Notes under the pieces: generated by a model
Told to the model about the DNA's origin: nothing
Database searches by the model: none
Seen by the model: only the letters and a program-made list of their open reading frames with translations
In this document: in pieces, positions 1 through 64,000 of the stretch
Layout: every line of letters starts with the position of its first letter
Position numbering within the stretch: the first letter of the stretch is position 1
Translations under genes and position numbers: made by a program
Origin: Fimbriimonadaceae bacterium
Lineage (GTDB): Bacteria; Armatimonadota; Fimbriimonadia; Fimbriimonadales; Fimbriimonadaceae
DNA length: 64,000 bases
NCBI GenBank assembly: GCA_019638795.1
Contig: JAHBTB010000005.1
Span: forward strand, 1 to 64,000
Direction of reading: 5' to 3'

Positions 1-312
1 TCGCCGGAGGAGCAGAGCAAGAGGTTCCTCGCCCGGCTCGACGACCCTGCCAAGAACTGGAAGTTCAGTAGCGCCGACCTGGCGGAAAGGGCGGTCTGGG
101 ACGACTACCAGGCCGCTTATGGGGACTGCTTGTCGGCCACTTCGACGAAGGAGGCGCCATGGTACGTCGTCCCTGCCGACGACAAAAGGAACACGCGGCT
201 GATCGTCTCCCAGATCATCGTCGACGCTTTGGAAGACCTTGAGATGTCGTATCCCGCGCCGACCTGCACTCCGCAGGAAATCGCGGAGATCCGCCGGCAA
301 CTCGGCGGTTAG
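1..312 (+). CDS. ppk2: PPK2-family polyphosphate kinase, C-terminal fragment
   Basis: The reading frame is open from the first base to the TAG at 310-312, so this is the last ~103 residues of a gene cut by the window edge. The segment carries the family's conserved tail: KRFLARLDDPAKNWKFS, then WDDYQAAY, LSATST and APWYVVPADDK, which match PPK2-type polyphosphate:nucleotide phosphotransferases. These enzymes transfer phosphate between polyphosphate and nucleotides in the cytosol. The Walker motifs are off the window. It converges on the lactonase gene, with the stop codons overlapping by a few bases. PPK2 membership is firm; the subclass (AMP or ADP specific) cannot be told from this part. 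Confidence 0.9.
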   Translation, partial: SPEEQSKRFLARLDDPAKNWKFSSADLAERAVWDDYQAAYGDCLSATSTKEAPWYVVPADDKRNTRLIVSQIIVDALEDLEMSYPAPTCTPQEIAEIRRQLGG

Positions 313-1361
313 CGGCGGAACGTGATGCAGACGGCCCGGCTGGCCGGCATCCGGCCCTTGGGTGCGCCCAGGCCATGGCTCACCGGGTCACACGGCAGGC
401 TGACGATGTCCCCGCTGTTCTGGCCCGCCACGACCATCCAGCGCCCGGTCGGGTCAATGTCCATGCCCCGCGGCTCCTTCACGCCGGCCGGATAGATCCC
501 CAGCAGGCTCACCTTGTCGCCGGCGTCGAGGGTGAACGCGGCGACCGATTCGTGGCCCCGGTTGCTCACGTACACCGTCCGACCGTCTGGGTGCATGACG
601 ATCTCCGAAGTCTTGGTGTACTCGGCGAAGTCCTTGGGGATGGTCGACAGACTCAGCACTTCGCGCATGGCACCTGTCGCGGGGTCGCGCCTGAACACCA
701 TCAGGGTGTTGTCCAACTCGCCGTTGACGTAGACGCGGTCCCCAGCCTTGTTGAACACCAAGTGGCGTGGACCGGCCCCGGCGTGCGTCTTCGTCCGGAC
801 GGGGTCGCCCAGCTTGCCACCTTGGACCGGAAAGCTAAGCACCTCGTCGGTACCGAGGTCGCACGCCAAGACGAACTTGTCGTCGGGCGAGAACGCGGCG
901 AAGTGCATGTGCGGCCCTTCTTGGCGGTCGGCGACAGGCCCCGAGCCACTGTTCCTGAAGCTGGCAAGGGCAGGGGTCAGCCTGCCGTCGGGTTCAAGGC
1001 CGAAGAACCCCAGGGTGCCGTCACCATATCCCGCCCCAGCGACAAACCGTCCGTCATGACTCAATGCCAAATGGCATGGACCGTTGCCATCCCACTTTGA
1101 CGACCCTAGGTCGGCCCAAGTCTTTCCATCGGTCAGCTTGAAACCCCGCACGTGGGCTCCTTGGGCTTCCTCGATCACATAGACCGTCTTGCCGTCCTTC
1201 CCCCAGACGGCAAAGCTCGGGTTTGACGACCGGCCCACGAGCCGGGCCGGGCCAAACTCTCCCGTCTCCGGGTCGAGGGTGCACGTGTAGGCGCCCTCGC
1301 TGCCCCCGGCCGAGGTGTAGGCCCCGATCAGAAACGACTCTAGGCGAGGCGGCTGGGTCAT
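309..1361 (-). CDS. Lactonase family protein (YbhE-type seven-bladed beta-propeller)
   Basis: About 350 residues of repeated beta-propeller blades with motifs such as GPRHLVF, HPDGRTVYVSNRG and EPRGMDIDPTGRW, typical of the 6-phosphogluconolactonase/YbhE (lactonase, PF10282) family. The family hydrolyses sugar lactones to acids. An ATG at 1388 gives nine extra residues, but the one at 1361 (MTQPPRLESF) starts right at the first blade and is preferred. It is the last gene of a three-gene operon behind the GH63-like glucosidase (gap about 20-50 nt) and an SDR dehydrogenase, which supports a lactone substrate made by that dehydrogenase. No clear signal peptide. The substrate (gluconolactone or its 6-phosphate) is inferred. 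Confidence 0.82.
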   Translation of the reverse strand: MTQPPRLESFLIGAYTSAGGSEGAYTCTLDPETGEFGPARLVGRSSNPSFAVWGKDGKTVYVIEEAQGAHVRGFKLTDGKTWADLGSSKWDGNGPCHLALSHDGRFVAGAGYGDGTLGFFGLEPDGRLTPALASFRNSGSGPVADRQEGPHMHFAAFSPDDKFVLACDLGTDEVLSFPVQGGKLGDPVRTKTHAGAGPRHLVFNKAGDRVYVNGELDNTLMVFRRDPATGAMREVLSLSTIPKDFAEYTKTSEIVMHPDGRTVYVSNRGHESVAAFTLDAGDKVSLLGIYPAGVKEPRGMDIDPTGRWMVVAGQNSGDIVSLPCDPVSHGLGAPKGRMPASRAVCITFRR

Positions 1362-1409
1362 GGCGGTGTCGATGGTGAAGAAGAACATCAGCCCATGCCA
1401 GTTTAGCTT

Positions 1410-4031
1410 TTACGCCCAAAGGGCGGTCTGGTCGATCAGTTTGGCGACCAGAGCGGTCCATCCCGTCTGGTGGCTCGCCCCAATACCACGCCCGGTGTCA
1501 CCGTGGAAGTATTCGTAGAAGAGCACCAAGTCCTTCCATTTGGGGTCGGTCGCATACAAAGGGTTTTCGTGGACCGGACGCCGACCCGACTCGTCAGGCA
1601 GGAACAAAGAGGTTAAGCGCGCGCCGAGCTCCAGAGACACTTGCCACAAGTTCAGTTGCCTTCCTGATCCGGTGGGAAACTCGACTTTCCAATCGTCGCC
1701 CAAATACCAGTGGTGGCGTTGCAGGGCCTCGATCAGCAGGTAGTTGATCGGGAACCAGACCGGCCCGCGCCAGTTGGAGTTTCCCCCGAACAGGCCGGTC
1801 GTCGACTCGCCAGGCTCGTAGTCGATCCAGTGCCTCTGACCCCCGACGTCAACCCCGTAGGGGTGGGTCGCATACACCTTGGACAGCGACCTCAACCCAT
1901 AAGGGGACAGGAACTCACCCTCGTCGAGCATCCGGGCCAATATCCGCCGCAGTCGTTGGGGGTGGACCAAGGAAAGGACATGGCGCTCCCCCGACCCCGT
2001 CTCCTCGACAGACGCCAGGTTGGCCAGCAGGTCGGGCCGGTGGCGGCCGAACCATTCAAGACGGGTGCGGAAGCCGCTCAACCGCACAAGATCGTCCGCG
2101 TCGATGGTCGTGACGGCGAGCAAGGGGATCAGCCCGACCGCCGAACGCGCCTTGATGGGGAGTTGGTTCCCGTCGGGACCACGCACGACATCGTAGAAGA
2201 ACCCGTCGGCATCGTCCCACAGCCCCAAGTCGTGGGCCGCCTTCGCGATGTAGACAAAGTGCTCGAAGAACTTGGACGCGACGTCGTCGTAGGCCGGATC
2301 GACTTTGGCGAGTTCAAGGGCGATGGAAAGCATGTTCAGGCAATACATCGCCATCCAACTCGTGGTGTCGGACTGCTCGAGAATGAACCCCTCGCCGACC
2401 GGCCGGTTTCGGTCGAAGACACCGATGTTGTCCAGGCCCATGAACCCACCCTCGAAGAGGTTGTTCCCTTCGACGTCCTTGCGGTTCACCCACCACGTGA
2501 AGTTGAGCAAGAGCTTGTGGAAGCAACGCTTGAGGAAGTCCACGTCCCCCGGGCCACCCCGTAGGCGCCGGTCGATCGTGAAGACCCGGTGGGCCGCCCA
2601 GGCGTGGACCGGCGGGTTGACGTCGCCAAACGCCCATTCGTAGGCGGGCACCTGGCCGTTCGGGTGCATGTACCATTCCCGCAGAAGGGTGATCAACTGC
2701 TCCTTCGCGAACTTGGCGTCGACCAAGGTCATGGGCACGGTGTGGAACGCCAGGTCCCAGGCGGCGAACCAGGGGTATTCCCACTTGTCAGGCATCGACA
2801 GCACCTCGGCGGTGTCCATATGCCCCCAACCCCGGTTTCGCACGTCGTGGCCTGGTGGCGGCGGGGGCTGGTGGGGGTCGCCCTCCAGCCAACGTCGGAC
2901 GTCGTAGCGATAAAACTGCTTGCTCCAGAGGAGACCGGCGAACGCGGCCCTCTGGAGGCTCCGCTTGGCCGGGTCACGGGTGACGGTCACCGCGTCATAG
3001 AAGGCGTCGGCGTCCGCTTTGCGCTGGCTGACCACCTCGGTGAAGCCGTCGCCAAACGGTACGTCGATCTGCACCGGGGACAACCGGGCCCGGACAGCGC
3101 GGATTTCGCCAGGGGCAAGATCCAGGCGGAAGACCCCGCAAGCCTTGGTGCCCGACTTGGCCGGGTTCACCCGTTCGGTGTCACCACCGACGATGTACTC
3201 GTGGAACGCGTCCTTGATAAACGGCTGTGGGTTCGGCTCGCCATAGAGCTTCTGCCGGTTGGTCTCGTTCTCGGTGAAAAGGACCTCGTCTGGCCGCTCG
3301 ATTTCGAACCACAGTGTCCCGTGCCGGCTGCTGACGCACTTGACGGTCTGGGGGTGGACAAGAGAGAAGTGGTCGGCGAACACCTCCCCGCCCCACGACC
3401 ACCGGTTGCGCGACCACACGTGGGGCAGCACCCACAGGCTGGCGGGGTCGGGGCCCTGGTTGGTCACCGTCCACTGGAACAAGATGTCGTCCGGAGCCGC
3501 CTTGGCGACTTCGATTTCGACATCGAAGTACCGGTCGCCGTCAAGGACGCCGGTGTCCAGCAATTCGAACTCCGGCTGCGTCATGTCGGCCTTACGGGCC
3601 CGGTTCTCGTCCACCAAGCGGCGGTAGGGGAACTCAGCCTGCGGGTACCGGTAGAGCATCCGCTGGTACGAGTGGGTCGGGGTCGCGTCTAGGTGGAAGT
3701 ACAGTTCCTTGACGTCTTCGCCGTGGTTGCCTTCTCCGTTGGTGAGGCCAAACAGTCGCTCCTTCAGGATCGGGTCATGGCCGTTCCAGAGCGCCACCGC
3801 GACATTGACGGTGCCTTGCCGGTCGCAGAACCCACCGATGCCGTCCTCGCCCCATCGATACGCCCGCGACCGGGCATGGTCATGGGGGAAGTAGTCCCAG
3901 GCGTCGCCGTCGGCGGAATAGTCTTCGCGAACCGTGCCCCATTGGCGGTCGCTGACATAGGGCCCCCATTCGTGCCACGGGGCCTCGGGGGCGTCGTTTT
4001 CGCGCAGGCGGGCGTGTTCTGGCGTCGGCAT
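1410..4031 (-). CDS. GH63-like glucosidase (MGH1-type glycoside hydrolase)
   Basis: An 873-residue cytosolic-looking protein, long for a hydrolase, beginning MPTPEHARLREND. The N-terminal half is beta-rich, with REDYSADGDAWDYFPHDHARSR and WNGHDPILKERLFGLTNGEGNHGEDVKE. The C-terminal half is an (alpha/alpha)6-type barrel with WEYPWFAAWDLAFH, WAFGDVNPPVHAWA, NWRGPVWFPINYL and HQTGWTAL. This pattern is the bacterial GH63/MGH1-like glucosidase family, whose catalytic acids lie in the C-terminal barrel. No signal peptide is seen. An upstream in-frame ATG at 4070 would overlap the SDR gene; 4031 lies 6 nt after its stop and is chosen. It probably releases glucose from an alpha-glucoside for the neighbouring dehydrogenase and lactonase; the substrate is unknown. 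Confidence 0.85.
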   Translation of the reverse strand: MPTPEHARLRENDAPEAPWHEWGPYVSDRQWGTVREDYSADGDAWDYFPHDHARSRAYRWGEDGIGGFCDRQGTVNVAVALWNGHDPILKERLFGLTNGEGNHGEDVKELYFHLDATPTHSYQRMLYRYPQAEFPYRRLVDENRARKADMTQPEFELLDTGVLDGDRYFDVEIEVAKAAPDDILFQWTVTNQGPDPASLWVLPHVWSRNRWSWGGEVFADHFSLVHPQTVKCVSSRHGTLWFEIERPDEVLFTENETNRQKLYGEPNPQPFIKDAFHEYIVGGDTERVNPAKSGTKACGVFRLDLAPGEIRAVRARLSPVQIDVPFGDGFTEVVSQRKADADAFYDAVTVTRDPAKRSLQRAAFAGLLWSKQFYRYDVRRWLEGDPHQPPPPPGHDVRNRGWGHMDTAEVLSMPDKWEYPWFAAWDLAFHTVPMTLVDAKFAKEQLITLLREWYMHPNGQVPAYEWAFGDVNPPVHAWAAHRVFTIDRRLRGGPGDVDFLKRCFHKLLLNFTWWVNRKDVEGNNLFEGGFMGLDNIGVFDRNRPVGEGFILEQSDTTSWMAMYCLNMLSIALELAKVDPAYDDVASKFFEHFVYIAKAAHDLGLWDDADGFFYDVVRGPDGNQLPIKARSAVGLIPLLAVTTIDADDLVRLSGFRTRLEWFGRHRPDLLANLASVEETGSGERHVLSLVHPQRLRRILARMLDEGEFLSPYGLRSLSKVYATHPYGVDVGGQRHWIDYEPGESTTGLFGGNSNWRGPVWFPINYLLIEALQRHHWYLGDDWKVEFPTGSGRQLNLWQVSLELGARLTSLFLPDESGRRPVHENPLYATDPKWKDLVLFYEYFHGDTGRGIGASHQTGWTALVAKLIDQTALWA

Positions 4032-4036
4032 GGTGT

Positions 4037-4900
4037 TCAGCCTCCCGTCGCGAATCCCTCCATCAGGCACATGCCGCCGTCAACCGTCAGGGTGGTGCCG
4101 ACGACATAGTCGCTGGCGTCGGAGGCCAGCCAGACGCAGGCCTGGCCGATGTCGTCGGGGACGCCGACGCGGTCGTAGGGGATCAGTCCAAGCAGCTTTG
4201 CCTCGGCTTCGGTGGTCTCCCAAGCGGGGCGGTTGATCGGGGTCGCGATCGCCCCCGGGGCGATCGAATTGACCCTGATGCGCCGGCCACTGACCTCCTG
4301 CGCGACGGACTGCATCATCAGCTTGATCCCACCTTTTGAGGCCGCGTAGTTGACGTGTCCGGCCCACGGGATGAACTCGTGGACGCTGCTCATGCAGACG
4401 ATCTTGCCCAGGGCCTTTGACACCGGTCGCATCCCCCGCCGGTCGAACTCCTTCACCGCCTCGCGGACGCACAGGAACTGGCCCTTGAAGTTGACGTCCA
4501 TGACCTTGTCCCACTGGGCGACCGTCATCTCGGTGAGCTTTGCGTCACGCTGAAGCCCGGCGTTCGCGACCAGGATGTCCAGAGTCCCGTAGGTGCGGAC
4601 GACCTCTTGGACCATGGCGACGACCTCGGCCTCCTGGCTGACGTCGGCGGCGACGGACGAGGCGCGTCCGCCGGCACCGACGATGTCGTCCACGACGGCC
4701 TGGGCCGCCTCAGGGTTGACGACGTAGTTGACGACCACGTCCGCACCGGCGGCGGCGAGGTGGCGGGCGCACCCTTCACCGATGCCCGAGTTTGCCCCCG
4801 TGACCAGGGCGACCTGCCCGGCCAAGGGTCGGTGCGGGTAGCTCGCGACCAGCTCTTTCTGACGGTCCAGGTTGTACGCGGGAAGGAGCATGTCCCTCAT
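4037..4900 (-). CDS. SDR-family oxidoreductase (glucose 1-dehydrogenase-like)
   Basis: A 287-residue classical short-chain dehydrogenase. The cofactor motif TGANSGIG is at residues 34-41, NAG follows near 113, and the catalytic Ser172 and Tyr185-Lys189 (YAASK) are intact. The C-terminus VVGTTLTVDGG is standard for the family. N37 and the lack of an acidic residue at the end of beta-2 leave NAD versus NADP open. It is the first gene of an operon with a GH63-like glucosidase and a YbhE-type lactonase, so oxidation of glucose (or a similar aldose) to its lactone is a reasonable but unproven role. An alternative ATG lies three codons in, at 4891. Confidence 0.85.
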   Translation of the reverse strand: MRDMLLPAYNLDRQKELVASYPHRPLAGQVALVTGANSGIGEGCARHLAAAGADVVVNYVVNPEAAQAVVDDIVGAGGRASSVAADVSQEAEVVAMVQEVVRTYGTLDILVANAGLQRDAKLTEMTVAQWDKVMDVNFKGQFLCVREAVKEFDRRGMRPVSKALGKIVCMSSVHEFIPWAGHVNYAASKGGIKLMMQSVAQEVSGRRIRVNSIAPGAIATPINRPAWETTEAEAKLLGLIPYDRVGVPDDIGQACVWLASDASDYVVGTTLTVDGGMCLMEGFATGG

Positions 4901-5020
4901 TCAACCCGGTTTGTGCGGGCCGACCGGCGGCAGGGCAGGCATCTTTGCCATTCCTTAACGGGACGCATAAGGGCCAAAAAGCTGCGCAGGACTGGGCGCC
5001 CGGCCAAAGGGACAGTTCCG

Positions 5021-5096
5021 TGGTGGAGGCTAGGGGACTCGAACCCCTGACATCCTGCTTGCAAAGCAGGCGCTCTACCAACTGAGCTAAGCCCCC
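5021..5096 (-). tRNA. tRNA-Ala (anticodon TGC), CCA encoded
   Basis: The minus strand folds as a full cloverleaf: acceptor GGGGGCT pairing with AGCCTCC, D-arm TAGCTCAGTTGGTAGAGC, anticodon stem-loop CCTGCTTTGCAAGCAGG with TGC in the loop, and T-arm GGGGTTCGAGTCCCC. The acceptor has a G3-U70 wobble, the alanine identity element. The 3' CCA is genome-encoded at 5021-5023. Confidence 0.97.
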
Positions 5097-5432
5097 ACGT
5101 GGCCGGCAGTGAGGATACCTCTCGCCTGACCAGACCAGAGGACGCCCGACACGACCTGCTGTACCTCGCGGAGGCCATGAGACGAGACGGGCACCGCCCA
5201 CCCGCTGCCCCAGTGGACGATGAACTTCTGCCTGATCGAGGTCGGCGTCAACTCACCGGAGTACCGGCCCCGGGCCCTGGCCATTGGAGAGCGGCTAGGC
5301 GTCTACCGCGGCTAACCGACGTCGAAGGGCTGCACGTCGCCTTTCGCCCCGGTCGCCATCGGCGTGCTGGCCAGCCGCAAGAGCTGAGATTTTTGCCCGG
5401 AACCGGCCCCGGCGATGACAAGATAAGACACG
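5097..5432. other. Intergenic stretch with one possible 31-codon ORF
   Basis: 336 bp between the tRNA-Ala 5' end and the next gene. The only candidate coding sequence is a 31-codon ORF on the plus strand at 5220-5315, starting MNFCLIEVGVNSPEY; no good ribosome binding site precedes it. The leftward part should hold the tRNA promoter, but I see no convincing -35/-10 pair. No repeats or RNA fold were recognised. Confidence 0.4.
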
Positions 5433-6494
5433 ATGCTCGCCACCCTTGCCCTGTTCGCCGCGACCATCCAGAACCCGCTTGCCCCGGGCGGGCCGTTTCC
5501 CGTCGCGGTCTGGTTGCAGAACCCCAACATGGCCAAGCGGTACCGCGCCGCCGGGTTCAACCTCTACGTCGGTCTGTGGCAGGGGCCGACCGAAGCCCAG
5601 TTGACCAAGCTCAAAGAAGCCTTCATGCCCGTCATTTGCGAGCAGAACGACGTAGGGCTCCGTCACCTGAACGACCCCGCGGTCGTGGCCTGGATGCACG
5701 GCGACGAGCCGGACAACGCCCAACCCGCGCCCGGCGGGGGATACGGGCCCTGCGTGCCGCCCAGCAAGGTCGTCGCCGACTACCACGCGCTCAAGAGGAA
5801 GGACCCGCGGCGCCCCGTGCTCCTCAACCTCGGACAGGGTGTGGCCAACGACGCGTGGATCGGGCGGGGTGCGGGGGCCAAGCTGAGCGACTACGAGACC
5901 TACGTCCAGGGATGCGACTTCGTCTCGTTCGATGTCTACCCTGTCGCCGGTTTACAAAGGCCTGACCAGCTTGGCCTCGTCGCCAAGGGCGTGGACCGCC
6001 TGATGAAATGGACGGGCGGCAAGAAACGGGTCTGGAACTGCCTGGAGTGCACCGACATCGACGGCCGGGGCAAGCCGACCCCGGCGCAGGTCGCCGCCGA
6101 GGCTTGGTCGGCGCTGATCCATGGCTCGCGCGGGCTGATCTACTTTGTCCACCAGTTCAAGCCCAGGTTCAACGAGCACGCCTTGCTTGACGACCCGACG
6201 ATGCTGGCGGCCGTGACCCAGCTCAACGCCCAGGTCCAGCGGTTCGCGCCCCTCCTTGACGATCCCGTCGACCCTGCCGTCTCCGTCGTCGGCTCGGGCA
6301 TCGAGTCTAAGGTGACGCGCCGTGGCAAGGAAACGACCCTGTACATCGTCGCCCTGGGCAGGGGCTCCAGCGTCACGGTCAAGGCACCGCATGGCGTGAC
6401 CTCGGCGCGTGATTTGCTCCAAGGTGGCGACGTCGGCCTGTCCTTCACGGCGGCGCCGCTCCGGCCCTACATCCTTCGCGTCACCCATCCCTGA
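5433..6494 (+). CDS. Putative secreted TIM-barrel (glycoside hydrolase-like) protein
   Basis: 353 residues starting MLATLALFAATIQNP, a short hydrophobic start that may be a signal peptide. What follows resembles a beta/alpha barrel of clan GH-A type: NMAKRYRAAGFNLYVG, VVAWMHGDEPDN (a Glu after Gly-Asp at the end of a strand, in the place of an acid/base), FVSFDVYPV and WNCLECTDIDG (a possible nucleophile Glu). A small beta domain ends the protein, with LYIVALGRGSSVTV, as in C-terminal domains of retaining galactosidases. The 3' end overlaps the convergent DUF72 gene by 14 nt. I do not recognise a specific family; sugar-hydrolase function is inferred from fold-like motifs and the nearby GH genes. 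Confidence 0.7.
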   Translation: MLATLALFAATIQNPLAPGGPFPVAVWLQNPNMAKRYRAAGFNLYVGLWQGPTEAQLTKLKEAFMPVICEQNDVGLRHLNDPAVVAWMHGDEPDNAQPAPGGGYGPCVPPSKVVADYHALKRKDPRRPVLLNLGQGVANDAWIGRGAGAKLSDYETYVQGCDFVSFDVYPVAGLQRPDQLGLVAKGVDRLMKWTGGKKRVWNCLECTDIDGRGKPTPAQVAAEAWSALIHGSRGLIYFVHQFKPRFNEHALLDDPTMLAAVTQLNAQVQRFAPLLDDPVDPAVSVVGSGIESKVTRRGKETTLYIVALGRGSSVTVKAPHGVTSARDLLQGGDVGLSFTAAPLRPYILRVTHP

Positions 6495-7218
6495 CGGCGA
6501 GCAGTTCGAGCAGGCGGTCGGCCCAACGCCAAGGCGTCTCGACCTCGGTGTGGCGGACGTAGACGTGGCAGTCCCGGCCTTCCGCCGCTTGCGCCAGGAA
6601 GAAGTCGGCCCAATCCTTCAACTGGTCGTCGGAGTACGCCGTCCGTCGCAACCTGACGTACACATGCCCGGCCGTCACGACACGCGGCGCCTCCTCGTCG
6701 TCGGTGTCGGTGACGACCCATCCCGCCCCGGCGTCGCGCAACGCCGCCTCGGCCTCGGGACAACGCCATGACCCATGCCGGAACTCGAAGGCCCACCTCA
6801 AAGTCGGCCGTCGCGGCATCGCGGCGAGAAAGCCCTCGAGCAGGCCTTCCTTGCGCGCCAGGTTAGGCGGCAACTGGACCAAGACCTGGCCGAGCATGCC
6901 GGCCCGTTCAAGCGGGACCATCTGGTCGGCAAATGCCACCAGGGTCTCATGCCCCTCGGGCTTCAGCCGGGACAAGTGGGTCACCTTCTGGTGCATCTTG
7001 GGCGACACCTGGAATCCGGGCGGGCATTGGTCGACATATTTGGCGACCGCCGACGGGGTCGGCATGCGTTGCCACATCCCCGGCGCCTCCACCGTCGAGT
7101 AGTGGGCGGCATAGTGCTTCAGGTAGTCGGCCTGTTTGAGTCCGACCGGATAGAACAGTCCCTCCCCTTGCCACTCCTTGTACGAGTAGCCCGACAGCCC
7201 CACGTGGACTTTCGTCAT
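6481..7218 (-). CDS. DUF72 domain-containing protein
   Basis: 245 residues with the DUF72 (YecE-like) pattern: GLSGYSYKEWQGEGLFYP at the N-terminus, YSTVEAPGMWQRMP, FQVSPKMHQKVTH, LGQVLVQLPPNL, ALRWAFEFRHGSW-type strands, YVRLRRTAYSDDQL and VYVRHTEVETPW at the end. The family adopts a TIM-barrel-like fold, and no reaction is firmly established. It is coded 6 nt from the end of the GH3 beta-glucosidase on the same strand, so the two may be co-transcribed. The stop overlaps the convergent gene by 14 nt. Family assignment is firm and function is unknown. Confidence 0.88.
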   Translation of the reverse strand: MTKVHVGLSGYSYKEWQGEGLFYPVGLKQADYLKHYAAHYSTVEAPGMWQRMPTPSAVAKYVDQCPPGFQVSPKMHQKVTHLSRLKPEGHETLVAFADQMVPLERAGMLGQVLVQLPPNLARKEGLLEGFLAAMPRRPTLRWAFEFRHGSWRCPEAEAALRDAGAGWVVTDTDDEEAPRVVTAGHVYVRLRRTAYSDDQLKDWADFFLAQAAEGRDCHVYVRHTEVETPWRWADRLLELLAVRDG

Positions 7219-7224
7219 GTCGGG

Positions 7225-9666
7225 CTATTTGACCACAAACGTGCCCTTGAGGGGCGTGTCGACCGACGAGGGGCCGACGTAGACATGGAACTCGCCCGGC
7301 TCGACCGTCCACTTCATACGGCGGTCCAGGATCGCCAACTCGCGTCCAGGGATCGTGACGGTGACCTCCTTGGACTCGCCGGGACGCAGGTCGACCCGAG
7401 TGAATCCGCCTAGGCGGCGCACGTAGGTCGTGACGCTCGCGACCTCCTGGTGGAAGTAGACCTCGGCCACCTCGGTGCCCGCCACGTCACCCTTGTTCGA
7501 CACGGTGAACCTGACGGTCACGTCTTGGCCTGGCTTGATCGTCGGCGACGCAAGCTTCAGCCCGCTGTAGGCAAACTTGGTGTAGCTGAGCCCAAAGCCG
7601 AAGGGGTAGAGCGGCCCGGCCACCGCGGCGGGGTTCTTGATGCCTTCGTCGTTCGACGCCGGTTTGTAGGGGAAGTTCAGGGGGATCTGGCCGACCGACT
7701 TGGGGACGGTGACCGGCAGCTTGCCGCTCGGGTTGTTGTGGCCAAAGATGGTCTCCGCCACCGCTTGCCCCGCGTGGGAGCCTGGAGCGAACCCGTACAG
7801 CACGGCCTGGGCGTGGTCGTCAAGCCAGTTGATCGACAGGGCCCGACCCGCGACGACGACCGCGACGACCGGCTTTCCGGCAGCGGCCACGGCCTGGCAC
7901 AACAGGCCTTGCCGGCCCGGAAGGTCGATGCTGGACCGTGTGCGGCTTTCCCCGCTTGTGCGGTTGTCTTCGCCCAAGACAAGGACCACGACGTCGGCCT
8001 TGCGGGCGACCGCCACGGCCTCGTCGATGCCTTTTTGCTCGGCCTGGGTCAAGGCGTGGGGGTAGAGCTCGTCGTTGGGGAAGTCCTTGGTCGTGACCGA
8101 GCAGCCCTTGGCGTAGAGCACCTTGCCTTCCCCGGCGAGTTCTCGGATCTTGGCGAGTACCGTCGGCACCTCAACATGCATCGGGCCGTACGTCTTGTGT
8201 GCCCAATCCACGTTCTCGGCGTTCGGGCCGATCACCGCGATGGTCTTCTCACCTGCTTTCAGCGGCAGGATGCCCCCCTGGTTCTTGAGCAAGACCAGCG
8301 ACTCGCGCGACGCCCGGAGGGCGACTTCCTGGTGGGCGGGACTGGCGACCAGACGGTCGGCGGCCTTGAGGTCCGACCGGTACGGGCGGTCGAAGAGCCC
8401 CAACCAAAACTTCACGCGCAAGACGGAGCGCACCCTCTCGTCAAGGACATGGGTGGGCACCAGCCCTTTTCGCACGTTCTCCCGGGCCGGCAGGATGTAG
8501 TCCTGGGGAGGCGTGAAGGTGGTGCGGACGTCGAGCCCCGCGAGCATCACCTGGCGCACCGCGTCGGCATAGTCCTTCGCGACATGGTGCTTGCTGTGGA
8601 CGTATTCGACGGCGTCACTGTCGCTGACGACATACCCGCGGAACCCCCACTGGGTTCGGAGGCGGTCGGTCAGAAACTCTTTGCTCGCCGCGACGGGGAC
8701 CCCGTCGTAGTCGTTGTAGCTGGCCATGACCCCGAGAAGGTCGGCTTCTTCGACCACCTCTTTGAAGGGCTTGAGGGCGATCTCCTCCATCATGCGGGGC
8801 GCGACATGGGGGTCGGTGCGAGAGTAACCCTCGCGGGCACCCTTGTTGAAGCTGTAGACAGCAAAGTGCTTGGCCGTAGATGCCGAACCGTTCGCTTGGA
8901 TCCCCTTCGTCAAGGCGACGCCCATCCGGGCCACCATGAAGGGGCTCTCGCCAAACGACTCTTCGGACCGGCCCCAACGTTGGTCGCGCACGACGTCCAG
9001 GATCGGTGAATAGACGTTGGTGTGGCCGAGCAGGCGGTTCTCTAGTCCGGTGATCTCGCCGATCCGGTGGACAAGGTCGAGGTCCCACGTCGCGCCGATC
9101 CCCGTGGGCACGGGGAACAGAGTCCCCGCGTAGGACGACGCCCCCTGGATGCCTTCATTGGTGAAGTCGACGGGAATGCCGAGCCGGGTCTGTTCGACAA
9201 AGAACCGCTGGATCTCGTTCAGGGCGGCGGCGTGCATGCTCGGTGGCCAAAGGTAGGGCGCGCCGGTCCGATTGTCGAATTTGCTGTTCAACTGCTCGTC
9301 GATGTTGGCGATACCGTCCTTCCAGACCTCGGTCTTCCACGCCAAGGTCGGCAGGCGGTCTTTCAGCACGGCTCCGTGACCGTACAGGGTCGCCAGTTGG
9401 CATGTCTTCTCGTCCAGGGTCATCTGGCGGAGCAGGTCGTCGACCCGCTTGTCGACGGGGTTGGCCGGGTCTTCGTAGACGTCCTTCTTGCCGTTCTTGT
9501 TGAGGTCGATCCAGTCGCCGTGATAGATCGACGGCATCGGCGCGAACACGGAGGGCACGTCGCTGGCCGGTGGTGACACCGAAAGGGAGACCGTCGCCGG
9601 AACCTGCACAGGACCGGGACGTTGGGTCGCCACCACCCACACCATTCCAAAGAGCATGGGGCTCAC
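7225..9666 (-). CDS. bglX: Beta-glucosidase, glycoside hydrolase family 3 (BglX-like)
   Basis: An 813-residue GH3 enzyme. The N-terminal barrel carries NVYSPILDVVRDQRWGR, KHFAVYSFNKG and GFRGYVVSDSD, where Asp349 is the expected nucleophile. The second domain has IAVIGPNAENVDW and LGEDNRTSGESRTR, whose Glu is the likely acid/base. A fibronectin-like C-terminal domain ends with EVAEVYFHQEV and RPGESKEVTV. The N-terminus MLFGMVWVVATQRP suggests export to the periplasm. The start is GTG at 9666 or the ATG at 9657. An EF-hand-like DLNKNGKKDVYED loop near residue 55 is common in this subfamily. It likely releases terminal beta-linked glucose from oligosaccharides. Confidence 0.93.
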   Translation of the reverse strand: MSPMLFGMVWVVATQRPGPVQVPATVSLSVSPPASDVPSVFAPMPSIYHGDWIDLNKNGKKDVYEDPANPVDKRVDDLLRQMTLDEKTCQLATLYGHGAVLKDRLPTLAWKTEVWKDGIANIDEQLNSKFDNRTGAPYLWPPSMHAAALNEIQRFFVEQTRLGIPVDFTNEGIQGASSYAGTLFPVPTGIGATWDLDLVHRIGEITGLENRLLGHTNVYSPILDVVRDQRWGRSEESFGESPFMVARMGVALTKGIQANGSASTAKHFAVYSFNKGAREGYSRTDPHVAPRMMEEIALKPFKEVVEEADLLGVMASYNDYDGVPVAASKEFLTDRLRTQWGFRGYVVSDSDAVEYVHSKHHVAKDYADAVRQVMLAGLDVRTTFTPPQDYILPARENVRKGLVPTHVLDERVRSVLRVKFWLGLFDRPYRSDLKAADRLVASPAHQEVALRASRESLVLLKNQGGILPLKAGEKTIAVIGPNAENVDWAHKTYGPMHVEVPTVLAKIRELAGEGKVLYAKGCSVTTKDFPNDELYPHALTQAEQKGIDEAVAVARKADVVVLVLGEDNRTSGESRTRSSIDLPGRQGLLCQAVAAAGKPVVAVVVAGRALSINWLDDHAQAVLYGFAPGSHAGQAVAETIFGHNNPSGKLPVTVPKSVGQIPLNFPYKPASNDEGIKNPAAVAGPLYPFGFGLSYTKFAYSGLKLASPTIKPGQDVTVRFTVSNKGDVAGTEVAEVYFHQEVASVTTYVRRLGGFTRVDLRPGESKEVTVTIPGRELAILDRRMKWTVEPGEFHVYVGPSSVDTPLKGTFVVK

Positions 9667-9887
9667 GGTACCTCACCCTCACGGGCGGCATGTCCCTACT
9701 CGACCAGCCCCCCGGGCGCACGGGCGAGGTCGAGACTAGGCCCAGGTCGTCTTGTCGTGAATCTCTCGCATTTACACGAGACTGGACCCATCGCAGAGGA
9801 TATGGCCATGAAATTGACAGAGGCGGCGCGAGTCACGGGAGGATCCACCTCCCATGTGACTTACCCAATTGTCGGAGCACACAACAT
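9667..9887. promoter_or_regulatory. Divergent intergenic region between GH3 gene and first PEP-CTERM gene
   Basis: 221 bp shared by two divergent genes. It holds an inverted repeat GGGAGG-ATCCA-CCTCCC at 9837-9853 and a 29-codon ORF (9802-9891, start MAMKLTEAARV) whose TGA overlaps the ATG of the PEP-CTERM gene, so a coupled leader peptide is possible. It does not resemble the upstream regions of PEP-CTERM copies 2 and 3. No clear -35/-10 pair was found. Confidence 0.4.
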
Positions 9888-10430
9888 ATGAGAACCAAGT
9901 TCTTGGACCGCACCTCGTCTCTTGCACTCGCCTTGATGGCTGTCGCCGCCCCGTCTGTCGCCCACGCCGGGCTGATGGGCTCGACGATGGGCGACCAGTA
10001 CTACGCCTACGGAGGCGCGTATAACAGCCAGACCAACTTTGTCGTCGGCGCGGGTGCCGAAGACAGTTTTCTGGGCCACTACAACCTTGATGTCGACGAC
10101 AATTCGATCACATTCGACTACTTTTCTGCCGGGACATATTCGACCTCAGTCCTGTCTTTGGCTCCGACCATCCACAACGGGACGGCGGTGCGTATGGTCA
10201 GCGGGCCGTCGTTCACCAACGTGACCATCGACGGTTCGACCAACATGGCCGGCTTTGATGCCAGCCGCATGAGCTGGACCGGCAACGAGATCCAGATCGA
10301 CTGGGCCGGCCTGACCTACGACGAAAACACCGTGATCAAGCTCAACGTCGAGACAGTCCCCGAACCGGCGTCGATGTCGGTCCTCCTTGGTGGGGCGGTG
10401 CTCGCCCTGCGCCGCCGCTTCAAGAAGTAA
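9888..10430 (+). CDS. PEP-CTERM sorting-domain protein, tandem copy 1
   Basis: 180 residues. The signal peptide MRTKFLDRTSSLALALMAVA ends at AHA-G. A glycine/tyrosine-rich beta-type middle follows (TMGDQYYAYGGAYNSQTNF, VTIDGSTNMAGFDASRMSW). The C-terminus is the tripartite PEP-CTERM signal: VPEP, a hydrophobic helix SMSVLLGGAVLAL, and basic RRRFKK. In other bacteria this tail is cut by exosortase and the protein is sent to the surface; no exosortase gene lies in this window. Copies 2 and 3 follow and are near identical over the second half. The start at 9888 is chosen because the signal peptide begins there; longer in-frame starts run through non-coding sequence. The molecular role is unknown. 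Confidence 0.88.
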   Translation: MRTKFLDRTSSLALALMAVAAPSVAHAGLMGSTMGDQYYAYGGAYNSQTNFVVGAGAEDSFLGHYNLDVDDNSITFDYFSAGTYSTSVLSLAPTIHNGTAVRMVSGPSFTNVTIDGSTNMAGFDASRMSWTGNEIQIDWAGLTYDENTVIKLNVETVPEPASMSVLLGGAVLALRRRFKK

Positions 10431-10450
10431 GAGGCCTCAAAGGAACACAG

Positions 10451-10483
10451 GGGGCCAGGGCAAAATGCCCTGGCCCTCTTTAT
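10451..10483 (+). terminator. Rho-independent terminator after PEP-CTERM copy 1
   Basis: Stem GGGCCAGGGC / GCCCTGGCCC with an AAAAT-type loop, followed by TCTTTAT. The same hairpin follows copy 2, so it was duplicated with the gene. Confidence 0.85.
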
Positions 10484-10597
10484 GTTGCCAAGCTATGCAA
10501 AAGCACAAATACTAGGAATCACCTCGACATCAAGATTTGGTCAGATCTATGTTGTACATTCAACGCAATAATTTCGTGATTTGGAATCGCGAAATGC

Positions 10598-10611
10598 CTG
10601 CAATATTGCAG
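10598..10611. promoter_or_regulatory. 14-bp perfect palindrome before PEP-CTERM copy 2
   Basis: CTGCAATATTGCAG reads the same on both strands and ends 11 nt before the ATG. The identical palindrome at the same distance precedes copy 3 (11337-11350), but not copy 1. It could be an operator or a small hairpin in the mRNA leader near the ribosome binding site. Confidence 0.6.
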
Positions 10612-10622
10612 AGAGAAATCCA

Positions 10623-11165
10623 ATGCGATACAACCTCAGCTTCCGCACTTCTAGCCTCGTCAGTGCCATGATGGCCCTCGCCATCCCGTCCGTCGCCCAC
10701 GCCGGGATGATGGGCTCGACCATGGGCGACCAGTACTACGCCTACGGAGGCGCGTATAACAGCCAGACCAACTTTGTCGTCGGTGCTGGCGTCGAAGACA
10801 ACTTTGCCGGCTATTACGACCTCGACATTGACGACAATTCGATCACATTCGACTACCTGACCGCCAGCACCTGGTCGAGTTCGTCCCTGTCCCTTGCCCC
10901 GACGATCTACAACGGCACCGCAATCCGCATGGTCAGCGGGCCGTCGTTCACGAACGTGACGATCGACGGTGCGACCAACCTGGCCGGGTTTAACGCCAGC
11001 CGCATGAGCTGGACCGGTAACGAGATCCAGATCGACTGGGTCGACCTCACCTTTGACAAGAACACGATCGTCAAGCTCAACGTCGAGACGGTCCCCGAAC
11101 CGGCGTCGATGTCGGTCCTCCTCGGTGGGGCGGTGCTCGCCCTGCGCCGCCGCTTCAAGAAGTAA
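10623..11165 (+). CDS. PEP-CTERM sorting-domain protein, tandem copy 2
   Basis: 180 residues, a close paralogue of copies 1 and 3. Signal peptide MRYNLSFRTSSLVSAMMALA with cleavage expected after AHA, then GMMGSTMGDQYYAYGGAYNS, and the C-terminal VPEPASMSVLLGG plus basic RRRFKK as a PEP-CTERM sorting signal. The ATG at 10623 is chosen over the in-frame upstream codon because it gives the same signal-peptide start as copy 3 and follows a conserved leader with AGAGA. It has its own promoter-side region (10484-10622), shared in sequence with that of copy 3, and its own terminator, so it is a free-standing unit. Likely an exported surface or matrix protein; no enzymatic motif. Confidence 0.88.
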   Translation: MRYNLSFRTSSLVSAMMALAIPSVAHAGMMGSTMGDQYYAYGGAYNSQTNFVVGAGVEDNFAGYYDLDIDDNSITFDYLTASTWSSSSLSLAPTIYNGTAIRMVSGPSFTNVTIDGATNLAGFNASRMSWTGNEIQIDWVDLTFDKNTIVKLNVETVPEPASMSVLLGGAVLALRRRFKK

Positions 11166-11184
11166 ACGTCGTCGATAGGACACA

Positions 11185-11227
11185 AGAGGGCCAGGGCAAA
11201 ATGCCTTGGCCCTCTTCAGTTTTTTTC
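11185..11227 (+). terminator. Rho-independent terminator after PEP-CTERM copy 2
   Basis: Stem AGAGGGCCAGGGC / GCCTTGGCCCTCT around AAAAT, followed by TCAGTTTTTTT. It is nearly identical to the hairpin after copy 1. Confidence 0.9.
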
Positions 11228-11336
11228 CGAATTCATGCGAAGCACAATTGCTAGGAATCTCCGCAAGATCAAGAATTGTTTATTTATGTGTTGTACATTC
11301 ACTGCAACTCTTTTCGTGACATTGAATTGAGAACGA

Positions 11337-11350
11337 CTGCAATATTGCAG
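11337..11350. promoter_or_regulatory. 14-bp perfect palindrome before PEP-CTERM copy 3
   Basis: Second copy of CTGCAATATTGCAG, again 11 nt before the ATG, followed by GGAGG as ribosome binding site. The flanking sequence (TTGTACATTCA further upstream, TTTCGTGA) is also shared with copy 2. Confidence 0.6.
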
Positions 11351-11361
11351 GGAGGAATACA

Positions 11362-11916
11362 ATGCGTTACAACATCAGCTTCCGCGATTCTGGCCTCGTC
11401 TGTGCCATCATGGCCCTCGCCATCCCGTCCGTCGCCCATGCCGGGATGATGGGCTCGACCATGGGCGACCAGTACTACGCCTACGGAGGCGCGTATGACA
11501 GCCAGACCAACTTTGTCGTCGGCGCTGGCGTCGAAGACACCTTCGAGGCCCTCAGCATCCAGTATTACAACATCGACATTGACGATAATTCGATCACATT
11601 CGACTACTTGAGCGCCGGCACTTGGTCGAGTTCGTCCCTGTCCCTTGCCCCGACGATCTACAACGGCACTGCAATCCGCATGGTCAGCGGGCCGTCGTTC
11701 ACGAACGTGACGATCGACGGTGCGACCAACCTGGCCGGCTTTGACGCCAGCCGCATGAGCTGGACCGGTAACGAGATCCAGATCGACTGGGTCGACCTCA
11801 ACTACGATGAGAACACGATCGTCAAGCTCAACGTCGAGACGGTCCCCGAACCGGCGTCGATGTCGGTCCTCCTTGGTGGAGCGGTGCTTGCCCTGCGCCG
11901 CCGCTTCAAGAAGTAA
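11362..11916 (+). CDS. PEP-CTERM sorting-domain protein, tandem copy 3
   Basis: 184 residues, nearly the same as copy 2 but with a four-residue longer loop after VEDTF (EALSIQYYN in place of AGYYD). The signal peptide, the YYAYGGAY stretch and the C-terminal VPEP-hydrophobic-RRRFKK sorting signal are intact. A strong ribosome binding site GGAGG precedes the ATG. The length change in an otherwise conserved array points to divergence by small insertions after duplication. Probably exported and processed by an exosortase encoded elsewhere; role unknown. Confidence 0.88.
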   Translation: MRYNISFRDSGLVCAIMALAIPSVAHAGMMGSTMGDQYYAYGGAYDSQTNFVVGAGVEDTFEALSIQYYNIDIDDNSITFDYLSAGTWSSSSLSLAPTIYNGTAIRMVSGPSFTNVTIDGATNLAGFDASRMSWTGNEIQIDWVDLNYDENTIVKLNVETVPEPASMSVLLGGAVLALRRRFKK

Positions 11917-11928
11917 GCGGCCACGATA

Positions 11929-11960
11929 CGGCCAGGGCGACACGTCCCTGGCCGTTTTCG
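11929..11960 (+). terminator. Rho-independent terminator after PEP-CTERM copy 3
   Basis: Stem CGGCCAGGG / CCCTGGCCG around CGACACGT, then TTTTCGT. Related to the two earlier hairpins but changed in the loop. Confidence 0.8.
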
Positions 11961-12012
11961 TCAGCCGTCCCCGCGCCCGGCGCCCATATCGGCCAAACTG
12001 GAGCGTCGCGCC

Positions 12013-12762
12013 ATGGACCCGCGCCTCTCCTTTTGCATCCAAGCTGCCTTCGAGGCTGGACGAAGTACCCTGGCCCACTACCAGACTGGCGTCGCCGTCG
12101 ACGTCAAGGCCGACGCGTCCCCGGTCACCCAGGCCGACCGTGACGCCGAGGCCGTCGTCCGGCGGCTCGTCGCCCAGACTTGGCCGGGTGAACCTGTCTT
12201 GGGCGAAGAAGAAGGTGCCAGCGGAGCCGGGCTCGACCGTTGGGTCGTCGACCCGATCGACGGCACCAAATCCTTCATCGCCGGCGTGCCCCTTTTTGCG
12301 ACGCTCATCAGCTACGAACGGGACGGGGAGCCGGTGGCGGCCGCCGTCTACTTCCCAGCTCTCGACGACATGTACTACGCCAGCAAAGGCGGCGGTGCCT
12401 TCTGGAACGGTCGGCCAGTGCGCGTACGCCCGACGACCGATCTTGCCGAAGCGACCTTGCTCAACGGTAGTTTCAAGTCCCTCCGCGACCACGGGCGGCT
12501 CGACGGTTACCACCGATTGGCCGCGGAGGCGAAGGTCACAAGGGGGTGGTCTGACGCCTACGGACACGCTTTGGTCGCCAGCGGGCGCGCCGACATCATG
12601 TTGGACCCGGTCATCGCCCGGTGGGACATTAGCGCCCCGGCCCTCCTCGTCCGCGAAGCAGGCGGGGTGTTCATGGACTTCAATGGGGCCGACGTCCTTG
12701 GCGCCGACGCGGTCAGCTTGACGCCGGGCCTGAGGGAAACGGTGCTTGAGGCGTTCCGATGA
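12013..12762 (+). CDS. Inositol monophosphatase family protein (histidinol-phosphatase HisN-like)
   Basis: 249 residues with all IMPase metal-site motifs: GEEEG near 64-68, DPIDGTKSF from Asp80, WSDAYGH near 179 and WDISAP from Trp204. These Mg-dependent enzymes remove phosphate from small alcohol phosphates. The WSDAYG form is typical of the HisN subgroup, so histidinol-phosphate is the best guess, with inositol-1-phosphate as alternative. It is the first gene of an operon in which every junction overlaps (HisN-RuvX-MltG-YqeG/GtrA-AroE-Sua5); its stop shares 4 nt with the next start. Confidence 0.85.
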   Translation: MDPRLSFCIQAAFEAGRSTLAHYQTGVAVDVKADASPVTQADRDAEAVVRRLVAQTWPGEPVLGEEEGASGAGLDRWVVDPIDGTKSFIAGVPLFATLISYERDGEPVAAAVYFPALDDMYYASKGGGAFWNGRPVRVRPTTDLAEATLLNGSFKSLRDHGRLDGYHRLAAEAKVTRGWSDAYGHALVASGRADIMLDPVIARWDISAPALLVREAGGVFMDFNGADVLGADAVSLTPGLRETVLEAFR

Positions 12763-13175
12763 GGGTGATGGCGGTGGACTTCGGCGGTGCCAAGATCGGC
12801 CTTGCCGTCGGCGACACCGAGACACGGGTGGCCTCTCCGCGGCCCAACCTGTCGGCCAGCGGCACCCTTGCCACGGACGCCGCCGCCCTCGTCGCCCGGG
12901 CAAGGGCCGAAGAGGCTGAGGCCATGGTCGTCGGGATCCCCCTGGACGCCGGTGGCGAGACCAAGATGAGCCGCGTCTGCCGGCGACTGGGAGACCTGGT
13001 CGCGGCCCACGGTCTGCCCGTGGCCTTTGTAGACGAGAGCCTGACCAGCCACGCTGCCGAGACCGACATGCTCGCCGCCGGGCTCAAGGGGTCGCAACGG
13101 CGCAAGCTTGTCGACGGCGAGGCCGCCTGCCGCATCATGGAACGCTTCCTGGAGTCGCATGGCAGGACGCTCTAA
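12759..13175 (+). CDS. ruvX: Putative Holliday junction resolvase / pre-16S rRNA nuclease (RuvX/YqgF)
   Basis: 138 residues, the usual length for this RNase H-like family. Motifs: MAVDFGGAKIGLAVGD at the N-terminus with the first catalytic Asp, VVGIPLDAGGE in the middle, and FVDESLTSHAAE with a second acidic pair. The C-terminal VDGEAACRIMERFL carries a third acidic residue. YqgF proteins act in 16S rRNA 5' maturation in several bacteria. The ATG overlaps the previous stop (ATGA), and the coding region runs 17 nt into mltG. The order yqgF-mltG-aroE is common in bacteria and supports the call. Confidence 0.92.
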   Translation: MRVMAVDFGGAKIGLAVGDTETRVASPRPNLSASGTLATDAAALVARARAEEAEAMVVGIPLDAGGETKMSRVCRRLGDLVAAHGLPVAFVDESLTSHAAETDMLAAGLKGSQRRKLVDGEAACRIMERFLESHGRTL

Positions 13176-14190
13176 GCCGCGCCGCAGGCCAAGGGGGCGT
13201 CGGAGATGGGCTTTTCTGGCGACCTTGGTCGTCCTGGTCGGCGGCCCGCTGGCGTGGGGGATGTATCAACTGTCCCCGACCACGGCGGGTAAGCCCTTCT
13301 ATGTCCGCTACAACTCCGGCCTTTCGGCTGGCAAAGCCCTGGAAGACTTGCAGGCCAACGGTGTCGTCCGCAACAGCCAGTGCATGGCCTTGGTCGCCAA
13401 GGTGTACGACCTGCAGTCCGTCGACCCCGGTACTTACCGGTTTGCCCCCGGGATGTCGTGGCGCGAGGTCGTCCGGGCCCTGCGCAAGCCGATCCGACAA
13501 GACGTCGTCATCCCCCCCGGCTGGTGGATCGCGCGGGTCGGCAAGCGGTTGGAGGCCAAGGGCGTCTGTACGGCCAAGGAATACATCGACGCCGCCAACC
13601 ACCCGGAGCGGTTCCAAGGCGTCGTCGGCTTTCCGCTGCCCGAAAAGAGCTTGGAGGGCTACCTCTTTCCCGACACCTACGACCTACCCCCGTTGCTCGG
13701 TGCCGACGAGGTCGTCCGACGCCAGTTGCGGGCGTTCGACGAAAAGGTTGCGGCCCCTTTGGGGACGAACGGGCTCGCCCGCGCCCTCACCATCGCGTCT
13801 ATGGTGGAGCTCGAGGCGGCCAAAGACGAGGAACGCCCGGTCATCGCCGGGGTGATCGAAAACCGCCTGGCCAAGGGCCAAAGGCTGGAGATGGACGCCA
13901 CCGTCCTATACGCCCTTCAGGAGTGGAAGGTGCTCGGCCCCGGGGTGGTCCACACAGTCAAGTCTCCATACAACACCTACGAACACGCCGGTCTGCCCCC
14001 CGGACCGATCGGTTCGCCCGGGAAGGCCAGCATCGAGGCCGCGCTGCACCCAGCGCGGCACGGGTACTTTTTCTATGTGGCAAAGCCCGACCGGACCCAC
14101 ATCTTCTCGGCGACTTACGCGCAGCACCTTGCCGCGATCAAAGTCGCCCGCAAGGCCTGGGCTGACGCCAAGGCCAAGGCTAAGCCATGA
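13159..14190 (+). CDS. mltG: Endolytic murein transglycosylase MltG
   Basis: 343 residues with a basic N-terminus (MAGRSKPRRRPRGRRR), one membrane anchor (WAFLATLVVLVGGPLAWGMY), a LysM-like region and the YceG catalytic domain. The signature ASMVELEAAKDEERPVIAGV, with its catalytic Glu, is followed by IENRLAKGQRLEMDATV, YNTYEHAGLPPGPIGSPG and HPARHGYFFYV. The enzyme cuts nascent glycan strands in the periplasm and sets their length. An upstream start at 13108 would sit inside ruvX; 13159 puts the basic N-terminus right before the anchor. It overlaps ruvX by 17 nt and the next gene by 4 nt. Confidence 0.93.
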   Translation: MAGRSKPRRRPRGRRRWAFLATLVVLVGGPLAWGMYQLSPTTAGKPFYVRYNSGLSAGKALEDLQANGVVRNSQCMALVAKVYDLQSVDPGTYRFAPGMSWREVVRALRKPIRQDVVIPPGWWIARVGKRLEAKGVCTAKEYIDAANHPERFQGVVGFPLPEKSLEGYLFPDTYDLPPLLGADEVVRRQLRAFDEKVAAPLGTNGLARALTIASMVELEAAKDEERPVIAGVIENRLAKGQRLEMDATVLYALQEWKVLGPGVVHTVKSPYNTYEHAGLPPGPIGSPGKASIEAALHPARHGYFFYVAKPDRTHIFSATYAQHLAAIKVARKAWADAKAKAKP

Positions 14191-15266
14191 GGCACTTCCG
14201 TCCCGGAACCTTCTCAAGGGACGCGATGCCGCGTGTTCTCCGGCACTTTTCGCCGTCCGAGTCCCTCGACGGACTGGAGAAGGTCGACCTGGCCGCCCTC
14301 CATGCCGCCGGCAAGCGCCTGGTGCTCCTCGACGTCGACAACACCCTCCTTCCATGGAAAAGCGAAGACATCCCCGACGCGACCAAGCGATGGATCGAGG
14401 CGGGAAAGGCGCTCGGCCTCCGGTTCACCGTCCTCAGCAACACCCATAACCCGGCCCGGCTGGAGCGGCTTTGCCAGGCGGTCGGGGTCGGTTTCATCCG
14501 TGACCGGGCCAAACCCAGCCGACGCATGTTTCTGATGGCCGTCGACCAGGCGGGCGTGGCCAAAGACCAGGCCGTCATGGTCGGTGACCAGTTGCTCACG
14601 GACGTGTGGGGGGCCAACCGGAGCGGGATCGACGCCATTTGGGTCAAGCCGATCCATCATCGCGAGTTCATCGGCACGACGCTCGTCAGCCGACGGGTGG
14701 AGTGGCTGCTCGGTCATTTCCTCTACCGATACTTCCAGGGTGACGGGGCCGACGAGGAGCACCGCCCGGGTTTCTTCCGCCGCCAAGTCGTCCAGCAGTT
14801 CGTCAAGTTCTTTGTCGTCGGCGGGGTGGCCACGGTCGTCGACTTGGGTCTGCACTACTACCTGATGTTCGCCGCCCGAGCGGGCGACCAGAGCCTCATG
14901 GAGGTGGCGGGCCGTTGGGCCGTCGCCACCCTGCCTTGGGAAGCCCACGAGACAAACCTCAAGGACGCCGCCTATGCCCCCCTCAAGGTCGTGCCGGTCG
15001 TCCTCGCGATCATGGTTTCCTACCTCCTGAACCGCGCCTGGACGTTCCAGGCCACCCACCAGCGCGCCACGTTCGCCCAGGTCGCCAAGTTCTACGTCAT
15101 CGCCCTGGTCGGCATGCTCATCAGCGTCACGGTCGGCAGCGTCGTCCAGCGCGTCGTGCCTGCCGGTGACAAGGTCGCTTGGGCCGTCGCCGCCGCGGCG
15201 GGGACCGCGGCCGGTTTCCTGTGGAACTTCAACGGCCAACGCCTCTGGACGTTCAAACACAAATGA
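14187..15266 (+). CDS. Fusion of YqeG-family HAD phosphatase with a GtrA-like membrane domain
   Basis: 359 residues in two parts. Residues ~10-165 are a HAD-IIIA phosphatase of YqeG type: LLDVDNTLLPW (nucleophile Asp), FTVLSNTHNP, KPSRRMFLMA and MVGDQLLTDVWGANRSGI. YqeG relatives dephosphorylate phosphatidylglycerophosphate to phosphatidylglycerol. Residues ~205-359 hold four hydrophobic segments with the GtrA/DPMS-like pattern: KFFVVGGVATVVDLGLHYY, MVSYLLNRAWTF and a final WNFNGQRLWTFK. GtrA proteins are proposed to flip lipid-linked sugars. The frame is continuous through both parts, so this is not a sequencing join in any obvious way. The start overlaps the mltG stop and the stop overlaps the aroE start. 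Confidence 0.85.
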   Translation: MRHFRPGTFSRDAMPRVLRHFSPSESLDGLEKVDLAALHAAGKRLVLLDVDNTLLPWKSEDIPDATKRWIEAGKALGLRFTVLSNTHNPARLERLCQAVGVGFIRDRAKPSRRMFLMAVDQAGVAKDQAVMVGDQLLTDVWGANRSGIDAIWVKPIHHREFIGTTLVSRRVEWLLGHFLYRYFQGDGADEEHRPGFFRRQVVQQFVKFFVVGGVATVVDLGLHYYLMFAARAGDQSLMEVAGRWAVATLPWEAHETNLKDAAYAPLKVVPVVLAIMVSYLLNRAWTFQATHQRATFAQVAKFYVIALVGMLISVTVGSVVQRVVPAGDKVAWAVAAAAGTAAGFLWNFNGQRLWTFKHK

Positions 15267-16048
15267 GTTGGTCGGAATGGCGTGACGCCCCCCCGGGGGA
15301 CTTCGCCGTCCTCGGCGACCCGGTGAAGCACTCCCGCTCGCCGCGCATGCACACCGCCGCGTACAAAGCTCTGGGGCGGTCGTGGCGATACAACGCCGTC
15401 CGGGTCCCCCTGTCCGAGTTCGACGAGGCCGTCGTCCACCTGGCCCGGTTGGGTTACCGAGGCGTCAACTGCACGGTCCCCCTGAAGGAGGCGGCGTTCC
15501 GCTGGGCGGACGAAGTCGATGCGACGACACGCCGGATCGGGGCGGCGAACACCCTGAGGCTGGCTGACCGCCACGCCACCAACACCGACGCCCCTGCGTT
15601 CGTCAACACGTTCGCGGGCAAGGGGCCCGTCTTGGTGCTTGGTGCCGGCGGGACGGCCCGGGCCGTCCTCGTCGCCCTTGACGAGGCGGGCGTCCGAACC
15701 TTCCTTTGGAACCGCACGCGTGCAAAGGCGGAGGCCCTTGTCGAAAGCTTGCGCGTCGCGGCCGACGTCATTGAAGGACCGCATCTGGCCGGCATGCGGT
15801 CCGTCGTCAACACGACGTCCGCCTCGCTCCAGGGTGAGGCCCTCCCGATTGACTGGTCGATGGCAGGCGCAGGGACGTTGGTCTATGAGGCCGCCTACGG
15901 GCCTTCGCCGTTCCTCGACGCGGCACAGGCACATGGGTTGGAAGCGGTGGACGGCCTGCCCCTCCTCGTCGAGCAAGGCGCCCTGGCGATCACCTGGTGG
16001 ACAGGAGTAGAGCCGGACCGGTCTGTCATGATGGAGGCGGTGCGATGA
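15263..16048 (+). CDS. aroE: Shikimate dehydrogenase
   Basis: 261 residues, standard length. GDPVKHSRSPRMH at the N-terminus binds shikimate; the catalytic Lys75 lies in NCTVPLKEAAF and its partner Asp109 in ATNTDAPAF. The Rossmann part has VLGAGGTARAV, FLWNRTRAKAEAL and VVNTTSAS, and the C-terminus VDGLPLLVEQGALA is typical. It reduces 3-dehydroshikimate to shikimate with NADPH. ATG at 15263 overlaps the preceding TGA, which is why longer starts inside the fusion gene are rejected. aroB and aroK are in a separate operon at 57.6-59.2 kb. Confidence 0.94.
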   Translation: MSWSEWRDAPPGDFAVLGDPVKHSRSPRMHTAAYKALGRSWRYNAVRVPLSEFDEAVVHLARLGYRGVNCTVPLKEAAFRWADEVDATTRRIGAANTLRLADRHATNTDAPAFVNTFAGKGPVLVLGAGGTARAVLVALDEAGVRTFLWNRTRAKAEALVESLRVAADVIEGPHLAGMRSVVNTTSASLQGEALPIDWSMAGAGTLVYEAAYGPSPFLDAAQAHGLEAVDGLPLLVEQGALAITWWTGVEPDRSVMMEAVR

Positions 16049-16968
16049 GCGTGTTCCCGCCGACCCCCGCCAACATCGCCGCCGCCGCCCGGGTGATCCA
16101 GGACGGTGGTGCCGTGGTCATGCCCACCGAAACCGTCTACGGCCTGGCCTGTGACGCCCTCGACGAGGCCGCCGTCGCCCGGGTGTACGAGATCAAGGGC
16201 CGGCCCGCCGAGAACCCGCTCATCGTCCACCTCGCCTCACATGACGATCTCGAAAGGGTCGCTGTCGTGGACAATCCTCTTGTCAAACGCCTCGCCGACG
16301 CCTATTGGCCGGGCCCTCTGACGATGGTGCTCAAGAAATCTCCACGAGTCCCCCGGATCACCACTGCTGGGCTCGACACGGTCGCTGTCCGTGTCCCCAG
16401 CCACCCAGTGGCCCGAGAGCTCATCCGCGCGGCGAAACGCCCGCTTGCCGCTCCCAGCGCGAACGTCTTCATGGGCCTGTCGCCGACCCGTGTCGAAGAC
16501 CTTGACCCAGAAATCCGGGTGGAGGTCGAGATCATTCTCGACGGAGGCCCGTGTGAATACGGATTGGAGAGCACGGTGGTCGATGTCACGGGGCCGAACC
16601 CGGTCATCTTGCGCCCCGGAGCGGTCACACGAGGGAATATTCAAGCCCTTCTCGGACGACCATTGGGCGAGATTCCACCCGCGGGCCCCCGACGTTCTCC
16701 CGGGCTCTACCCCCGACACTACGCCCCCCGTGCCCTGTTGAAGCTGGTTGACGCCCTCGGCGAAGAAGACTCCGGCTTGACCTTCGGCGAGTCGCGTCAC
16801 GTCCATCAAGTCAAGATGCCGCGAGACGCCCAAGCCTATGCGGCGAACATGTACTCGGCCCTCAAAAAGCTTGATACCGAGGGCGTCGAAGTGATCCTGG
16901 TGGAACGACCACCCGCCGACGCGGACTGGGAGGCCGTCAACGACCGCCTCAAACGCGCATGCGATTGA
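16045..16968 (+). CDS. sua5: L-threonylcarbamoyladenylate synthase (Sua5/TsaC family)
   Basis: 307 residues: an N-terminal YrdC domain with MPTETVYGLACDA, VYEIKGRPAENPLIVHL, YWPGPLTMVL and PSANVFMGLSPT, and a C-terminal Sua5 domain after SPGLYPRHYAPRALL. The enzyme makes threonylcarbamoyl-AMP from threonine, bicarbonate and ATP, the first step of t6A37 tRNA modification. The two-domain length marks the Sua5 type rather than the short TsaC. ATG overlaps the aroE stop (ATGA). It is the last gene of the hisN-like to sua5 operon; no strong terminator follows before the AT-richer block. Confidence 0.94.
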   Translation: MSVFPPTPANIAAAARVIQDGGAVVMPTETVYGLACDALDEAAVARVYEIKGRPAENPLIVHLASHDDLERVAVVDNPLVKRLADAYWPGPLTMVLKKSPRVPRITTAGLDTVAVRVPSHPVARELIRAAKRPLAAPSANVFMGLSPTRVEDLDPEIRVEVEIILDGGPCEYGLESTVVDVTGPNPVILRPGAVTRGNIQALLGRPLGEIPPAGPRRSPGLYPRHYAPRALLKLVDALGEEDSGLTFGESRHVHQVKMPRDAQAYAANMYSALKKLDTEGVEVILVERPPADADWEAVNDRLKRACD

Positions 16969-16993
16969 CACGAGTTAGGCAGAGGCTGACTGA

Positions 16994-17689
16994 CTAGAGT
17001 CCCCAGATAAACCTCACCCACCTTGGTTGACTCTCGTTCTCGCGGACAAAAGATAGCGCCGCGTTCACGTCTCTAAAGAGCATAAAGTGTCCAAACTCTG
17101 TCCTGACTATATAGGACGGAGTCCCTGGTATTCCTAGCGCCAAGGCACTGTCGTCAGCTGCTTGCAACAATCCCTTTACATTTGGACTCGGCACGGACTC
17201 AGACCAAACTTGTCTCGGTATTCCAATGCTCTCTGCATAGCCGGCAGTGGCACTCGGGGAGAGATCTCTCGAAGTGATCAACTGACTAAACATTTCACCT
17301 CCAAGCGAATATGGAATCTGCAGTTTGTTCCCGAGTTCCTCTGCTCTGAAGACATTCAGGGCAGATGCTAGGGAATCAGGTTGCTTCATATCAGGAATGA
17401 GGATGACTCTCTCCTTAAGATTCTTGACCTTTTCAATGGCATGCCGGTCGGCCAGCCATCTTTGCCTGCATGCCGGGCAAGTGATGTTTGACACTATGTA
17501 CAAGCCCATGCCAGGAGTTTCTCGAATGGACACAGAAACGTCTTGAAGGTCGCTCATACGCCTCGAATCAAGCCTGACAAATGACTCAGGTTGCCGCAAC
17601 AGGACGGCAAGCAATATTCCCGCAATGATACCACTGAGAATATAGAAAGCAAGCCTTCGCGAGAATACGCGTCGCAGTATCCTTTTCAT
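16994..17689 (-). CDS. Membrane-anchored thioredoxin-like protein
   Basis: 231 residues: a basic N-terminus, one membrane segment (LAFYILSGIIAGILLAVLL), then an extracytoplasmic domain with CPACRQRW, a CxxC-type site following a strand (GLYIVSNI). Near the end GIPGTPSYIV supplies the cis-proline loop expected of thioredoxin/DsbA-like folds. A longer start at 17743 overlaps the upstream pseudopilin gene; the ATG at 17689 sits 14 nt after its stop and is preferred. Codon and base use here are clearly more AT-rich than the flanks. A role in disulfide chemistry, perhaps for the adjacent pseudopilin (which has several Cys), is inferred from motif and neighbour only. Confidence 0.65.
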   Translation of the reverse strand: MKRILRRVFSRRLAFYILSGIIAGILLAVLLRQPESFVRLDSRRMSDLQDVSVSIRETPGMGLYIVSNITCPACRQRWLADRHAIEKVKNLKERVILIPDMKQPDSLASALNVFRAEELGNKLQIPYSLGGEMFSQLITSRDLSPSATAGYAESIGIPRQVWSESVPSPNVKGLLQAADDSALALGIPGTPSYIVRTEFGHFMLFRDVNAALSFVRENESQPRWVRFIWGL

Positions 17690-17703
17690 GAGATCACGGG
17701 ACT

Positions 17704-18348
17704 TCAAAGAGGACAATCCACATTTTGACCTGGCCACTCGCATAGAGGCTGGTTTACAGTTTCACTTTTCACATGCCCATCAAAGTACAACGTGTTTCGC
17801 CAAGTACCGTGGATCGAACCACTGATAGTTTCCTTCCCCGAGCCGCTCACGTACCAGGTGTCGTCGTAGAAAAACTTTGTCCGCGCGGGAGCGGCAATCG
17901 ATTGCTGAGACAATCGGATGCCATCCGAAGACTTGACGGTGTAGAACCCAAAATACGATACCGCAGCCCCTTGATTATAGCTTGAGAATCTGTGGTCAAT
18001 ATCTTCAGTGCCTACCATTCCGGTTCGTCCCGCCACTGTATCCAGGGGGCAATACAATTCAGATTTGTCAACCTTGTAGGACTCGATTGATTGCGCAAGA
18101 AGCTCAGCCTGGTCCTTGCCATCGATCCCGAGTGGACGGTCTGCATAGGGAGGGTAGAACCCCTCGTGGTCGCTTGCGTACAAATCCATCGCCACGCCAA
18201 TAGAATGCAGGTGGGCAGAGCAAACGGACTCTTGCGCACGGTGCATACCCCAGACTACAGCACTGGTAATCAGCCCAGCAAGAATAGCGATGATCGCTAT
18301 AACAGTTATCAGCTCGATCAGAGTCAGGCCAGAACGAAGACGGTTCAT
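17704..18348 (-). CDS. Type IV pilin-like protein (prepilin N-terminal methylation domain, DUF1559-like)
   Basis: 214 residues starting MNRLRSGLTLIELITVIAI: the prepilin peptidase site G-LTLIEL with Glu at +5 and a long hydrophobic helix. The C-terminal globular part has YFDGHVK, the motif seen in the H-X9-DG type pseudopilins common in Planctomycetota and Armatimonadota, and several Cys (VCSAH, YCPLD, LCEW, VDCPL). The protein would be an inner-membrane pseudopilin of a type II secretion or type IV pilus machine. The upstream in-frame ATG at 18393 adds 15 polar residues before the leader and is rejected. The gene is AT-richer than the chromosome around it and lies next to the tmRNA 3' end. 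Confidence 0.85.
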   Translation of the reverse strand: MNRLRSGLTLIELITVIAIIAILAGLITSAVVWGMHRAQESVCSAHLHSIGVAMDLYASDHEGFYPPYADRPLGIDGKDQAELLAQSIESYKVDKSELYCPLDTVAGRTGMVGTEDIDHRFSSYNQGAAVSYFGFYTVKSSDGIRLSQQSIAAPARTKFFYDDTWYVSGSGKETISGSIHGTWRNTLYFDGHVKSETVNQPLCEWPGQNVDCPL

Positions 18349-18568
18349 TTCGCACGATTGTCCTTGTTTCCGCTGGTCTGTCCGACTGTCCACGGAACAA
18401 TTCTTCCCCCGCCCAAGCGAATCGTCAATGATCTCGAATCAAGATAATGTCAAGCCTATACCAAGCCGCAGTGACAGGCGAGGCTGGGAAGCCTTCAGCG
18501 GGACGCATAGAGCGGACCGCTCCGCCGACGGTCCTATCTGCGGGGCCGGCCGCGGCCCCGCGAAAATC
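18349..18568. other. Intergenic stretch between pseudopilin gene and tmRNA
   Basis: 220 bp. The right part holds the tmRNA downstream hairpin. The remainder is AT-richer and probably carries the pseudopilin promoter; no motif is clear enough to mark. No direct repeat of the tmRNA 3' end was found here. Confidence 0.4.
18540..18561 (-). terminator. Hairpin downstream of tmRNA
   Basis: Perfect 8-bp stem GCGGGGCC / GGCCCCGC with a GGCCGC loop, 8 nt past the tmRNA CCA end on the minus strand. A uridine tract is lacking, so it may act as a processing or weak termination signal. Confidence 0.45.
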
Positions 18569-18920
18569 TGGTGGAGGCGCCGGGAATTGAACCCGGTTCC
18601 AAAACTGTCGTTACCGAAGCGTCCACGAGCGTCTTCTTCCCTTTAGATCTCGACGCCTTGCTGCCAGGAAGACAGGCTACTCGGCGTCCAGCCCGGTTGG
18701 TTTAGCCGCTTCAGCCCCGGACAGAGGCCTGACGGCGATCCAGCATTTGCGATGCCTGGTTCAGACGAGGCTGGCGCCCTGCTGAGAGGCCCGCTGCACA
18801 TTAGGCAGCGTAAGCGAATGTGTTGTTCGCAGTTGCTTTTTTGCCGTTTGTTTACGAGGCCAACGGCACCTCGGCTCGCAACCTCGGCGCGATCCAGCTC
18901 TGTCGAAGCCTGACGCCCCC
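18569..18920 (-). ncRNA. ssrA: tmRNA (SsrA)
   Basis: 352 nt with encoded CCA. The 5' end GGGGGCGTCAGGCTTCGAC and 3' end GGTTCAATTCCCGGCGCCTCCACCA pair as a tRNA-like acceptor with the alanine G3-U70 wobble and a T-arm. The tag reading frame at 18801-18848 gives NGKKATANNTFAYAA then TAA (the exact resume codon is uncertain by one or two codons). The tag ends in the usual hydrophobic-Ala-Ala signal for proteolysis. tmRNA frees stalled ribosomes together with SmpB, which is not encoded here. Predicted ORFs that overlap this region are not genes. Confidence 0.96.
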
Positions 18921-18930
18921 AAGGGTCACT

Positions 18931-18936
18931 ATTATA
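18931..18936 (-). promoter_or_regulatory. -10 box of the tmRNA promoter
   Basis: On the minus strand TATAAT, a perfect consensus -10, ends 10 nt before the mapped 5' end of tmRNA. A poor -35 lies about 17-21 nt upstream. Confidence 0.75.
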
Positions 18937-19041
18937 GACGGCTCGTCCGGTCCCCATGTTCAGATGGGAAAAGTTCTGGGCCTAGCCACCTTGCCATCCG
19001 GCCCGGTTCCCGATACCATGGACAGTGATGGAGGAGGCGAT

Positions 19042-19557
19042 ATGGTCACAAAAGTGTACGAAACCCTCGTCGATGCTCCGGTCCAGAAGGTGTGGGAGTT
19101 CCACAGCGACGTCCGGTCGATGCGCCTGATCACCCCGCCGGAGGACCACCTTGAATTGGTCAGCCGGGACATGTCCGTCCACGACGGAGCCCTGCATGAG
19201 TTTCGCATCAAGAAGTTCGGCCGCCACTTCACGTGGCGGGCCAGGATATCGGCGGTCGACCCGCCCCACACGTTCACCGACACCGCCGAGCGCTCACCGT
19301 TCCGCTACTGGAAGCATGTCCATGAGTTCATCGAAGACCCCATGGGCACGATCATCAAGGACACAGTGACGTACCGACCTCCCGGCTGGCTCTTGTCCGG
19401 GATGGTGAACAGCTTGGTCGTCGAAGAGGCCCTAGACAAGTTCTTCAAGTACCGCCATCGGGCCACCCACGAGTTTCTCGAGGACAGCCAGAAGGCGGTG
19501 ATCAACGAGGACATCGTGGGTAAGGCGTCCGACCACTACGAGCCGCACGTCACCTGA
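19042..19557 (+). CDS. SRPBCC family protein
   Basis: 171 residues with the START/Bet v1-like helix-grip pattern: MVTKVYETLVDAPVQKVWEF, HEFRIKKFGRHFTWRARI, PPHTFTDTAERSPF, WKHVHEFIEDPMGTIIKDTV, and a long C-terminal helix KYRHRATHEFLED. Members bind hydrophobic ligands or act in lipid or quinone metabolism. A GGAGG ribosome binding site lies directly before 19042; the ATG at 19018 is possible but less well placed. The gene ends in an 8-nt convergent overlap with dapB. No neighbour gives a clear role. Confidence 0.82.
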   Translation: MVTKVYETLVDAPVQKVWEFHSDVRSMRLITPPEDHLELVSRDMSVHDGALHEFRIKKFGRHFTWRARISAVDPPHTFTDTAERSPFRYWKHVHEFIEDPMGTIIKDTVTYRPPGWLLSGMVNSLVVEEALDKFFKYRHRATHEFLEDSQKAVINEDIVGKASDHYEPHVT

Positions 19558-20359
19558 ACATGAACTTGTCCAAGCCGACCACCAGCCCCTCGAACGAGCG
19601 GATGTGGCGGACGGCCAGAAGGACGCCGGGCATGAACGAACGGCGGTCGATGGAGTCGTGCCGCACCGTGAGCAGCTCGCCGTCACCCCCGAACACGACC
19701 TCCTGCGAAGCGACATAACCGGGCAAGCGCACCGAGTGGACGGTGACGTCCTTGTGCTTGCCGCCCCGGGCCCCGGCAGCCTTTTCCGTTGTGCCCTGGG
19801 TGGCCCGGGGCACCTCGCGGCGGGCCTCGGCGATCCGTTCGGCTGTGTGCATCGCGGTCCCGCTGGGGGCGTCAAGTTTGGCCTTGTGATGGCGTTCGAC
19901 AATCTCGACGTCGGGCAGCCAAGCGGCGGCCATCTCGCAGAACTTCACCATGAGCACCGCCCCGATGGCAAAGTTGGGCACCAGGGCGGCCGGAGTGGCG
20001 TTCTCACGGCACTCCTCCCGGATGGCGGAAAGGTCGGTCTGGCTGATCCCGCTGGTGCCGATCACGACAGGCACCTTGCGCTTCAGGCAGCTCATCGCGT
20101 GCTCGGGGGCCGCCAACATGTGGGTGAAGTCCACCGCCACGTCCGGCTGGACGGTGTCCAGGACGTGTCCCAGCCGGCCCTCGACCTGAAGGTCGGGCAG
20201 GTCTTGCCCCGCCAACGCGCGGACCGAGACGCCGCCGTCCGTCTTGTCCACCGCCCCGACCAGTTCCATGTCGCTGGCGGCCGACACCGCCCGCATGACT
20301 TCCTGGCCCATCTTGCCGGCCGCGCCGATCACGACCACCCGCATGACTCCATCACTCAT
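19550..20359 (-). CDS. dapB: 4-hydroxy-tetrahydrodipicolinate reductase
   Basis: 269 residues. The nucleotide motif VIGAAGKMGQEV is at the N-terminus, VDFTHMLAAPEH and VVIGTSGI in the middle, and the active-site signature ERHHKAKLDAPSGTA is complete, with the His pair and Lys. It reduces HTPA to tetrahydrodipicolinate with NAD(P)H in lysine and diaminopimelate synthesis, feeding peptidoglycan. It is the last gene of a minus-strand run that starts with two FAD oxidoreductases. An alternative ATG at 20344 (MRVVVIG) trims five residues. Confidence 0.95.
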   Translation of the reverse strand: MSDGVMRVVVIGAAGKMGQEVMRAVSAASDMELVGAVDKTDGGVSVRALAGQDLPDLQVEGRLGHVLDTVQPDVAVDFTHMLAAPEHAMSCLKRKVPVVIGTSGISQTDLSAIREECRENATPAALVPNFAIGAVLMVKFCEMAAAWLPDVEIVERHHKAKLDAPSGTAMHTAERIAEARREVPRATQGTTEKAAGARGGKHKDVTVHSVRLPGYVASQEVVFGGDGELLTVRHDSIDRRSFMPGVLLAVRHIRSFEGLVVGLDKFMFR

Positions 20360-20379
20360 GCCCCATTGTGGCCGGTCGG

Positions 20380-20994
20380 TCAGGTCCGTTCCATCACCAG
20401 TCGGCCCGACTCGAGCCGGACCGGGTCGCCTTTGTCGTCCAAATACGACTTGACCCCACCCATCAGGACGCAGTGGGCGTCATATTCCTTGCCTCCGGCC
20501 CGCACCTTGCGCCGTCCGACGTAGACGCATTTGGTCTCGACCCATTTCTGGCTAGCCAAGTCGAACCGCCAGTAGGTCGTCTCACCGCCCGGCTCCACTT
20601 TGTCGCGGACAAACCAGAACTCCGGGGTCGCCCGCCAGGGCTTCGACGGTGCCGGCACGGTGGTCTCGTTGCGGTGCCCCGCCTCTTCGACGACGACGGT
20701 CGCCTTCGTCTCCGAAAAACGGACCGTGAGCGTCTGCAGGGCGTTGCCGCCGGGGATCGACGTCTTCTGGGTCATGCTCACCGGGCGCGCTTGCTTGTCG
20801 TAGTCCGACTCCTGGACGACGACCCTCACCTTGCCGTCCTTGTCCCGCAGGGTCATTTCCAGGCGCAGGCTCTTGTGCCCTTTGTCGGTGATGCTCTGCC
20901 GGACGACGGCGCGCCCGTGGACGCCTGGGGCGGCGATCGTCATTTCAACATTGCCGAAGGCGACGGCGGCGGCGGCAAGAAAGACGGCGGTCAT
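20380..20994 (-). CDS. Hypothetical exported protein
   Basis: 204 residues with a likely signal peptide (MTAVFLAAAAVAFG). The mature part is beta-rich: VRQSITDKGHKSLRLEMTL, VVVQESDYDKQARPV, TYWRFDLASQKWVETKCVYV and a C-terminal LESGRLVMERT. I do not recognise a family. The ATG overlaps the TGA of the renalase-like gene (ATGA) and a GGAGA precedes it, so translation is probably coupled. dapB begins 20 nt after its stop. Periplasmic location is predicted; function unknown. Confidence 0.7.
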   Translation of the reverse strand: MTAVFLAAAAVAFGNVEMTIAAPGVHGRAVVRQSITDKGHKSLRLEMTLRDKDGKVRVVVQESDYDKQARPVSMTQKTSIPGGNALQTLTVRFSETKATVVVEEAGHRNETTVPAPSKPWRATPEFWFVRDKVEPGGETTYWRFDLASQKWVETKCVYVGRRKVRAGGKEYDAHCVLMGGVKSYLDDKGDPVRLESGRLVMERT

Positions 20995-21971
20995 GGGTTG
21001 TCTCCGATCAGCCGCTCGGCGGCGGCCAAGCCTGATTCGTAGGCGTGCTCGATCCGACCCTGGGCGACCCCGTCGCCCGCGATCAACAGCGTCGCCCCTG
21101 GACGGTTGACACTGTCGAAGGCGACGGTCGTCTCGGGTTGGCTGTACCTCCACCGGTGGACGTCCACCACCTCGGGAGACTTGAACGCGGGGCCGAGCAA
21201 CCGCTCGACGTCGACCAGAGTGTCGTTGACGACCTTGTCATCGGGCCGGTCAAGGTTCCACTTGCTGTACGCGGCGCTCATCTGGGCGACCACCGCCGTG
21301 CAGCCCTCGGGGGCCCGGTCTCCAGGGCATTTGGCCGACTCGATGCTGAGCCAGGCCAAGGGCGTGGACTGTTCGGCGTCAAGGGAGGCAAAGAACGGCG
21401 GGTCAAGCGGTGCCCGGTAACCCAGCATCACCGAGATGCACGAGCGGTAGAACACTTTGTCGAACTGCCTGGACTCGCCCAAGGAGTCAAGAAGCACGGT
21501 CGTCTGGGGCAGGGGCGGCGTCAAGACGACGGCGTCGAATTCCTCGCCTTCAACCCGGTACCCGGAGCCCTGGCGTTCGAGTCCTTCCACCTTCACACTC
21601 TTTCTGACGTCCAAGCCGCCGGCGAGGAGCTTGCCGAGGGTGTTCAAGCCCTTGCGATAACAAAACCTCCGCAGCTGCCCCCGGCTGTCACCCGGGCCCA
21701 GGCGGCCGGAACTGTGCGTCCACGTGGGCTTGGCGACCTCGACCAAGTCAGTGGTTGCCAACTGGTTGAGAAGTACGTCCTCGATCGCCGTGCCTCGCGG
21801 GGCGACCGACGTGGCGCCGTGGTCAAAGGTGTAGTCGCCCACGCGCCGGGTCGCACACCGTCCACCCAGACCTCGGCTCCGCTCAAAGACGACGACGCTT
21901 TTGCCCGCCTGGGTGAGCCGCCTGGCCGCCGCTAGGCCGGCAATCCCCGCCCCGACGACCGCCACTCTCAC
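20991..21971 (-). CDS. FAD-dependent oxidoreductase (renalase-like)
   Basis: About 326 residues from a GTG at 21971 that overlaps the upstream TGA (GTGA); an ATG at 21989 adds MGASAC and is less likely. The dinucleotide fold VAVVGAGIAGLAAARRL and FERSRGLGGRCATRR are followed by DHGAT, a renalase-type mark, and a C-terminal FAD motif LIAGDGVAQGRIEHAYESG. Renalase-like enzymes oxidise dihydro-NAD(P) isomers in bacteria. The pair with another FAD oxidoreductase just upstream suggests a joint pathway, but the substrate is not known. Confidence 0.8.
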   Translation of the reverse strand: MRVAVVGAGIAGLAAARRLTQAGKSVVVFERSRGLGGRCATRRVGDYTFDHGATSVAPRGTAIEDVLLNQLATTDLVEVAKPTWTHSSGRLGPGDSRGQLRRFCYRKGLNTLGKLLAGGLDVRKSVKVEGLERQGSGYRVEGEEFDAVVLTPPLPQTTVLLDSLGESRQFDKVFYRSCISVMLGYRAPLDPPFFASLDAEQSTPLAWLSIESAKCPGDRAPEGCTAVVAQMSAAYSKWNLDRPDDKVVNDTLVDVERLLGPAFKSPEVVDVHRWRYSQPETTVAFDSVNRPGATLLIAGDGVAQGRIEHAYESGLAAAERLIGDNP

Positions 21972-23230
21972 GCAGGCGCTTGCTCCCAAACCTGGTCGAG
22001 GACGGCGACCGCGGCTTGCTGGCCGCTCCGCGCCGCCCCGTCGGCACCGGCATACTCGGTGACCTCACCGGCCAGGTAAAGGCCCGCCACCGGCGTCTTG
22101 ACCGACGGCCGTCTGTCGCGGCAACCCACCGCCATGACGGGCTGGGCGTGGGCGACCTTTCTCACCGCCAGGGGCCGCCATCCACCGACGTTGCAGTGGG
22201 GGAACCACCGTTCCAAGGCGTAGCGGACCGATTTGGCAAAGTACAGGTCGGCGTCGGCCGACAACCCACCTTTGGTCGCGGCGACGAGATACTGGCCACG
22301 GGGGGCAAGCTCCGGTGCCGTCAAGCTCGGGCAGACGACGAAATCGACCGTGCCGCGACCGGGCCCGTCCACGACCACGGTCGCGTCGTCGGTGGGCTTG
22401 GTGTCGGCGGCAAAGTAGACGGTCGTGTTCGACCTCCACTGCGTCGCCGGGACGGCGAGGCCGAGAGCGGCCGCGGCCCCCGGGTCTGTGGCGACCACGA
22501 CGGCTTCAGCGTCGATCGTGCCGCCGTCCGCCAGCTTCACACCGACGGCCCGACCACCCTCGTTGACAATCCCGACGACCTGGGTGCGCAGGACAAACTT
22601 GTCTTCCGGGATGTCTCCCGCGATCTGGGCGGGGACCGACCCGATGCCGGCCGCCGGGACCGCCAAGTGGCCCTCGCTCAGCAACTTCCAATAAAACTGG
22701 AACTGCAGCGCCGAACTCGACAGGCTCCGGTCGAGCAAGACACCGCCGTAGAATGGGCGGACAAACCTCTCGACAAACGACGGGCTGAACTTGCGCGACG
22801 TCAGGTAGTCGGCGACCGACGAGTCCTCCCCGGCCCAGAGTTCGGCAAAGCTGACCGACTTCAAGTCTTCATTCAGCGCACTGACACGGGTCATGTCCGC
22901 GAGGGGAACGATCCCGTCGAACATGGTCTGCAAGATGTTCTCCCGGTGCACTTCGCGGAGCTTCTTGCCGTCGAAGACCAAGGCGCCCGGTTCAAGGGGC
23001 CGCAGCCCGATTCGGTTCAGGTCCAGCTCAAGCCTCAGGTGAGGGTAGCGGTCAAAGACGAACTGGAAGCCCTGGTCAAGGTGAAATCCTTCGACGACGT
23101 CCGTCCGCATTTTGCCGCCTACCGCGTCGGCGGAGTCGACGACCAAGACTGGAACCCCAGCCTGATGGAGGCGACGGGCGCACACGAGCCCGGTAAGCCC
23201 TGCACCAACAACAACGACTGGCTTCCCCAT
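21968..23230 (-). CDS. NAD(P)/FAD-dependent oxidoreductase (amine oxidase / desaturase-like)
   Basis: 420 residues. N-terminal VVVGAGLTGLVCARRL and VDSADAVGGKMRTDVVEGFHLDQGFQF match the GG-motif of flavin amine oxidases and phytoene desaturase-like enzymes. FYGGVLLDRSLSSSALQFQ is typical of a subgroup annotated as FAD-dependent oxidoreductases near carotenoid or protoporphyrinogen oxidases. The C-terminal GLYLAGEVTEYAGADGAARSG closes the FAD site. It heads the minus-strand operon and diverges from the 2TM protein across 90 bp. The substrate is unknown. Confidence 0.82.
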   Translation of the reverse strand: MGKPVVVVGAGLTGLVCARRLHQAGVPVLVVDSADAVGGKMRTDVVEGFHLDQGFQFVFDRYPHLRLELDLNRIGLRPLEPGALVFDGKKLREVHRENILQTMFDGIVPLADMTRVSALNEDLKSVSFAELWAGEDSSVADYLTSRKFSPSFVERFVRPFYGGVLLDRSLSSSALQFQFYWKLLSEGHLAVPAAGIGSVPAQIAGDIPEDKFVLRTQVVGIVNEGGRAVGVKLADGGTIDAEAVVVATDPGAAAALGLAVPATQWRSNTTVYFAADTKPTDDATVVVDGPGRGTVDFVVCPSLTAPELAPRGQYLVAATKGGLSADADLYFAKSVRYALERWFPHCNVGGWRPLAVRKVAHAQPVMAVGCRDRRPSVKTPVAGLYLAGEVTEYAGADGAARSGQQAAVAVLDQVWEQAPA

Positions 23231-23320
23231 GTCCTGAGTCCCGTTTTACCTGGCCAGCCCCGACGACCGCCCGTTCGACTGGAACCTGAGGCGTCCCCCG
23301 GCGGTACATTCACCGTGGCC

Positions 23321-23839
23321 ATGGCCGAAGAGCAGGAGCACCTGCAGTCGGAAGAGGACCTCGAGGAGATCCTCCGCCTTGCCGTGCGCCGCTCGCCCTT
23401 CGACGGCGACCTGCGGGCCCGTCTCCGCCAGAACGCCGAGGAACTCGGGATCACCGCGGAGCAGCTTGCCGCCGCCGAGGCTGAGTACGCCCTGCGCAAG
23501 CAAGAGGACGAACGCCTGAGACGCGAGCGCGAAGCCTATGAGGCCGACTTGGCCGCGTTCCGCAAGTCGCGGTGGTCAGGCTTTTACCGTAGCCTCGCCA
23601 GCTACCTGGCGATCAACGGCTTCATCCACGCGATCAATTGGGCGACCAGCGGCGGAGACATGAGGCCCTACTGGGCGGTCTGGCCGCTCCTCGGCATGGG
23701 CATCGGCATTGTCAGTCATCTGGCCCGGCTGGTCTTTTCGTCACGAGAAGAGGACGAGCGGAAGTTCCGGAAGTGGCGGATCAAGAACGGCGTCCTCGCC
23801 CGGGTCGAGGGCTTCGTCAACCCCAAGGGCCGCGACTAA
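23321..23839 (+). CDS. 2TM domain-containing protein
   Basis: 172 residues. Residues ~5-85 are charged and helical with coiled-coil character (EEQEHLQSEEDLEEILRLA, RKQEDERLRREREAYEADL). Two membrane segments follow (SLASYLAINGFIHAINWAT and YWAVWPLLGMGIGIVSHLARL), then a basic tail FRKWRIKNGVLARVEGF. This matches the small 2TM domain seen at the ends of many bacterial membrane proteins. The ATG at 23321 is chosen because the longer frame runs antisense through the FAD oxidoreductase. The stop overlaps the crcB stop by 4 nt. Function unknown. Confidence 0.8.
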   Translation: MAEEQEHLQSEEDLEEILRLAVRRSPFDGDLRARLRQNAEELGITAEQLAAAEAEYALRKQEDERLRREREAYEADLAAFRKSRWSGFYRSLASYLAINGFIHAINWATSGGDMRPYWAVWPLLGMGIGIVSHLARLVFSSREEDERKFRKWRIKNGVLARVEGFVNPKGRD

Positions 23840-24240
23840 CCGACCGGGGCGAGAAGGCGGCTGACACCGTAGTATCCCGCCGCGCAAAAGGCCAAGCCGA
23901 GGAGCAGAGACCCGAACGCATAGCCGAGGGCCGGCAAGAACTGGCCCTTCTCTAACTGATAGAAGATGTCGAGGGAAAACGACGAGAAGGTCGTGAAGCC
24001 GCCGAGCACACCGACCACGACGAAGAGTTGCCATCCAAGGAGCACGGGTCGGTGGGCCATGAGAGCGGCGACGACGCCGATGGCCAAGCTACCGACCACG
24101 TTGATGGCGAGGGTCGACCATGGGAACGAAGTCTGGCCCATCGCCTTGAACCAGACACCGGTCCAATAGCGCGCGTTCGCCCCGAGGGCGGCCCCTACCG
24201 CCACCGCCAGACTGTCGCGTACGGCGTGGACGACGGCCAC
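23836..24240 (-). CDS. crcB: Fluoride efflux channel CrcB/Fluc
   Basis: 134 residues with four membrane segments. Family motifs are present: GAALGANARYWTG at the start, TLAINVVGSLAIG (pore Asn) and GVLGGFTTFSSFSLD with the phenylalanines of the fluoride path. It forms a dual-topology dimer that lets fluoride leave the cell. No fluoride riboswitch fits upstream, since the DivIVA-like gene ends 6 nt before the start; expression is probably from the coaD promoter. Confidence 0.95.
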   Translation of the reverse strand: MAVVHAVRDSLAVAVGAALGANARYWTGVWFKAMGQTSFPWSTLAINVVGSLAIGVVAALMAHRPVLLGWQLFVVVGVLGGFTTFSSFSLDIFYQLEKGQFLPALGYAFGSLLLGLAFCAAGYYGVSRLLAPVG

Positions 24241-24246
24241 CGCAGG

Positions 24247-24825
24247 TCAAACCTTGCTGCGCTCGCGGGCCTCGGCCGAGACGACGGCCTTTTCGGAAAC
24301 CGCCTCGATCTCGGTGCGCCCCTTCTCGACGGTGGCCAGGACACGGCCGACGACGCCTTCCAGGCTGCTCAAGACGTCGTACACGTACTTGTCCGCCCCC
24401 CGGCGCATGTCGCGGGCCTCGCGCTCCACGGCGTTGCGGATTTCATCGGCCTGGGCCTTGGCGATCTTGAGCACCTCGCTCTCGCTGACCAGTTGGGCCT
24501 GCTGGATACGGGCTTGCTCCAGAATGCGGTCGGCCTCCTTTTGAGCGGCGTCAAGAATCGACTGGCCCTCGCGCTCGGCCTGGCTGAGCAGGCTGTCCGA
24601 CTCCTCTTTGGCGGTCTCGACCAACCGCTCGCTTTCTCGGGCGAGCGACGCGGCGTCCCGCAGGTCGCGCGGCAATGACGCCCGGATCTTGTCCACCTGC
24701 ATCGCCATGTCGTCTTGGTTGAAACCAAAGGCGATACCGAGGAACGTCTTGGGACGCCGGATCTCCTGCTTGAGGTTGTCCAGCAGGCGCATGACGTCGA
24801 TCGAGTAGTCGTTGCGGACAGACAT
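24247..24825 (-). CDS. DivIVA-like coiled-coil protein
   Basis: 192 residues, almost entirely helical with heptad patterns: SIDVMRLLDNLKQEIRRP at the N-terminus, then ARESERLVETAKEESDSLL, EADRILEQARIQQAQL and VEREARDMRRGADKYV. Such DivIVA/V-ATPase-G-like proteins next to coaD occur in several phyla and are thought to act in cell-envelope growth or as scaffolds. No membrane segment. It lies between coaD and crcB on the same strand. Exact role is not known. Confidence 0.7.
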   Translation of the reverse strand: MSVRNDYSIDVMRLLDNLKQEIRRPKTFLGIAFGFNQDDMAMQVDKIRASLPRDLRDAASLARESERLVETAKEESDSLLSQAEREGQSILDAAQKEADRILEQARIQQAQLVSESEVLKIAKAQADEIRNAVEREARDMRRGADKYVYDVLSSLEGVVGRVLATVEKGRTEIEAVSEKAVVSAEARERSKV

Positions 24826-24885
24826 GGGTGCTCTAGCTCAGTCTAACAGGTCCCCCGCCCTTGGCACCGCCAGGTACCCCCGTAC

Positions 24886-25365
24886 TTATGCCAGGGCTTT
24901 CTTGATCTTTTCCACGACGGCGGGCGGGACGAACCCCTCGTAACGGCCACCAAGCCGCGCGACTTCGCGAACGACCGAACTGGCCAGGAAGCTGTGTTCT
25001 TCCTTGGTGATGAGGAAGACCGTCTCGATCTCCGGGGCCATTGCCCGGTTCGCCAACGTCACCCGGAACTCGTAGTCGTAGTCGCTGATCGCGCGCAGAC
25101 CCCGGACGATGCACTGGCAATCCTGCTCCCGGGCATAGTCGACTAGCAACCCCCGAAACGAGTCGACGCGCACGTTGGCGATGTGGGCGGTGCATTCCTG
25201 CAAGGCCTCGACGCGGTCCTCGACCGACAGGAACGGGGTCTTGTCGCTGTTGTGGCCGACCGCGACGACCAGTTGGTCGAAGAGGTCCGCGGCGCGGGCG
25301 ACGACGTCCAGATGCCCGATGGTCGGCGGATCAAACGAGCCGGGATAGATCGCCAGTCGCGTCAT
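24886..25365 (-). CDS. coaD: Phosphopantetheine adenylyltransferase
   Basis: 159 residues, standard size. The N-terminal IYPGSFDPPTIGHLDVV carries the (T/H)xGH nucleotidyltransferase motif, and the C-terminal part has FLASSVVREVARLGG, where the family's ISS(S/T)xVR loop binds ATP. AVGHNSDKTPFL, CIVRGLRAISDYDYE and MAPEIETVFL are also conserved. The enzyme transfers AMP to 4'-phosphopantetheine in CoA synthesis. The ATG at 25365 is chosen; the 25383 start adds six residues before the conserved strand. Confidence 0.96.
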   Translation of the reverse strand: MTRLAIYPGSFDPPTIGHLDVVARAADLFDQLVVAVGHNSDKTPFLSVEDRVEALQECTAHIANVRVDSFRGLLVDYAREQDCQCIVRGLRAISDYDYEFRVTLANRAMAPEIETVFLITKEEHSFLASSVVREVARLGGRYEGFVPPAVVEKIKKALA

Positions 25366-25390
25366 CGCGGGAAGTCTAGCCAATCAAGGG

Positions 25391-25729
25391 CTACAAGTGG
25401 GCGTGTTGCGGCTTCATCACCGGGTCGAGCCGGGCCGCCTCAAGGATCACCGCCAGCAGGCCGGGAAACCGGGCGTCCAGATCTTCGGTGCGGACACTGT
25501 TCAGCATCGCGACGCCCTCGGGCCGCATCCGGATCACCCCGGCCTCGCGCAAGACCCGCAGGTGATGGGAGACGGTGGACTTCGGGGCGTTGGCCGTGCA
25601 CCGGCCGCAGGTGACCTCGCCTTGGTCGACAAGGCACAGGACGATCTGCATGCGGGCAGGGTCACTCAGGGCGTGCAACACGTTTTCCAGCCGGATCATT
25701 TCCGTCACTGGGTGGTGGAGCTCCCGCAT
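25391..25729 (-). CDS. ArsR/SmtB-family transcriptional regulator
   Basis: 112 residues with a winged helix: ALSDPARMQIVLCLVDQGEVTCG, recognition helix KSTVSHHLRVLREAGVI and wing RMRPEGVAML. CGRC in the helix before the recognition helix is close to the position of the metal-binding Cys pair of ArsR/SmtB sensors, so thiol or metal sensing is possible. Targets are not obvious; the nearest upstream gene is a lipoprotein on the same strand, separated by a terminator. Confidence 0.85.
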   Translation of the reverse strand: MRELHHPVTEMIRLENVLHALSDPARMQIVLCLVDQGEVTCGRCTANAPKSTVSHHLRVLREAGVIRMRPEGVAMLNSVRTEDLDARFPGLLAVILEAARLDPVMKPQHAHL

Positions 25730-25784
25730 GGCCGTTCAATTATGTCTTACGCCGAGCTTCAAACTGAGTTCCCCGCCCGGGCAC

Positions 25785-25815
25785 AAAGAAAGGGCGGGGC
25801 CTGTCGGCCCCGCCC
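25785..25815 (-). terminator. Terminator of the repeat lipoprotein gene
   Basis: 10-bp perfect stem GGGCGGGGCC / GGCCCCGCCC with a TGTC loop, followed on the minus strand by TTTCTTTG. Confidence 0.85.
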
Positions 25816-25847
25816 AGTCATGGGGCGCTTACGCGCCCGAATTCAGA

Positions 25848-26156
25848 TTAGTGACCCTCAGTCTTCGGGGCTTCGCCAGCGGGGGCGGCACCGTCGGTCT
25901 TGGGGGCTTCGCCAGCCGGGGCGGCGCCGTCAGTCTTGGGAGCTTCGCCAGCGGGGGCGGCAGCGTCGGTCTTCGGGGCCTCGCCAGCCGGGGCGGCAGC
26001 GTCGGTCTTCGGCGCGTCCGTCTTCGGGGCTTCGGTCTTCGCAGCGTCGGTCTTGGCCGCTTCGCCGCCGGCGGCCGGCTGCTCGCCGCAACCAACCAGC
26101 GCAAAGGAACCGAGGATCGCGGCCACGAGGGCCATGAGCATGATCTTGTTCTTCAT
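25848..26156 (-). CDS. Small lipoprotein with 12-residue repeats
   Basis: 102 residues. Signal MKNKIMLMALVAAILGSFALVGC ends in a lipobox (LVGC), so it should be a lipid-anchored envelope protein. After a KTDAAKTEAPKTD linker come four units of TD(A/G)AAPAGEAPK, residues 51-98, then EGH. The mature chain is thus an extended Ala-Pro-Lys-rich, low-complexity stalk with no folded domain. The ATG at 26156 is chosen because it gives a proper signal; a longer frame from 26258 does not. Short size and free-standing terminator suggest an abundant structural lipoprotein, perhaps wall-bridging, which is inference. Confidence 0.78.
   Translation of the reverse strand: MKNKIMLMALVAAILGSFALVGCGEQPAAGGEAAKTDAAKTEAPKTDAPKTDAAAPAGEAPKTDAAAPAGEAPKTDGAAPAGEAPKTDGAAPAGEAPKTEGH
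25863..26006. repeat. Four tandem 36-bp coding repeats
   Basis: 4 x 36 bp inside the lipoprotein gene, each coding TD-x-AAPAGEAPK. Units are nearly identical at the DNA level, which allows copy-number change by slippage or recombination without loss of frame. Confidence 0.85.
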
Positions 26157-26335
26157 GTGTGTCTCCTGTGTCTCAGTGTCGCCGGCAGGTCCCGTCAAGA
26201 CCGTTAGCGGCGTCACCTCGGCGCCCCTTTCAAAGGGACGACCGAGAATAACATACACCGTGTCAATAATGGGCGATCCGGACAGGGGCTAGAAGGCCCA
26301 TAGGTATTTTTACTGGTCGCCCAGGTTCAAATGTA

Positions 26336-26371
26336 CCCGGCCCCGCCGCATAGATTTGTGGCGGGGCCGGG
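26336..26371 (-). terminator. Terminator of the first pil operon
   Basis: 12-bp perfect stem CCCGGCCCCGCC / GGCGGGGCCGGG about 20 nt past the pilQ stop on the minus strand. The tail TACATTTG is only weakly T-rich. Confidence 0.75.
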
Positions 26372-26390
26372 GCTCACTGAACCCTAAGGG

Positions 26391-29021
26391 TTACTTTCCG
26401 CCCTTCTTGTCCTTGTCCGATCCGAAGTACTCCTTCATCGGGTCGGGGTTGTTCGTCAAGCCGGTCCGCGGCGAGGCGGCGTGGGCCCGGTTACCCGAGT
26501 CAACGACGTTCGCGGTCAGGAAGAACACGATCTCCGTGCGTGTCCGGCTGTTGGTCGTCCGGCTGAACAGGTAGCCGATCAGCGGGAGGTCTTTCAGGAA
26601 CGGGATGCCGCTGACTGACTTGCGGTCCTGGTCTTGGATGAGGCCGCCGATCGCGATCGTCTCCCCGCTGTTCATGTTCACGAACTGGTTCGTCGTGCGG
26701 TCGCTGGTCTGCGGAAGGCTTCCGCCGCCCGGGACCGTCGTGAAGCCGGTCAGGAGGCTGAAGTTCTGGTTCAGGTCAAGAGCGATGGCGCCGTTGCTGC
26801 CGATGCGGGCGTTGATGTCGAACCGCACGCCGACCTTGAGCTCGTCGGTGACGACGGTCGGGCCGTTTTGGCTGTTCGTGATCGACTTGATGTACCGGAC
26901 GGTGTCACCGACGAACAGGTTCGTCGAGCGGCCGTCGGAGATCAAGGCGTTCGGGCGGGCGATCATCTTGTTGGTGCCGGCCAGTTGGTCCAGGGTGCCA
27001 AGCACCGAGTGGGTGTAGCCGTCCTTGAAGCCAAACTCACCGCTGACGGTGCCGGACGCGCTGGCGCTGCCGCCACCCTGGCCCAGGCGGAACACGGTGG
27101 CACGGCCCGGATCAAGGATGCTCCAGTCGAGACCGAGCTTCAGGGCGTCCTCTTTGGTGAGCTCCATGACGCGGAGTTCAAGGGCGACCTGCTTCGGCGC
27201 GACGTCGATCAGCGACACGAACTTGCGGACTTCGTCGATCGAGGTCTTGGACCCGCGGACGACGAGCTTCATCGGCTCAAGGCCCGTGATGTTCTGGCTC
27301 GTCGAGCTGGTCGTACCGCCGCCCGACGCCGGAGGAGTCGCGGTACCACCCGACGACGCTCCGCCCGAGCTCTGCTGGCTGGACACCGAACCGCCTGCGC
27401 CAGGCGTCACCGGCTGGGCAAAGGTCCAGACCGAGATGTTCGGGAACCGCTGGCGGACCTGGGCCAAGGCGAGGGCCGGCTCGATGTATTCCAGGTCGAT
27501 GATCTCGTCTTCCTTCTGGAACTGGCCCTGTTCGGAGACGTAGGTCTTGCCCGACGCCTCGCAGAGGTCCTTGTCCAGGTTGCTGGCGACCTTGGTCAAG
27601 GTGGCGAGCTGGCTCTTGGGGCCGACGAGCATGATCACCTTCGTCCCCGGGACGCCGGGGATGTTGTCGTCGACGACGGCCTCGCTCAGCGAGAACTCGC
27701 TGGACCGCGGGTCGGCGGCGATCAACATTTGCATCGTCGTCTTGATCTTGTCCGTGCTGCCGGACTGGATATGGATGACCGACGTGCCCAAGTCTTCCGA
27801 CTTGTTGAGGGTGCTCGAGCTGGCGATCTGCTTGTCGAGCTCGTGGATGTAGCCCTCGACCTCTTCGACACGGGCCGGGTCTCCCACGACCATCAGATAG
27901 AACGCCTTCGTCGGAGCCGCCGCCTTGGGAGCGGTCTGCTGGGCCGGTTTAGCCTCGCCCTTCTCACCCTCGGCGGGCTGCGGGACAGTCATCGGCATGA
28001 TCGGGAGGTCACCCGTGCCAGGGACGATGATCTCGTAGTAGCCGTTCTTGCCCTCGGCCGGGATGGCTTTCAGTGCCGCGTCGCGGATCTGCGGGGCCGC
28101 CCCGCTGACCAAGTTGACGACCCGGGTCTCGAACTTGTTGTTCGTCCGGTCGACGACCATCCGCATAGCCTGGCTGAAGCTCTGGCTCGGCGTGACGATG
28201 TACGTGGACCCGACGCGGGCGTAGCGAAGGCCCGACATCGCGGTGACGAAGCTGAGGGCCTCGTCAAGGGTGACCTTGTTCAGCGAGACGGTCAGCTTGA
28301 CCGGCTTTTCCGCCGGGCTGACGTCGGGTGACACGACGATGTTCTCGCTGGTCTGGATCGCCAGGGCCTTGAGGATCTGGACGACGTCCGTGCTGACGAA
28401 GTCGAGCGAGACGGTCGGAGCCAGCCGCACGGTGTCGCGGACGACGGTCGTCTGGGTGTCGGACGGGGTGTTACGGCTGTCGTTCAGCGTCAGGCGCATC
28501 GCCTCCTCCAGCGACCAGGGCTTGGCCTGGGCTGTCGTGGCACCCGTCAATTTGGCCTCCATACCGAGGTCCTTCGGCGGCGTCGGCGCCTTGATCACCT
28601 GGGGAGCCGCTTTCACCGGCGTGACCGTCGGGCTCGTGGCACCCTTGCTCGGAACCGTCACGACCCAGTTGTTGCCGATGAACTCAAGCTTGGGCTCGAC
28701 GTCGCCGTCGGTCTTGAACGCGACACGGACACGGGGCGGGCGGCTGGTGTACCAGACGCACTGCACGTTCTTGATGCCGTCCGCATCGACGTCGATCGTC
28801 GACTTCCGGCCGTCCAGCCGGGCAAAGAACTCCAGGATATAGGAGGTGTGGCGGTTGGCCCAAAGAACTTTCGGCTTCGAGACGTCCGTTCCCTGGATCC
28901 AGAATTGGCGCGCGCCGTCGGCTGTCTTGACCTCGACGCCCTCGATGCTCGCCTTTTGGGCGTATGCAGGGGCGACGAAGCTCACCAAGGCCGCCGCCGC
29001 GACGATGCGTGTGTTCTTCAT
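26391..29021 (-). CDS. pilQ: Type IV pilus secretin PilQ-like
   Basis: 876 residues: signal peptide ending AYA-Q, an N-terminal AMIN-like beta domain (IEGVEVKTADGARQFWI), an STN/N0 domain (VSLDFVSTDVVQILKALAIQTS), N1-type repeats, a Gly/Ser-rich linker around residue 560, and the C-terminal secretin domain with VALELRVMELTKEDALKLG, GETIAIGGLIQD and GIPFLKDLPLIGYLF. Secretins form the outer-membrane ring through which the pilus or substrates leave. It is the last gene of an ExeA-HTH-PilM-N-O-P-Q operon and is followed by a strong hairpin. The C-terminal KDKKGGK tail is charged. Confidence 0.93.
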   Translation of the reverse strand: MKNTRIVAAAALVSFVAPAYAQKASIEGVEVKTADGARQFWIQGTDVSKPKVLWANRHTSYILEFFARLDGRKSTIDVDADGIKNVQCVWYTSRPPRVRVAFKTDGDVEPKLEFIGNNWVVTVPSKGATSPTVTPVKAAPQVIKAPTPPKDLGMEAKLTGATTAQAKPWSLEEAMRLTLNDSRNTPSDTQTTVVRDTVRLAPTVSLDFVSTDVVQILKALAIQTSENIVVSPDVSPAEKPVKLTVSLNKVTLDEALSFVTAMSGLRYARVGSTYIVTPSQSFSQAMRMVVDRTNNKFETRVVNLVSGAAPQIRDAALKAIPAEGKNGYYEIIVPGTGDLPIMPMTVPQPAEGEKGEAKPAQQTAPKAAAPTKAFYLMVVGDPARVEEVEGYIHELDKQIASSSTLNKSEDLGTSVIHIQSGSTDKIKTTMQMLIAADPRSSEFSLSEAVVDDNIPGVPGTKVIMLVGPKSQLATLTKVASNLDKDLCEASGKTYVSEQGQFQKEDEIIDLEYIEPALALAQVRQRFPNISVWTFAQPVTPGAGGSVSSQQSSGGASSGGTATPPASGGGTTSSTSQNITGLEPMKLVVRGSKTSIDEVRKFVSLIDVAPKQVALELRVMELTKEDALKLGLDWSILDPGRATVFRLGQGGGSASASGTVSGEFGFKDGYTHSVLGTLDQLAGTNKMIARPNALISDGRSTNLFVGDTVRYIKSITNSQNGPTVVTDELKVGVRFDINARIGSNGAIALDLNQNFSLLTGFTTVPGGGSLPQTSDRTTNQFVNMNSGETIAIGGLIQDQDRKSVSGIPFLKDLPLIGYLFSRTTNSRTRTEIVFFLTANVVDSGNRAHAASPRTGLTNNPDPMKEYFGSDKDKKGGK

Positions 29022-29024
29022 GGT

Positions 29025-29657
29025 TTAGCTTCCTTCCTCAATCGGCAGCGTCTTGCTCTTGCCGTTCTCGTTGACAGTGATCTGTCCCTTCTCGATGTTC
29101 GTGACACGGGTCGTGGGGTCCAGCTGGCCACCCTGCGGGACGAGCCGCTGGTTGCCGTTGGAGTCCTCGATGACGACGACTGATTTCTTGCCGACCAGCA
29201 CACCCTTCACCCGATAGCGCGGCACGATCTGCGCCGGCAGCTGGTTCCCGTTCGGGAGTTGGCCGCCGTTCGGCATCGGGAGTTGCCAAGGGGCGGTGCC
29301 GCCTTCCATCCGGGGAGGACGGGAAGACCGGCCGCTCTTGGCTGGCGCAGAGGGCTTCTGCACCGGCGGGGCAGGAGGCGGCTCAACCGCGCTCTTGGCT
29401 TCGGCAGGGACGGCGAACGGGTCACGTGACTCCATCGAACCGTAGGCGCCCATCGAGGCGATCAACTTGTTGATCTTCTCCTGGGCCGGGTCGACCGTCG
29501 TCTCCGGTTCCGCGGCTTTTTCGCTTCCCTTTGTCGTCGCCTGGGGCTTGGCAGCCGCAGACGAGCCGCCGCCACCGCCCATCAGGGTGAACGCGCCGAC
29601 GGCGCATAGCACCATGACGAGCGCACCGACGACCAGTAGTTTCTTCTTGTCTTGCAT
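29025..29657 (-). CDS. PilP-like pilus assembly protein
   Basis: 210 residues with an N-terminal membrane anchor (LLVVGALVMVLCAVGAFTL) and a long Pro/Gly-rich linker. MESRDPFAVP is the start of the PilP-like segment, and the C-terminal small beta domain reads YRVKGVLVGKKSVVVIEDSNG and VPQGGQLDPTTRVTNI. PilP links the inner-membrane PilN/O pair to the secretin. Unlike typical PilP it has no lipobox but a membrane helix. It sits between pilO (stop and start overlap by 1 nt) and pilQ (3-nt gap), which fixes the call despite weak overall conservation. Confidence 0.82.
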   Translation of the reverse strand: MQDKKKLLVVGALVMVLCAVGAFTLMGGGGGSSAAAKPQATTKGSEKAAEPETTVDPAQEKINKLIASMGAYGSMESRDPFAVPAEAKSAVEPPPAPPVQKPSAPAKSGRSSRPPRMEGGTAPWQLPMPNGGQLPNGNQLPAQIVPRYRVKGVLVGKKSVVVIEDSNGNQRLVPQGGQLDPTTRVTNIEKGQITVNENGKSKTLPIEEGS

Positions 29658-30295
29658 TATTGGCCACCGCCTGGGGTGTTGTTGGCCTGGAGGTCGCCCT
29701 TGGGCTGCTCGTCGGCCTGCTTGAAGATGTAGGCTTTGAGGCGGATCGTCGCCTCGACGGTCGCGGCGTTCGGCGCTCCTTGGTCACGCTTGGGCATGAC
29801 GTTCACCGATTGGACCGAGACGATCTTGGGGAAGATCTGGAGGTCGGTGAGCATCTTCTCGATCGAGGTGTACGAACCTCGGCCGGAGACGTCGAACTCG
29901 ACCTCGTCGTAAGCCTTTTCCTTAAGGGACTTGGCGTCGCCGGTCGAGGCCGGGGTCTGGACCGCCGACGGGTTCGACTGCTTGAAAACAGTCACCCGCA
30001 TGTTGTTCTTGTTGCCCACCGCCTCCAACTCTTGGAGAAGAGTCGGGACGTACGCCAGGGTGGGGACACCTCCCTCCAGGTGGGTCAGCTCGGTCGAGGC
30101 CTTATAGAGCTCGGCCTGGGCCGCCTGAAGGTCTTGCTGGAGCTTCGACTCGTCCGGGGTGGCGGCGCGGATCTTGGCGAGGTTCGCTTCGGCGTCGCCA
30201 TGGACAGTGTACTGCCAGTAGACGAGGCCTCCACCCACGGCGACGACCGCCACCGCGGCGAGGACGATTGACTTGGCCGGGTTTGCTGGCTTCAT
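29657..30295 (-). CDS. pilO: Type IV pilus alignment protein PilO-like
   Basis: 212 residues: one membrane segment near the N-terminus (SIVLAAVAVVAVGGGLVYW), a coiled coil (DESKLQQDLQAAQAELYKAS), then the ferredoxin-like periplasmic domain with VPTLLQELEAVGNKNNMRVT, a GDAKSLKEKAYDEVEFDVSG strand-loop and YTSIEKMLTDLQIFPKIVSV. This order is diagnostic of PilO. It pairs with PilN in the periplasm and holds PilP. The gene overlaps pilN by 4 nt and pilP by 1 nt. Confidence 0.88.
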   Translation of the reverse strand: MKPANPAKSIVLAAVAVVAVGGGLVYWQYTVHGDAEANLAKIRAATPDESKLQQDLQAAQAELYKASTELTHLEGGVPTLAYVPTLLQELEAVGNKNNMRVTVFKQSNPSAVQTPASTGDAKSLKEKAYDEVEFDVSGRGSYTSIEKMLTDLQIFPKIVSVQSVNVMPKRDQGAPNAATVEATIRLKAYIFKQADEQPKGDLQANNTPGGGQ

Positions 30296-30888
30296 GCTGA
30301 TTTGGCCTCCTTAGACTTGGCTTCTTCACCGGAGCCCTTCAGCTCGGCGGTGACTTCGAACTCGTAGACCTTGGTGTTGCCCTGGGCCGTCTTTTCTGTG
30401 GTCGACTTCAACGTCGGGTTCTGGAGTTCGTTGCAGTACGTCAGGCGCAAGGTGAACTCCGAGGCCGACTCATGGCTCGACGCCATCCCCGTGAAGGTCA
30501 CGAGGACAGGCTTCGTCTTGTCGGTCTGCGTCGTCTTGATGCCCGTCAGCCAGGAGCCCTTCGGCGTGTTCCCGGACAGGTGGTTCAGGACGATGTTCCA
30601 CTTCTGCGTCGCGTCTTTGGCCTTCTTCAGGGTCTCGATCCGCGGGGTCAGGCGGTCGATCTCCTTTTCGGCGTCGTCAAGCTGCTTCAGGATCGGGGCG
30701 AGTTTCTTTTGCTTGGCCTCGAGGTTGGAAGCCTCCAGGTTCAGCCTCGTCGTGTCGAGCAGCAGGGCTCCGGCCCCGATCAGGGCCAGGCCACCGGCGC
30801 CGAGGGTCCCCAAAAGGGCCGTCTTGGCCTTTTGCTCGCGCTGGCGTGCGGCCAGGCGCTGTTCACGGATCAGGTTGATCAATGGCAT
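30292..30888 (-). CDS. pilN: Type IV pilus alignment protein PilN-like
   Basis: 198 residues. It starts MPLINLIREQRLAARQREQ, with the INLI motif by which PilN binds the groove of PilM. A membrane segment (LLGTLGAGGLALIGAGALLL), a coiled coil (ASNLEAKQKKLAPILKQLDDAEKEIDRL) and a small ferredoxin-like domain with WLTGIKTTQ and FTLRLTYCNELQNP follow. It is the inner-membrane link between cytosolic PilM and periplasmic PilO. The gap to pilM is 17 nt. Confidence 0.9.
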   Translation of the reverse strand: MPLINLIREQRLAARQREQKAKTALLGTLGAGGLALIGAGALLLDTTRLNLEASNLEAKQKKLAPILKQLDDAEKEIDRLTPRIETLKKAKDATQKWNIVLNHLSGNTPKGSWLTGIKTTQTDKTKPVLVTFTGMASSHESASEFTLRLTYCNELQNPTLKSTTEKTAQGNTKVYEFEVTAELKGSGEEAKSKEAKSA

Positions 30889-30905
30889 GGTGCTTCTCTC
30901 TCGGC

Positions 30906-31994
30906 TCAGGCCGCCTTGGCAAAGGCCCTCATCGCCAGTCCGGACGCCACGACTAGGTCGAGGCCCCGTTCTCCGTCGTCAAGCAGGCCGTTGGCGACCC
31001 GCGGGTTGTCGAAGACGCCGCTGGCCATGACCTGCATGCCCAGCTTGTTGCCCATGTATTCGGCCAGCCCGACGAACTTGGCCCCGCCGCCGGCGACGAC
31101 CAGGTGGGTCACCGGGTTAGGCGTGCCGTTCTCGGTCTGCTGGGACTGGTAGTAGTTCAGCGACCGGCGGATTTCACGGATCAGGTCGTCAAGATGCGGC
31201 TGGACGACACGAAGCGGTGGGTTCTCCACCACTTGGCCCTCGGTAAGCAGCGTCGTCAGGTCAAGGGCGGCCTTGCCTGACTCGGCCTCGGTGTCGCTGA
31301 GCTTGAAGTACGTCTTCAGGGCGTCGGTCAACACCTGCCCGGCCTGCGGGATGGTGCGGCACATCGCGAACTGCCCCTTCGAGACGACGCTCACCGACGT
31401 GGTGGCGGCCCCGATGTCGACGACGGCGACGCTCAGTTCCTTGAGGACGTTGTTGTCTTCCACCTCGACGACCGCCCGGTAGTGGGCGAAGGCCTCGATG
31501 TCGACGATCTCGACCTCAAGTCCGGCCGCCTTGCAGGCGGCGACACGGCTGTTGACCATGTCCTTGGGCGACGCGACGATCAGGACGTCCATTTGGCCGT
31601 CCGGCGTCTCGCCGGAGATCTCAAACTCGATGAAGCTGTCCTCGATGCTGGACGGCACGTATCGCCCCGCCTCATAGCGGATCGACTTCCGTAGGGTCGT
31701 CTCGTTCATCTTGGGGATCGCGACGTTACGCACGATCACCGAGCCGCCCGAGACGCCGACCACGGCGCAGTCGGCGTGGATTCCGGCCTGGCGCATGCCG
31801 GCCTTGATCGCCGCACCCACGGGGTCCGGGTCGATGACGATGCCCTCTTTGACGGCGTCGTCAGGCGTGTGGACGTTGAAGGCCTTGGTGACCTTCCACC
31901 CCGCACTCGTCTTCTCGACCTGGGCGCCTTTGATGGCGTGGTGGCCGATGTCGACGCCGAGGAACGACTTCTTCTTAAAGAGACTAAGCGACAT
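30906..31994 (-). CDS. pilM: Type IV pilus assembly ATPase-fold protein PilM
   Basis: 362 residues with the actin-like/FtsA fold: FLGVDIGHHAIKGAQVE (phosphate-1), VAVVDIGAATTSVSVVSKG (phosphate-2) and HLVVAGGGAKFVGLAEYM (adenosine loop). SIRYEAGRYVPSSIEDSFIEFEI is a PilM signature. It binds the N-terminal peptide of PilN on the cytosolic face. The ATG at 31994 (MSLSLFKKKSFLG) is chosen over the longer frame from 32156, which reads antisense to nothing and lies inside the HTH gene; it overlaps that gene by 11 nt. Confidence 0.94.
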   Translation of the reverse strand: MSLSLFKKKSFLGVDIGHHAIKGAQVEKTSAGWKVTKAFNVHTPDDAVKEGIVIDPDPVGAAIKAGMRQAGIHADCAVVGVSGGSVIVRNVAIPKMNETTLRKSIRYEAGRYVPSSIEDSFIEFEISGETPDGQMDVLIVASPKDMVNSRVAACKAAGLEVEIVDIEAFAHYRAVVEVEDNNVLKELSVAVVDIGAATTSVSVVSKGQFAMCRTIPQAGQVLTDALKTYFKLSDTEAESGKAALDLTTLLTEGQVVENPPLRVVQPHLDDLIREIRRSLNYYQSQQTENGTPNPVTHLVVAGGGAKFVGLAEYMGNKLGMQVMASGVFDNPRVANGLLDDGERGLDLVVASGLAMRAFAKAA

Positions 31995-32421
31995 CTTCGA
32001 CTTCCTCCGTGGAAATTGTCTGGGCGAGCAACCAATCGTCCAGGCTGGCCTTCGGGAAGCGCCAGCGTCCGTCGATCTGCACCGCGGGGACTTCGCCGTC
32101 TTCCGCCAGCTTCTCAAGGGCACCCGTGGTGATGCGGAGATAGCTCGCCGCCTCACGCATGGTCAAGACCGTGTGCTGGCCGGCCATGATCGCCCGGAAC
32201 ATGCCGCCCAGCTGCTCGGCCGAAAGGAAGAGCTCCAAGCGCACGACACTGCCGCTCACGTTCGGGTTCGGCGGGGCCGGTTGCTCGTCCGGGGTCAGAG
32301 GGACCGGGGTCGGAAAGGTGGGCGTGTTGGGCGCCTCCTCTTGTTTGGGTGCCGCGGCAAAGCTTGTCGGCGCGGCGTTTTGGCCCTCTTGGGCGCGTCG
32401 GATGGCGTCTGCTAAGTTCAT
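31984..32421 (-). CDS. Helix-turn-helix (excisionase/MerR-like) protein in the pil operon
   Basis: 145 residues. After an N-terminal helix (MNLADAIRRAQEGQ) comes a Pro-rich stretch, then VVRLELFLSAEQLGGMFRAI and a C-terminal excisionase-type HTH: LTMREAASYLRITTGALEKL, with wing VPAVQIDGRWRFPKASLDDWL. Such domains bind DNA. It is translationally coupled on both sides: it overlaps the ExeA-like gene by 4 nt and pilM by 11 nt. A DNA-binding protein in this position is unusual for pil operons; it may autoregulate the operon or use the domain for protein contacts. Confidence 0.75.
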   Translation of the reverse strand: MNLADAIRRAQEGQNAAPTSFAAAPKQEEAPNTPTFPTPVPLTPDEQPAPPNPNVSGSVVRLELFLSAEQLGGMFRAIMAGQHTVLTMREAASYLRITTGALEKLAEDGEVPAVQIDGRWRFPKASLDDWLLAQTISTEEVEDVA

Positions 32422-33233
32422 GCTGCGGCTCCGTGGAAATCTTCGGCGAGCTCATGGACCAGGTAGCCGTCGACCATCTTCTCTTTGCGAGCCATGGCCA
32501 TGAGCAGGGAGTTGTCGGCAAGTTGGATGATCACGCGGGGGGCACCGCCCGACACCTTGTGGATCTGGTGGATCGCTTCCGGAGTGAACGGGCTCTGCTC
32601 GCCCACGTAGCCGGCCACGCGCATCCGGTGCAGGATCAGCTCGCCGGTGTCGTGGACGCTGAGCGGTTTGATCGTGTGGCGGACGGCCAGGCGCTGCTCC
32701 AGGGCGGGCACCTTCGCCAGCTTCGGCAGCAATTCGGTCTGGCCGAGCAAGAGCAGGCTGATGAGGAACTGGTCGTTCATCTGGCAGTTGAGCAACAGCC
32801 GCAGTTCCTCCAAGGTCTGGCTCGACTTGATCAGGTGGGCTTCGTCGATCAGGACCACCACGCGGCGGCCCTTGTCGTAGTGCTCAAGGAGGGCCAGGTG
32901 CAAGCGTTGCACCAGGACTTGCCGGTCGCGGCTCTGGATCTCGACGTCGAGTTGGGAGAGGATCTCCTGCATCATCTGCGTCGGCGTCAAGATCGGGTTG
33001 AAAATGAGGACGATCTTGTACTGGACAGGATCGAGCATCTCCAGAAGCTTTCGGCTGATGGTCGTTTTGCCCAACCCGATCTCGCCGCAGAGCGTCGCCG
33101 CCCCCTTGTTGCGCGTGATCGCGTAGTGCAACATCATGAGCGCGTCCTCGTGAGAACGGCTCATATAAAGGAACCGCGGGTCAGGTGTCAGGGTGAACGG
33201 TGGTTCACTGAGTCCCCAATACTGCTCGTACAT
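32418..33233 (-). CDS. ExeA/GspA-like AAA ATPase
   Basis: 271 residues. It starts MYEQYWGLSEPPFTLTPDPRF, the hallmark of ExeA-type ATPases, with Walker A GEIGLGKTT, Walker B VVVLIDEAHL, sensor-like LLLLGQTELLPKL and EQRLAVRHTIKPLS. Full ExeA proteins continue with a membrane helix and a peptidoglycan-binding domain that help place the secretin; here the protein ends after the AAA module. It is the first gene of the pil operon. It may drive secretin or pilus assembly from the cytosol, by analogy only. Confidence 0.88.
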   Translation of the reverse strand: MYEQYWGLSEPPFTLTPDPRFLYMSRSHEDALMMLHYAITRNKGAATLCGEIGLGKTTISRKLLEMLDPVQYKIVLIFNPILTPTQMMQEILSQLDVEIQSRDRQVLVQRLHLALLEHYDKGRRVVVLIDEAHLIKSSQTLEELRLLLNCQMNDQFLISLLLLGQTELLPKLAKVPALEQRLAVRHTIKPLSVHDTGELILHRMRVAGYVGEQSPFTPEAIHQIHKVSGGAPRVIIQLADNSLLMAMARKEKMVDGYLVHELAEDFHGAAA

Positions 33234-33377
33234 GAATTCGACTCCGGTGCAAAGGCCCGGTATTTCTATTGGTCGGCCCGGTGCGGAACCTCAGCGTCCA
33301 CTGCAAGTTCGCGGCTTCTTGACTCATCAACGCGGCTTGTCCCGGAGGCAGAAAGTCCGAGTCGGTAGCATCCGGGC
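33234..33377. promoter_or_regulatory. Divergent promoter region, pil operon and MFS gene
   Basis: 144 bp between divergent starts. It must hold the start signals for the seven-gene pil operon and the MFS gene; no pair of boxes is good enough to assign. A GGAGG at about 33345 is too far from the MFS start to be its ribosome binding site. Confidence 0.4.
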
Positions 33378-34661
33378 TTGCTGCCGGGTGCCAGTTCATT
33401 AGCCCACAAGGGCTTCCGCGACCTTTGGGTCGCCCAGGCGGTGTCGTTGGTGGGCGACAGCGTCTACGGCCTGATCTTCCTATTCATGGCCCACAAGATC
33501 AGTGGCGACGACGCCGTGACGGGGATGGCCGCGGTGGCGAACGCCCTGCCGTTCCTCCTCTTTGGGCCGATGGCGGGCGTGGTCGCCGACCGGGTCGACC
33601 GGCGAAAGGTCATGCTGGCCGCCGACATCGGCTGCGCGGTGTTCCTCCTCGGGTTCGCCTTGTGGGCCTACTTACAACCCAAGATGCCGGTGCCGGTGGT
33701 GGTCGGGGCCGGCTTTGTGTTGTCGTCGATCACGGTCTTCTTCCTCCCCGCGCGGTCGGCGGCCGTCCCCACCTTGGTCCCCAAGGAGGAACTTCAGGGC
33801 GCCAACTCGTTCCTTGTGAACACCCAGCAGTTCACCATGATGCTGGGCATCGCGCTCTCCGCTGGCGGCTTGGGTGCCCTAGAGGCCCTGGCCCCGCGGG
33901 CGTTCTTTCCCCTGGCCGCCGCCATCAACGGCCTCACCTTCCTCGTGTCGGCCGTCTTCGTCGTACGGCTCCCGTCCCTGGTCCCCGAGCGGCAAGACAT
34001 CGGCTCCCACTCGTACAGGCAGTTTCTCGTCGACATGAAGGAGGGCATCAGAACCAGTGCGGCCGACCCGCTCTTGCGGGTCGCCCTCCCCCTGACCGCC
34101 GTCTGCCACTGCGCGATCGCCGGGTTCATGATCGCCTACATCGCGGCCAACGACCGGCTGTTCGGAGGAAAGTTTGCCACCCTCGGCCTGATCGAGTTCT
34201 CGTTCATGGTGGTCATGCTCGTCTTCGGTGTCGTGGCCGGGCGGACCAAGCTCCGTAAGCCGGGGCGGATCATGGCGCTGGCGTGGCTGTCCGTCGGCGT
34301 GTTTTGCGGCCTCATGGCGTGGGCGACCACCTACGGGCCGTTCCTTTTGCTCAACGCCTTGTGCGGCGTGTTCATCCCGTTCAGTTGGCTTGGCCTTGTC
34401 GTCTACACCCAGACCGCGTTCCCCGACGCGGCGCGCGGACGGGTGAACAGTCTGTGGTCTCTTGTCCAGCAGGGCGCCCAGCCGGTCGGCGTCGCCGTGG
34501 CCGGCCCGTTCATCGCGCGCTTCGGGCTTGGCCCGGCGTTCCTGGCGATGGGGGTCGTCATGACGGCCGGATGCCTGATCGCCCTCGCCGTCCCCAGCTT
34601 CCGGAACGTCGAAATGCCTTCACTGGACGCAGAACCCGAGCGAGCGGCCGACTTGGCCTAG
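33378..34661 (+). CDS. MFS transporter (EntS/MFS_3-like exporter)
   Basis: 427 residues and about 12 membrane segments. The N-terminal FRDLWVAQAVSLVGDSVYGLIFLFMAH and the loop GVVADRVDRRKVMLAADIG (motif A) are typical of the MFS_3/EntS group of drug and siderophore exporters. FFLPARSAAVPTLVPKEELQGANS is another group mark. The start is taken as TTG at 33378, since no ATG or GTG in frame precedes the first helix; this is uncertain by a few codons. It converges with the next gene and overlaps it by 42 nt. Substrate unknown. Confidence 0.85.
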   Translation: MLPGASSLAHKGFRDLWVAQAVSLVGDSVYGLIFLFMAHKISGDDAVTGMAAVANALPFLLFGPMAGVVADRVDRRKVMLAADIGCAVFLLGFALWAYLQPKMPVPVVVGAGFVLSSITVFFLPARSAAVPTLVPKEELQGANSFLVNTQQFTMMLGIALSAGGLGALEALAPRAFFPLAAAINGLTFLVSAVFVVRLPSLVPERQDIGSHSYRQFLVDMKEGIRTSAADPLLRVALPLTAVCHCAIAGFMIAYIAANDRLFGGKFATLGLIEFSFMVVMLVFGVVAGRTKLRKPGRIMALAWLSVGVFCGLMAWATTYGPFLLLNALCGVFIPFSWLGLVVYTQTAFPDAARGRVNSLWSLVQQGAQPVGVAVAGPFIARFGLGPAFLAMGVVMTAGCLIALAVPSFRNVEMPSLDAEPERAADLA

Positions 34662-35141
34662 CACAAACGAGCAACCCTTGAACTCCTCGCTCAACTTGCG
34701 GAATGTCGGCGACTCGTCGGTGTAGGGCGGGTGGTCAAAGGTGCTGACCACATAGTAACTTTCCTGCCCCTGGCGGGTGTAGTCGCAGGCAATGTCCCCG
34801 GCGGCGGCCTTGTGGCGGGCCAAGAAATCGGGCGCGACACCGCTCCAGAAGAGGATGAAGTCCCCGATGTGCTTGTGGACCTCGCGCTCTCGTTCAAAAC
34901 TGGTCGCGTTCAGGCGGACGTCGGCCTCGGCGACCATCTCGATCACCGTGTTGACGGGGCGGCCCTCGTTGTCCCGGACTGAAAACACACTGTCCATCCT
35001 CGCGAACGCCACGAGGAGGCGAGCGAGATAGTCGTCAACGTCGGCGAAGCCGCAAGACCCCAAATGGCGGGCGGTCTGTTCGGCGACTCTTTCGCGGAAC
35101 ATGTCCATCAGTTGGCTCTGCGGGCTGGGTCCCTGTTCCAT
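34620..35141 (-). CDS. Conserved-looking protein of unknown function
   Basis: 173 residues, soluble, no signal. It has an N-terminal helix (SQLMDMFRERVAEQTARHL), FADVDDYLARLLVAFARMDSV, then EMVAEADVRLNATSFEREREVHKHIGDFILFWSGVAPDF, and an end with YYVVSTFDHPPYTDE and FRKLSEEFKG. The HKHIGDFILFWSG stretch is helix-rich and strikingly regular. I do not recognise the family. The last 42 nt overlap the convergent MFS gene, so the C-terminal 13 residues are coded against the MFS tail. Codon use is like the neighbours, which favours a real gene. Confidence 0.7.
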   Translation of the reverse strand: MEQGPSPQSQLMDMFRERVAEQTARHLGSCGFADVDDYLARLLVAFARMDSVFSVRDNEGRPVNTVIEMVAEADVRLNATSFEREREVHKHIGDFILFWSGVAPDFLARHKAAAGDIACDYTRQGQESYYVVSTFDHPPYTDESPTFRKLSEEFKGCSFVLGQVGRSLGFCVQ

Positions 35142-35329
35142 CTGCTTGCTTCTTCGACGGCTGAGGACACCGTCTGGTTTGATGGTCGTAGTTCATCTTC
35201 GGGCCCGTTGCCACCGCACTTATCGTCCTCGCCTCAAAAACCCGCACGGTTTACAGGCTCAGAGCCACGTCCAGGGTCGAATCGGGACCCTCATCGCGGT
35301 TTGGTCGTCATACACTTAAGGAGAGTGTG
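35142..35329. other. Divergent intergenic region
   Basis: 188 bp between two divergent unknown genes. A TAAGGAG ribosome binding site for the rightward gene is at 35317-35322. No clear repeats. Confidence 0.4.
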
Positions 35330-36142
35330 ATGCAAGTCCCGACCGACCCGTACGGCGCCCAGGCGTCAAAAAGCAAGCTTTGGCTGGTCGGCGGGATCAT
35401 CGTGCTCGTCGCCATGGTCGGCTTTGGCCTTGGCGCCGGCATTTTCCGCCTCGGCGGCCGAGGCAACGCGACCCTTGGGGCCGACGCCCGGCAGGGGCCG
35501 CCGATCCTCGCCGCCACGGGGGCCCCGCCACCCCAGGTCCTCCCCGCCGAAGGCAACACGACTCCAGTCCTCCCCGCCGACAACTTGATGCCGAAGGACG
35601 TGCTCGACTGGCTCAAGCACCTGGAAGAGACCGAGCGCCGCCGCAAGGCCTTGGCGACAAGCCAGATCGGGCCCTTGATGGCCGACATCATGCGCCAGAG
35701 CGTGGGTGGGGGAAGCAACCCGATGAAGTCCCTCTTCGGCGAAGACGGCCCTGACGTCGAGTCTCCGCCGACCCAGGGACTGACCGAAAGCGTCGAGAAG
35801 ATCCATTCCGACTGGCAAGACCTGGACAACTTCTTCCAAAGCGTGCCCCCACCTGCGGAGTGCGCCCCGACCCAGGCCCAGTACTCGCGGTCCTTGGGTG
35901 AGACCCAGGCGATGATGACCGAACTCGCCGAAGCGATCGGCAAGGCCAGCGAGTCCCCCGACGCCGCCCTGTCTGCCCTGAAAGGCATGCAGGGGAAGAG
36001 CAAGGACCGCATCGACGCCGCCGACCAGGCCTGCGACCGACTGGTCCAGCAGATCTGTGACAAGTACAAGACGCGGAAGTGGTTCTCGATCGCCTCGGAC
36101 ATCGCCGGCGGTCTGACCACGTTGCCGGGCCTGGCGAACTAG
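35330..36142 (+). CDS. Hypothetical membrane-anchored protein
   Basis: 270 residues: a short cytosolic N-terminus, one membrane helix (LWLVGGIIVLVAMVGFGLGAGI), a Pro/Ala-rich linker and a helical extracytoplasmic domain (PKDVLDWLKHLEETERRRKALA, GETQAMMTELAEAIGKA, RIDAADQACDRLVQQICDKYK). The ATG at 35330 lies 7 nt after TAAGGAG; a GTG one codon earlier is too close to it. Two Cys in the last helix and one earlier could pair outside the cytosol. No family recognised. The stop lies 11 nt from that of the convergent P-type ATPase gene. Confidence 0.75.
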   Translation: MQVPTDPYGAQASKSKLWLVGGIIVLVAMVGFGLGAGIFRLGGRGNATLGADARQGPPILAATGAPPPQVLPAEGNTTPVLPADNLMPKDVLDWLKHLEETERRRKALATSQIGPLMADIMRQSVGGGSNPMKSLFGEDGPDVESPPTQGLTESVEKIHSDWQDLDNFFQSVPPPAECAPTQAQYSRSLGETQAMMTELAEAIGKASESPDAALSALKGMQGKSKDRIDAADQACDRLVQQICDKYKTRKWFSIASDIAGGLTTLPGLAN

Positions 36143-36153
36143 CCCACCGGCCC

Positions 36154-38103
36154 CTAGGGCCCCTTCAAAAGCCGGATGCCGTTGAGGATGACGAGGACGG
36201 TGGTGCCCTCGTGGCCGACGACCGCCCATGGCAATATCGCGTTGCGCGCCTGCGGGAACGCCGCCTCGACCAGGAGCGAGCCGAACGTGAGCACCACGAC
36301 CATGCCACCGGCGACCGTCAAGTTGGCCCTGATCACCCGGTTGGCCTTGCGGCCCAACCGGACGAGTTCCGCCAGCCGGTCCAAGCGGTCTTGCATGATC
36401 ACGACGTCGGCCGCGTTCAGGGCGATGTCGCTGCCGAGGCCCCCCATCGCGACACCCAGGCGGGCGGCAGCCAGGCTTGGCGCGTCGTTCACCCCGTCGC
36501 CGACAAAGAGGACTTGGCGGCCTTCCTTGGCGAGCCCGGCCAAGACCTGCTCTTTGTCCTGAGGAAGCAAGCCGGCGTGGACTTCGTCGATTTGCAGCTC
36601 TCCGGCGACGGCCCTCGCCGTCTCGGGGGTGTCGCCGGTCAGCAGGTAGACCTTCTCCAAGCCTAACGCGCGCAATTGGCCCAGGGCGTCGTGGGCTTCG
36701 GGCCGGAGAGAATCTCCCAGCCCCAGGGCGGCAAAGTGCCCGGCGTACTTGAGCACGGCGACGGTCATGCCCTTGTGTTGCAACTCGGCAGCATGGGCGG
36801 CGAACCCTGGCGGCAACCCACCCTCAGCGTCAAAGAACGCCCGTTGGCCGATGACGATCTCCTGCCCCTCGACGACCGCCCGGACGCCGTAGCCGGGGAC
36901 CACCTCCTGGTCCGTCGCCTCAGGCACGTCGACACCTTGCTCTCGGGCCGCGGCGACGATCGCCTCGGCGATCGGGTGGGTCGCGTACTGCTCGGCGGCG
37001 GCGGCCGCCCTCAGGATCGCCACGGCCTCAGACGACATCGCCTTCACACCGCGGGCCCAACAAGCCTCTTCGGAGTGGCAGGCGGTGCCGCCCGCGGCGA
37101 CCAAGGCAGGGGCGTCCTCGCAGACGCAGATCTCGTTCAGGGTGAAGCGGCCGACGGTCAGGGTTCCCGTCTTGTCGACGCACAGGGTGTCCACCTGGCC
37201 CGCCGCCTCGACCGCCTCGCCGCCGCGCACGAGCAAGCCGCGCCTCGCCGCCCACGCCAGCGCGCTCAACGTCGTCGCCGGTGACGAGATCACCAGGGCG
37301 CAAGGCGACAAGGCGACCAGCAAGGTGAACGAGGCATATAAGGCGTCGTTCGCGGGCTGTCTGAACGCGAGGCGCAGGGCCAGGGACAGGAGGAAGGCCC
37401 CGACGACAAACAGCGTGTAACGCTTGCCGAACCATTGGCTGATGCGTTCACCGCTCGCCTTGTTTTCTTGGGCGTCGCGGACAAGGTCGACGATCTTTTC
37501 GAGGGTGGTGTCCCCGGCCGCCTTGGTGACCTTGACGACGACCATGCCCTCCATGTTTTGGGTGCCGGCCAGCACCATGTCGCCGGCCGCCTTGGCGACG
37601 GGCACCGATTCGCCGGTCATCGCGACCTGGTCGATGTTGGTCCTCCCGCTGAAGATCTCGCCGTCGACGGGGACGTGCTCAAAAGGCAGGACACGCACCA
37701 TGTCGCCGACCTTCAGGTCTTTCACCAACACCGACTTGTCGCCGTCGTCGGCGACAAGCAGGGTCGACTCGGGCCGAAGTTTGACCAGACCCTCGATCGC
37801 GGACTTGGTGCGGCCGAGGGCGAAGGCCTCAAGCGTGCTGGAGAGGCTGAACAGGAAGAGCAGGACGGCCGCCTCGCCGGGGTGGCCGATCGCCACCGAG
37901 CCGACCGCCGCGGCGATCATGAGGACGTTGACGTCGATCTCGCGGTCCTGGACCGCCCGCCATCCGGCGCGGGCGGCGAAATATGATCCGGCGAGCACGG
38001 CCCAGTACGGTAGGGCCGGGTGGGGGACGACCCACGAGACCACCGTCAGGAGGCCGCATATCGCGGTCAGAACGATCTGTACAGCCCGTTCGATAACGTC
38101 CAT
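36154..38103 (-). CDS. P1B-4-type heavy-metal ATPase
   Basis: 649 residues without an N-terminal HMA domain. TGES marks the actuator domain, SPCALVISSPATT the metal path, DKTGTLT (near residue 315) the phosphorylation site, THPIAEAI the ATP-binding HP motif and VGDGVNDAPSLAAA the hinge. The last helices carry GHEGTTVLVILNGIRLL; the SPC plus HEG-T pair is the mark of the P1B-4 group (cobalt or ferrous iron export). An insert after DKTGT contains ICVCED and ACHSEEACW, a Cys/His cluster unusual for this place. The gene is alone between two convergent or tandem units; no metal regulator is adjacent. Confidence 0.9.
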   Translation of the reverse strand: MDVIERAVQIVLTAICGLLTVVSWVVPHPALPYWAVLAGSYFAARAGWRAVQDREIDVNVLMIAAAVGSVAIGHPGEAAVLLFLFSLSSTLEAFALGRTKSAIEGLVKLRPESTLLVADDGDKSVLVKDLKVGDMVRVLPFEHVPVDGEIFSGRTNIDQVAMTGESVPVAKAAGDMVLAGTQNMEGMVVVKVTKAAGDTTLEKIVDLVRDAQENKASGERISQWFGKRYTLFVVGAFLLSLALRLAFRQPANDALYASFTLLVALSPCALVISSPATTLSALAWAARRGLLVRGGEAVEAAGQVDTLCVDKTGTLTVGRFTLNEICVCEDAPALVAAGGTACHSEEACWARGVKAMSSEAVAILRAAAAAEQYATHPIAEAIVAAAREQGVDVPEATDQEVVPGYGVRAVVEGQEIVIGQRAFFDAEGGLPPGFAAHAAELQHKGMTVAVLKYAGHFAALGLGDSLRPEAHDALGQLRALGLEKVYLLTGDTPETARAVAGELQIDEVHAGLLPQDKEQVLAGLAKEGRQVLFVGDGVNDAPSLAAARLGVAMGGLGSDIALNAADVVIMQDRLDRLAELVRLGRKANRVIRANLTVAGGMVVVLTFGSLLVEAAFPQARNAILPWAVVGHEGTTVLVILNGIRLLKGP

Positions 38104-38133
38104 TATCTCACGGGCTCTCAGAATCGGAAGGCC

Positions 38134-41100
38134 TCAGCCCCGACGGAACCTCGCCCGCGCCCACGCGACCGCCTTGCCGAACCCGATGTAGGCGTCGTCG
38201 AAGATGGAGTAGGAGCACGGGATGACGAGAAGGGAAAGGACCGTCGAGAGCAACGTGCCGCCGATGATCGTGATGCCGATCGTCTCACGGAACTCCGACC
38301 CGCGGCCGATGGCCAAGGCGACCGGCAACATGCCGAAGACAAGGGCCAGGGTCGTCATCATGATCGGCCTCAACCGTGTGCCGCCCGACTCGACCAGCGC
38401 CTCGTACTTCTCCATCCCCCGTTCGCGCAGGGTGTTCGTGTAATCGACGATCAGGATCGCGTTCTTGCCGACCAGGCCGATGAGCGCGATGATGCCGATC
38501 ATGCCGACGATGTTGAGGGTCTTGTCGGTGAGGATCAGGGCAAGGAGCGCCCCGACCATCGCCTGCGGTTGGGCAAGCTGGATGATCGCGGGGTACAGCA
38601 GGTTGTCGAAGAGCGACGCAAGCACCATGTAGACCAGCACCAAACCGATGCCCATGGCACCGAGAAGGTATGGCGTTTCGCGGGCCTGGGCGTCGGCCTG
38701 GCCCAGTGCCTTGCTGGTGACACCCTCGGGAACCAGGTGTTTGTCCGTCAGCCACTGGTTGATCTTGGCTTGTACCGAGCCCGAAGCGTAGCCGGGCAAC
38801 AAGTCGGCAGTGACCATGATCACCTCCTGACGGTCGCGGCGGTCGATCTTGTCGATCGCATGGCCTTGTTCCAAGTCGGCAAGCTCGCTCAAGAAGACGG
38901 GCGTCCCCTGTTTGAACACGATCGGCATGTCGGCCACGATCGCCGGGTTGTCACGGTCTTGGAGGTCCATCATCACCCGGATGTCGTACTCCTCGCCATT
39001 GACCCGGAACTTCGTGTTCGTGTCACCTTCGTACATCGTCCGCATCGCCGCACCCAGGTCGGCGGCGCTGACGTTGGCGTCGGCCATCCTTCCCCGGTGG
39101 GGGATGGCTTGCAACTCCGGCTTGCCGCCCTTGGAACTGATGTTGGGCCCCACGACCCCCTCGATCGCCCCGCTCGCCAGTTCGTCACGGATCTTTGTCG
39201 CGGTGGCGAGCAATTTGGCCCGGTCGTCTGACCGCAGGGCCATCTGGATCGCCGAACCGAACGAGAAGCTCTGGCCCGCGGCGATGTTGATCTTTGCCCC
39301 GGGGATCCGACCCACCTCCTGGGTGATCTGGGCGGCCACGTCGGTGTCCTTCACGGTGCGGAGCTTCTCCTCGTGCTTCTTCCAGAACATCAGGCGGTCC
39401 ATCGCCGACTCTTTGTCGTAGAGGGTCACGATGACCTGGGCGTACTGGGTGCCCGAACTGGAAGCAGAGAAGCCGCCGCCCTGCGTCCCGACGTTGGCCA
39501 CGACGAACTTGGCCTCCGGGTTCTTCAGCACGGCCTCTTCCACCCGGTGTACGACCGCGGATGTCGCCGCCAGGCTCGATCCGGGCGGAAGCTCGATGTT
39601 GATCTGGACGCTTCCTGAATCGCTCGGTGGGGCAAAGGTGAACTTGAAGACGTCCTCCTTCTTCCATTCGTGATACATCTTGCCTAGGACAGGCCCGGCC
39701 ACGAAGACAGCCGAGAAGCCCAGGAACCCGAGGAAGACACCCGGTAGGAACTTACGACGGATGACCAGGTTGCCCAAGAAGATCGCCGCCGCAATGATCC
39801 CCGAGATGACGACCATGCCTATTGCGCTCTGGGCCGCAGACTGGACGTCCGGGGCGAACGAGCCGCCGATGAACATGAACAGGGCGACCAAAACGACGAA
39901 CCCGCCGCCAAACATGTACCAGCGGTGCTTCAGCGACGACCTGAGTACCCGGCGGTAGCCGTTGGCAAAGGCGTGGAACATGTTCTCGAAGGCGCGCGCG
40001 AACCGGCCTTTCGGGTGCTCCCAGTCCTCGCCCTTCTTGTACCAACGCGAGGCAAGCATCGGGGTGACCGTGAACGACACGAACAGGGAGAGCATGACCG
40101 TGACGGCGTAGCCAAGGCCAAGAGGGCGGAAGAACTGGCCCACAATGCCGCCCATCGTGCCGATGGGCACGAAGACGACGACGTCGGCCATGGTGATCGC
40201 GATGGCGGCAAGGCCGATCTCCGACCGCCCGTTAATGGCCGCGTCGACAGGGTCTTCTCCCAAGGTCAAGTGACGGTAGATGTTCTCAAGGACGACGATG
40301 GCGTCGTCGACCAAGACACCGACGGCCAACGAGAGCGCCAGCATCGACAGGTTGTTGACCGTGAACCCGGCCGCCCACATCGCCACCAGGGCGGCGAACA
40401 TACACACCGGGATCGCGACGGCCACGATGATCGTGCCGCGCAGGTTGTGAAGGAACGTCCAGACGACGGTACCGACCAAGAAGATGCCGAAGAGGATGGC
40501 GAACAGGAGGTCGTCCAGTGAGTCGCGGATGTTCGTCGACGTGTCCTGGGTGACGGTGAACTTGATGCCGAACTGCTCTTGCAGCTGTTCCAGCAACGGC
40601 GGGGCGCCGAACTGGGATTTCAAAATCGCGTCCGAAATCTCGATGGCGTTGCCGTCACGGGTCTTCTGAATGACGATCGAAATCGAGTCCCGTCCGTCGA
40701 GTCGGCTGAGCGACCTCCGCTCCGCGTTGGCGTCGACGACGGTGGCAATGTCGCCCAAGCGGACCTTGACCGAGTCGCCGCCCTGGTTCGAGTTCGACAC
40801 CGTCAGGAAGAAGTCCTCGATGTCCTTCACCGTCTTGAACTCGCCCATCATGCGGACGGTGGTCTCCCGGCTGCCGCTGACAATGCGGCCGCTGGGCAGG
40901 TTCAGGGTGCCGTTCGCGATGGCCCGTTGGACGTCGGTGATCCCCAGCTTATAGCGGAGGAGGGCGTCCTTTTTGATCTGGATCTGGATCTCGCGGATGT
41001 CACCGCCGTTGACGCCGACCTGGGCGACGCCCTTTATGCGGGCGAACTTGTCCTTGAGGACGTTGTCGACAAGGTCGCGCAGGGCACGGCTGCTCATCTT

Positions 41101-41538
41101 GTCGCTACTGACCGCCAAGGTCACGACGGGGCTGGACGCCACGTCGATCTTGGAGATGACCGGCTTTTCCGCGTCTCGGGGAATCTGCCCCAGAATCTGG
41201 TCGACCTTGGTGCGGACGTCGGCCGTGGCCACGTCCATGTTGGTGCCGACTTCGAAGGTCAGGACGACACTGGACACACCTTCCTGGCTTGTCGCCACGA
41301 CCTCGCGCAGGTTTGAAATGCCGCTGACGGCCTCCTCCATGCGTCGTGAGATGAGGGTGTTGACCTCCTCCGGGCCGGCACCGGGATAGACGGTCGTGAT
41401 GGAGACGACACCGAAGCTGACGTCGGGGTTCAGCTCCTTGCGCATGCTGTTGTAGCCGATCGCGCCCATCAAGATGGCCGCGCACATCAGCATCAGGATG
41501 AACACCGGACGCTGGATGGCCAGTTTGGTCAAGCCCAT
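38134..41538 (-). CDS. RND efflux transporter permease (AcrB-like)
   Basis: 1134 residues from the ATG at 41538 (MGLTKLAIQRPVFILMLMC), 4 nt after the adaptor stop; a start at 41622 lies inside that gene. RND marks: PGAGPEEVNTLISRRMEEA, the TM4 proton-relay pair in GVLVDDAIVVLENIYR, and GLVGKNAILIVDYTN. The protein is about 80-100 residues longer than usual. The extra length lies after TM7, where SAIGMVVISGIIAAAIFLGNLVI and FLPGVFLGFLGFSAVFVAG form two extra hydrophobic segments before the second periplasmic domain (FAPPSDSGSV). Forms a tripartite pump with the two upstream gene products. Confidence 0.94.
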   Translation of the reverse strand: MGLTKLAIQRPVFILMLMCAAILMGAIGYNSMRKELNPDVSFGVVSITTVYPGAGPEEVNTLISRRMEEAVSGISNLREVVATSQEGVSSVVLTFEVGTNMDVATADVRTKVDQILGQIPRDAEKPVISKIDVASSPVVTLAVSSDKMSSRALRDLVDNVLKDKFARIKGVAQVGVNGGDIREIQIQIKKDALLRYKLGITDVQRAIANGTLNLPSGRIVSGSRETTVRMMGEFKTVKDIEDFFLTVSNSNQGGDSVKVRLGDIATVVDANAERRSLSRLDGRDSISIVIQKTRDGNAIEISDAILKSQFGAPPLLEQLQEQFGIKFTVTQDTSTNIRDSLDDLLFAILFGIFLVGTVVWTFLHNLRGTIIVAVAIPVCMFAALVAMWAAGFTVNNLSMLALSLAVGVLVDDAIVVLENIYRHLTLGEDPVDAAINGRSEIGLAAIAITMADVVVFVPIGTMGGIVGQFFRPLGLGYAVTVMLSLFVSFTVTPMLASRWYKKGEDWEHPKGRFARAFENMFHAFANGYRRVLRSSLKHRWYMFGGGFVVLVALFMFIGGSFAPDVQSAAQSAIGMVVISGIIAAAIFLGNLVIRRKFLPGVFLGFLGFSAVFVAGPVLGKMYHEWKKEDVFKFTFAPPSDSGSVQINIELPPGSSLAATSAVVHRVEEAVLKNPEAKFVVANVGTQGGGFSASSSGTQYAQVIVTLYDKESAMDRLMFWKKHEEKLRTVKDTDVAAQITQEVGRIPGAKINIAAGQSFSFGSAIQMALRSDDRAKLLATATKIRDELASGAIEGVVGPNISSKGGKPELQAIPHRGRMADANVSAADLGAAMRTMYEGDTNTKFRVNGEEYDIRVMMDLQDRDNPAIVADMPIVFKQGTPVFLSELADLEQGHAIDKIDRRDRQEVIMVTADLLPGYASGSVQAKINQWLTDKHLVPEGVTSKALGQADAQARETPYLLGAMGIGLVLVYMVLASLFDNLLYPAIIQLAQPQAMVGALLALILTDKTLNIVGMIGIIALIGLVGKNAILIVDYTNTLRERGMEKYEALVESGGTRLRPIMMTTLALVFGMLPVALAIGRGSEFRETIGITIIGGTLLSTVLSLLVIPCSYSIFDDAYIGFGKAVAWARARFRRG

Positions 41539-41542
41539 CGCG

Positions 41543-42994
41543 TCAGTTCCCCTTCGCGGCGGGAGCCTCGGTGCCCACCTTGACCGGTGCGCCGTCGACA
41601 AGGGTCGACTGGCCTCGGACAATCACCTGGTCGCCAGCTTTGAGTCCCGTGACGACGCTACGGGCTTCGATGTTGCGGACCAGCTTGACGTCCACTCGCT
41701 TGGCCTTGTCCCCGTCAAGCACGAAGACGTGGGCGTCGGGGCCGTCGGTCAGGACCGCCGCCGTCGGCACCGTCACCGCGCCGGCGTCGATCCCCAAAAG
41801 GAGGCGCCCACTGGCGTACATACCCGGTTTGAGGCTGTTGGCCGGGTCAGCAAGCTCGATCCGGGCGCTGAAGACCCGTCCCACCGACGAAGCCAACGGG
41901 TCCAACGAGCGTACTGTCCCGGCAAAGACCGCTGACCCTGCCGCCGTGACGGTGACGTCGACTTGCTGGCCCGGCTTGATCTTGGACACGTCCACCTCGG
42001 GCACCTGGGCGTCAAAGTAGGCTCCTCCGGAGCCGACGACGTGGGCGACCGCGGTGCCCGGCCCGGCGTAGGTCCCCGGCTGAAGCGGACGGCCCGAAAT
42101 GCGGCCGCTCACCGGCGCGTGCAGGGTCATGTCGGCCAAGGCCTGTCGCGCCAAGGTCAGGGCGTCGAGGGCTGACTGATAGTTCGCCTGGGCGGCTTGG
42201 ACACGCTGTTCATAGACCGGGTCGGACTGCTTGGTCGCCTGGTCGCTCTTGAGTTGCTCCTCGGCTTGGCGCAGCGACTCGCGGGCCGCGGCCACATCTT
42301 CGGGGCGCGAGGCGTCTCGGGCGAGGCGAAGTTGCTCAAGGGCCGACTTATAGGCGGCCATGGCGTTGGCCTGCTTGTTCTCGGCCGTCTCCACGTCGGT
42401 CAGCGCCACCGCACCCTCCTTGTAAAGGTTCCTCTGGCGGGCCAGGTTCTTGTCGGCGAGCTCTAGGTCGCTCTTGGCCCGGTCGACGGCGATCTCAGCC
42501 GTCCGGCGGTCCTCCTCACGAGCGCCGTTCAGGAGCTTGGCCAGCTGTTGTCGGGCCTGGGCGACCCGCGACTGGCTGGCCCTCACCGCGGCGGAAGTGC
42601 GGGTGGGGGCGGTGGCCCGGTCGATCTTCGCCTGCTCCAGGTTGGCGCGGGCCGAGTTGACGCCCGCCTGCGCTTGGCTGAGCCGCGCCCGGGCGTCGGC
42701 GGTCTCCTGCACCGCGATCGCCTGTCCGGCCGACACTTGGTCACCGTCCTTCACGTAGACAGCCACGATCCGCCCGGCGTTCTTCGCTCCGACGGTGACG
42801 TCTTCCGACGTGGTGATCTGGCCCGTCAGGGACAGGTATTCGGGGACGTCTTCCTGCTTGGCCGGTTCGACGCTGACAAACGTCGTCGGGTCCGTGACGA
42901 TTTTGGCGGTCTCTTTAGCTTGCTTTTGTGCGGCGCGGTCGACGCAGCCACCCAAGGCGATGAGGGCGCAAAGAACGGGCAAGGCAAATTTCAC
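41543..42994 (-). CDS. RND efflux periplasmic adaptor (membrane fusion protein)
   Basis: 483 residues with a lipoprotein signal (MKFALPVLCALIALGGC). It has a split lipoyl/barrel-sandwich domain (GRIVAVYVKDGDQVSAGQAI and its partner LHAPVSGRISGRPLQPGTY), an unusually long coiled-coil hairpin (~residues 110-275), a beta-barrel with GQQVDVTV and a C-terminal AVLTDGPDAHVFVLDGDKAK domain. It joins the RND pump to the TolC-like channel. It overlaps the TolC-family gene by 4 nt upstream and lies 4 nt from the pump gene downstream. Confidence 0.92.
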   Translation of the reverse strand: MKFALPVLCALIALGGCVDRAAQKQAKETAKIVTDPTTFVSVEPAKQEDVPEYLSLTGQITTSEDVTVGAKNAGRIVAVYVKDGDQVSAGQAIAVQETADARARLSQAQAGVNSARANLEQAKIDRATAPTRTSAAVRASQSRVAQARQQLAKLLNGAREEDRRTAEIAVDRAKSDLELADKNLARQRNLYKEGAVALTDVETAENKQANAMAAYKSALEQLRLARDASRPEDVAAARESLRQAEEQLKSDQATKQSDPVYEQRVQAAQANYQSALDALTLARQALADMTLHAPVSGRISGRPLQPGTYAGPGTAVAHVVGSGGAYFDAQVPEVDVSKIKPGQQVDVTVTAAGSAVFAGTVRSLDPLASSVGRVFSARIELADPANSLKPGMYASGRLLLGIDAGAVTVPTAAVLTDGPDAHVFVLDGDKAKRVDVKLVRNIEARSVVTGLKAGDQVIVRGQSTLVDGAPVKVGTEAPAAKGN

Positions 42995-44304
42995 TTCAGG
43001 TTCTCCTGGACGGGCGGGTTGGGTTCAAGGTTGTCATTGCCGACGGCCTTTTGGAGCGCGGCGTAGGCCTGTAGGTACTTGTAGTTGGCGACGACCAAGC
43101 TGGCCCTTGCCGCCGTCAGGTCGGTCTGGGCCGTCGTGACATCGAGCAAGATGCCGACCTGTTGGTCGTAGCGGAGCTGGGCGAGCCGGAGAGCCTCCTC
43201 AGAAAGGGTGACGTTGGCCTTGGCGACGGCGATGGCGTCCAGGGCGGTCCTGGCGTTGGTGTAGGCCGTCTGTGCCTCCAGGGACACGCCAAGCTTGATC
43301 TGCTCCAGGCTGATCTCGGCGAAGTCGACGTCGCGCTGGGCGGCCTCGACGTTCAGCCGGGTCTGGCCCGAGTCGTAGACGGGCACGGTGAGGTTCAACG
43401 AGGCGATCGTCTGGCCCTTGGTGGAGCCGACCGCCGGCTGGATGTAGTGCGTCTGGCTGACCGACAGGTTCAGCGACGGCCGCATCGAGCGCCATGTCAG
43501 CTTCTTGGTCGCGTCCAATGCCACGACGTTCTCGGTGGCTTGCTTGATCTCCGGCCTGTTCAGAAGGGCTTGGCGGACGATCGTCTGCACTTCGGGGATG
43601 TCGTTGGGGATACCCGTCACGGGGACCGGTTCGAAGTCCTCTTCGACGGGACGGCCGAGCGTGTTGTTCAAGTCTTGCTTGGCCAGTTTCAGGTTGGCCC
43701 GCGCCTCGATCAGCGCTTGCTCGGACTTTTTGACCTCGGTTTCCAGCCGAAGCACCTCGAACTTGGAGACCGCCCCCTCACGAAACTTGACCTGTCCTTT
43801 CTCAAGGCGTTCCTGGTTCGCTTTGAGCGTGGCGCTCTGGACGTCGATCAGTTCGGAGGCCTGCAGGACGTTAAGGAACTTCGCCTTGACGACACTGCGG
43901 ATGTTGTTCTCCTCCACGGACAAGGCGTGGGTGGCGACTTTGCGCTGCTCGGCGAGGACGGTCGCGGCCAAGTGGATGAGGCCGGAGATGTCGATCGGCT
44001 GGGTCAGGGTCGCCGAAACCGACTTGTTGGTGCCGTCGAATCCAAACGCACCCGGGCTCGATCCCGTGTTTGATGACTCGAACTCGAGCTTTTGATAGGT
44101 GTAGTTTCCCCCCAAGCTGATCGACGGGCCCAGTGCCTTGTAGCTGGCCTTTTCGCTATAGGTGGCCTTGTCCAACCGGTTTTGGGCTTGCCGGACGCTG
44201 AAGGCGTTTGTTGAACCGATCTTCACCGCCTCGTCCAGCGTCAGCTTGGCGGGCGGCTGTTGTGCCGTCACGGCCACGAGTGCGAGCAAAGGCATTAGAG
44301 TCAT
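42991..44304 (-). CDS. TolC-family outer-membrane efflux protein
   Basis: 437 residues: signal peptide (MTLMPLLALVAVTAQQ), two internally similar halves of long helices and four strands, as in TolC. Marks include LTLDEAVKIGSTNAFSVRQAQ, LGPSISLGGNYTYQ, AKFLNVLQASELIDVQ, RPSLNLSVSQTHYI, NLTVPVYDSGQTR and LRYDQQVGILLDVTTAQTDL. It provides the outer-membrane duct for the tripartite pump. It overlaps the AbrB-type regulator gene by 4 nt and the adaptor gene by 4 nt, so all four are translationally linked. Confidence 0.93.
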   Translation of the reverse strand: MTLMPLLALVAVTAQQPPAKLTLDEAVKIGSTNAFSVRQAQNRLDKATYSEKASYKALGPSISLGGNYTYQKLEFESSNTGSSPGAFGFDGTNKSVSATLTQPIDISGLIHLAATVLAEQRKVATHALSVEENNIRSVVKAKFLNVLQASELIDVQSATLKANQERLEKGQVKFREGAVSKFEVLRLETEVKKSEQALIEARANLKLAKQDLNNTLGRPVEEDFEPVPVTGIPNDIPEVQTIVRQALLNRPEIKQATENVVALDATKKLTWRSMRPSLNLSVSQTHYIQPAVGSTKGQTIASLNLTVPVYDSGQTRLNVEAAQRDVDFAEISLEQIKLGVSLEAQTAYTNARTALDAIAVAKANVTLSEEALRLAQLRYDQQVGILLDVTTAQTDLTAARASLVVANYKYLQAYAALQKAVGNDNLEPNPPVQENLK

Positions 44305-44588
44305 GGTGTGTCCTCAGTCTCTTCCGTTGTGATCATCGCGATGCGACGCATGAACTCCTCCATGAACCCCTGGAGGGAGTCCAGTTTGAACATCATCACG
44401 CCTTCCAACTCGGGATGGCGCATGATCAGCAGCTTGTCGCCGGGGGCGATTCCCAGCTTGTGCCGCGCCTCCGCGGGAATGACCACCTGGCCACGTTCCC
44501 CGACCGTCGCCGCACCATAGAAGCAGTCACCAAAGCAGCAGGACTTTGGCGAAGTCGCTTGGTGGTCGGGTTTGGGGTCTTGGGCCAT
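44301..44588 (-). CDS. AbrB/MazE/SpoVT-type regulator with Cys-rich N-terminus
   Basis: 95 residues. The swapped-hairpin DNA-binding domain is clear: YGAATVGERGQVVIPAEARHKLGIAPGDKLLIM. Before it lies CCFGDCFYG, a three-Cys cluster that could bind metal or sense oxidation. The C-terminal helix LQGFMEEFMRRIAMI may dimerise. It is the first gene of the RND operon with a 4-nt overlap to the TolC-family gene, so it most likely regulates this efflux system. Such Cys-bearing AbrB proteins ahead of pumps are known in other phyla, but their signals are not established. Confidence 0.85.
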   Translation of the reverse strand: MAQDPKPDHQATSPKSCCFGDCFYGAATVGERGQVVIPAEARHKLGIAPGDKLLIMRHPELEGVMMFKLDSLQGFMEEFMRRIAMITTEETEDTP

Positions 44589-44692
44589 CGAGGTCGGTTC
44601 CGCGTCGACACTCTATCATACATTTCACACAAATTCGTGATGTGACCTTTAGCACACGGAGCCCGCGACCACGTTTCGGGTATCTACGGCAG

Positions 44693-45634
44693 GTGCGCCC
44701 GTACAGTTGCGTGTTGCTGCTTCCCTGTGTCGCTTGGGCCCAAGAGCCGGCCGCGTTGCCCCTGCGGGTAAACCGCACCGCATCCCTCCAATTCCTCCGG
44801 CCCCTTCCGTTGGGACCGGTCTTGGCCCCTGGCCAGGGCGAGACGACCTGGAATTGGACCGTCGCCAACGAGATGCGCGGGGCCCCCGGCCTCTTGGAAG
44901 ACGCGGAAACGTGGCGCGTGGCCTACCTCCGCCGATGGGGGGCCAAAGACGGCGAATGGACTCTGGAAGTCCCTTTCCTCAGCCGTGGTGGCGGCATCCT
45001 AGACCCGATCATCGCCGGCTACCACCGGATGGTCGCCTTCGGCGTCCCCTTGCGCGAACAGACTCCCTTCGGCAACAGCGAAGTGACGCTCCCCGGGTCG
45101 CCTCGGTTTGGGTCGGCGTCAGGCCTCGGTGACGTGACCGTCGGTTTCGGCAGACCGATCGGGCCGGCGACAGCGGCCCGGGCCTGGTTGAAGCTACCGA
45201 CCGGCGACGCCTCCCAAGCCCTCGGCAGCGGCAACGTCGACGCAGGGTTGACGCTTGACCACACCTTCAAACTCGGGAAGTCGCTCGACCTCCAGGTGGC
45301 GGGAGGACTTGTCGTCCAAGGCCGACCCCGTGTCCTCGCCAACACCAAGGGGCTCGTCGAGACCGGGACAGTCGCCCTGGCTTGGCGACGCAACAGTCGG
45401 GACACGTTTGGTCTCCAATGGACGGCCGAGGGCGCGCCCCAAAACCTTGGCGTCCCCGACGTCGATATGGAGCACCGGGTCGTCAGCTTCAGCTACACCC
45501 GCCGGACCGGTGTCGACTCGTGGGTCTCGGCGTACTTCAGCGAAGACAAGGACTTCAGTTGGGTCCACTTCCCGCAGGGCGCCGAGGTCGGCCCCGACTT
45601 CACATTTGGCATCGTCTGGCGGTGCCGGAAATAG
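44693..45634 (+). CDS. DUF3187-family outer-membrane protein
   Basis: 313 residues from a GTG at 44693 that gives a fitting signal peptide (RPYSCVLLLPCVAWA-QE); the ATG at 44546 would put 49 odd residues in front and reads into the divergent regulator. The mature part is an alternating beta pattern (WTVANEMRGAP, WTLEVPFLSRGGGILDPIIAGYHR, GLGDVTVGFGRPIG, AWLKLPTGDASQALGSGN, LTLDHTFKLGKSLDLQVAGG, FGIVWRCRK) as in DUF3187 porin-like beta-barrels. Probably inserted in the outer membrane; function unknown. Confidence 0.8.
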   Translation: MRPYSCVLLLPCVAWAQEPAALPLRVNRTASLQFLRPLPLGPVLAPGQGETTWNWTVANEMRGAPGLLEDAETWRVAYLRRWGAKDGEWTLEVPFLSRGGGILDPIIAGYHRMVAFGVPLREQTPFGNSEVTLPGSPRFGSASGLGDVTVGFGRPIGPATAARAWLKLPTGDASQALGSGNVDAGLTLDHTFKLGKSLDLQVAGGLVVQGRPRVLANTKGLVETGTVALAWRRNSRDTFGLQWTAEGAPQNLGVPDVDMEHRVVSFSYTRRTGVDSWVSAYFSEDKDFSWVHFPQGAEVGPDFTFGIVWRCRK

Positions 45635-45663
45635 CGAGAGCCGCCCGGTCTGGGCGGCTCTCG
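45635..45663. terminator. Bidirectional hairpin between DUF3187 gene and rpsR
   Basis: 11-bp perfect stem GAGAGCCGCCC / GGGCGGCTCTC with a GGTCT loop starting right after the DUF3187 stop and serving the convergent rpsR gene too. T-tracts are weak on both sides. Confidence 0.65.
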
Positions 45664-45685
45664 TGAAACCTTGATGGCAGCAGGC

Positions 45686-46021
45686 TTACCGCGGCTTGCG
45701 GTCTTCGCCGGGTTCGCTGAGCACGAACGGCAACAGCGCCATTTCCCGGGCCCGCTTGATCGCCTGGGCGATCATCCGCTGCTGCTTGGCGGTGTTACCG
45801 GTCTGACGGCTGGCGAGGATCTTCCCCCGGTCGGCCGACAGGTAACGCCGCAGGACGTTGACGTCCTTGTAGTCCACGTAGTCGATCTTGTTGAGCGTCA
45901 GGAAGCTGACCTTGCGCCGTCGGCCTTTACGTCCGCGGCCCTCGCCGCCCCGGCCTTCGGCCATATCGACGGCGGCCTTCTCACTGGCTCCGTCCATCAT
46001 CGCGTTCTTGTCGTCGCTCAT
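45686..46021 (-). CDS. rpsR: Small ribosomal subunit protein bS18
   Basis: 111 residues. The conserved core reads [43 protein letters not shown] and [13 protein letters not shown], which is complete S18. An acidic/basic N-terminal extension ([11 protein letters not shown] through [11 protein letters not shown]) of about 40 residues precedes it. S18 binds S6 and 16S rRNA in the 30S platform; here it stands alone, without rpsF, ssb or rplI beside it. The ATG at 46021 is the natural start; a longer frame crosses the promoter. Confidence 0.95.
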
Positions 46022-46080
46022 GCGCTGTGCTGATCCTCGCAAACAGGGTCGAGGCGGCTTGTGCCGCTCTCGGGAGGCAG

Positions 46081-46089
46081 AGTATAGCA
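46081..46089 (-). promoter_or_regulatory. Extended -10 promoter of rpsR
   Basis: On the minus strand TGCTATACT, an extended -10 (TGn plus TATACT), lies 60 nt before the rpsR start. No good -35 is seen, as often with extended -10 promoters. Confidence 0.65.
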
Positions 46090-46333
46090 CGGAGCGTCGC
46101 CCTTGGGCCCGCCGACCTGCGGGACCTGCGGGCAATGCCAGCAATGCTCCGTTGGTACCTTTCGCGGATTTCGGCCTCGCACCGCCCAGACTGGCAATAT
46201 CAGCGTCGTCCCGGGTGGCCGGAGGCGGAACGACCTCCTCACAAGACGACTTTTCTCGACACATGACCCTGACAAGGGGAGGACGCCTCAAAGCGAGGCA
46301 ACCTCTCGCAAAACCATAAACCCTCCAGCCCAT

Positions 46334-46358
46334 GGGGCCGGTCTCGCCCGCCGGCCCC
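46334..46358 (-). terminator. Hairpin after the clostripain-like gene
   Basis: 8-bp stem GGGGCCGG / CCGGCCCC about 10 nt past the stop on the minus strand, without a good T-tract. Confidence 0.35.
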
Positions 46359-46367
46359 CCTTTTCCT

Positions 46368-48188
46368 TTACGGGGCCACCTGCAAGAACTCGTCCCAGTG
46401 ACTGTCCCGCGCAAACTTCATCAGACCGTAGTCGGCCGCCACCGCCGTGAACACGCTGCCCGACGAAAAGTCGACGCTAAGGCCGTGGCTGCCCGGCGAG
46501 TTGCTGTTATGTCCTTCCCACACCAGGCTGTCGGCCAGGGCCGCCCTGACGTTGGCGCAACTCGTCTTGACTCCTGCCGGGACGGTGTCGTCAGCCTCGA
46601 ACCGCAGGCACAGGTCGCCAATGTCCCGATAGACACGGACCGAGGTCGGACTATACGACTGGGCGTTGTTCCGGACGGTCTGGATGACCCCGGCCAGCGT
46701 CGCCTTGTTCGTGTTGAGCCCGTCGGCCATGGCCGAGAGCGCCGTCACCAAGGCGGGAAGCTTGCTGGTGTCCACCACGCTTTGGGTGATTTTCCGCGAA
46801 ACGTATGCCGGGTTGTTGACCATACCGTCGACAAAGCCCTTGCTCAAGTTCGCGGTGGTGTCGTCCGGGTTGTCACGGAAGCCGGCAAAGACGGTGTGAT
46901 ACGGGTAACCCTCCGCCGGCGGGCTCTCTTCGCTGCCGGCGACATAGTCGCAGTTGTCCTTCAGTTCGTAAGCGACCTCGACCATCTGCATCAGGCTGCA
47001 GTCCCAGGCGACGATGGCGAAGTGCTCGTTGCCCAGCGCCTGGTTGATCTGCCACGTGTTGATCGACGTGCCCGCCTCGTCGTCGTAGCTGAAGCCCCGT
47101 GTCCCGTAGTCCTTGGCCGAGCGTCGCCACCCGTTGCCGTGGTTCCAGACCACGAGGACGTACCGGTCGGCGGGGAAGTTGGTCTTGCCCCAGGTGATGA
47201 AATCACGCAGGGTCTGCGGGTTGCCCATGTCCAATGGGTTCCCCCCACCGTCTTTCAAATCGGTCTGGAGCAGTTGGCTGGCGACAACGTCCGACGAGTC
47301 GGGTTTGACCAGGTAGCGCCTGACGCCGTCAAACGAGCTTGCCGGAAACGCCGAGCGGCTTTGCTTCCACTGCACGACAAACCGGACGTCGGGGTTGCCC
47401 GCGACCTGCTCCATCTGGTTCATGTTCAAGGTCGAGGCGGAGTACAGGTCATTTGCCGCGTTCATGTAGACCAGCACCGTCCACTTGGTGCGGGTGACCT
47501 GGAACGGGTTGACCGTTACCGACGACGAGGCCCGGACCCCCGTCCCCGTCAGCGACGCACTGACCTGCCCCGTCCCGGCGACGTCGGCGTTCAAGACACC
47601 GGACTGGTTGACCGTGCCGATCGCGCCGTCCGCCGTCCATACCAACTTCGCCGGAGGGAAGAACGCCGCCGAGCCGCTGGCCCCCGCCACCGCGGCGACG
47701 AACTTTTGCACCTGACCTTCCACCAGGGTGACCGACCCCGGGTAGACGGTCATCGTCCGGGGTGCTTCGGCGTTCGTGGTCACTACCGGCGCGGACTTGC
47801 CGACGGTCGCCGAATTGCTGCACAAGTCGACCACGGTCGAGGCCGTCCCCAACACCGTTCCGGTCGCGTTGGGCCCGCTGTAGAGCGTCGCCACGAACTG
47901 GTACACGCCGGCGGTGATCTGGTTCAGCGTCAATGTGGTGCCCGAAGACGCGTTCAGGCTGTCCGACCGGACCGGCTTGCCGTCTTGGTCAAAGATTTGC
48001 AAGAGTTGCGAGGCCGACGCCGACGCCGGGCCCCAGTTGGTCGAATACTCGACCTTCGCGTCCGCCGAGGTGACCGGGCAAGCGCCCAGCACGAGGTTCC
48101 CACCCCCTGAGGACGTCCCGCCGCCGCCGCCGCCGCACCCGATCAACACCCCGGCGGCCAGCGCCACGATTCCCCAGGCAAGTCTCAT
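46368..48188 (-). CDS. Clostripain-like (C11) cysteine peptidase lipoprotein
   Basis: 606 residues. Lipobox LIGC after a short signal, a Gly/Ser-rich spacer, a beta domain (to ~130), a Big2-like Ig domain ([19 protein letters not shown] through VTVNPF) and the C11 peptidase domain from [15 protein letters not shown]. Catalytic His is in VVWNHGNGW and Cys in [18 protein letters not shown]; the activation-type sequence between them is short. C11 enzymes cut after Arg or Lys. The protein should be attached to the outer membrane and act on extracellular or envelope proteins. It is a single gene with its own hairpin downstream. Confidence 0.92.
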
Positions 48189-48285
48189 CTCCGTAAGAGT
48201 GTGACGGAACCGAAGGCCCTAAGTATTGGTCAGGAGTTCCCAAAAGGGGACTCCAGTCTGCCGAAGATACGGAAGAGAGCCCTTA

Positions 48286-49656
48286 TTGGCACATACGCGT
48301 CCATCCCGCAAGAAGCCGGTTGTCCCCACTCCGTCCCCCGACGCGGTGACGTGCGACGTCGCCTTCCCGGAGGGGGTCGCCAGTTTCGACCCTCAACGCG
48401 TCGGATACGCCGTCCTCGACGGTGAAGGGCGGGTCCTTGCCGCGTTTGGCCTCGCCCGGGCCAAGGCGGCCGACGACCCCGTGTGGGCCGCCTTGGCCCA
48501 CAGTGTCCGAGGTTGCGGACAAGCCGAAGTCCTTGAGGGTGTCCACCGGATGTGGGTTGCCCAGGTAGGGCCGGGCCGGATCGACATCTTGGTCACGGAC
48601 GCCAGCTCGGAGGTGGACTGCATGGAACGTCTTGACCACTTCCAACGCCACGCCCAGGCCTTGGAACGTCTTGGCAAAGCCTTGACACGCAACCAAAGCA
48701 CCCAGGCCCTGGCGATGGGGATCCTCCACGCTCTCTACTCAGCCCTCGACCTGTTGGCGGCGTTGTTGTGGGTCGTGAACGAAGACGGGACTCTCGAGAT
48801 TGCCGACACCGTCGGCATCGACCGTGGAGCGATCGCCGGTTTGGCGCGCCCCGTCCTTGGTGAAGGCGCCAAGACCGCGGCAGGACTCGTCGCCACGAGC
48901 TTGAAACCGCTCTTGGTGCCAAGGGTCTGCGCCAACCCCCTGACGGCGGAACATGAGGCCCTCCTCGTCGCCGACGACACCTCGGCGATCATCCTCCCCT
49001 TGGTCAGCGCCGGCCAACTCATGGGCGTGCTCGAACTTGTCGCCCGGATCGAGGACCAAAGGTTCCTCCGCCGTCACGGCATGTGGGTGTCGCTGGCCGA
49101 ACACGTCGCCATGGGCATCCATAGCGCGATCATGTTTGAGAAGACCGAGCGCATGGCCTCCCTCGACCCACTGACGGGCATCGCCAACCACCGGTCCATG
49201 CAGGAGTACCTCGCCCTCCGGATCGTCGAGGCCCAGCGCGAGCGCAAGCCCGTCGGGGTCGTCATGCTTGATGTGGACCACTTCCGGCGGTTCAACGAAG
49301 AGCAGGGCCATGACGTGGGCGACACCGTGCTGAAGGCCGTGGCCAGTTGCCTGTCTTCGCACCTCCGTGGGTACGACATGGCCGCCCGCTACGGGGGTGA
49401 AGAGTTCACTCTGGTGCTGCCGGGCAGCGACCTGGCTACCACGGAGAAGGCGGCTGAACGCGTCCGCAAGGCGATCGAAGGGCTCGACACCGGTCACGCC
49501 CCGATCACGGCCAGCCTCGGCTGCGCGGCCTTTCCTGAAAGCGGGAACGACGCGCCCACCCTTCTCAAGGCCGCCGACAACGCTCTGTACGAGGCCAAGC
49601 ACTCGGGCCGCAACCGCGTGGCAGTCGCCGGCGAAGGCAGGCGGCGGGCCTGCTAG
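48286..49656 (+). CDS. GAF-GGDEF diguanylate cyclase
   Basis: About 456 residues. A GAF-like sensor spans roughly residues 100-260 (LGKALTRNQSTQALAMGILHAL, AIILPLVSAGQLMGVLELVAR). The C-terminal GGDEF domain has ASLDPLTGIANHRSMQEYL, VVMLDVDHFRRFNEEQGHDVGD and RYGGEEFTLVLPG, with a GGEEF active loop and an RGYD inhibitory site five residues earlier. It should make cyclic di-GMP from GTP and be product-inhibited. No membrane helix. The start is unsure: TTG at 48286 follows GGAAGAGAG; GTG at 48346 and a non-standard ATT at 48226 are alternatives. Confidence 0.9.
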   Translation: MAHTRPSRKKPVVPTPSPDAVTCDVAFPEGVASFDPQRVGYAVLDGEGRVLAAFGLARAKAADDPVWAALAHSVRGCGQAEVLEGVHRMWVAQVGPGRIDILVTDASSEVDCMERLDHFQRHAQALERLGKALTRNQSTQALAMGILHALYSALDLLAALLWVVNEDGTLEIADTVGIDRGAIAGLARPVLGEGAKTAAGLVATSLKPLLVPRVCANPLTAEHEALLVADDTSAIILPLVSAGQLMGVLELVARIEDQRFLRRHGMWVSLAEHVAMGIHSAIMFEKTERMASLDPLTGIANHRSMQEYLALRIVEAQRERKPVGVVMLDVDHFRRFNEEQGHDVGDTVLKAVASCLSSHLRGYDMAARYGGEEFTLVLPGSDLATTEKAAERVRKAIEGLDTGHAPITASLGCAAFPESGNDAPTLLKAADNALYEAKHSGRNRVAVAGEGRRRAC

Positions 49657-49687
49657 TCCTGGGGGCCCACCGGTCCTCCACCCTTAG

Positions 49688-49717
49688 TTGCGCGGTCGCG
49701 ACAACCGATGCCATACT
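49688..49717 (+). promoter_or_regulatory. Promoter of the rplU-rpmA operon
   Basis: TTGCGC and CATACT separated by 18 nt, with TG in the extended -10 position (TGCCATACT). The start would leave a leader of about 90 nt before rplU, with GC-rich hairpins that could be the L21-type leader; this is not proven. Confidence 0.55.
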
Positions 49718-49814
49718 ATGCGCCTGCGAGTAGCAGGGACGGGCGAACCATGCCCAGAGGCCGCGCAAGACGGCCCGCGTCCCGCAAAGGCCCCTAGGGC
49801 CGGAGGCCTTTAAG

Positions 49815-50132
49815 ATGTATGCGATAGTCAAGACCGGTGGCAAACAGTACCGAGCCGAAAAGAACGAGCTCCTCATCGTCGAAAAGTTGGACGGTGAGCC
49901 GGGCACCTCGGTGGAGCTGGGCGAAGTCGTCATGCTCGTCGGCGACGGCAACGTCACCCTCGGCAGCCCCTTTGTGAAGGGCGCGAAGGTCAAGGCCAAG
50001 ATCGTCCGCCAGGGCAAGGCCAAGAAGATCAACGCGTTCAACTACAAACCGAAGAAGAACGAGCGGAAGCGGTGGGGCCACCGCCAACCGCAGACCCACC
50101 TCCTGGTGACCGACGTCGTCGGAGGCAAGTGA
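49815..50132 (+). CDS. rplU: Large ribosomal subunit protein bL21
   Basis: 105 residues, full length. [18 protein letters not shown] at the N-terminus and [28 protein letters not shown] at the end are the standard L21 signature. It binds 23S rRNA and sits next to L20 in the 50S subunit. rpmA follows after 4 nt, the near-universal order. GGAGG precedes the ATG. Confidence 0.98.
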
Positions 50133-50136
50133 GCTT

Positions 50137-50394
50137 ATGGCACATAAAAAAGGACAGGGTTCCACCCGTAACGGCCGCGATTCCAACTCCCAGCGGCTCG
50201 GCGTCAAGCGGTTCGGCGGCCAGGTCGTCAAGCCCGGCATGATCTTGGTCCGCCAGCGTGGCACCAAGTTCTATCCTGGCCCTGGCGTCGGCATTGGCAA
50301 CGACCACACCCTCTTCGCCCTGATCGACGGGCACGTGAAGTTTGAGGGCCCGAAGGACCGCCGCCGCATCGCCGTCTACGCCGACCAAGCCTAA
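50137..50394 (+). CDS. rpmA: Large ribosomal subunit protein bL27
   Basis: 85 residues. [24 protein letters not shown] is the typical start, followed by [22 protein letters not shown] and GHVKFEG. The N-terminus reaches the peptidyl-transferase center. No N-terminal cleavage extension of the Firmicutes type is present. The gene is followed by a 12-bp terminator hairpin. Confidence 0.98.
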
Positions 50395-50446
50395 GACCGC
50401 TGAGGAACTAAGCCGGCTAGGCCTGAGCCCTTCGTCTCACCAAGTG

Positions 50447-50482
50447 GACGCCCCGGACCTGAAAGTCCGGGGCGTCTCTGTT
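50447..50482 (+). terminator. Terminator after rpmA
   Basis: 12-bp perfect stem GACGCCCCGGAC / GTCCGGGGCGTC with a CTGAAA loop, followed by TCTGTTG. Confidence 0.8.
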
Positions 50483-50504
50483 GCGGCCCGCCATCATCGC
50501 CGTC

Positions 50505-50960
50505 ATGGACCTCGGGACGGTCAAAGACGTCAGCATCGTCGTCGCGGGAGTCGTGGCGTTTGTCGGCTTTGTGGGCGGCATCGCCGAATATTGGCGGCGG
50601 AACCGGGAAATCCGGGCCGAGCACTTCATTGCGATGCGGCGACGGTTTCTCGAAACCCCTGCCTACAAGGAGATCCTCGACCAAATCGTCTCCGGCGACC
50701 CTGCCCTGGGCCAACGGTCGATCCAGGAACGACGCAACTTCATCGGGTTTCTAGAGGAGATCGGGCTGATGATCGACTCACGCTTGATCCAGGCCCAAGT
50801 CGCCTACTACATGTTTGGCCACTACGTGCGCCTCGCCGACGGCTCGGAACACCTCTGGACCGACCTCGACAAGGGTGGCGAATACTGGGCGGTGTTCCGG
50901 CGCCTGGCCGCACAAGTCAAGGCACACAGCAGCAACCGACCGGACCGGTTCCGGTTCTAG
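50505..50960 (+). CDS. Hypothetical protein with one membrane segment
   Basis: 151 residues from ATG 50505. A membrane helix (VSIVVAGVVAFVGFVGGIA) is followed by an amphipathic cytosolic domain: EYWRRNREIRAEHFIAMRRRFLETPAYKEIL, SIQERRNFIGFLEEIGLMIDSRLI and QAQVAYYMFGHYVRL. This resembles the small DUF4760-like helical proteins, but the match is by eye and weak. The start lies just after the rpmA terminator. No partner genes point to a role. Confidence 0.72.
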   Translation: MDLGTVKDVSIVVAGVVAFVGFVGGIAEYWRRNREIRAEHFIAMRRRFLETPAYKEILDQIVSGDPALGQRSIQERRNFIGFLEEIGLMIDSRLIQAQVAYYMFGHYVRLADGSEHLWTDLDKGGEYWAVFRRLAAQVKAHSSNRPDRFRF

Positions 50961-50966
50961 GCCCAA

Positions 50967-51935
50967 CTAGACCAGGCCGGCGCGAAGCAGGTCTTTGAGC
51001 ATCAACAGGCCGACGACGCGACCCGAGCGGTCGACGACCGGCATCTCGCCGATCTTCTTGGGATGGTTCTCGAAGGCTTCAAGGGCCTCAAACGCAAGGA
51101 TGTCCGGCTCGCACGTCGCCACGCCGCGCGTGCAGGCCTCACCTGCGGTCCCGTCCAGTTTCCCGTCGTGGGTCGTCAGCCATCGCCGCAGGTCACCGTC
51201 CGACATGTAGCCGACCAGTCCACCGGAGTCGTCCACGACCACGACACCGCCCGCCCCGGCCCGTCCAATGGCTTGGAGACAGTCCATCAGCGACGTCGCG
51301 GGCGGGACGGCCGGAAGTTCGGCCCCCGTCCGCATGACGTCGGCCACCGTCAGGGTCAACCTCCTCCCTAGGGCGCCGGCGGGGTGGAACCGGGCGAAGT
51401 CGGTCGCCCCGAAGCCGCGGGCCTCCATCACCGCCACTGCCAAGGCGTCGCTGACCGCCAGCATCACCGTCGTGGAGGTCGTCGGGGCCAGGTTGTTAGG
51501 GCAGGCTTCCTTAGTGACCGACAGGTCCAAGGTCAAGTCGGCGAGGCGCGCCGTGGTGCTCGCGGGCCGGCCCGTCATCGCGACGGTCCGGGCACCGATC
51601 GCCTTGAACGACGGAAAGAGCCGCACGACCTCGTCGGTCTCTCCACTGTAGGTGTACACCAGAACGACGTCCTCGTCCCTGACCATGCCGAGGTCACCAT
51701 GTACCGCCTCGGCAGCGTGAAGGAAGAACGACGGCGTGCCCGTCGAGGCGAACGTCGCCGCCGCCTTCTCGGCGATGTGACCGCTCTTCCCCACGCCACA
51801 GGTCACCACCCTGCCCCGGCACCCCAACAGGAGACCCACCGCGTCCTCAAAGGCACCGTCCAAGCGTTGGGACAGGGCCTGGATGGCTTCCGCCTCCTCC
51901 CTCATGACCCGCCGGACTGCCTCAAGGACGCTCAT
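50967..51935 (-). CDS. kdsD: KpsF/GutQ-family sugar-phosphate isomerase (SIS + CBS)
   Basis: 322 residues. The SIS domain has VVTCGVGKSGHIAEKAAATFASTGTPSFFLHAAEAVHGDLGM-type motifs (active-site His and Glu) and VLVYTYSGETDEV; two CBS domains follow (VADVMRTGAELPAVPP, VGYMSDGDLRRWL and GVVGLLMLKDLLRAG-like end). Such enzymes interconvert ribulose-5-phosphate and arabinose-5-phosphate for Kdo synthesis in lipopolysaccharide. ATG at 51935 overlaps the TGA of the arginase gene. The gene symbol rests on domain order; other family members isomerise other sugars. Confidence 0.88.
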   Translation of the reverse strand: MSVLEAVRRVMREEAEAIQALSQRLDGAFEDAVGLLLGCRGRVVTCGVGKSGHIAEKAAATFASTGTPSFFLHAAEAVHGDLGMVRDEDVVLVYTYSGETDEVVRLFPSFKAIGARTVAMTGRPASTTARLADLTLDLSVTKEACPNNLAPTTSTTVMLAVSDALAVAVMEARGFGATDFARFHPAGALGRRLTLTVADVMRTGAELPAVPPATSLMDCLQAIGRAGAGGVVVVDDSGGLVGYMSDGDLRRWLTTHDGKLDGTAGEACTRGVATCEPDILAFEALEAFENHPKKIGEMPVVDRSGRVVGLLMLKDLLRAGLV

Positions 51936-52912
51936 AGGGTCTTCTTGTGCATGATCGACTTGCCGAACAGGCTGCTCGCCCATTCGATGGCGACCCGCGC
52001 CGTCTCGCCCCGGTTGTCGTGGAGGGGGTTGACCTCGACAAGGTCGACACCCACGATCTGGAACGGCCCGCCCTCCGTGAAGCCGATTTCGTGGAGGGTC
52101 TCGGCCAAAAGGTGCCCTTCCCGGTACGTGAGGCCGCCACGCACGGCCGTCCCCGTCCCCGGCGCGAACACCGGGTCCAGGGCGTCGACGTCAAAGCTGA
52201 TCCACAGCTTTTTCGCCCCCGTGCTGGCCGTCCAATCGGCCAAAGCCTTGATCGCCCCCGGTGCGGTGAGCCGGTCGACGTCTTGCATGGTCAGGACCAG
52301 GGATCCCGGCATGCCCTGCTGGTTGCGCACCTCGCCCTCGTCCACGTCGCGCAGACCGATCCACGCCACATTGCTCCGTCGGAGCCCCGGACGGGGCACG
52401 ACGTCGGAGAGAATCTCGCTCCAGGCTTCGGTCAGCGCGTTCGACCACTTCTCCGTCCGACCGTAATGCATGCCGGGGGCGAGCATGGTCAACGCCGCCA
52501 AGGGCATGCCGTGCATGTTGCCCGAGGGTGTCGTGTCGGGGGTGTTCAAATCCATGTGGGCGTCGATCCAGACCACGGCCAGATCGTCTCCATAGACGTC
52601 CAAGGCTCCGGAGACCGTCCCGATGGCAAGACTATGGTCACCTCCCATGACGACGGGGAGATGGCCCTTCTTAAGGCTGCCTGCCACCGTCTTCCGAAGG
52701 GCCTTGTACGCGCTGATACCCTCGGCGTACCGTTTGGACAGGCGTTGGGGCACCTCTTGCGAAATCGGGAAGGCGTCACCCAAGTCGTTGACAGACGCCC
52801 CCAAGTCTTTCAGGGCTTGGGAGAACCCCAAAAGGCGCATGGCCCACGGGCCGATCCGACTGCCCAGCATCGGACCCGACAGGTCGTAGGGTGCGCCGAT
52901 GAGGTCGATCAT
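51932..52912 (-). CDS. rocF: Arginase-family hydrolase
   Basis: 326 residues with the full Mn2 site: GGDHSLAIGT (His), VVWIDAHMDLNTP (Asp-His-Asp) and WISFDVDALDPVFAPGTGTAV (Asp-x-Asp). SGNMHGMPLA matches the arginase substrate loop; GLTYREGHLLAE is in the expected place. Arginase splits arginine into ornithine and urea; agmatinase or formimidoylglutamase cannot be ruled out but the loop favours arginase. It is the first gene of a two-gene unit with the KdsD-like isomerase and is divergent from pdxT with a 69-bp gap. Confidence 0.9.
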   Translation of the reverse strand: MIDLIGAPYDLSGPMLGSRIGPWAMRLLGFSQALKDLGASVNDLGDAFPISQEVPQRLSKRYAEGISAYKALRKTVAGSLKKGHLPVVMGGDHSLAIGTVSGALDVYGDDLAVVWIDAHMDLNTPDTTPSGNMHGMPLAALTMLAPGMHYGRTEKWSNALTEAWSEILSDVVPRPGLRRSNVAWIGLRDVDEGEVRNQQGMPGSLVLTMQDVDRLTAPGAIKALADWTASTGAKKLWISFDVDALDPVFAPGTGTAVRGGLTYREGHLLAETLHEIGFTEGGPFQIVGVDLVEVNPLHDNRGETARVAIEWASSLFGKSIMHKKTL

Positions 52913-52981
52913 CTGGTCATTGTACTAGCCACGGCCCCGTGGTCCCTTGAGTTCACCGCCACCGCCGTAGAATCCCCTGTC

Positions 52982-53551
52982 ATGGACCTGGTCGGCGTTG
53001 TGGGAGTTCAGGGCGACTTTGACAAGCACCTCGACGCGTTCCGCCGCGCCGGCGTCCCGCCGGAGGCCCTCCGGCTGGTCAAAACCCCCGCGCACCTCGA
53101 AGGTGTCCGTCGTGTCGTCGTTCCCGGTGGGGAGAGCACGACGGTCGGCATGCTCATGGACCGGTTCGGTCTCGGCTCTGCACTGATCGACTTCGCCCGC
53201 CAAGGACGGCCCGTCTGGGGCACATGCATGGGCATGATCCTCATGGCCGACCGAGTCGAGGGTCGCCAGCAGTACAGTTTGGGCCTCCTCGACGTCACCG
53301 TCCGCCGCAACGCCTTCGGTGCGCAAGTGCACAGCTTCGAAGACGAAGTCCACCTGGAACCTCTCGGGAGGACCGTCACCGGCGTCTTCATCCGCGCTCC
53401 GATCGTCGTCGAGCACGGTCCCAGCGTCGATGTCGTCGGCCTGTACGACGGCAAGGTCGTCGCGGTCAAGCAAGGCAACCTCGTCGGGACGTCCTTCCAC
53501 CCAGAGCTGACCGACGACACTGGCCTCCACGAATGGTTCTTGGGCCTTTGA
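52982..53551 (+). CDS. pdxT: Pyridoxal 5'-phosphate synthase glutaminase subunit
   Basis: 189 residues. VGVVGVQGDFDKHLDAF opens it; VVVPGGESTTVGMLM, the nucleophile Cys82 in WGTCMGMILMA, and the His-Glu pair in GTSFHPELTDD complete the class I glutaminase triad. It frees ammonia from glutamine for the PdxS synthase in vitamin B6 synthesis. pdxS is not in this window, although the two are often adjacent. Longer in-frame starts run antisense to the arginase gene and are rejected. A strong two-way hairpin follows. Confidence 0.94.
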   Translation: MDLVGVVGVQGDFDKHLDAFRRAGVPPEALRLVKTPAHLEGVRRVVVPGGESTTVGMLMDRFGLGSALIDFARQGRPVWGTCMGMILMADRVEGRQQYSLGLLDVTVRRNAFGAQVHSFEDEVHLEPLGRTVTGVFIRAPIVVEHGPSVDVVGLYDGKVVAVKQGNLVGTSFHPELTDDTGLHEWFLGL

Positions 53552-53600
53552 AAAAAAGGGGCCCCGCTCAGAGGGCGATGAGACGGGGCTTTGGTTTTGG
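53551..53600. terminator. Bidirectional terminator between pdxT and ribD operon
   Basis: Stem GCCCCG / CGGGGC with a purine-rich loop. AAAAAAA on the left serves as the T-tract for the minus-strand operon and TTTGGTTTT on the right as that for pdxT. Confidence 0.75.
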
Positions 53601-53686
53601 GGGAGGAAGAAAACCTTTTCTCTTGGCTGTCCGGTTTGACGAAAGGGCGCCCCGGCTTGTTCCCTGACTTGTAAGAAGTCCCTCGG

Positions 53687-54718
53687 TCACGTTGCGAGGG
53701 CTCGATATGACAGGTGGACGTCTGGACCGACCTGGGCCACCGCGTCGAGCACCAAGCGTTCTGTCCAACCCTCCATGGGGCCATAAGGCGGCAACCACGG
53801 GATGCCGGCACCGAACAGTTTGGGAGCCACAAAGAGTTCGAGTCGGTCGACAAGCCCGGCCTCGATGAATGTCCGGATCGTACGCCCGCCCCCCTCCACG
53901 AGGAGTCCCGTCAGCCCCCGCTCCGCCATGAGTTCCATCAGTGAGCCTAGGCCGTAGGGGTCAAGCACGGTCTGCCCTGGCTGGGTGGCCTCGGCAACGC
54001 ACCACCATGTCTCTCCTGGCTGGGAAAAGACATGCTCCCGGCCGGTCAGCCGCGAGTTCGGGTCAAGGACGATCCGGAGCGGTTGGTTGACGACGCCCGG
54101 GATGCGGGCGGTCAAGGACGGGTTGTCGGTGTGGACGGTCCGCCAGCCCACCAGGACTGCCCCGCACTCGGCCCTCAGTCGATGCCCGACCAACCGCGCC
54201 GCGTCGCTGGTGATCCAACGGCTCCGGCCGTCAGGCCAAGCCGTACAGCCGTCAAGGGTCACCGCGGCCTTGATGACAATGTACGGCCTTCCTCGACGCA
54301 TCGCGGTCAAAAAGGGCTCGTTGACCTTTTCCGCCTCGGCCGCGCCCACCCCGAACTCGACTTCGATCCCGGCCTGGCGAAGGGTCGCGTTGCCGCCGGC
54401 CGCCAAGGGGTTGGGGTCGGCGACTGCGACGACCACCCGGCGGATCCCGGCCCGGACAAGGGCTTCAGAGCACGGCGGCGTGCGTCCGTGGTGGTTGCAC
54501 GGCTCCAGCGTGACGTATGCTGTCGCGCCGTCTGCCTTGTCACCGGCCGCCTGGAGGGCGACGACCTCGGCATGCGGACCTCCCGCGTGGTCATGGAACC
54601 CCTCACCGACCACGGCACCGTCTTTGACGACGACGCAGCCGACCCTGGGGTTCGGCGCGGGCCAGCCTAGACCGGCCAACGCGACAGCCCGGGTCATAAA
54701 GGTCTCGTCAGCGGTCAT
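53687..54718 (-). CDS. ribD: Bifunctional riboflavin deaminase-reductase RibD
   Basis: 343 residues. The deaminase domain has zinc ligands His49 in GGPHAEVVAL and Cys74/Cys83 in LEPCNHHGRTPPC, with Glu51 as acid. The reductase domain begins at PYIVIKAAVTLDG and includes WITSDAARLVGHRLRAE, RTVHTDNPSLTAR and LLVEGGGRTIRTFI. It carries out two early steps of riboflavin synthesis. No FMN riboswitch precedes it; it is the last gene of the aroK operon and overlaps the small membrane-protein gene by 4 nt. Confidence 0.95.
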   Translation of the reverse strand: MTADETFMTRAVALAGLGWPAPNPRVGCVVVKDGAVVGEGFHDHAGGPHAEVVALQAAGDKADGATAYVTLEPCNHHGRTPPCSEALVRAGIRRVVVAVADPNPLAAGGNATLRQAGIEVEFGVGAAEAEKVNEPFLTAMRRGRPYIVIKAAVTLDGCTAWPDGRSRWITSDAARLVGHRLRAECGAVLVGWRTVHTDNPSLTARIPGVVNQPLRIVLDPNSRLTGREHVFSQPGETWWCVAEATQPGQTVLDPYGLGSLMELMAERGLTGLLVEGGGRTIRTFIEAGLVDRLELFVAPKLFGAGIPWLPPYGPMEGWTERLVLDAVAQVGPDVHLSYRALAT

Positions 54719-55005
54719 TCTTCCTTCTTTCGATGGTCAGCCGACGTCGCCTCAAGCAAAGTCCGAAGGTTGTCGGCCCGTTCCTTCGTCATGTCTCGGC
54801 GGACCTGGCGTATTGTGAAGATCGCGCTGAGGGCCACCGCGACCCAGATACAGACCGACAGCATGACATAGGTGCCGAACCGGACGACGTACTGCTTCAT
54901 CTCGGGCGATCCGGCCGGAGGACGGTGCCCCGCAACCAATGGCCATGCCAAGAGGAACAATATCCCGGTGACCAAGAGGACCGTGGTCGTGACTCTTAGG
55001 CGCAT
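54715..55005 (-). CDS. Small membrane protein between rpe and ribD
   Basis: 96 residues with two membrane segments (VTTTVLLVTGILFLLAWPLVAG and YVVRFGTYVMLSVCIWVAVALSAI) and a charged cytosolic tail (RQVRRDMTKERADNLRTLLEA, DHRKKEE). The ATG at 55005 overlaps the rpe end by 10 nt and its stop overlaps ribD by 4 nt, so it is coupled within the operon. No family recognised; a long frame from further upstream is a reading of rpe in another phase. Confidence 0.7.
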   Translation of the reverse strand: MRLRVTTTVLLVTGILFLLAWPLVAGHRPPAGSPEMKQYVVRFGTYVMLSVCIWVAVALSAIFTIRQVRRDMTKERADNLRTLLEATSADHRKKEE

Positions 55006-55634
55006 GCTTCTCGAAGGGCGCGCATGTTGGCGGCGATGTCGCCGTGCTTGGTGACAAAGCTCCCGGCGACAAAGTCGGTGGCACCTGCGTCGTGGAGCCG
55101 TCGGGCGGTGCCGGGATCGACGCCGCCGTCCACCTGGATGCGGACATCGGGCCGCATCCGCCGTACCGTCCGGACCTTCTCGACACACGACTCGACCAAA
55201 GCCTGGCCGCCCCAGCCCGGGTTGACCGTCATGACGAGCACCAAGTCGACGTCGTGGACCAAGGCTTCGAGCACGGAGGCCGAGGTGCCCGGGTTGACGG
55301 CGACGCCCGCCTCCACGCCGGCGTGGCGCAGGCTCTGGGCCAAACGGTGGGCGTGGGCGGTGGCTTCGGCATGGAAGGTGATCCGGCGGCAACCGGCGGC
55401 GACGAAGGCATCGAAATGCCGTTCGGGGGTCTCGGTCATCAAATGGGCTTCGAGCGGTGTCGGGCCCAGCTTGGCCAGCGACGAGGCGAGGTCGGCGCCG
55501 AACGTGATCGGCGGGACGAACTGTCCGTCCATGACGTCAAGGTGGATGTAGTCCGCCCCCGCCTCCATCATCTGACGGACGGGAGTGGCGAAGTCAGAGG
55601 GGTCGCAACTCAGGATAGAGGGACATAACACCAT
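54996..55634 (-). CDS. rpe: Ribulose-phosphate 3-epimerase
   Basis: 212 residues. LCPSILSCDPSDF, HLDVMDGQFVPPITFG (metal His and Asp), LEAHLMTETPERH, ITFHAEAT and VLVMTVNPGWGGQALVES, then VDGGVDPGTARRL and ADFVAGSF-like end, are the complete family set. The enzyme interconverts ribulose- and xylulose-5-phosphate in the pentose phosphate route, supplying precursors for both the shikimate and riboflavin steps coded in the same operon. ATG at 55634 lies 4 nt after the kinase-like gene's stop. Confidence 0.95.
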   Translation of the reverse strand: MVLCPSILSCDPSDFATPVRQMMEAGADYIHLDVMDGQFVPPITFGADLASSLAKLGPTPLEAHLMTETPERHFDAFVAAGCRRITFHAEATAHAHRLAQSLRHAGVEAGVAVNPGTSASVLEALVHDVDLVLVMTVNPGWGGQALVESCVEKVRTVRRMRPDVRIQVDGGVDPGTARRLHDAGATDFVAGSFVTKHGDIAANMRALREACA

Positions 55635-55638
55635 TGGC

Positions 55639-57414
55639 TTACTCTCCCTCGGGGATTGGGTCGCCGTCATTGTCCGCCGGTGGGGCGTCCTCGTCGTTCC
55701 GCTTTGACTCATGGCCGGGTTTGGGGGGACGGACGGTCTTGACGAGCACGTTGTCGTAGAACACCTTGAACTCCACATTCTCGCCGTAGGCCCGCTGAGA
55801 GACTTTGAACGAGTCGTTGGGTTGGTGGGTGTCCTCATGGACCGTCCGGTTGCCCTTAGCGTCGCTCAAGTCGACGCGGACCACCACGGGGTCCGGAGTG
55901 TTCTTGACGACTACGGTGAGCGTATACCGTTCCGACACCTCCGGCCGGTCGTCACGGTCGCCGTTGGCGACACGGAGCTTGACCCGACTGTAGCGCGGCA
56001 CCTTCTCCTCGGCTTCTGGCGTCTGCCCGACGACAAAGTCCCGCTTAAAGTCGTTGCTGGCGACGTACTCGATCTGGTCGGAGACGTCCAGGTTGATCGC
56101 CTTGAGCAAGTCCTTGCACTCGGCCACCGTCTTACCCTTCAGCGAGGGCACGGTGACGAACTTACTGCCCGAACTGACGACGGCCTCGACATAGCTGTGC
56201 TCCAGGACGTCCTCACCGGCCGTGGGCGACTGCCCCACGATCACCCCCTCGCCATACTTTTCGCTCATTTCCTTGCGCGAAACCCGCAATTTGAGGCCCA
56301 TCTTCTGGAGGTCTTGCATCGCCTCAAGCTGCGACTTGCCCACCAGGTTCGGGGTCGGGAAGGCCTTGGGCTTTTGGACGTTGAAGTAGAACCAAGCCGC
56401 CAAGACCATGACGGCGGCGCCCACCGCCACGTAAGCGATACCCTGGAGCCAGCCGGGGACTCCGTCGGAACGGTTTCTCTTCTTGGGCACGTCGTTGTCT
56501 TTCCTTGGGTTGGCCACGTTCAGTTCGGGGACGACCGTGTCCGTCCGGTGGGCTTCGGCAGGCTGCAGGGGCCACGTCAGGGGCTTGCCGAAGCGCAGGG
56601 CCTCCGCCAGTAGGCGGAGGTCACGGAGCATCTCTTCCACCGTGCGGTAGCGGCCCGACGGCTCCTTGGCCATCGCCTTTTCGACAATCTTGTCGAGGGG
56701 CATCGGCACCGAGTTGGTGACCTGCCTGAGACTCTGGTACGGGGCGGTTGCATGCTTCACTGCCACGACGCTAGGCGTCTCCCCGGTGTAGGGTAGCCGG
56801 CCGGTCAAGAGTTGCCAGAGCAGGACGCCGATGGCGTAAATGTCGCTTTGGAAGGTCGGCATCGCCCCTGCCGTCACCTCGGGAGCCAGGTACGGTGCCA
56901 TCGCCCGCAGCGCCGCCACCGCGGCCCGCGAACTGTTGCCATAGGCTCGCCATAGGCCTGGCACCGTGACCTTGATGCTGTCGGCGGAAGTCGCCAAGAC
57001 GGTCTTGGCCGAGATGTCACCATGGACGATGCCTGCCGCATGCAAGGCCGACACGGCTTCGGCCACTTCGACGACGGTGTTGACCGACACCGCGACGCTA
57101 AACCCGGACAGCCGCTTGATCCGGTCTTCCAGGCTTGTGCCCGAAGTGTGTTCGGAGAGGATGAAGCTACGGCCTTGATCGCTCAGCACGCCGAGCATCT
57201 GCTCCAGGTTGGGGTGGTTCACCCGGCCGACTTCTTCGACCACTGCACGGATCTCGGGCAAAAAGCCGGGCTCAAGAGCGACCTCGGGGCGTAAAACACG
57301 CAGGGTGAGATCCTTAGAGGTCAGTTTCTCCTTGGCCTTGAACGACTCATAGATCGGACCACTGTCCGTCTCTTCGACCAACTCGTACCGACCGGAGAAG
57401 ACCTGGCCGATCAC
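55639..57414 (-). CDS. PASTA-domain protein kinase-like protein, probable pseudokinase
   Basis: 591 residues: a PknB-type kinase fold (1-275), a linker, one membrane helix (IAYVAVGAAVMVLAAWFYF), two extracellular PASTA domains (TPNLVGKSQLEAMQDLQKMG and VPSLKGKTVAECKDLLKAI) and an acidic tail. The fold keeps the helix-C Glu54, HGD with Asp133, YLAPEV and SDIYAIGVLLWQLLTG, but key residues are gone: VAIK Lys is Arg39, the loop Asn is Thr138, DFG is VPG (Asp to Val151), and the glycine loop is not conserved. It is therefore unlikely to be a normal kinase. PASTA domains bind muropeptides, so it may be a wall sensor that acts by contact. Inside the aroK operon. Confidence 0.9.
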   Translation of the reverse strand: MIGQVFSGRYELVEETDSGPIYESFKAKEKLTSKDLTLRVLRPEVALEPGFLPEIRAVVEEVGRVNHPNLEQMLGVLSDQGRSFILSEHTSGTSLEDRIKRLSGFSVAVSVNTVVEVAEAVSALHAAGIVHGDISAKTVLATSADSIKVTVPGLWRAYGNSSRAAVAALRAMAPYLAPEVTAGAMPTFQSDIYAIGVLLWQLLTGRLPYTGETPSVVAVKHATAPYQSLRQVTNSVPMPLDKIVEKAMAKEPSGRYRTVEEMLRDLRLLAEALRFGKPLTWPLQPAEAHRTDTVVPELNVANPRKDNDVPKKRNRSDGVPGWLQGIAYVAVGAAVMVLAAWFYFNVQKPKAFPTPNLVGKSQLEAMQDLQKMGLKLRVSRKEMSEKYGEGVIVGQSPTAGEDVLEHSYVEAVVSSGSKFVTVPSLKGKTVAECKDLLKAINLDVSDQIEYVASNDFKRDFVVGQTPEAEEKVPRYSRVKLRVANGDRDDRPEVSERYTLTVVVKNTPDPVVVRVDLSDAKGNRTVHEDTHQPNDSFKVSQRAYGENVEFKVFYDNVLVKTVRPPKPGHESKRNDEDAPPADNDGDPIPEGE

Positions 57415-57632
57415 CGAGGCTCCTCCTCCCCAGGTTCGCCGGGGACAAAGGCGAGGACGACCGCCGCGGCGAGCAGGGCGAGGGCGAGCCAGGGCACCGA
57501 CGACCCGTCAAGGGCACGGACGTACTTGCCCGGGTCTCCCTCGGGATCCAGGGCGAGCTTGACGCTGAAAAAGTACCCCCCAGCCATCAAGGCCGCGCCG
57601 GCCCAACCGACCACCGCCCGCACCGTTTTCAT
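57411..57632 (-). CDS. Small membrane protein between aroB and PASTA gene
   Basis: 73 residues: two membrane segments (VVGWAGAALMAGGYFFSVKLAL and WLALALLAAAVVLAFVPG) joined by a short loop, with an acidic end GEEEPR. It overlaps aroB by 4 nt and the PASTA gene by 4 nt. No family recognised. A partner of the PASTA membrane protein is possible given strict coupling, but this is inference from position. Confidence 0.7.
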   Translation of the reverse strand: MKTVRAVVGWAGAALMAGGYFFSVKLALDPEGDPGKYVRALDGSSVPWLALALLAAAVVLAFVPGEPGEEEPR

Positions 57633-58657
57633 TGCCTAGACTCTAAGACGGTCAGCACGGTCCGTTCGTCGACACCGTGCGTCAACTGACAGGCCCCAAG
57701 GCCGGTGAGCAGGCTCATGCTCAGGCCTTCGCCGCGAGCCTTCTTATCGAGCTTCATCGCCTGGACCACCGCCTGTGGTTCCACGCTGAAGGGCATGTGG
57801 GTCGGGAGTCCCTGGCTGTCCAGACCCAGACGGACCTCTTCGGCGACGCCGGGGGGTGTGATCCCGACCGCTTCGCCGACGAGACACTCCAGGTACATAC
57901 CGACTGCGACCGCCTCGCCATGGAGCATGCCTTCATAGCCAAGTTCCCGCTCTAGGGCATGGCCAATGGTGTGGCCAAAGTTGAGGGTCGCCCGCAAACC
58001 GTTGGTCTCGAACTCGTCGGCTTGGACAATGTCCGCCTTGACCTGGAGGCTGCTCTGGATAATGTCGGCCATTCGCGCGTCGCCTGGCTCGATGGGTCGG
58101 TGACGGAGGGTGCCCATGAGCAGTTGGTCGGCGATGAAGGCGTGTTTCCAGATTTCCGCCGTGCCATTGGTGAGCTGCCGTTCGGGAAGAGTGTCCAAGA
58201 ACTCGACGGCAATCCGCACTTGGTTCGGCGCGTAGAACGCTCCGGCGAGGTTCTTGCCTTCCGGAAGGTCGATGCCGACCTTGCCGCCGATCGAACTGTC
58301 GACCATGGCAAGGAGGGTGGTCGGCACCTGCAGGAACCCGACGCCGCGCATGTACGTCGCGGCGACGAAGCCGGCGAGGTCCCCGACTACGCCGCCACCC
58401 AAAGCAACGATACGGCCGTTTCGTCGGAGGCCGGACTTGGCGACGCTACTCAGAAGGTCGGTGTAGATGGCGGGTGACTTGCTCGATTCGCCCGACGGGA
58501 CGACCGCCACGCGGTGGTCGTCCAGGGGGAACGGCCCGTAGTGGGCCGCCACCATCGTGTCGGTGATGAGGAAGTCGTCCGGGCCAAGGTCAATCAGGCT
58601 CTCGACAATGCCACCGAAGACGATGTCATAGGAACCGCTGGAGTGACGGATGGTCAC
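57629..58657 (-). CDS. aroB: 3-dehydroquinate synthase
   Basis: 342 residues. VALGGGVVGDLAGFVAATYMRG binds NAD and the phosphate; FLQVPTTLLAMVDSSIGGKVGIDLPEGKN and the zinc-site region LNFGHTIGHALE and HGEAVAVGMYLE are intact. It turns DAHP into 3-dehydroquinate, step two of aromatic synthesis. It overlaps aroK by 4 nt. The C-terminal part LDKKARGEGLSMSLLTGLG is also typical. Confidence 0.96.
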   Translation of the reverse strand: MTIRHSSGSYDIVFGGIVESLIDLGPDDFLITDTMVAAHYGPFPLDDHRVAVVPSGESSKSPAIYTDLLSSVAKSGLRRNGRIVALGGGVVGDLAGFVAATYMRGVGFLQVPTTLLAMVDSSIGGKVGIDLPEGKNLAGAFYAPNQVRIAVEFLDTLPERQLTNGTAEIWKHAFIADQLLMGTLRHRPIEPGDARMADIIQSSLQVKADIVQADEFETNGLRATLNFGHTIGHALERELGYEGMLHGEAVAVGMYLECLVGEAVGITPPGVAEEVRLGLDSQGLPTHMPFSVEPQAVVQAMKLDKKARGEGLSMSLLTGLGACQLTHGVDERTVLTVLESRQ

Positions 58658-59157
58658 AGGCCGACGACCTCGCGGATTCGGTGCGACACGGCTTCGAACT
58701 CGTCGTCCCCCGCGACGACGTGAAAATCAGCTTTCAGGTAATGCTCGCGGCGGGCTGTCCAAATGTCCATGAAGGTGCTCTCCCAATTGTCGGTCTCGAG
58801 CAACGGCCGCTTGCGACGGGAGGAGGTCAGGCGTTGCATGATGGTATGAGGATCGACGTCCAGAAAGACAGTCTGGCCTAATCGGCGCATCTCGACCCAG
58901 TTCTCCTCGCGCATCACGACGCCGCCACCGGTGGAGAGGACACCGTCGCCCGCCTCTAGCTTACGGAGAAACGCGGTCTCGTGCTGCCGGAACCCCTCCT
59001 CGCCGAAGAGCTTGAACAGGCGGGGGATCGTCAGGCCAAGCCGGTGCTGGAGGGCCCAGTCGGCGTCGACAAACTCCCGGCCCAGTTCGTCGGCCAGCAG
59101 TCGGCCGACGGTGCTCTTACCGGAGCCCATCATGCCGACCAGGATCACGTACGCCAT
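58654..59157 (-). CDS. aroK: Shikimate kinase
   Basis: 167 residues. P-loop GMMGSGKST at residues 8-16, FVDADWALQHRLG (Asp pair for shikimate and Mg), VLSTGGGVVMRE and a lid with SSRRKRPLLE. It phosphorylates shikimate with ATP. It is the first gene of the seven-gene operon; its promoter should be in the 91-bp gap after the secretin terminator. The order aroK-aroB is common. Confidence 0.95.
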   Translation of the reverse strand: MAYVILVGMMGSGKSTVGRLLADELGREFVDADWALQHRLGLTIPRLFKLFGEEGFRQHETAFLRKLEAGDGVLSTGGGVVMREENWVEMRRLGQTVFLDVDPHTIMQRLTSSRRKRPLLETDNWESTFMDIWTARREHYLKADFHVVAGDDEFEAVSHRIREVVGL

Positions 59158-59199
59158 CTTGACCCCTTTTGAGCATAGCAGTCCGGGTGAAACATGGCA

Positions 59200-59226
59200 A
59201 AGGCAGGGGTCGAGTGACCCCTGCCT
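59200..59226 (-). terminator. Terminator of the second secretin locus
   Basis: 10-bp perfect stem AGGCAGGGGT / ACCCCTGCCT with a CGAGTG loop, about 25 nt past the secretin stop on the minus strand, followed by TTGCCATGTTTC. Confidence 0.75.
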
Positions 59227-59248
59227 TGCGTCGGACGACGGTCGGTCG

Positions 59249-60901
59249 TCAGGGTGCCGCGCCGAGGCCGTAGTCGTCGTCGCCCACGATTGACGGAGTC
59301 ACGAAGACGATCAACTCGCTGGTGCCCTGGTTCTGCGTGCGTCCCCGGAAGAGCTGGCCGATGATCGGCAAGTCGCTGAGGAGCGGGATGCGCGACTCGG
59401 AGTACGTGTCGGTCTTGGCGGTGATACCGGCCAAGGCGATCGTCTCGCGGTCCTTCACGCGGGCCACGACCTGGACCGACTGGCTGAGGACGTCCGGAAT
59501 CTCCTGTCCGTCCGGGCCGCGCTTGACTTGGCCGATGCTGGAGATCGTCGGCGTCAGCGTCATCGTGATCGTGTTGTCACCGTTGATACGGGGCTTGATC
59601 ACCAAGAAGGTCGGGATGTTCAACTGGACCGGCGTGGCCGTGACGATGTTTCCACCGGCACTGGCGGTGACCTGGTTCAAGAAGATCGTGGTCTGCGTGT
59701 TCTGCGTGACGACGGCCAGCTGGTTGTTCAGCGTCCGCAGAAGCGGGGCGGTGACGACGCGGCCCCAACCGTCGGTCATGACGGTGCGGAGCCGGGTGCT
59801 GATGTTGCCGGTCGCGTAGTTGATGAAGACGGGGTCACTCGTGCGGGTGAAGGTTCCCGGCCGGTTGCCAAAGAACGTGCCGCCCCGCTCATAGAGCCAG
59901 TCGATACCCAGCGAGCGATCAGCCGACCGGCTCGTGGTGATGAATTCGACCTTGACGACGACCTGCTTTGGCGCGACGTCGAAGATTTGGAGCAAGTCCA
60001 GCAACTTCTTGTAAGCGTCGTCGGTGCCCTGGAAGATGATGCTGTTGTCAGCCGGGTCGTAGCTGAGCCGGTCGATGCCGGCCGGCAGGAACCCTTGGCC
60101 CGACTGCAGGCCCGAGAAAGAGCCGCCGCCCTGGCCGCCACCGAGTTGTCCGCCGCCGCCACCAAGTTGACCGCCTCCACCGAAGCCGCCACCACCAGGC
60201 TGGCCGCCGCCGAAGCCGCCTGCCTGGCCGCCGCCGCCGAAGCCGCCACGCTGGTTGGCACCGTCGTCGGGAAGGGTCAGGGCCGGAGCAGTCTTGTTGG
60301 GCTCGTTGTACTGCATGCCGCCGCCGTACGTCCGCGGCTCACCGCCGGTGACGACTGTCAGCATGGAACCGGCACCGTAGTTGGAGATGGGCTGGGTCAA
60401 CTGCTGCTGGTACTTACGAAGCTCCTGCATCGCATCAGACGTCAACTCGGGGTTTTCGCCCTTGATGAGACTGATGACCGTGCGGGGGTCCGCCTTCATA
60501 AGCGGGCACTTCTTGGTAAAGATCGGTTCCGCCGTCTTGGGCGTCTCGACCTTTGCCGTCGGCTTCTTGTTCATCGGCCTGATGATGAAGACACCGTTCT
60601 CGTCGCGCTCGGCGTAGGCGCCGGCCGCTTGGCAGACGTACTTGATGGCGTTCTCCGCCGTCTCGTCGGTCAACGAGAGGAAGATTTTCTGCAGTGTCAG
60701 CGCTTCGCTGCCGTCGACGACGAACTTGATGCCCGTCTGCCGCGTCAGCGCTTGGAGTGCGACATGCAGGTCGGCGTCTCTGAGGGTCAGGTTGATCCTC
60801 GTCGCCAACGCGCTACCGTCTTGCGCCGCGCCAAGCGCGGCCATGGCCGTCATCGCCGTGAAGCTGATCGCGGCCACGGTCGCCTTGAATGTGCTCTTCA
60901 T
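59249..60901 (-). CDS. Second secretin (GspD/PilQ-like)
   Basis: 550 residues: signal peptide (MKSTFKATVAAISFTAMTAM), an STN-type domain (INLTLRDADLHVALQALTRQTG), a short N1-type region, a Gly/Gln-rich linker around residues 205-260, an N3-like repeat (LSYDPADNSIIFQGTDDAYKKLLDLL) and the secretin barrel with VVVKVEFITTSRSADRSLG, ETIALAGITAKTD and RIPLLSDLPIIGQLFRG. It has no AMIN-like domain, unlike the first secretin in this window. It forms an outer-membrane ring of a second pilus or secretion apparatus and closes a locus that also has PilN-, PilO- and PilP-like genes. Confidence 0.9.
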   Translation of the reverse strand: MKSTFKATVAAISFTAMTAMAALGAAQDGSALATRINLTLRDADLHVALQALTRQTGIKFVVDGSEALTLQKIFLSLTDETAENAIKYVCQAAGAYAERDENGVFIIRPMNKKPTAKVETPKTAEPIFTKKCPLMKADPRTVISLIKGENPELTSDAMQELRKYQQQLTQPISNYGAGSMLTVVTGGEPRTYGGGMQYNEPNKTAPALTLPDDGANQRGGFGGGGQAGGFGGGQPGGGGFGGGGQLGGGGGQLGGGQGGGSFSGLQSGQGFLPAGIDRLSYDPADNSIIFQGTDDAYKKLLDLLQIFDVAPKQVVVKVEFITTSRSADRSLGIDWLYERGGTFFGNRPGTFTRTSDPVFINYATGNISTRLRTVMTDGWGRVVTAPLLRTLNNQLAVVTQNTQTTIFLNQVTASAGGNIVTATPVQLNIPTFLVIKPRINGDNTITMTLTPTISSIGQVKRGPDGQEIPDVLSQSVQVVARVKDRETIALAGITAKTDTYSESRIPLLSDLPIIGQLFRGRTQNQGTSELIVFVTPSIVGDDDYGLGAAP

Positions 60902-60937
60902 GTTGTCCCAGTTTCCTCCAATTCCTGTCCGGCGGGC

Positions 60938-61624
60938 TTAGCGTCCGCCACCGAAGCCGCCGCCGAAGCCGCCGCCACCGAAGCCGCCACCACCGCCGAA
61001 GCCACCGCCGCCGAAGCCGCCGCCGCCGAAGCCGCCGCCACCGAAGCCACCACCGCCGAAGCCACCGCCGCCGAAGCCGCCGCCGCCAAAGCCGCCGCCG
61101 CCGAAGCCGCCGCCGCCGAAGCCGCCGCCGACATTCGTCGAGATTTCAGGCGAGCTCTGCATGGAGTCTTGGCCCGAGAGAAGCTGGACGAGGTGATACG
61201 GGTCGACGCTGCGAAGCGGGATCTTGATGACCGCATTGTTTTGCGCCGGAGGAGCCGTCGTGTCCGGATTCTCCGTGTTGCCGTTCGGGTTCGGCTTCAG
61301 AATGATGTTGTAGACACCGGTGTCGACGCGCCACGTCGCGTTGACCTGGTTCAGGATGTTCCGAAGCGCAGTCTCGAACGGGACGTCCTTGAGGTTCACG
61401 GTGACGAGCCCCTGCACGGTCGGGTCGACCGTGTATTGCACGTTCGCCGCCCGGAACAAGATTTTCAGGGCGTCGCGGACGTCGGCCTGGTCGAGCTCGA
61501 TCGACGGGATGATGGTGTTCCGCGGGTCTTGCCCACCACCGTCCTGGGCGACCAACAGCAACGGCGCGGCGAGAATGGTGGCCGCGGCAGCCATGGTCAA
61601 AATCGACTTGATCGTGGTTTTCAT
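60938..61624 (-). CDS. STN-domain protein with (GGGGF)n tail
   Basis: 228 residues: signal peptide (MKTTIKSILTMAAAATILAAP), an STN/N0-like domain (IPSIELDQADVRDALKILFRAANVQ, VNLKDVPFETALRNILNQV), a spacer with IIPLRSVDPYHLVQLLSGQD-like N1 start, and a C-terminal tail of about 60 residues made of GGGGF units ending GGGR. There is no secretin barrel. It lies 36 nt upstream of the secretin gene on the same strand. It looks like the N-terminal half of a secretin with the channel replaced by a Gly-Phe tail, possibly a periplasmic partner. The start at 61624 fits the signal peptide. Confidence 0.75.
   Translation of the reverse strand: MKTTIKSILTMAAAATILAAPLLLVAQDGGGQDPRNTIIPSIELDQADVRDALKILFRAANVQYTVDPTVQGLVTVNLKDVPFETALRNILNQVNATWRVDTGVYNIILKPNPNGNTENPDTTAPPAQNNAVIKIPLRSVDPYHLVQLLSGQDSMQSSPEISTNVGGGFGGGGFGGGGFGGGGFGGGGFGGGGFGGGGFGGGGFGGGGFGGGGGFGGGGFGGGFGGGR
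60941..61131. repeat. Tandem GGGGF-coding repeats
   Basis: About a dozen 15-bp units (GGN-GGN-GGN-GGN-TTC) at the 3' end of the STN-protein gene. Units vary only at third codon positions. Confidence 0.85.
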
Positions 61625-61700
61625 AGTTCGAACATTCCTTGCTTCGTGTTTCTGACGTCTAATTCCTAGTTTCGTGTCTGATTGTACTGGATGGCCGCGG

Positions 61701-62441
61701 TCAATTGCCTGCTGACGCCGCCCCACCCTTGCCGCCACGGCCGGGAGGGCCGCCAAAGCCAGGGGGCGGGCCAAAGCTACCGGACGGTCGTCCGCCTGCT
61801 CCCGGAGCGCCAGCGCCGCCCGTGGCGGGTTGGCTGGTCCCGCCGAGCGGGCCCGAGAGTTCAATGTCAATGTCGCGGGGCAGTTGTCCGTCGTCGCGGC
61901 GCAGGACGGCTCGTTCCGAGTCCATTGAGACGACGCGGTACGGCGAGTTGGGAATGGACATGCCCGGCCGGATCTGGATGACTTCCGTCCCTTGGTCGAG
62001 CAGACCGATCACACCGCCCTCGCTGATGATGATGCCGGACAGGCGCCACGCTGGCTTGGGCTGGATCCGAGGCTGCTCGACGTCGGTCTCTTTCTCCGTG
62101 TCGTCGTACTCCTGCCCGAAGCCGCCGAATTCAGAGTTCAGCCGCTCGGCGGCTTGGGACTGGTCAAAGCGGTACTCCTCCGCCGTCAACGCGAAGGGGT
62201 TGCTCCGGGTGGAGAACGCCATCGTCTTGGCCTGGGTGACCGAATCGGGCAACCCGGCGGAAGGTGTCGCCCCCAGTTCCACTCCAGCGTCGGCCGGACG
62301 GGTGGTGGCGAGGGTGTCCTGGAACTTATTGACCCCGGTCACCGCGGCGTCCTGGTCAGGCACGCCGGCTTGGCAACCCGTCAGCGTGACGGCGGCCGCG
62401 ACCAAGAACCACAGAGAATGTCGTTTCATCTTCGTTTCCAT
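61701..62441 (-). CDS. PilP-like lipoprotein of the second secretin locus
   Basis: 246 residues with lipobox LTGC after MKRHSLWFLVAAAVT (start at 62441, or 62429 for MKRHS). The middle FSTRSNPFALTAEEYRFD and the beta domain WRLSGIIISEGGVIGLLDQGTEVIQIRPGMSI followed by YRVVSMDSERAVLRRDDGQ resemble PilP/GspC-type domains that bind secretin N0. The C-terminal tail is Gly/Pro-rich (PGFGGPPGRGGKGG). Between PilO-like and STN-protein genes, so probably the periplasmic link to the secretin. Confidence 0.75.
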   Translation of the reverse strand: METKMKRHSLWFLVAAAVTLTGCQAGVPDQDAAVTGVNKFQDTLATTRPADAGVELGATPSAGLPDSVTQAKTMAFSTRSNPFALTAEEYRFDQSQAAERLNSEFGGFGQEYDDTEKETDVEQPRIQPKPAWRLSGIIISEGGVIGLLDQGTEVIQIRPGMSIPNSPYRVVSMDSERAVLRRDDGQLPRDIDIELSGPLGGTSQPATGGAGAPGAGGRPSGSFGPPPGFGGPPGRGGKGGAASAGN

Positions 62442-62452
62442 CCTGTCAAGCC

Positions 62453-63250
62453 TCAGGCGCCACCCCGGCCACCAGAAACCGGCGAGAACCCGACCGGGAG
62501 TTTCTTTCCGCCGCGGGCCGCGCCCGCCGACCCGGCCCCGGTCGAATTGGCGGCCGGAACCTCGGCCGCACCGGCGACACCGACCGGCGGCGCGACCTTG
62601 TCACCACGGACAAAGGCGACCAACGTGACGTTGTACGTCGCCGTCAGGGTCGGCGCCGTCCCATTGACGGCCAAGCCGTCGGCGACGGCCAGGTAGTTCG
62701 GCATCGACGACCACGCTTGGACGTTGTCCTTGATCTGGTCCCAAGTGCCGGTCACGGTGACCGTGCCCAGGTCGAAGACGCATGCCGGGAATTTGAACCC
62801 CGGATAGTTGTAGTAGGACTCGATGATCTGGTCCGGCTCGGTGGGGGGCTGGGGGATCGTCGGCCCCTGGATAACCTTGACCCCACCGGTCTTGACCTGC
62901 CGGTTCACCGCCGCCTGAATGCTGTCGCGGAAACGTTGCGAGTCGATGGTGAGGTGATAACGGTCGACGGCGAGGTCGATGCCGCCCATGTTGACGTCGG
63001 CAGGCGGGGTGTGCTCGGCGACGATGGCCTGCCATTCCGCACCGATCCGGCGGACCTCGGCTTCGGCGTCAGCACAGCGCTTCTTGGCCGCGGGCAACTT
63101 GTTGCCTTCGGCCTTATAGGCATCGGCAGTCTCGCGGACCATCTGCGCTTCTTGCCGGTTCGGCAGGAAGTGCCAGAAGAACCCATAGCTGAGCGCGACA
63201 AGGGCGACGGCCAGACCGACGACCAACCAGACGATAGGACTCAGTTTCAT
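62453..63250 (-). CDS. PilO-like membrane protein of the second secretin locus
   Basis: 265 residues: membrane helix near the N-terminus (PIVWLVVGLAVALVALSYGFFW), coiled coil (VRETADAYKAEGNKLPAAKKRC), then a beta/alpha periplasmic domain with FDLGTVTVTGTWDQIKDNVQAWSSMPNYLAV, matching the PilO strand-helix unit. The tail is Gly/Ala-rich. It is followed 12 nt later by the PilP-like gene and preceded 19 nt by the PilN-like gene. Sequence identity to known PilO is low, so the call rests on topology and context. Confidence 0.7.
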   Translation of the reverse strand: MKLSPIVWLVVGLAVALVALSYGFFWHFLPNRQEAQMVRETADAYKAEGNKLPAAKKRCADAEAEVRRIGAEWQAIVAEHTPPADVNMGGIDLAVDRYHLTIDSQRFRDSIQAAVNRQVKTGGVKVIQGPTIPQPPTEPDQIIESYYNYPGFKFPACVFDLGTVTVTGTWDQIKDNVQAWSSMPNYLAVADGLAVNGTAPTLTATYNVTLVAFVRGDKVAPPVGVAGAAEVPAANSTGAGSAGAARGGKKLPVGFSPVSGGRGGA

Positions 63251-63269
63251 GTTTCTAAATCACGCTCCC

Positions 63270-64000
63270 CTAGTCGGCTTCCTCGCCACGTCGGCCACCG
63301 GCGGCAGGCGCTCCGCCACCGCTCGGCGCAGGGACGCCAGGAGGCCTGGAGCCACTCGGCGGGCCAAACGAACCGGCCCCGGGAGGCCCGAACGGGCCAC
63401 CGGGACGCCCGACACCCGGGATCCCGCCACCGGTGCCGCCACCACCGGCACCACCCAACGACGCGCGGGGATCCGGCGTCCGGATGTCCTTTTGCATGGT
63501 CAAGACCATGGTCACCGTCGACCAACCCGGCATGGACTCTTTGGTCACGCCTTCCTGCCCGAAGCCGCCGACGCCCAGATAGCCCTGCTGTTCGGCCGAC
63601 GCCCGCGCGATCAGCGCGTCGAGTTTGTCGATCGGGTCGGACGGCAAGGGCTGCTCACCCGGCTTGACAACGCTGCCGACCTGGTCAGTCTCCGTGATCG
63701 GTTGACGGACGGGGTCGTCCAGTTGATAGCCCGCCCGTTGGACGTTCGTCACGCCGGGCACCCGCCAAAACGCAAACGCCACGTCGGCGTACTGGCGGAA
63801 GGTCTTCAGGTGGCCGACCAACGTGACCGTGGCCGCATTCTCACCGGCAGGCTGGGCGGTCATCGAAGTCACCCGATAGAAGTCGGGGATGTACTGCATG
63901 ACCTGCTCGTAGAGGTCGACGTAGGTCGAATTGTGCTTTGACATCGCCTTGGCGAGCATCAGGTTGGAGTTGATGACCTCGCCCTTCTTCGCGATCTCGT
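63270..64000 (-). CDS. PilN-like protein, 5' end outside the window
   Basis: The frame is open from 64000 to the stop at 63270, with no start in the last codons, so the N-terminus is missing; the ATG at 63959 is an internal Met. The visible ~243 residues hold a PilN-type domain (VDLYEQVMQYIPDFYRVTSM, VTLVGHLKTFRQYADVAFAFWRVPGV), a linker with GWSTVTMVLTMQKD and a Pro/Gly-rich tail (PGVGRPGGPFGPPGAGSFG). Expected to carry a membrane helix and a PilM-binding N-terminus beyond the edge. Together with the next four genes it forms a second pilus-type locus. Confidence 0.65.
   Translation of the reverse strand, partial: EIAKKGEVINSNLMLAKAMSKHNSTYVDLYEQVMQYIPDFYRVTSMTAQPAGENAATVTLVGHLKTFRQYADVAFAFWRVPGVTNVQRAGYQLDDPVRQPITETDQVGSVVKPGEQPLPSDPIDKLDALIARASAEQQGYLGVGGFGQEGVTKESMPGWSTVTMVLTMQKDIRTPDPRASLGGAGGGGTGGGIPGVGRPGGPFGPPGAGSFGPPSGSRPPGVPAPSGGGAPAAGGRRGEEAD

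Follow-up and report, generated by a model that had tools for sequence, protein, structure and literature searches.

In the 64,000-nucleotide stretch of DNA analysed here (the window), a YqeG-type phosphatase and a GtrA-like membrane domain are coded as one protein. This fusion is genuine, conserved and family-wide. Across the order Fimbriimonadales, GtrA is the genomic partner of UbiA, a polyprenyl-phosphate phosphoribosyltransferase. We propose, tentatively and with slightly more doubt than confidence, that the fusion joins the housekeeping phosphatase YqeG to a GtrA serving a polyprenyl-phosphate-pentofuranose pathway, in which the YqeG domain would remove a 5-phosphate. The best-supported part of this proposal is that the GtrA half serves a UbiA-derived polyprenyl-phosphate pentofuranose; a 5-phosphatase role of YqeG on the UbiA product is the weaker inference. 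The gene and its parts are:

14187 to 15266, forward strand: yqeG-gtrA fusion gene, 359 amino acids plus stop, ATG start, a single open frame
14247 to 14726, forward strand: YqeG-type HAD-IIIA phosphatase domain, residues 21-180 (TIGR01668, 116.5 bits; HAD fold in the structure model)
14331 to 14345, forward strand: HAD motif I, D49-V-D51-N-T53 (D49, D51 and T53 invariant in 24 of 24)
14511 to 14513, forward strand: HAD motif III lysine, K109 (invariant in 24 of 24)
14583 to 14603, forward strand: HAD motif IV, G133-D134-Q135-L-L-T138-D139 (G133, D134, Q135, T138 and D139 invariant in 24 of 24)
14742 to 14780, forward strand: interdomain linker, about residues 186-198 (pLDDT below 50 at 187-192)
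14805 to 15254, forward strand: GtrA/DPMS four-helix membrane domain, residues 207-356 (PF04138, 52.6 bits; model helices; hydropathy)

Profile searches recognise both halves above their cut-offs, and the reading of this frame as a phosphatase plus a GtrA-like domain, made in a preliminary description of the window, is confirmed. The YqeG model TIGR01668 has a cut-off of 89.1 bits and the GtrA model PF04138 one of 26.1 bits. The PGP_phosphatase model PF09419 also matches (24.7 bits against a cut-off of 20.4), more weakly than the YqeG model. In an alignment of 24 of the 31 fused open reading frames that were read, the HAD catalytic residues D49, D51, T53, S84, K109, G133, D134 and D139 are invariant. 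We take these residues to be HAD motifs I, III and IV with the catalytic pattern DxDxT, S/T, K and GDxxxTD. In the GtrA half, D219, N282, T286, F287, N347, F348, Q351 and F356 are likewise invariant in all 24 proteins.

The AlphaFold model, made with the 24 aligned fused proteins, has a mean pLDDT of 85 and a pTM of 0.57. In it, a low-confidence linker (residues 187-192) separates a HAD core from four long helices (200-229, 258-287, 296-323 and 328-355). Structure searches of the model against the PDB return mostly HAD hydrolases, which share the common HAD fold. Dolichyl phosphate mannose synthase (5mlz), which carries a GtrA-type domain, is among the Foldseek matches with an E value of 5e-4 but a TM-score of 0.27. 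The phmmer match to the DPMS/GtrA structure covers residues 267-316 (E 0.028), and the VIA-align structure list gives little information on the GtrA half.

The comparison set consists of 61 genomes of the order Fimbriimonadales, 37 from the same family (f1) and 24 from other families (f2-f5; eight genomes in f5 and 16 in f2-f4). The fusion is one frame in 34 of the 37 f1 genomes: 31 were read as open reading frames and three (G014, G019 and G036) are counted because one open frame gives a single match of nearly full length. The two halves are thus not separate in all relatives, and the fusion is no artefact, an assembly or annotation error being ruled out by its presence in one piece in these genomes. 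In G009 and G027 (loci L038 and L039), yqeG and gtrA are adjoining, separate genes in different frames. G029 (locus L041; 1.5 Mb, 97% complete) keeps YqeG and has no GtrA, UbiA or DprE1 match. Among the 24 genomes of other families no fusion was found; one of these, G054 (73% complete), is without any match. A plasmid search gave 10 records with partial matches, none spanning 80% of the fusion. No account of a YqeG-GtrA fusion was met in the literature, in searches that did not name that pair.

The fusion lies within a run of genes on the same strand and overlaps its neighbours on both sides:

12759 to 13175, forward strand: ruvX/yqgF (PF03652, 100.7 bits)
13108 to 14190, forward strand: mltG (YceG), upstream, ATGA overlap with the fusion, start position tentative (TIGR00247, 146.1 bits)
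15263 to 16048, forward strand: aroE (shikimate dehydrogenase), downstream, ATGA overlap with the fusion (TIGR00507, 184.7 bits)
16045 to 16968, forward strand: tsaC/Sua5-type gene (TIGR00057, 202 bits)

TIGR00507 is the best NCBIfam model for aroE and scores slightly below its cut-off of 200.2 bits, and PF08501 and PF18317 match above theirs. Elsewhere in the window, positions 9570-11916 code for three similar small proteins in tandem with a common PEP-CTERM-like tail (VPEPASMSVLLGGAVLALRRRFKK).

In the tree of MltG, YqeG and AroE, f1 and f5 group together (support 100). Within this group, the support for an f1 clade from which G029 branches first is 18, and G029 is on a very long branch. The GtrA half may have been lost from G029 or may never have been there. 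In the same tree, G009 and G027 form one clade (92) that falls inside the fused genomes with a support of about 80. Because of this position, fission is a likelier origin of their split genes than a relic of an unfused state. In the GtrA and YqeG trees, G009 and G027 do not form a clade. The fused GtrA domains group together (f1, 0.87) and with the ubiA-linked GtrAs of f5 (f1 and f5, 0.93) in the FastTree phylogeny. In the YqeG tree, f1 without G029 has a support of 0.11, and f1 and f5 are not a group.

GtrA is found above cut-off in 58 of the 61 genomes, as a single gene in all except G048, which has two. The second GtrA match of G048 (G048:C68:3590-3940), beside the ubiA-linked one, is also above cut-off and lies in a 384-residue open frame. 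UbiA matches are present in 58 genomes as well. These are the identical 58, and both genes are absent from the identical three, G029, G053 and G054. G053 and G054 are less complete (91% and 73%), and one missing contig each may account for their absences. Since ubiA and gtrA are neighbours in the families of these two genomes, only G029 is an independent co-loss.

Outside f1, gtrA lies no more than about 200 bases from ubiA in 21 of 24 genomes, as measured from match coordinates. The three exceptions are G053 and G054, without both genes, and G050, which has them on different contigs. In f2, f3 and f4, gtrA adjoins the gene for the UbiA-type polyprenyl-phosphate phosphoribosyltransferase and yqeG is elsewhere. 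The gene order in f5 is mltG-yqeG-ubiA-gtrA-aroE (six genomes read); yqeG is directly upstream of ubiA in seven of the eight f5 genomes, and at locus L034 the genes overlap. When wider genome contigs are scanned for UbiA, gtrA adjoins ubiA at seven of the best 80 loci (L108-L114). Six of these are titled Fimbriimonadales or Fimbriimonadia and one uncultured Armatimonadetes.

Genes resembling those of the mycobacterial arabinose-lipid pathway accompany ubiA. The genome that carries the window has three overlapping genes at G000:C1:656268-659292 (L086), for UbiA, an SDR protein and a DprE1-like oxidase. This UbiA passes NF008977, the decaprenyl-phosphate phosphoribosyltransferase model (238.9 bits, cut-off 234). 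The best model for the oxidase is DprE1, at 259.4 bits and below the cut-off of 500, and its match to DprE1 in the PDB has an E value of 3e-48. The SDR protein scores 103.6 bits with the DprE2 model, which is below the cut-off of 250 and is not its top model. UbiA and a DprE1 match are less than 3 kb apart in 24 of the 37 f1 genomes. A strong DprE1 match (E below 1e-60) is present in 26 of 37 f1 genomes, seven of eight f5 genomes and none of the 16 f2-f4 genomes; nine more f1 genomes, with E values from 4.6e-40 to 1.0e-57, are not included in this count, G034 has a weak match only and G029 has none. In G046, of f5, the DprE1-like gene comes after one for an SDR protein, at a place apart from ubiA (L216). 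DprE1/E2 homologues accompany Araf, as stated in the available part of PMC11127046; by this rule, many members probably make arabinose, whereas others may use ribose.

The reactions proposed for UbiA, DprE1 and DprE2 are taken from the families of these proteins. The product of UbiA would be polyprenyl-P-ribose-5-P. The YqeG domain would be kept on the cytoplasmic side of the membrane and remove the 5-phosphate from this product, and where DprE1 and DprE2 are present the ribose would be epimerised to arabinose. The GtrA domain, a predicted flippase by its family, would then bring the pentofuranose lipid across the membrane, to a transferase in the periplasm. Points in favour of YqeG as the 5-phosphatase are its fusion to GtrA, the f5 operon with UbiA, and a scan of 10 ubiA/dprE neighbours in four genomes, in which no HAD or PAP2 family member was matched. 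In G024, a DHH/DHHA1 phosphoesterase gene stands beside the DprE1-like gene; by eye, it is probably the one that usually adjoins truB. A further point in favour is a published parallel, a HAD-UbiA protein with the same reaction (excerpts of PMC11127046).

A further step is to see the single chain as a phosphatase-flippase that strips polyprenyl-P-ribose-5-P of its 5-phosphate and, coupled to this, exports the pentofuranose lipid, in an order without a recognisable CDP-alcohol phosphatidyltransferase and perhaps without phosphatidylglycerol. This coupling is unlikely on present evidence. If it is true, prenyl-linked or other ribose 5-phosphates, not phosphatidylglycerophosphate (PGP), would be natural substrates of YqeG, and the DPPR phosphatase, an unsettled enzyme, would gain a candidate type in the fusion.

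Several observations count against the 5-phosphatase proposal. YqeG is not dedicated to the pentofuranose pathway, because it is kept in G029 without UbiA, GtrA or DprE1 and is apart from ubiA-gtrA in f2-f4. It must also have a role that does not depend on UbiA, since it remains where UbiA and GtrA are absent. All 61 genomes have PAP2 proteins, which remain candidate lipid phosphatases; we take Rv3807c, the proposed mycobacterial 5-phosphatase, to be a PAP2-type protein. The DprE1-like and DprE2-like scores below the curated cut-offs count in the same direction. The flippase role of the mycobacterial GtrA protein Rv3789 is itself disputed, an anchor for AftA being the other role named in the accessible sections of PMC5964476.

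The fusion may also be an accident of position. In this alternative, GtrA exports polyprenyl-P-pentofuranose and YqeG is an unrelated housekeeping enzyme; the two were joined only because ubiA-gtrA had entered as a cassette between yqeG and aroE and ubiA had then moved elsewhere. Such a history is a substantial possibility, though we judge it more probably wrong than right. It is consistent with the adjoining yqeG and aroE genes of three f2 genomes (L042, L045 and L047), with the ubiA-gtrA cassette between these same genes in f5, with the two unfused genes of G009 and G027 and with the lone YqeG of G029. At the other 73 of the best 80 UbiA loci, which belong almost entirely to other phyla or classes and in many cases have flanks shorter than 10 kb, no YqeG or GtrA match is found in the flanks, which also favours an unrelated YqeG. 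A motif scan of the 80 loci for HAD and PAP2 proteins gave zero matches of either, and nothing is drawn from it. Against a mere by-product stand the retention of the fusion in 34 of the 36 GtrA-bearing members of the family and the pathway genes' lack of a neighbouring HAD or PAP2 gene in the four genomes scanned.

The preliminary description had suggested linked dephosphorylation and transport of phosphatidylglycerol or a lipid-linked sugar, with the gene perhaps replacing pgpA. The idea of linked action on a lipid-linked substrate stands, and the sugar is favoured over phosphatidylglycerol, as no PGP synthase is found and GtrA tracks UbiA. In the phosphatidylglycerol reading, YqeG is a PGP phosphatase and GtrA moves phosphatidylglycerol or helps. 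It gains from the above-cut-off match to PF09419, the model of the mitochondrial PGP phosphatase, and from a Chlamydomonas homologue of yeast Gep4p that complements a yeast PGP phosphatase mutant (PMC5897459, in the portion available). It is unlikely, and very much so, because no PGP synthase was detected: profile searches find PF01066 (CDP-alcohol phosphatidyltransferase) in none of the 61 genomes and in all 14 control genomes. PgpA is above cut-off in none of the 61 either, with one weak match below cut-off in G002. Therefore the fusion is not simply a replacement of pgpA in phosphatidylglycerol synthesis, and this was rejected as the main reading.

A scan for the catalytic motif with one mismatch allowed gives 12 hits in 10 of the 61 genomes, none of them in the genome of the window, and zero with the reversed pattern. 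As a control, the pattern matches E. coli pgsA exactly. When translated and judged by eye, none of the 12 hits resembles a membrane enzyme: surrounding hydrophobic helices are missing, two hits are broken by stops, and all 12 are taken as chance. The sole PLD-like gene of the genome of the window is a polyphosphate kinase. A CdsA-family match, which speaks for the phosphatidylglycerol reading, is present in 57 of the 61 genomes; either a head-group enzyme is too divergent to be detected or CDP-diacylglycerol is put to some other use. By profile and motif, the genome of the window and its 60 relatives either lack a route from CDP-diacylglycerol to phospholipids or have one that goes unrecognised. 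Literature searches gave no paper tying YqeG to phosphatidylglycerophosphate and none on the polar lipids of Fimbriimonas. Nothing pertinent was among the matches listed for Armatimonad- with phospholipid, and Armatimonad- with phosphatidylglycerophosphate gave one unrelated paper.

Least probable, with only a slight chance, is that the cargo of the GtrA domain is a hexose on undecaprenyl phosphate, in the classical GtrA/GtrB manner, and that YqeG is a membrane-recruited sugar-phosphate phosphatase: members of the GtrA family act with GtrB-type synthases (PMC7389260, in part) and YqeG weakly hydrolyses glucose-6-phosphate (PMC5080769, in part), but the linked synthase in these genomes is of the UbiA type.

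Among known systems, ORF15 of Citrobacter youngae combines a phosphoribose phosphatase domain of the HAD type with a UbiA polyprenyl phosphoribose synthase and, like the fusion, joins a HAD phosphatase to a membrane component of a polyprenyl-phosphate-ribose pathway. The phosphatase of ORF15 is paired with the synthase, and a MATE protein is predicted to be the flippase (available text of PMC11127046), whereas the fusion pairs a YqeG-type phosphatase with GtrA and UbiA is separate. The mycobacterial DPA pathway (Rv3806c, Rv3807c, DprE1/DprE2 and Rv3789) is similar in that the genome of the window, too, has a UbiA, a GtrA and proteins resembling DprE1 and DprE2. It differs in its proposed 5-phosphatase, Rv3807c, which is described in the same partial source as unrelated to HAD phosphatases, and in that Rv3789 has no phosphatase fused to it. 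The 5-phosphatase is an uncertain step in mycobacteria too, and Rv3807c is the sole step not found essential among dprE1, dprE2, ubiA, prsA and Rv3807c (both from extracts of PMC5964476).

Stand-alone YqeG proteins of B. subtilis and others belong to the same HAD-IIIA family but have no membrane domain. Stand-alone GtrA/GtcA flippase candidates share the Pfam domain but have no phosphatase fused, and those described work with GtrB-type synthases (PMC7389260, as far as available). The GEP4/PGPP1 PGP phosphatases are alike in their PF09419 match and unlike in that no PGP synthase is found in the 61 Fimbriimonadales genomes. The fusion argues against a homology-based "PGP phosphatase" name where PGP synthesis is not found.

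YqeG is widely conserved but poorly characterised, and its physiological substrate is unsettled. In the sections of PMC5080769 available, B. subtilis YqeG has weak phosphatase activity on GMP and glucose-6-phosphate, at 10 mM only; attempts at in-frame deletion of yqeG failed, and a depletion strain still grew in liquid. In Streptococcus sanguinis, YqeG is listed as essential and its deletion leads to severe growth defects (PMC12691585, in excerpt). A natural YqeG-GtrA fusion ties YqeG to the GtrA partner of the pentofuranose pathway and so gives a concrete, testable substrate.

In several f2 loci, gtrA precedes exosortase genes. Exosortase/EpsI-type genes are next to ubiA or close to it (with gtrA in f2) at L043, L046, L048, L088, L090, L091 and L095, as identified by profile scan at L048 and by eye at the other loci. 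This suggests that the pentofuranose lipid serves an exosortase-linked surface system.
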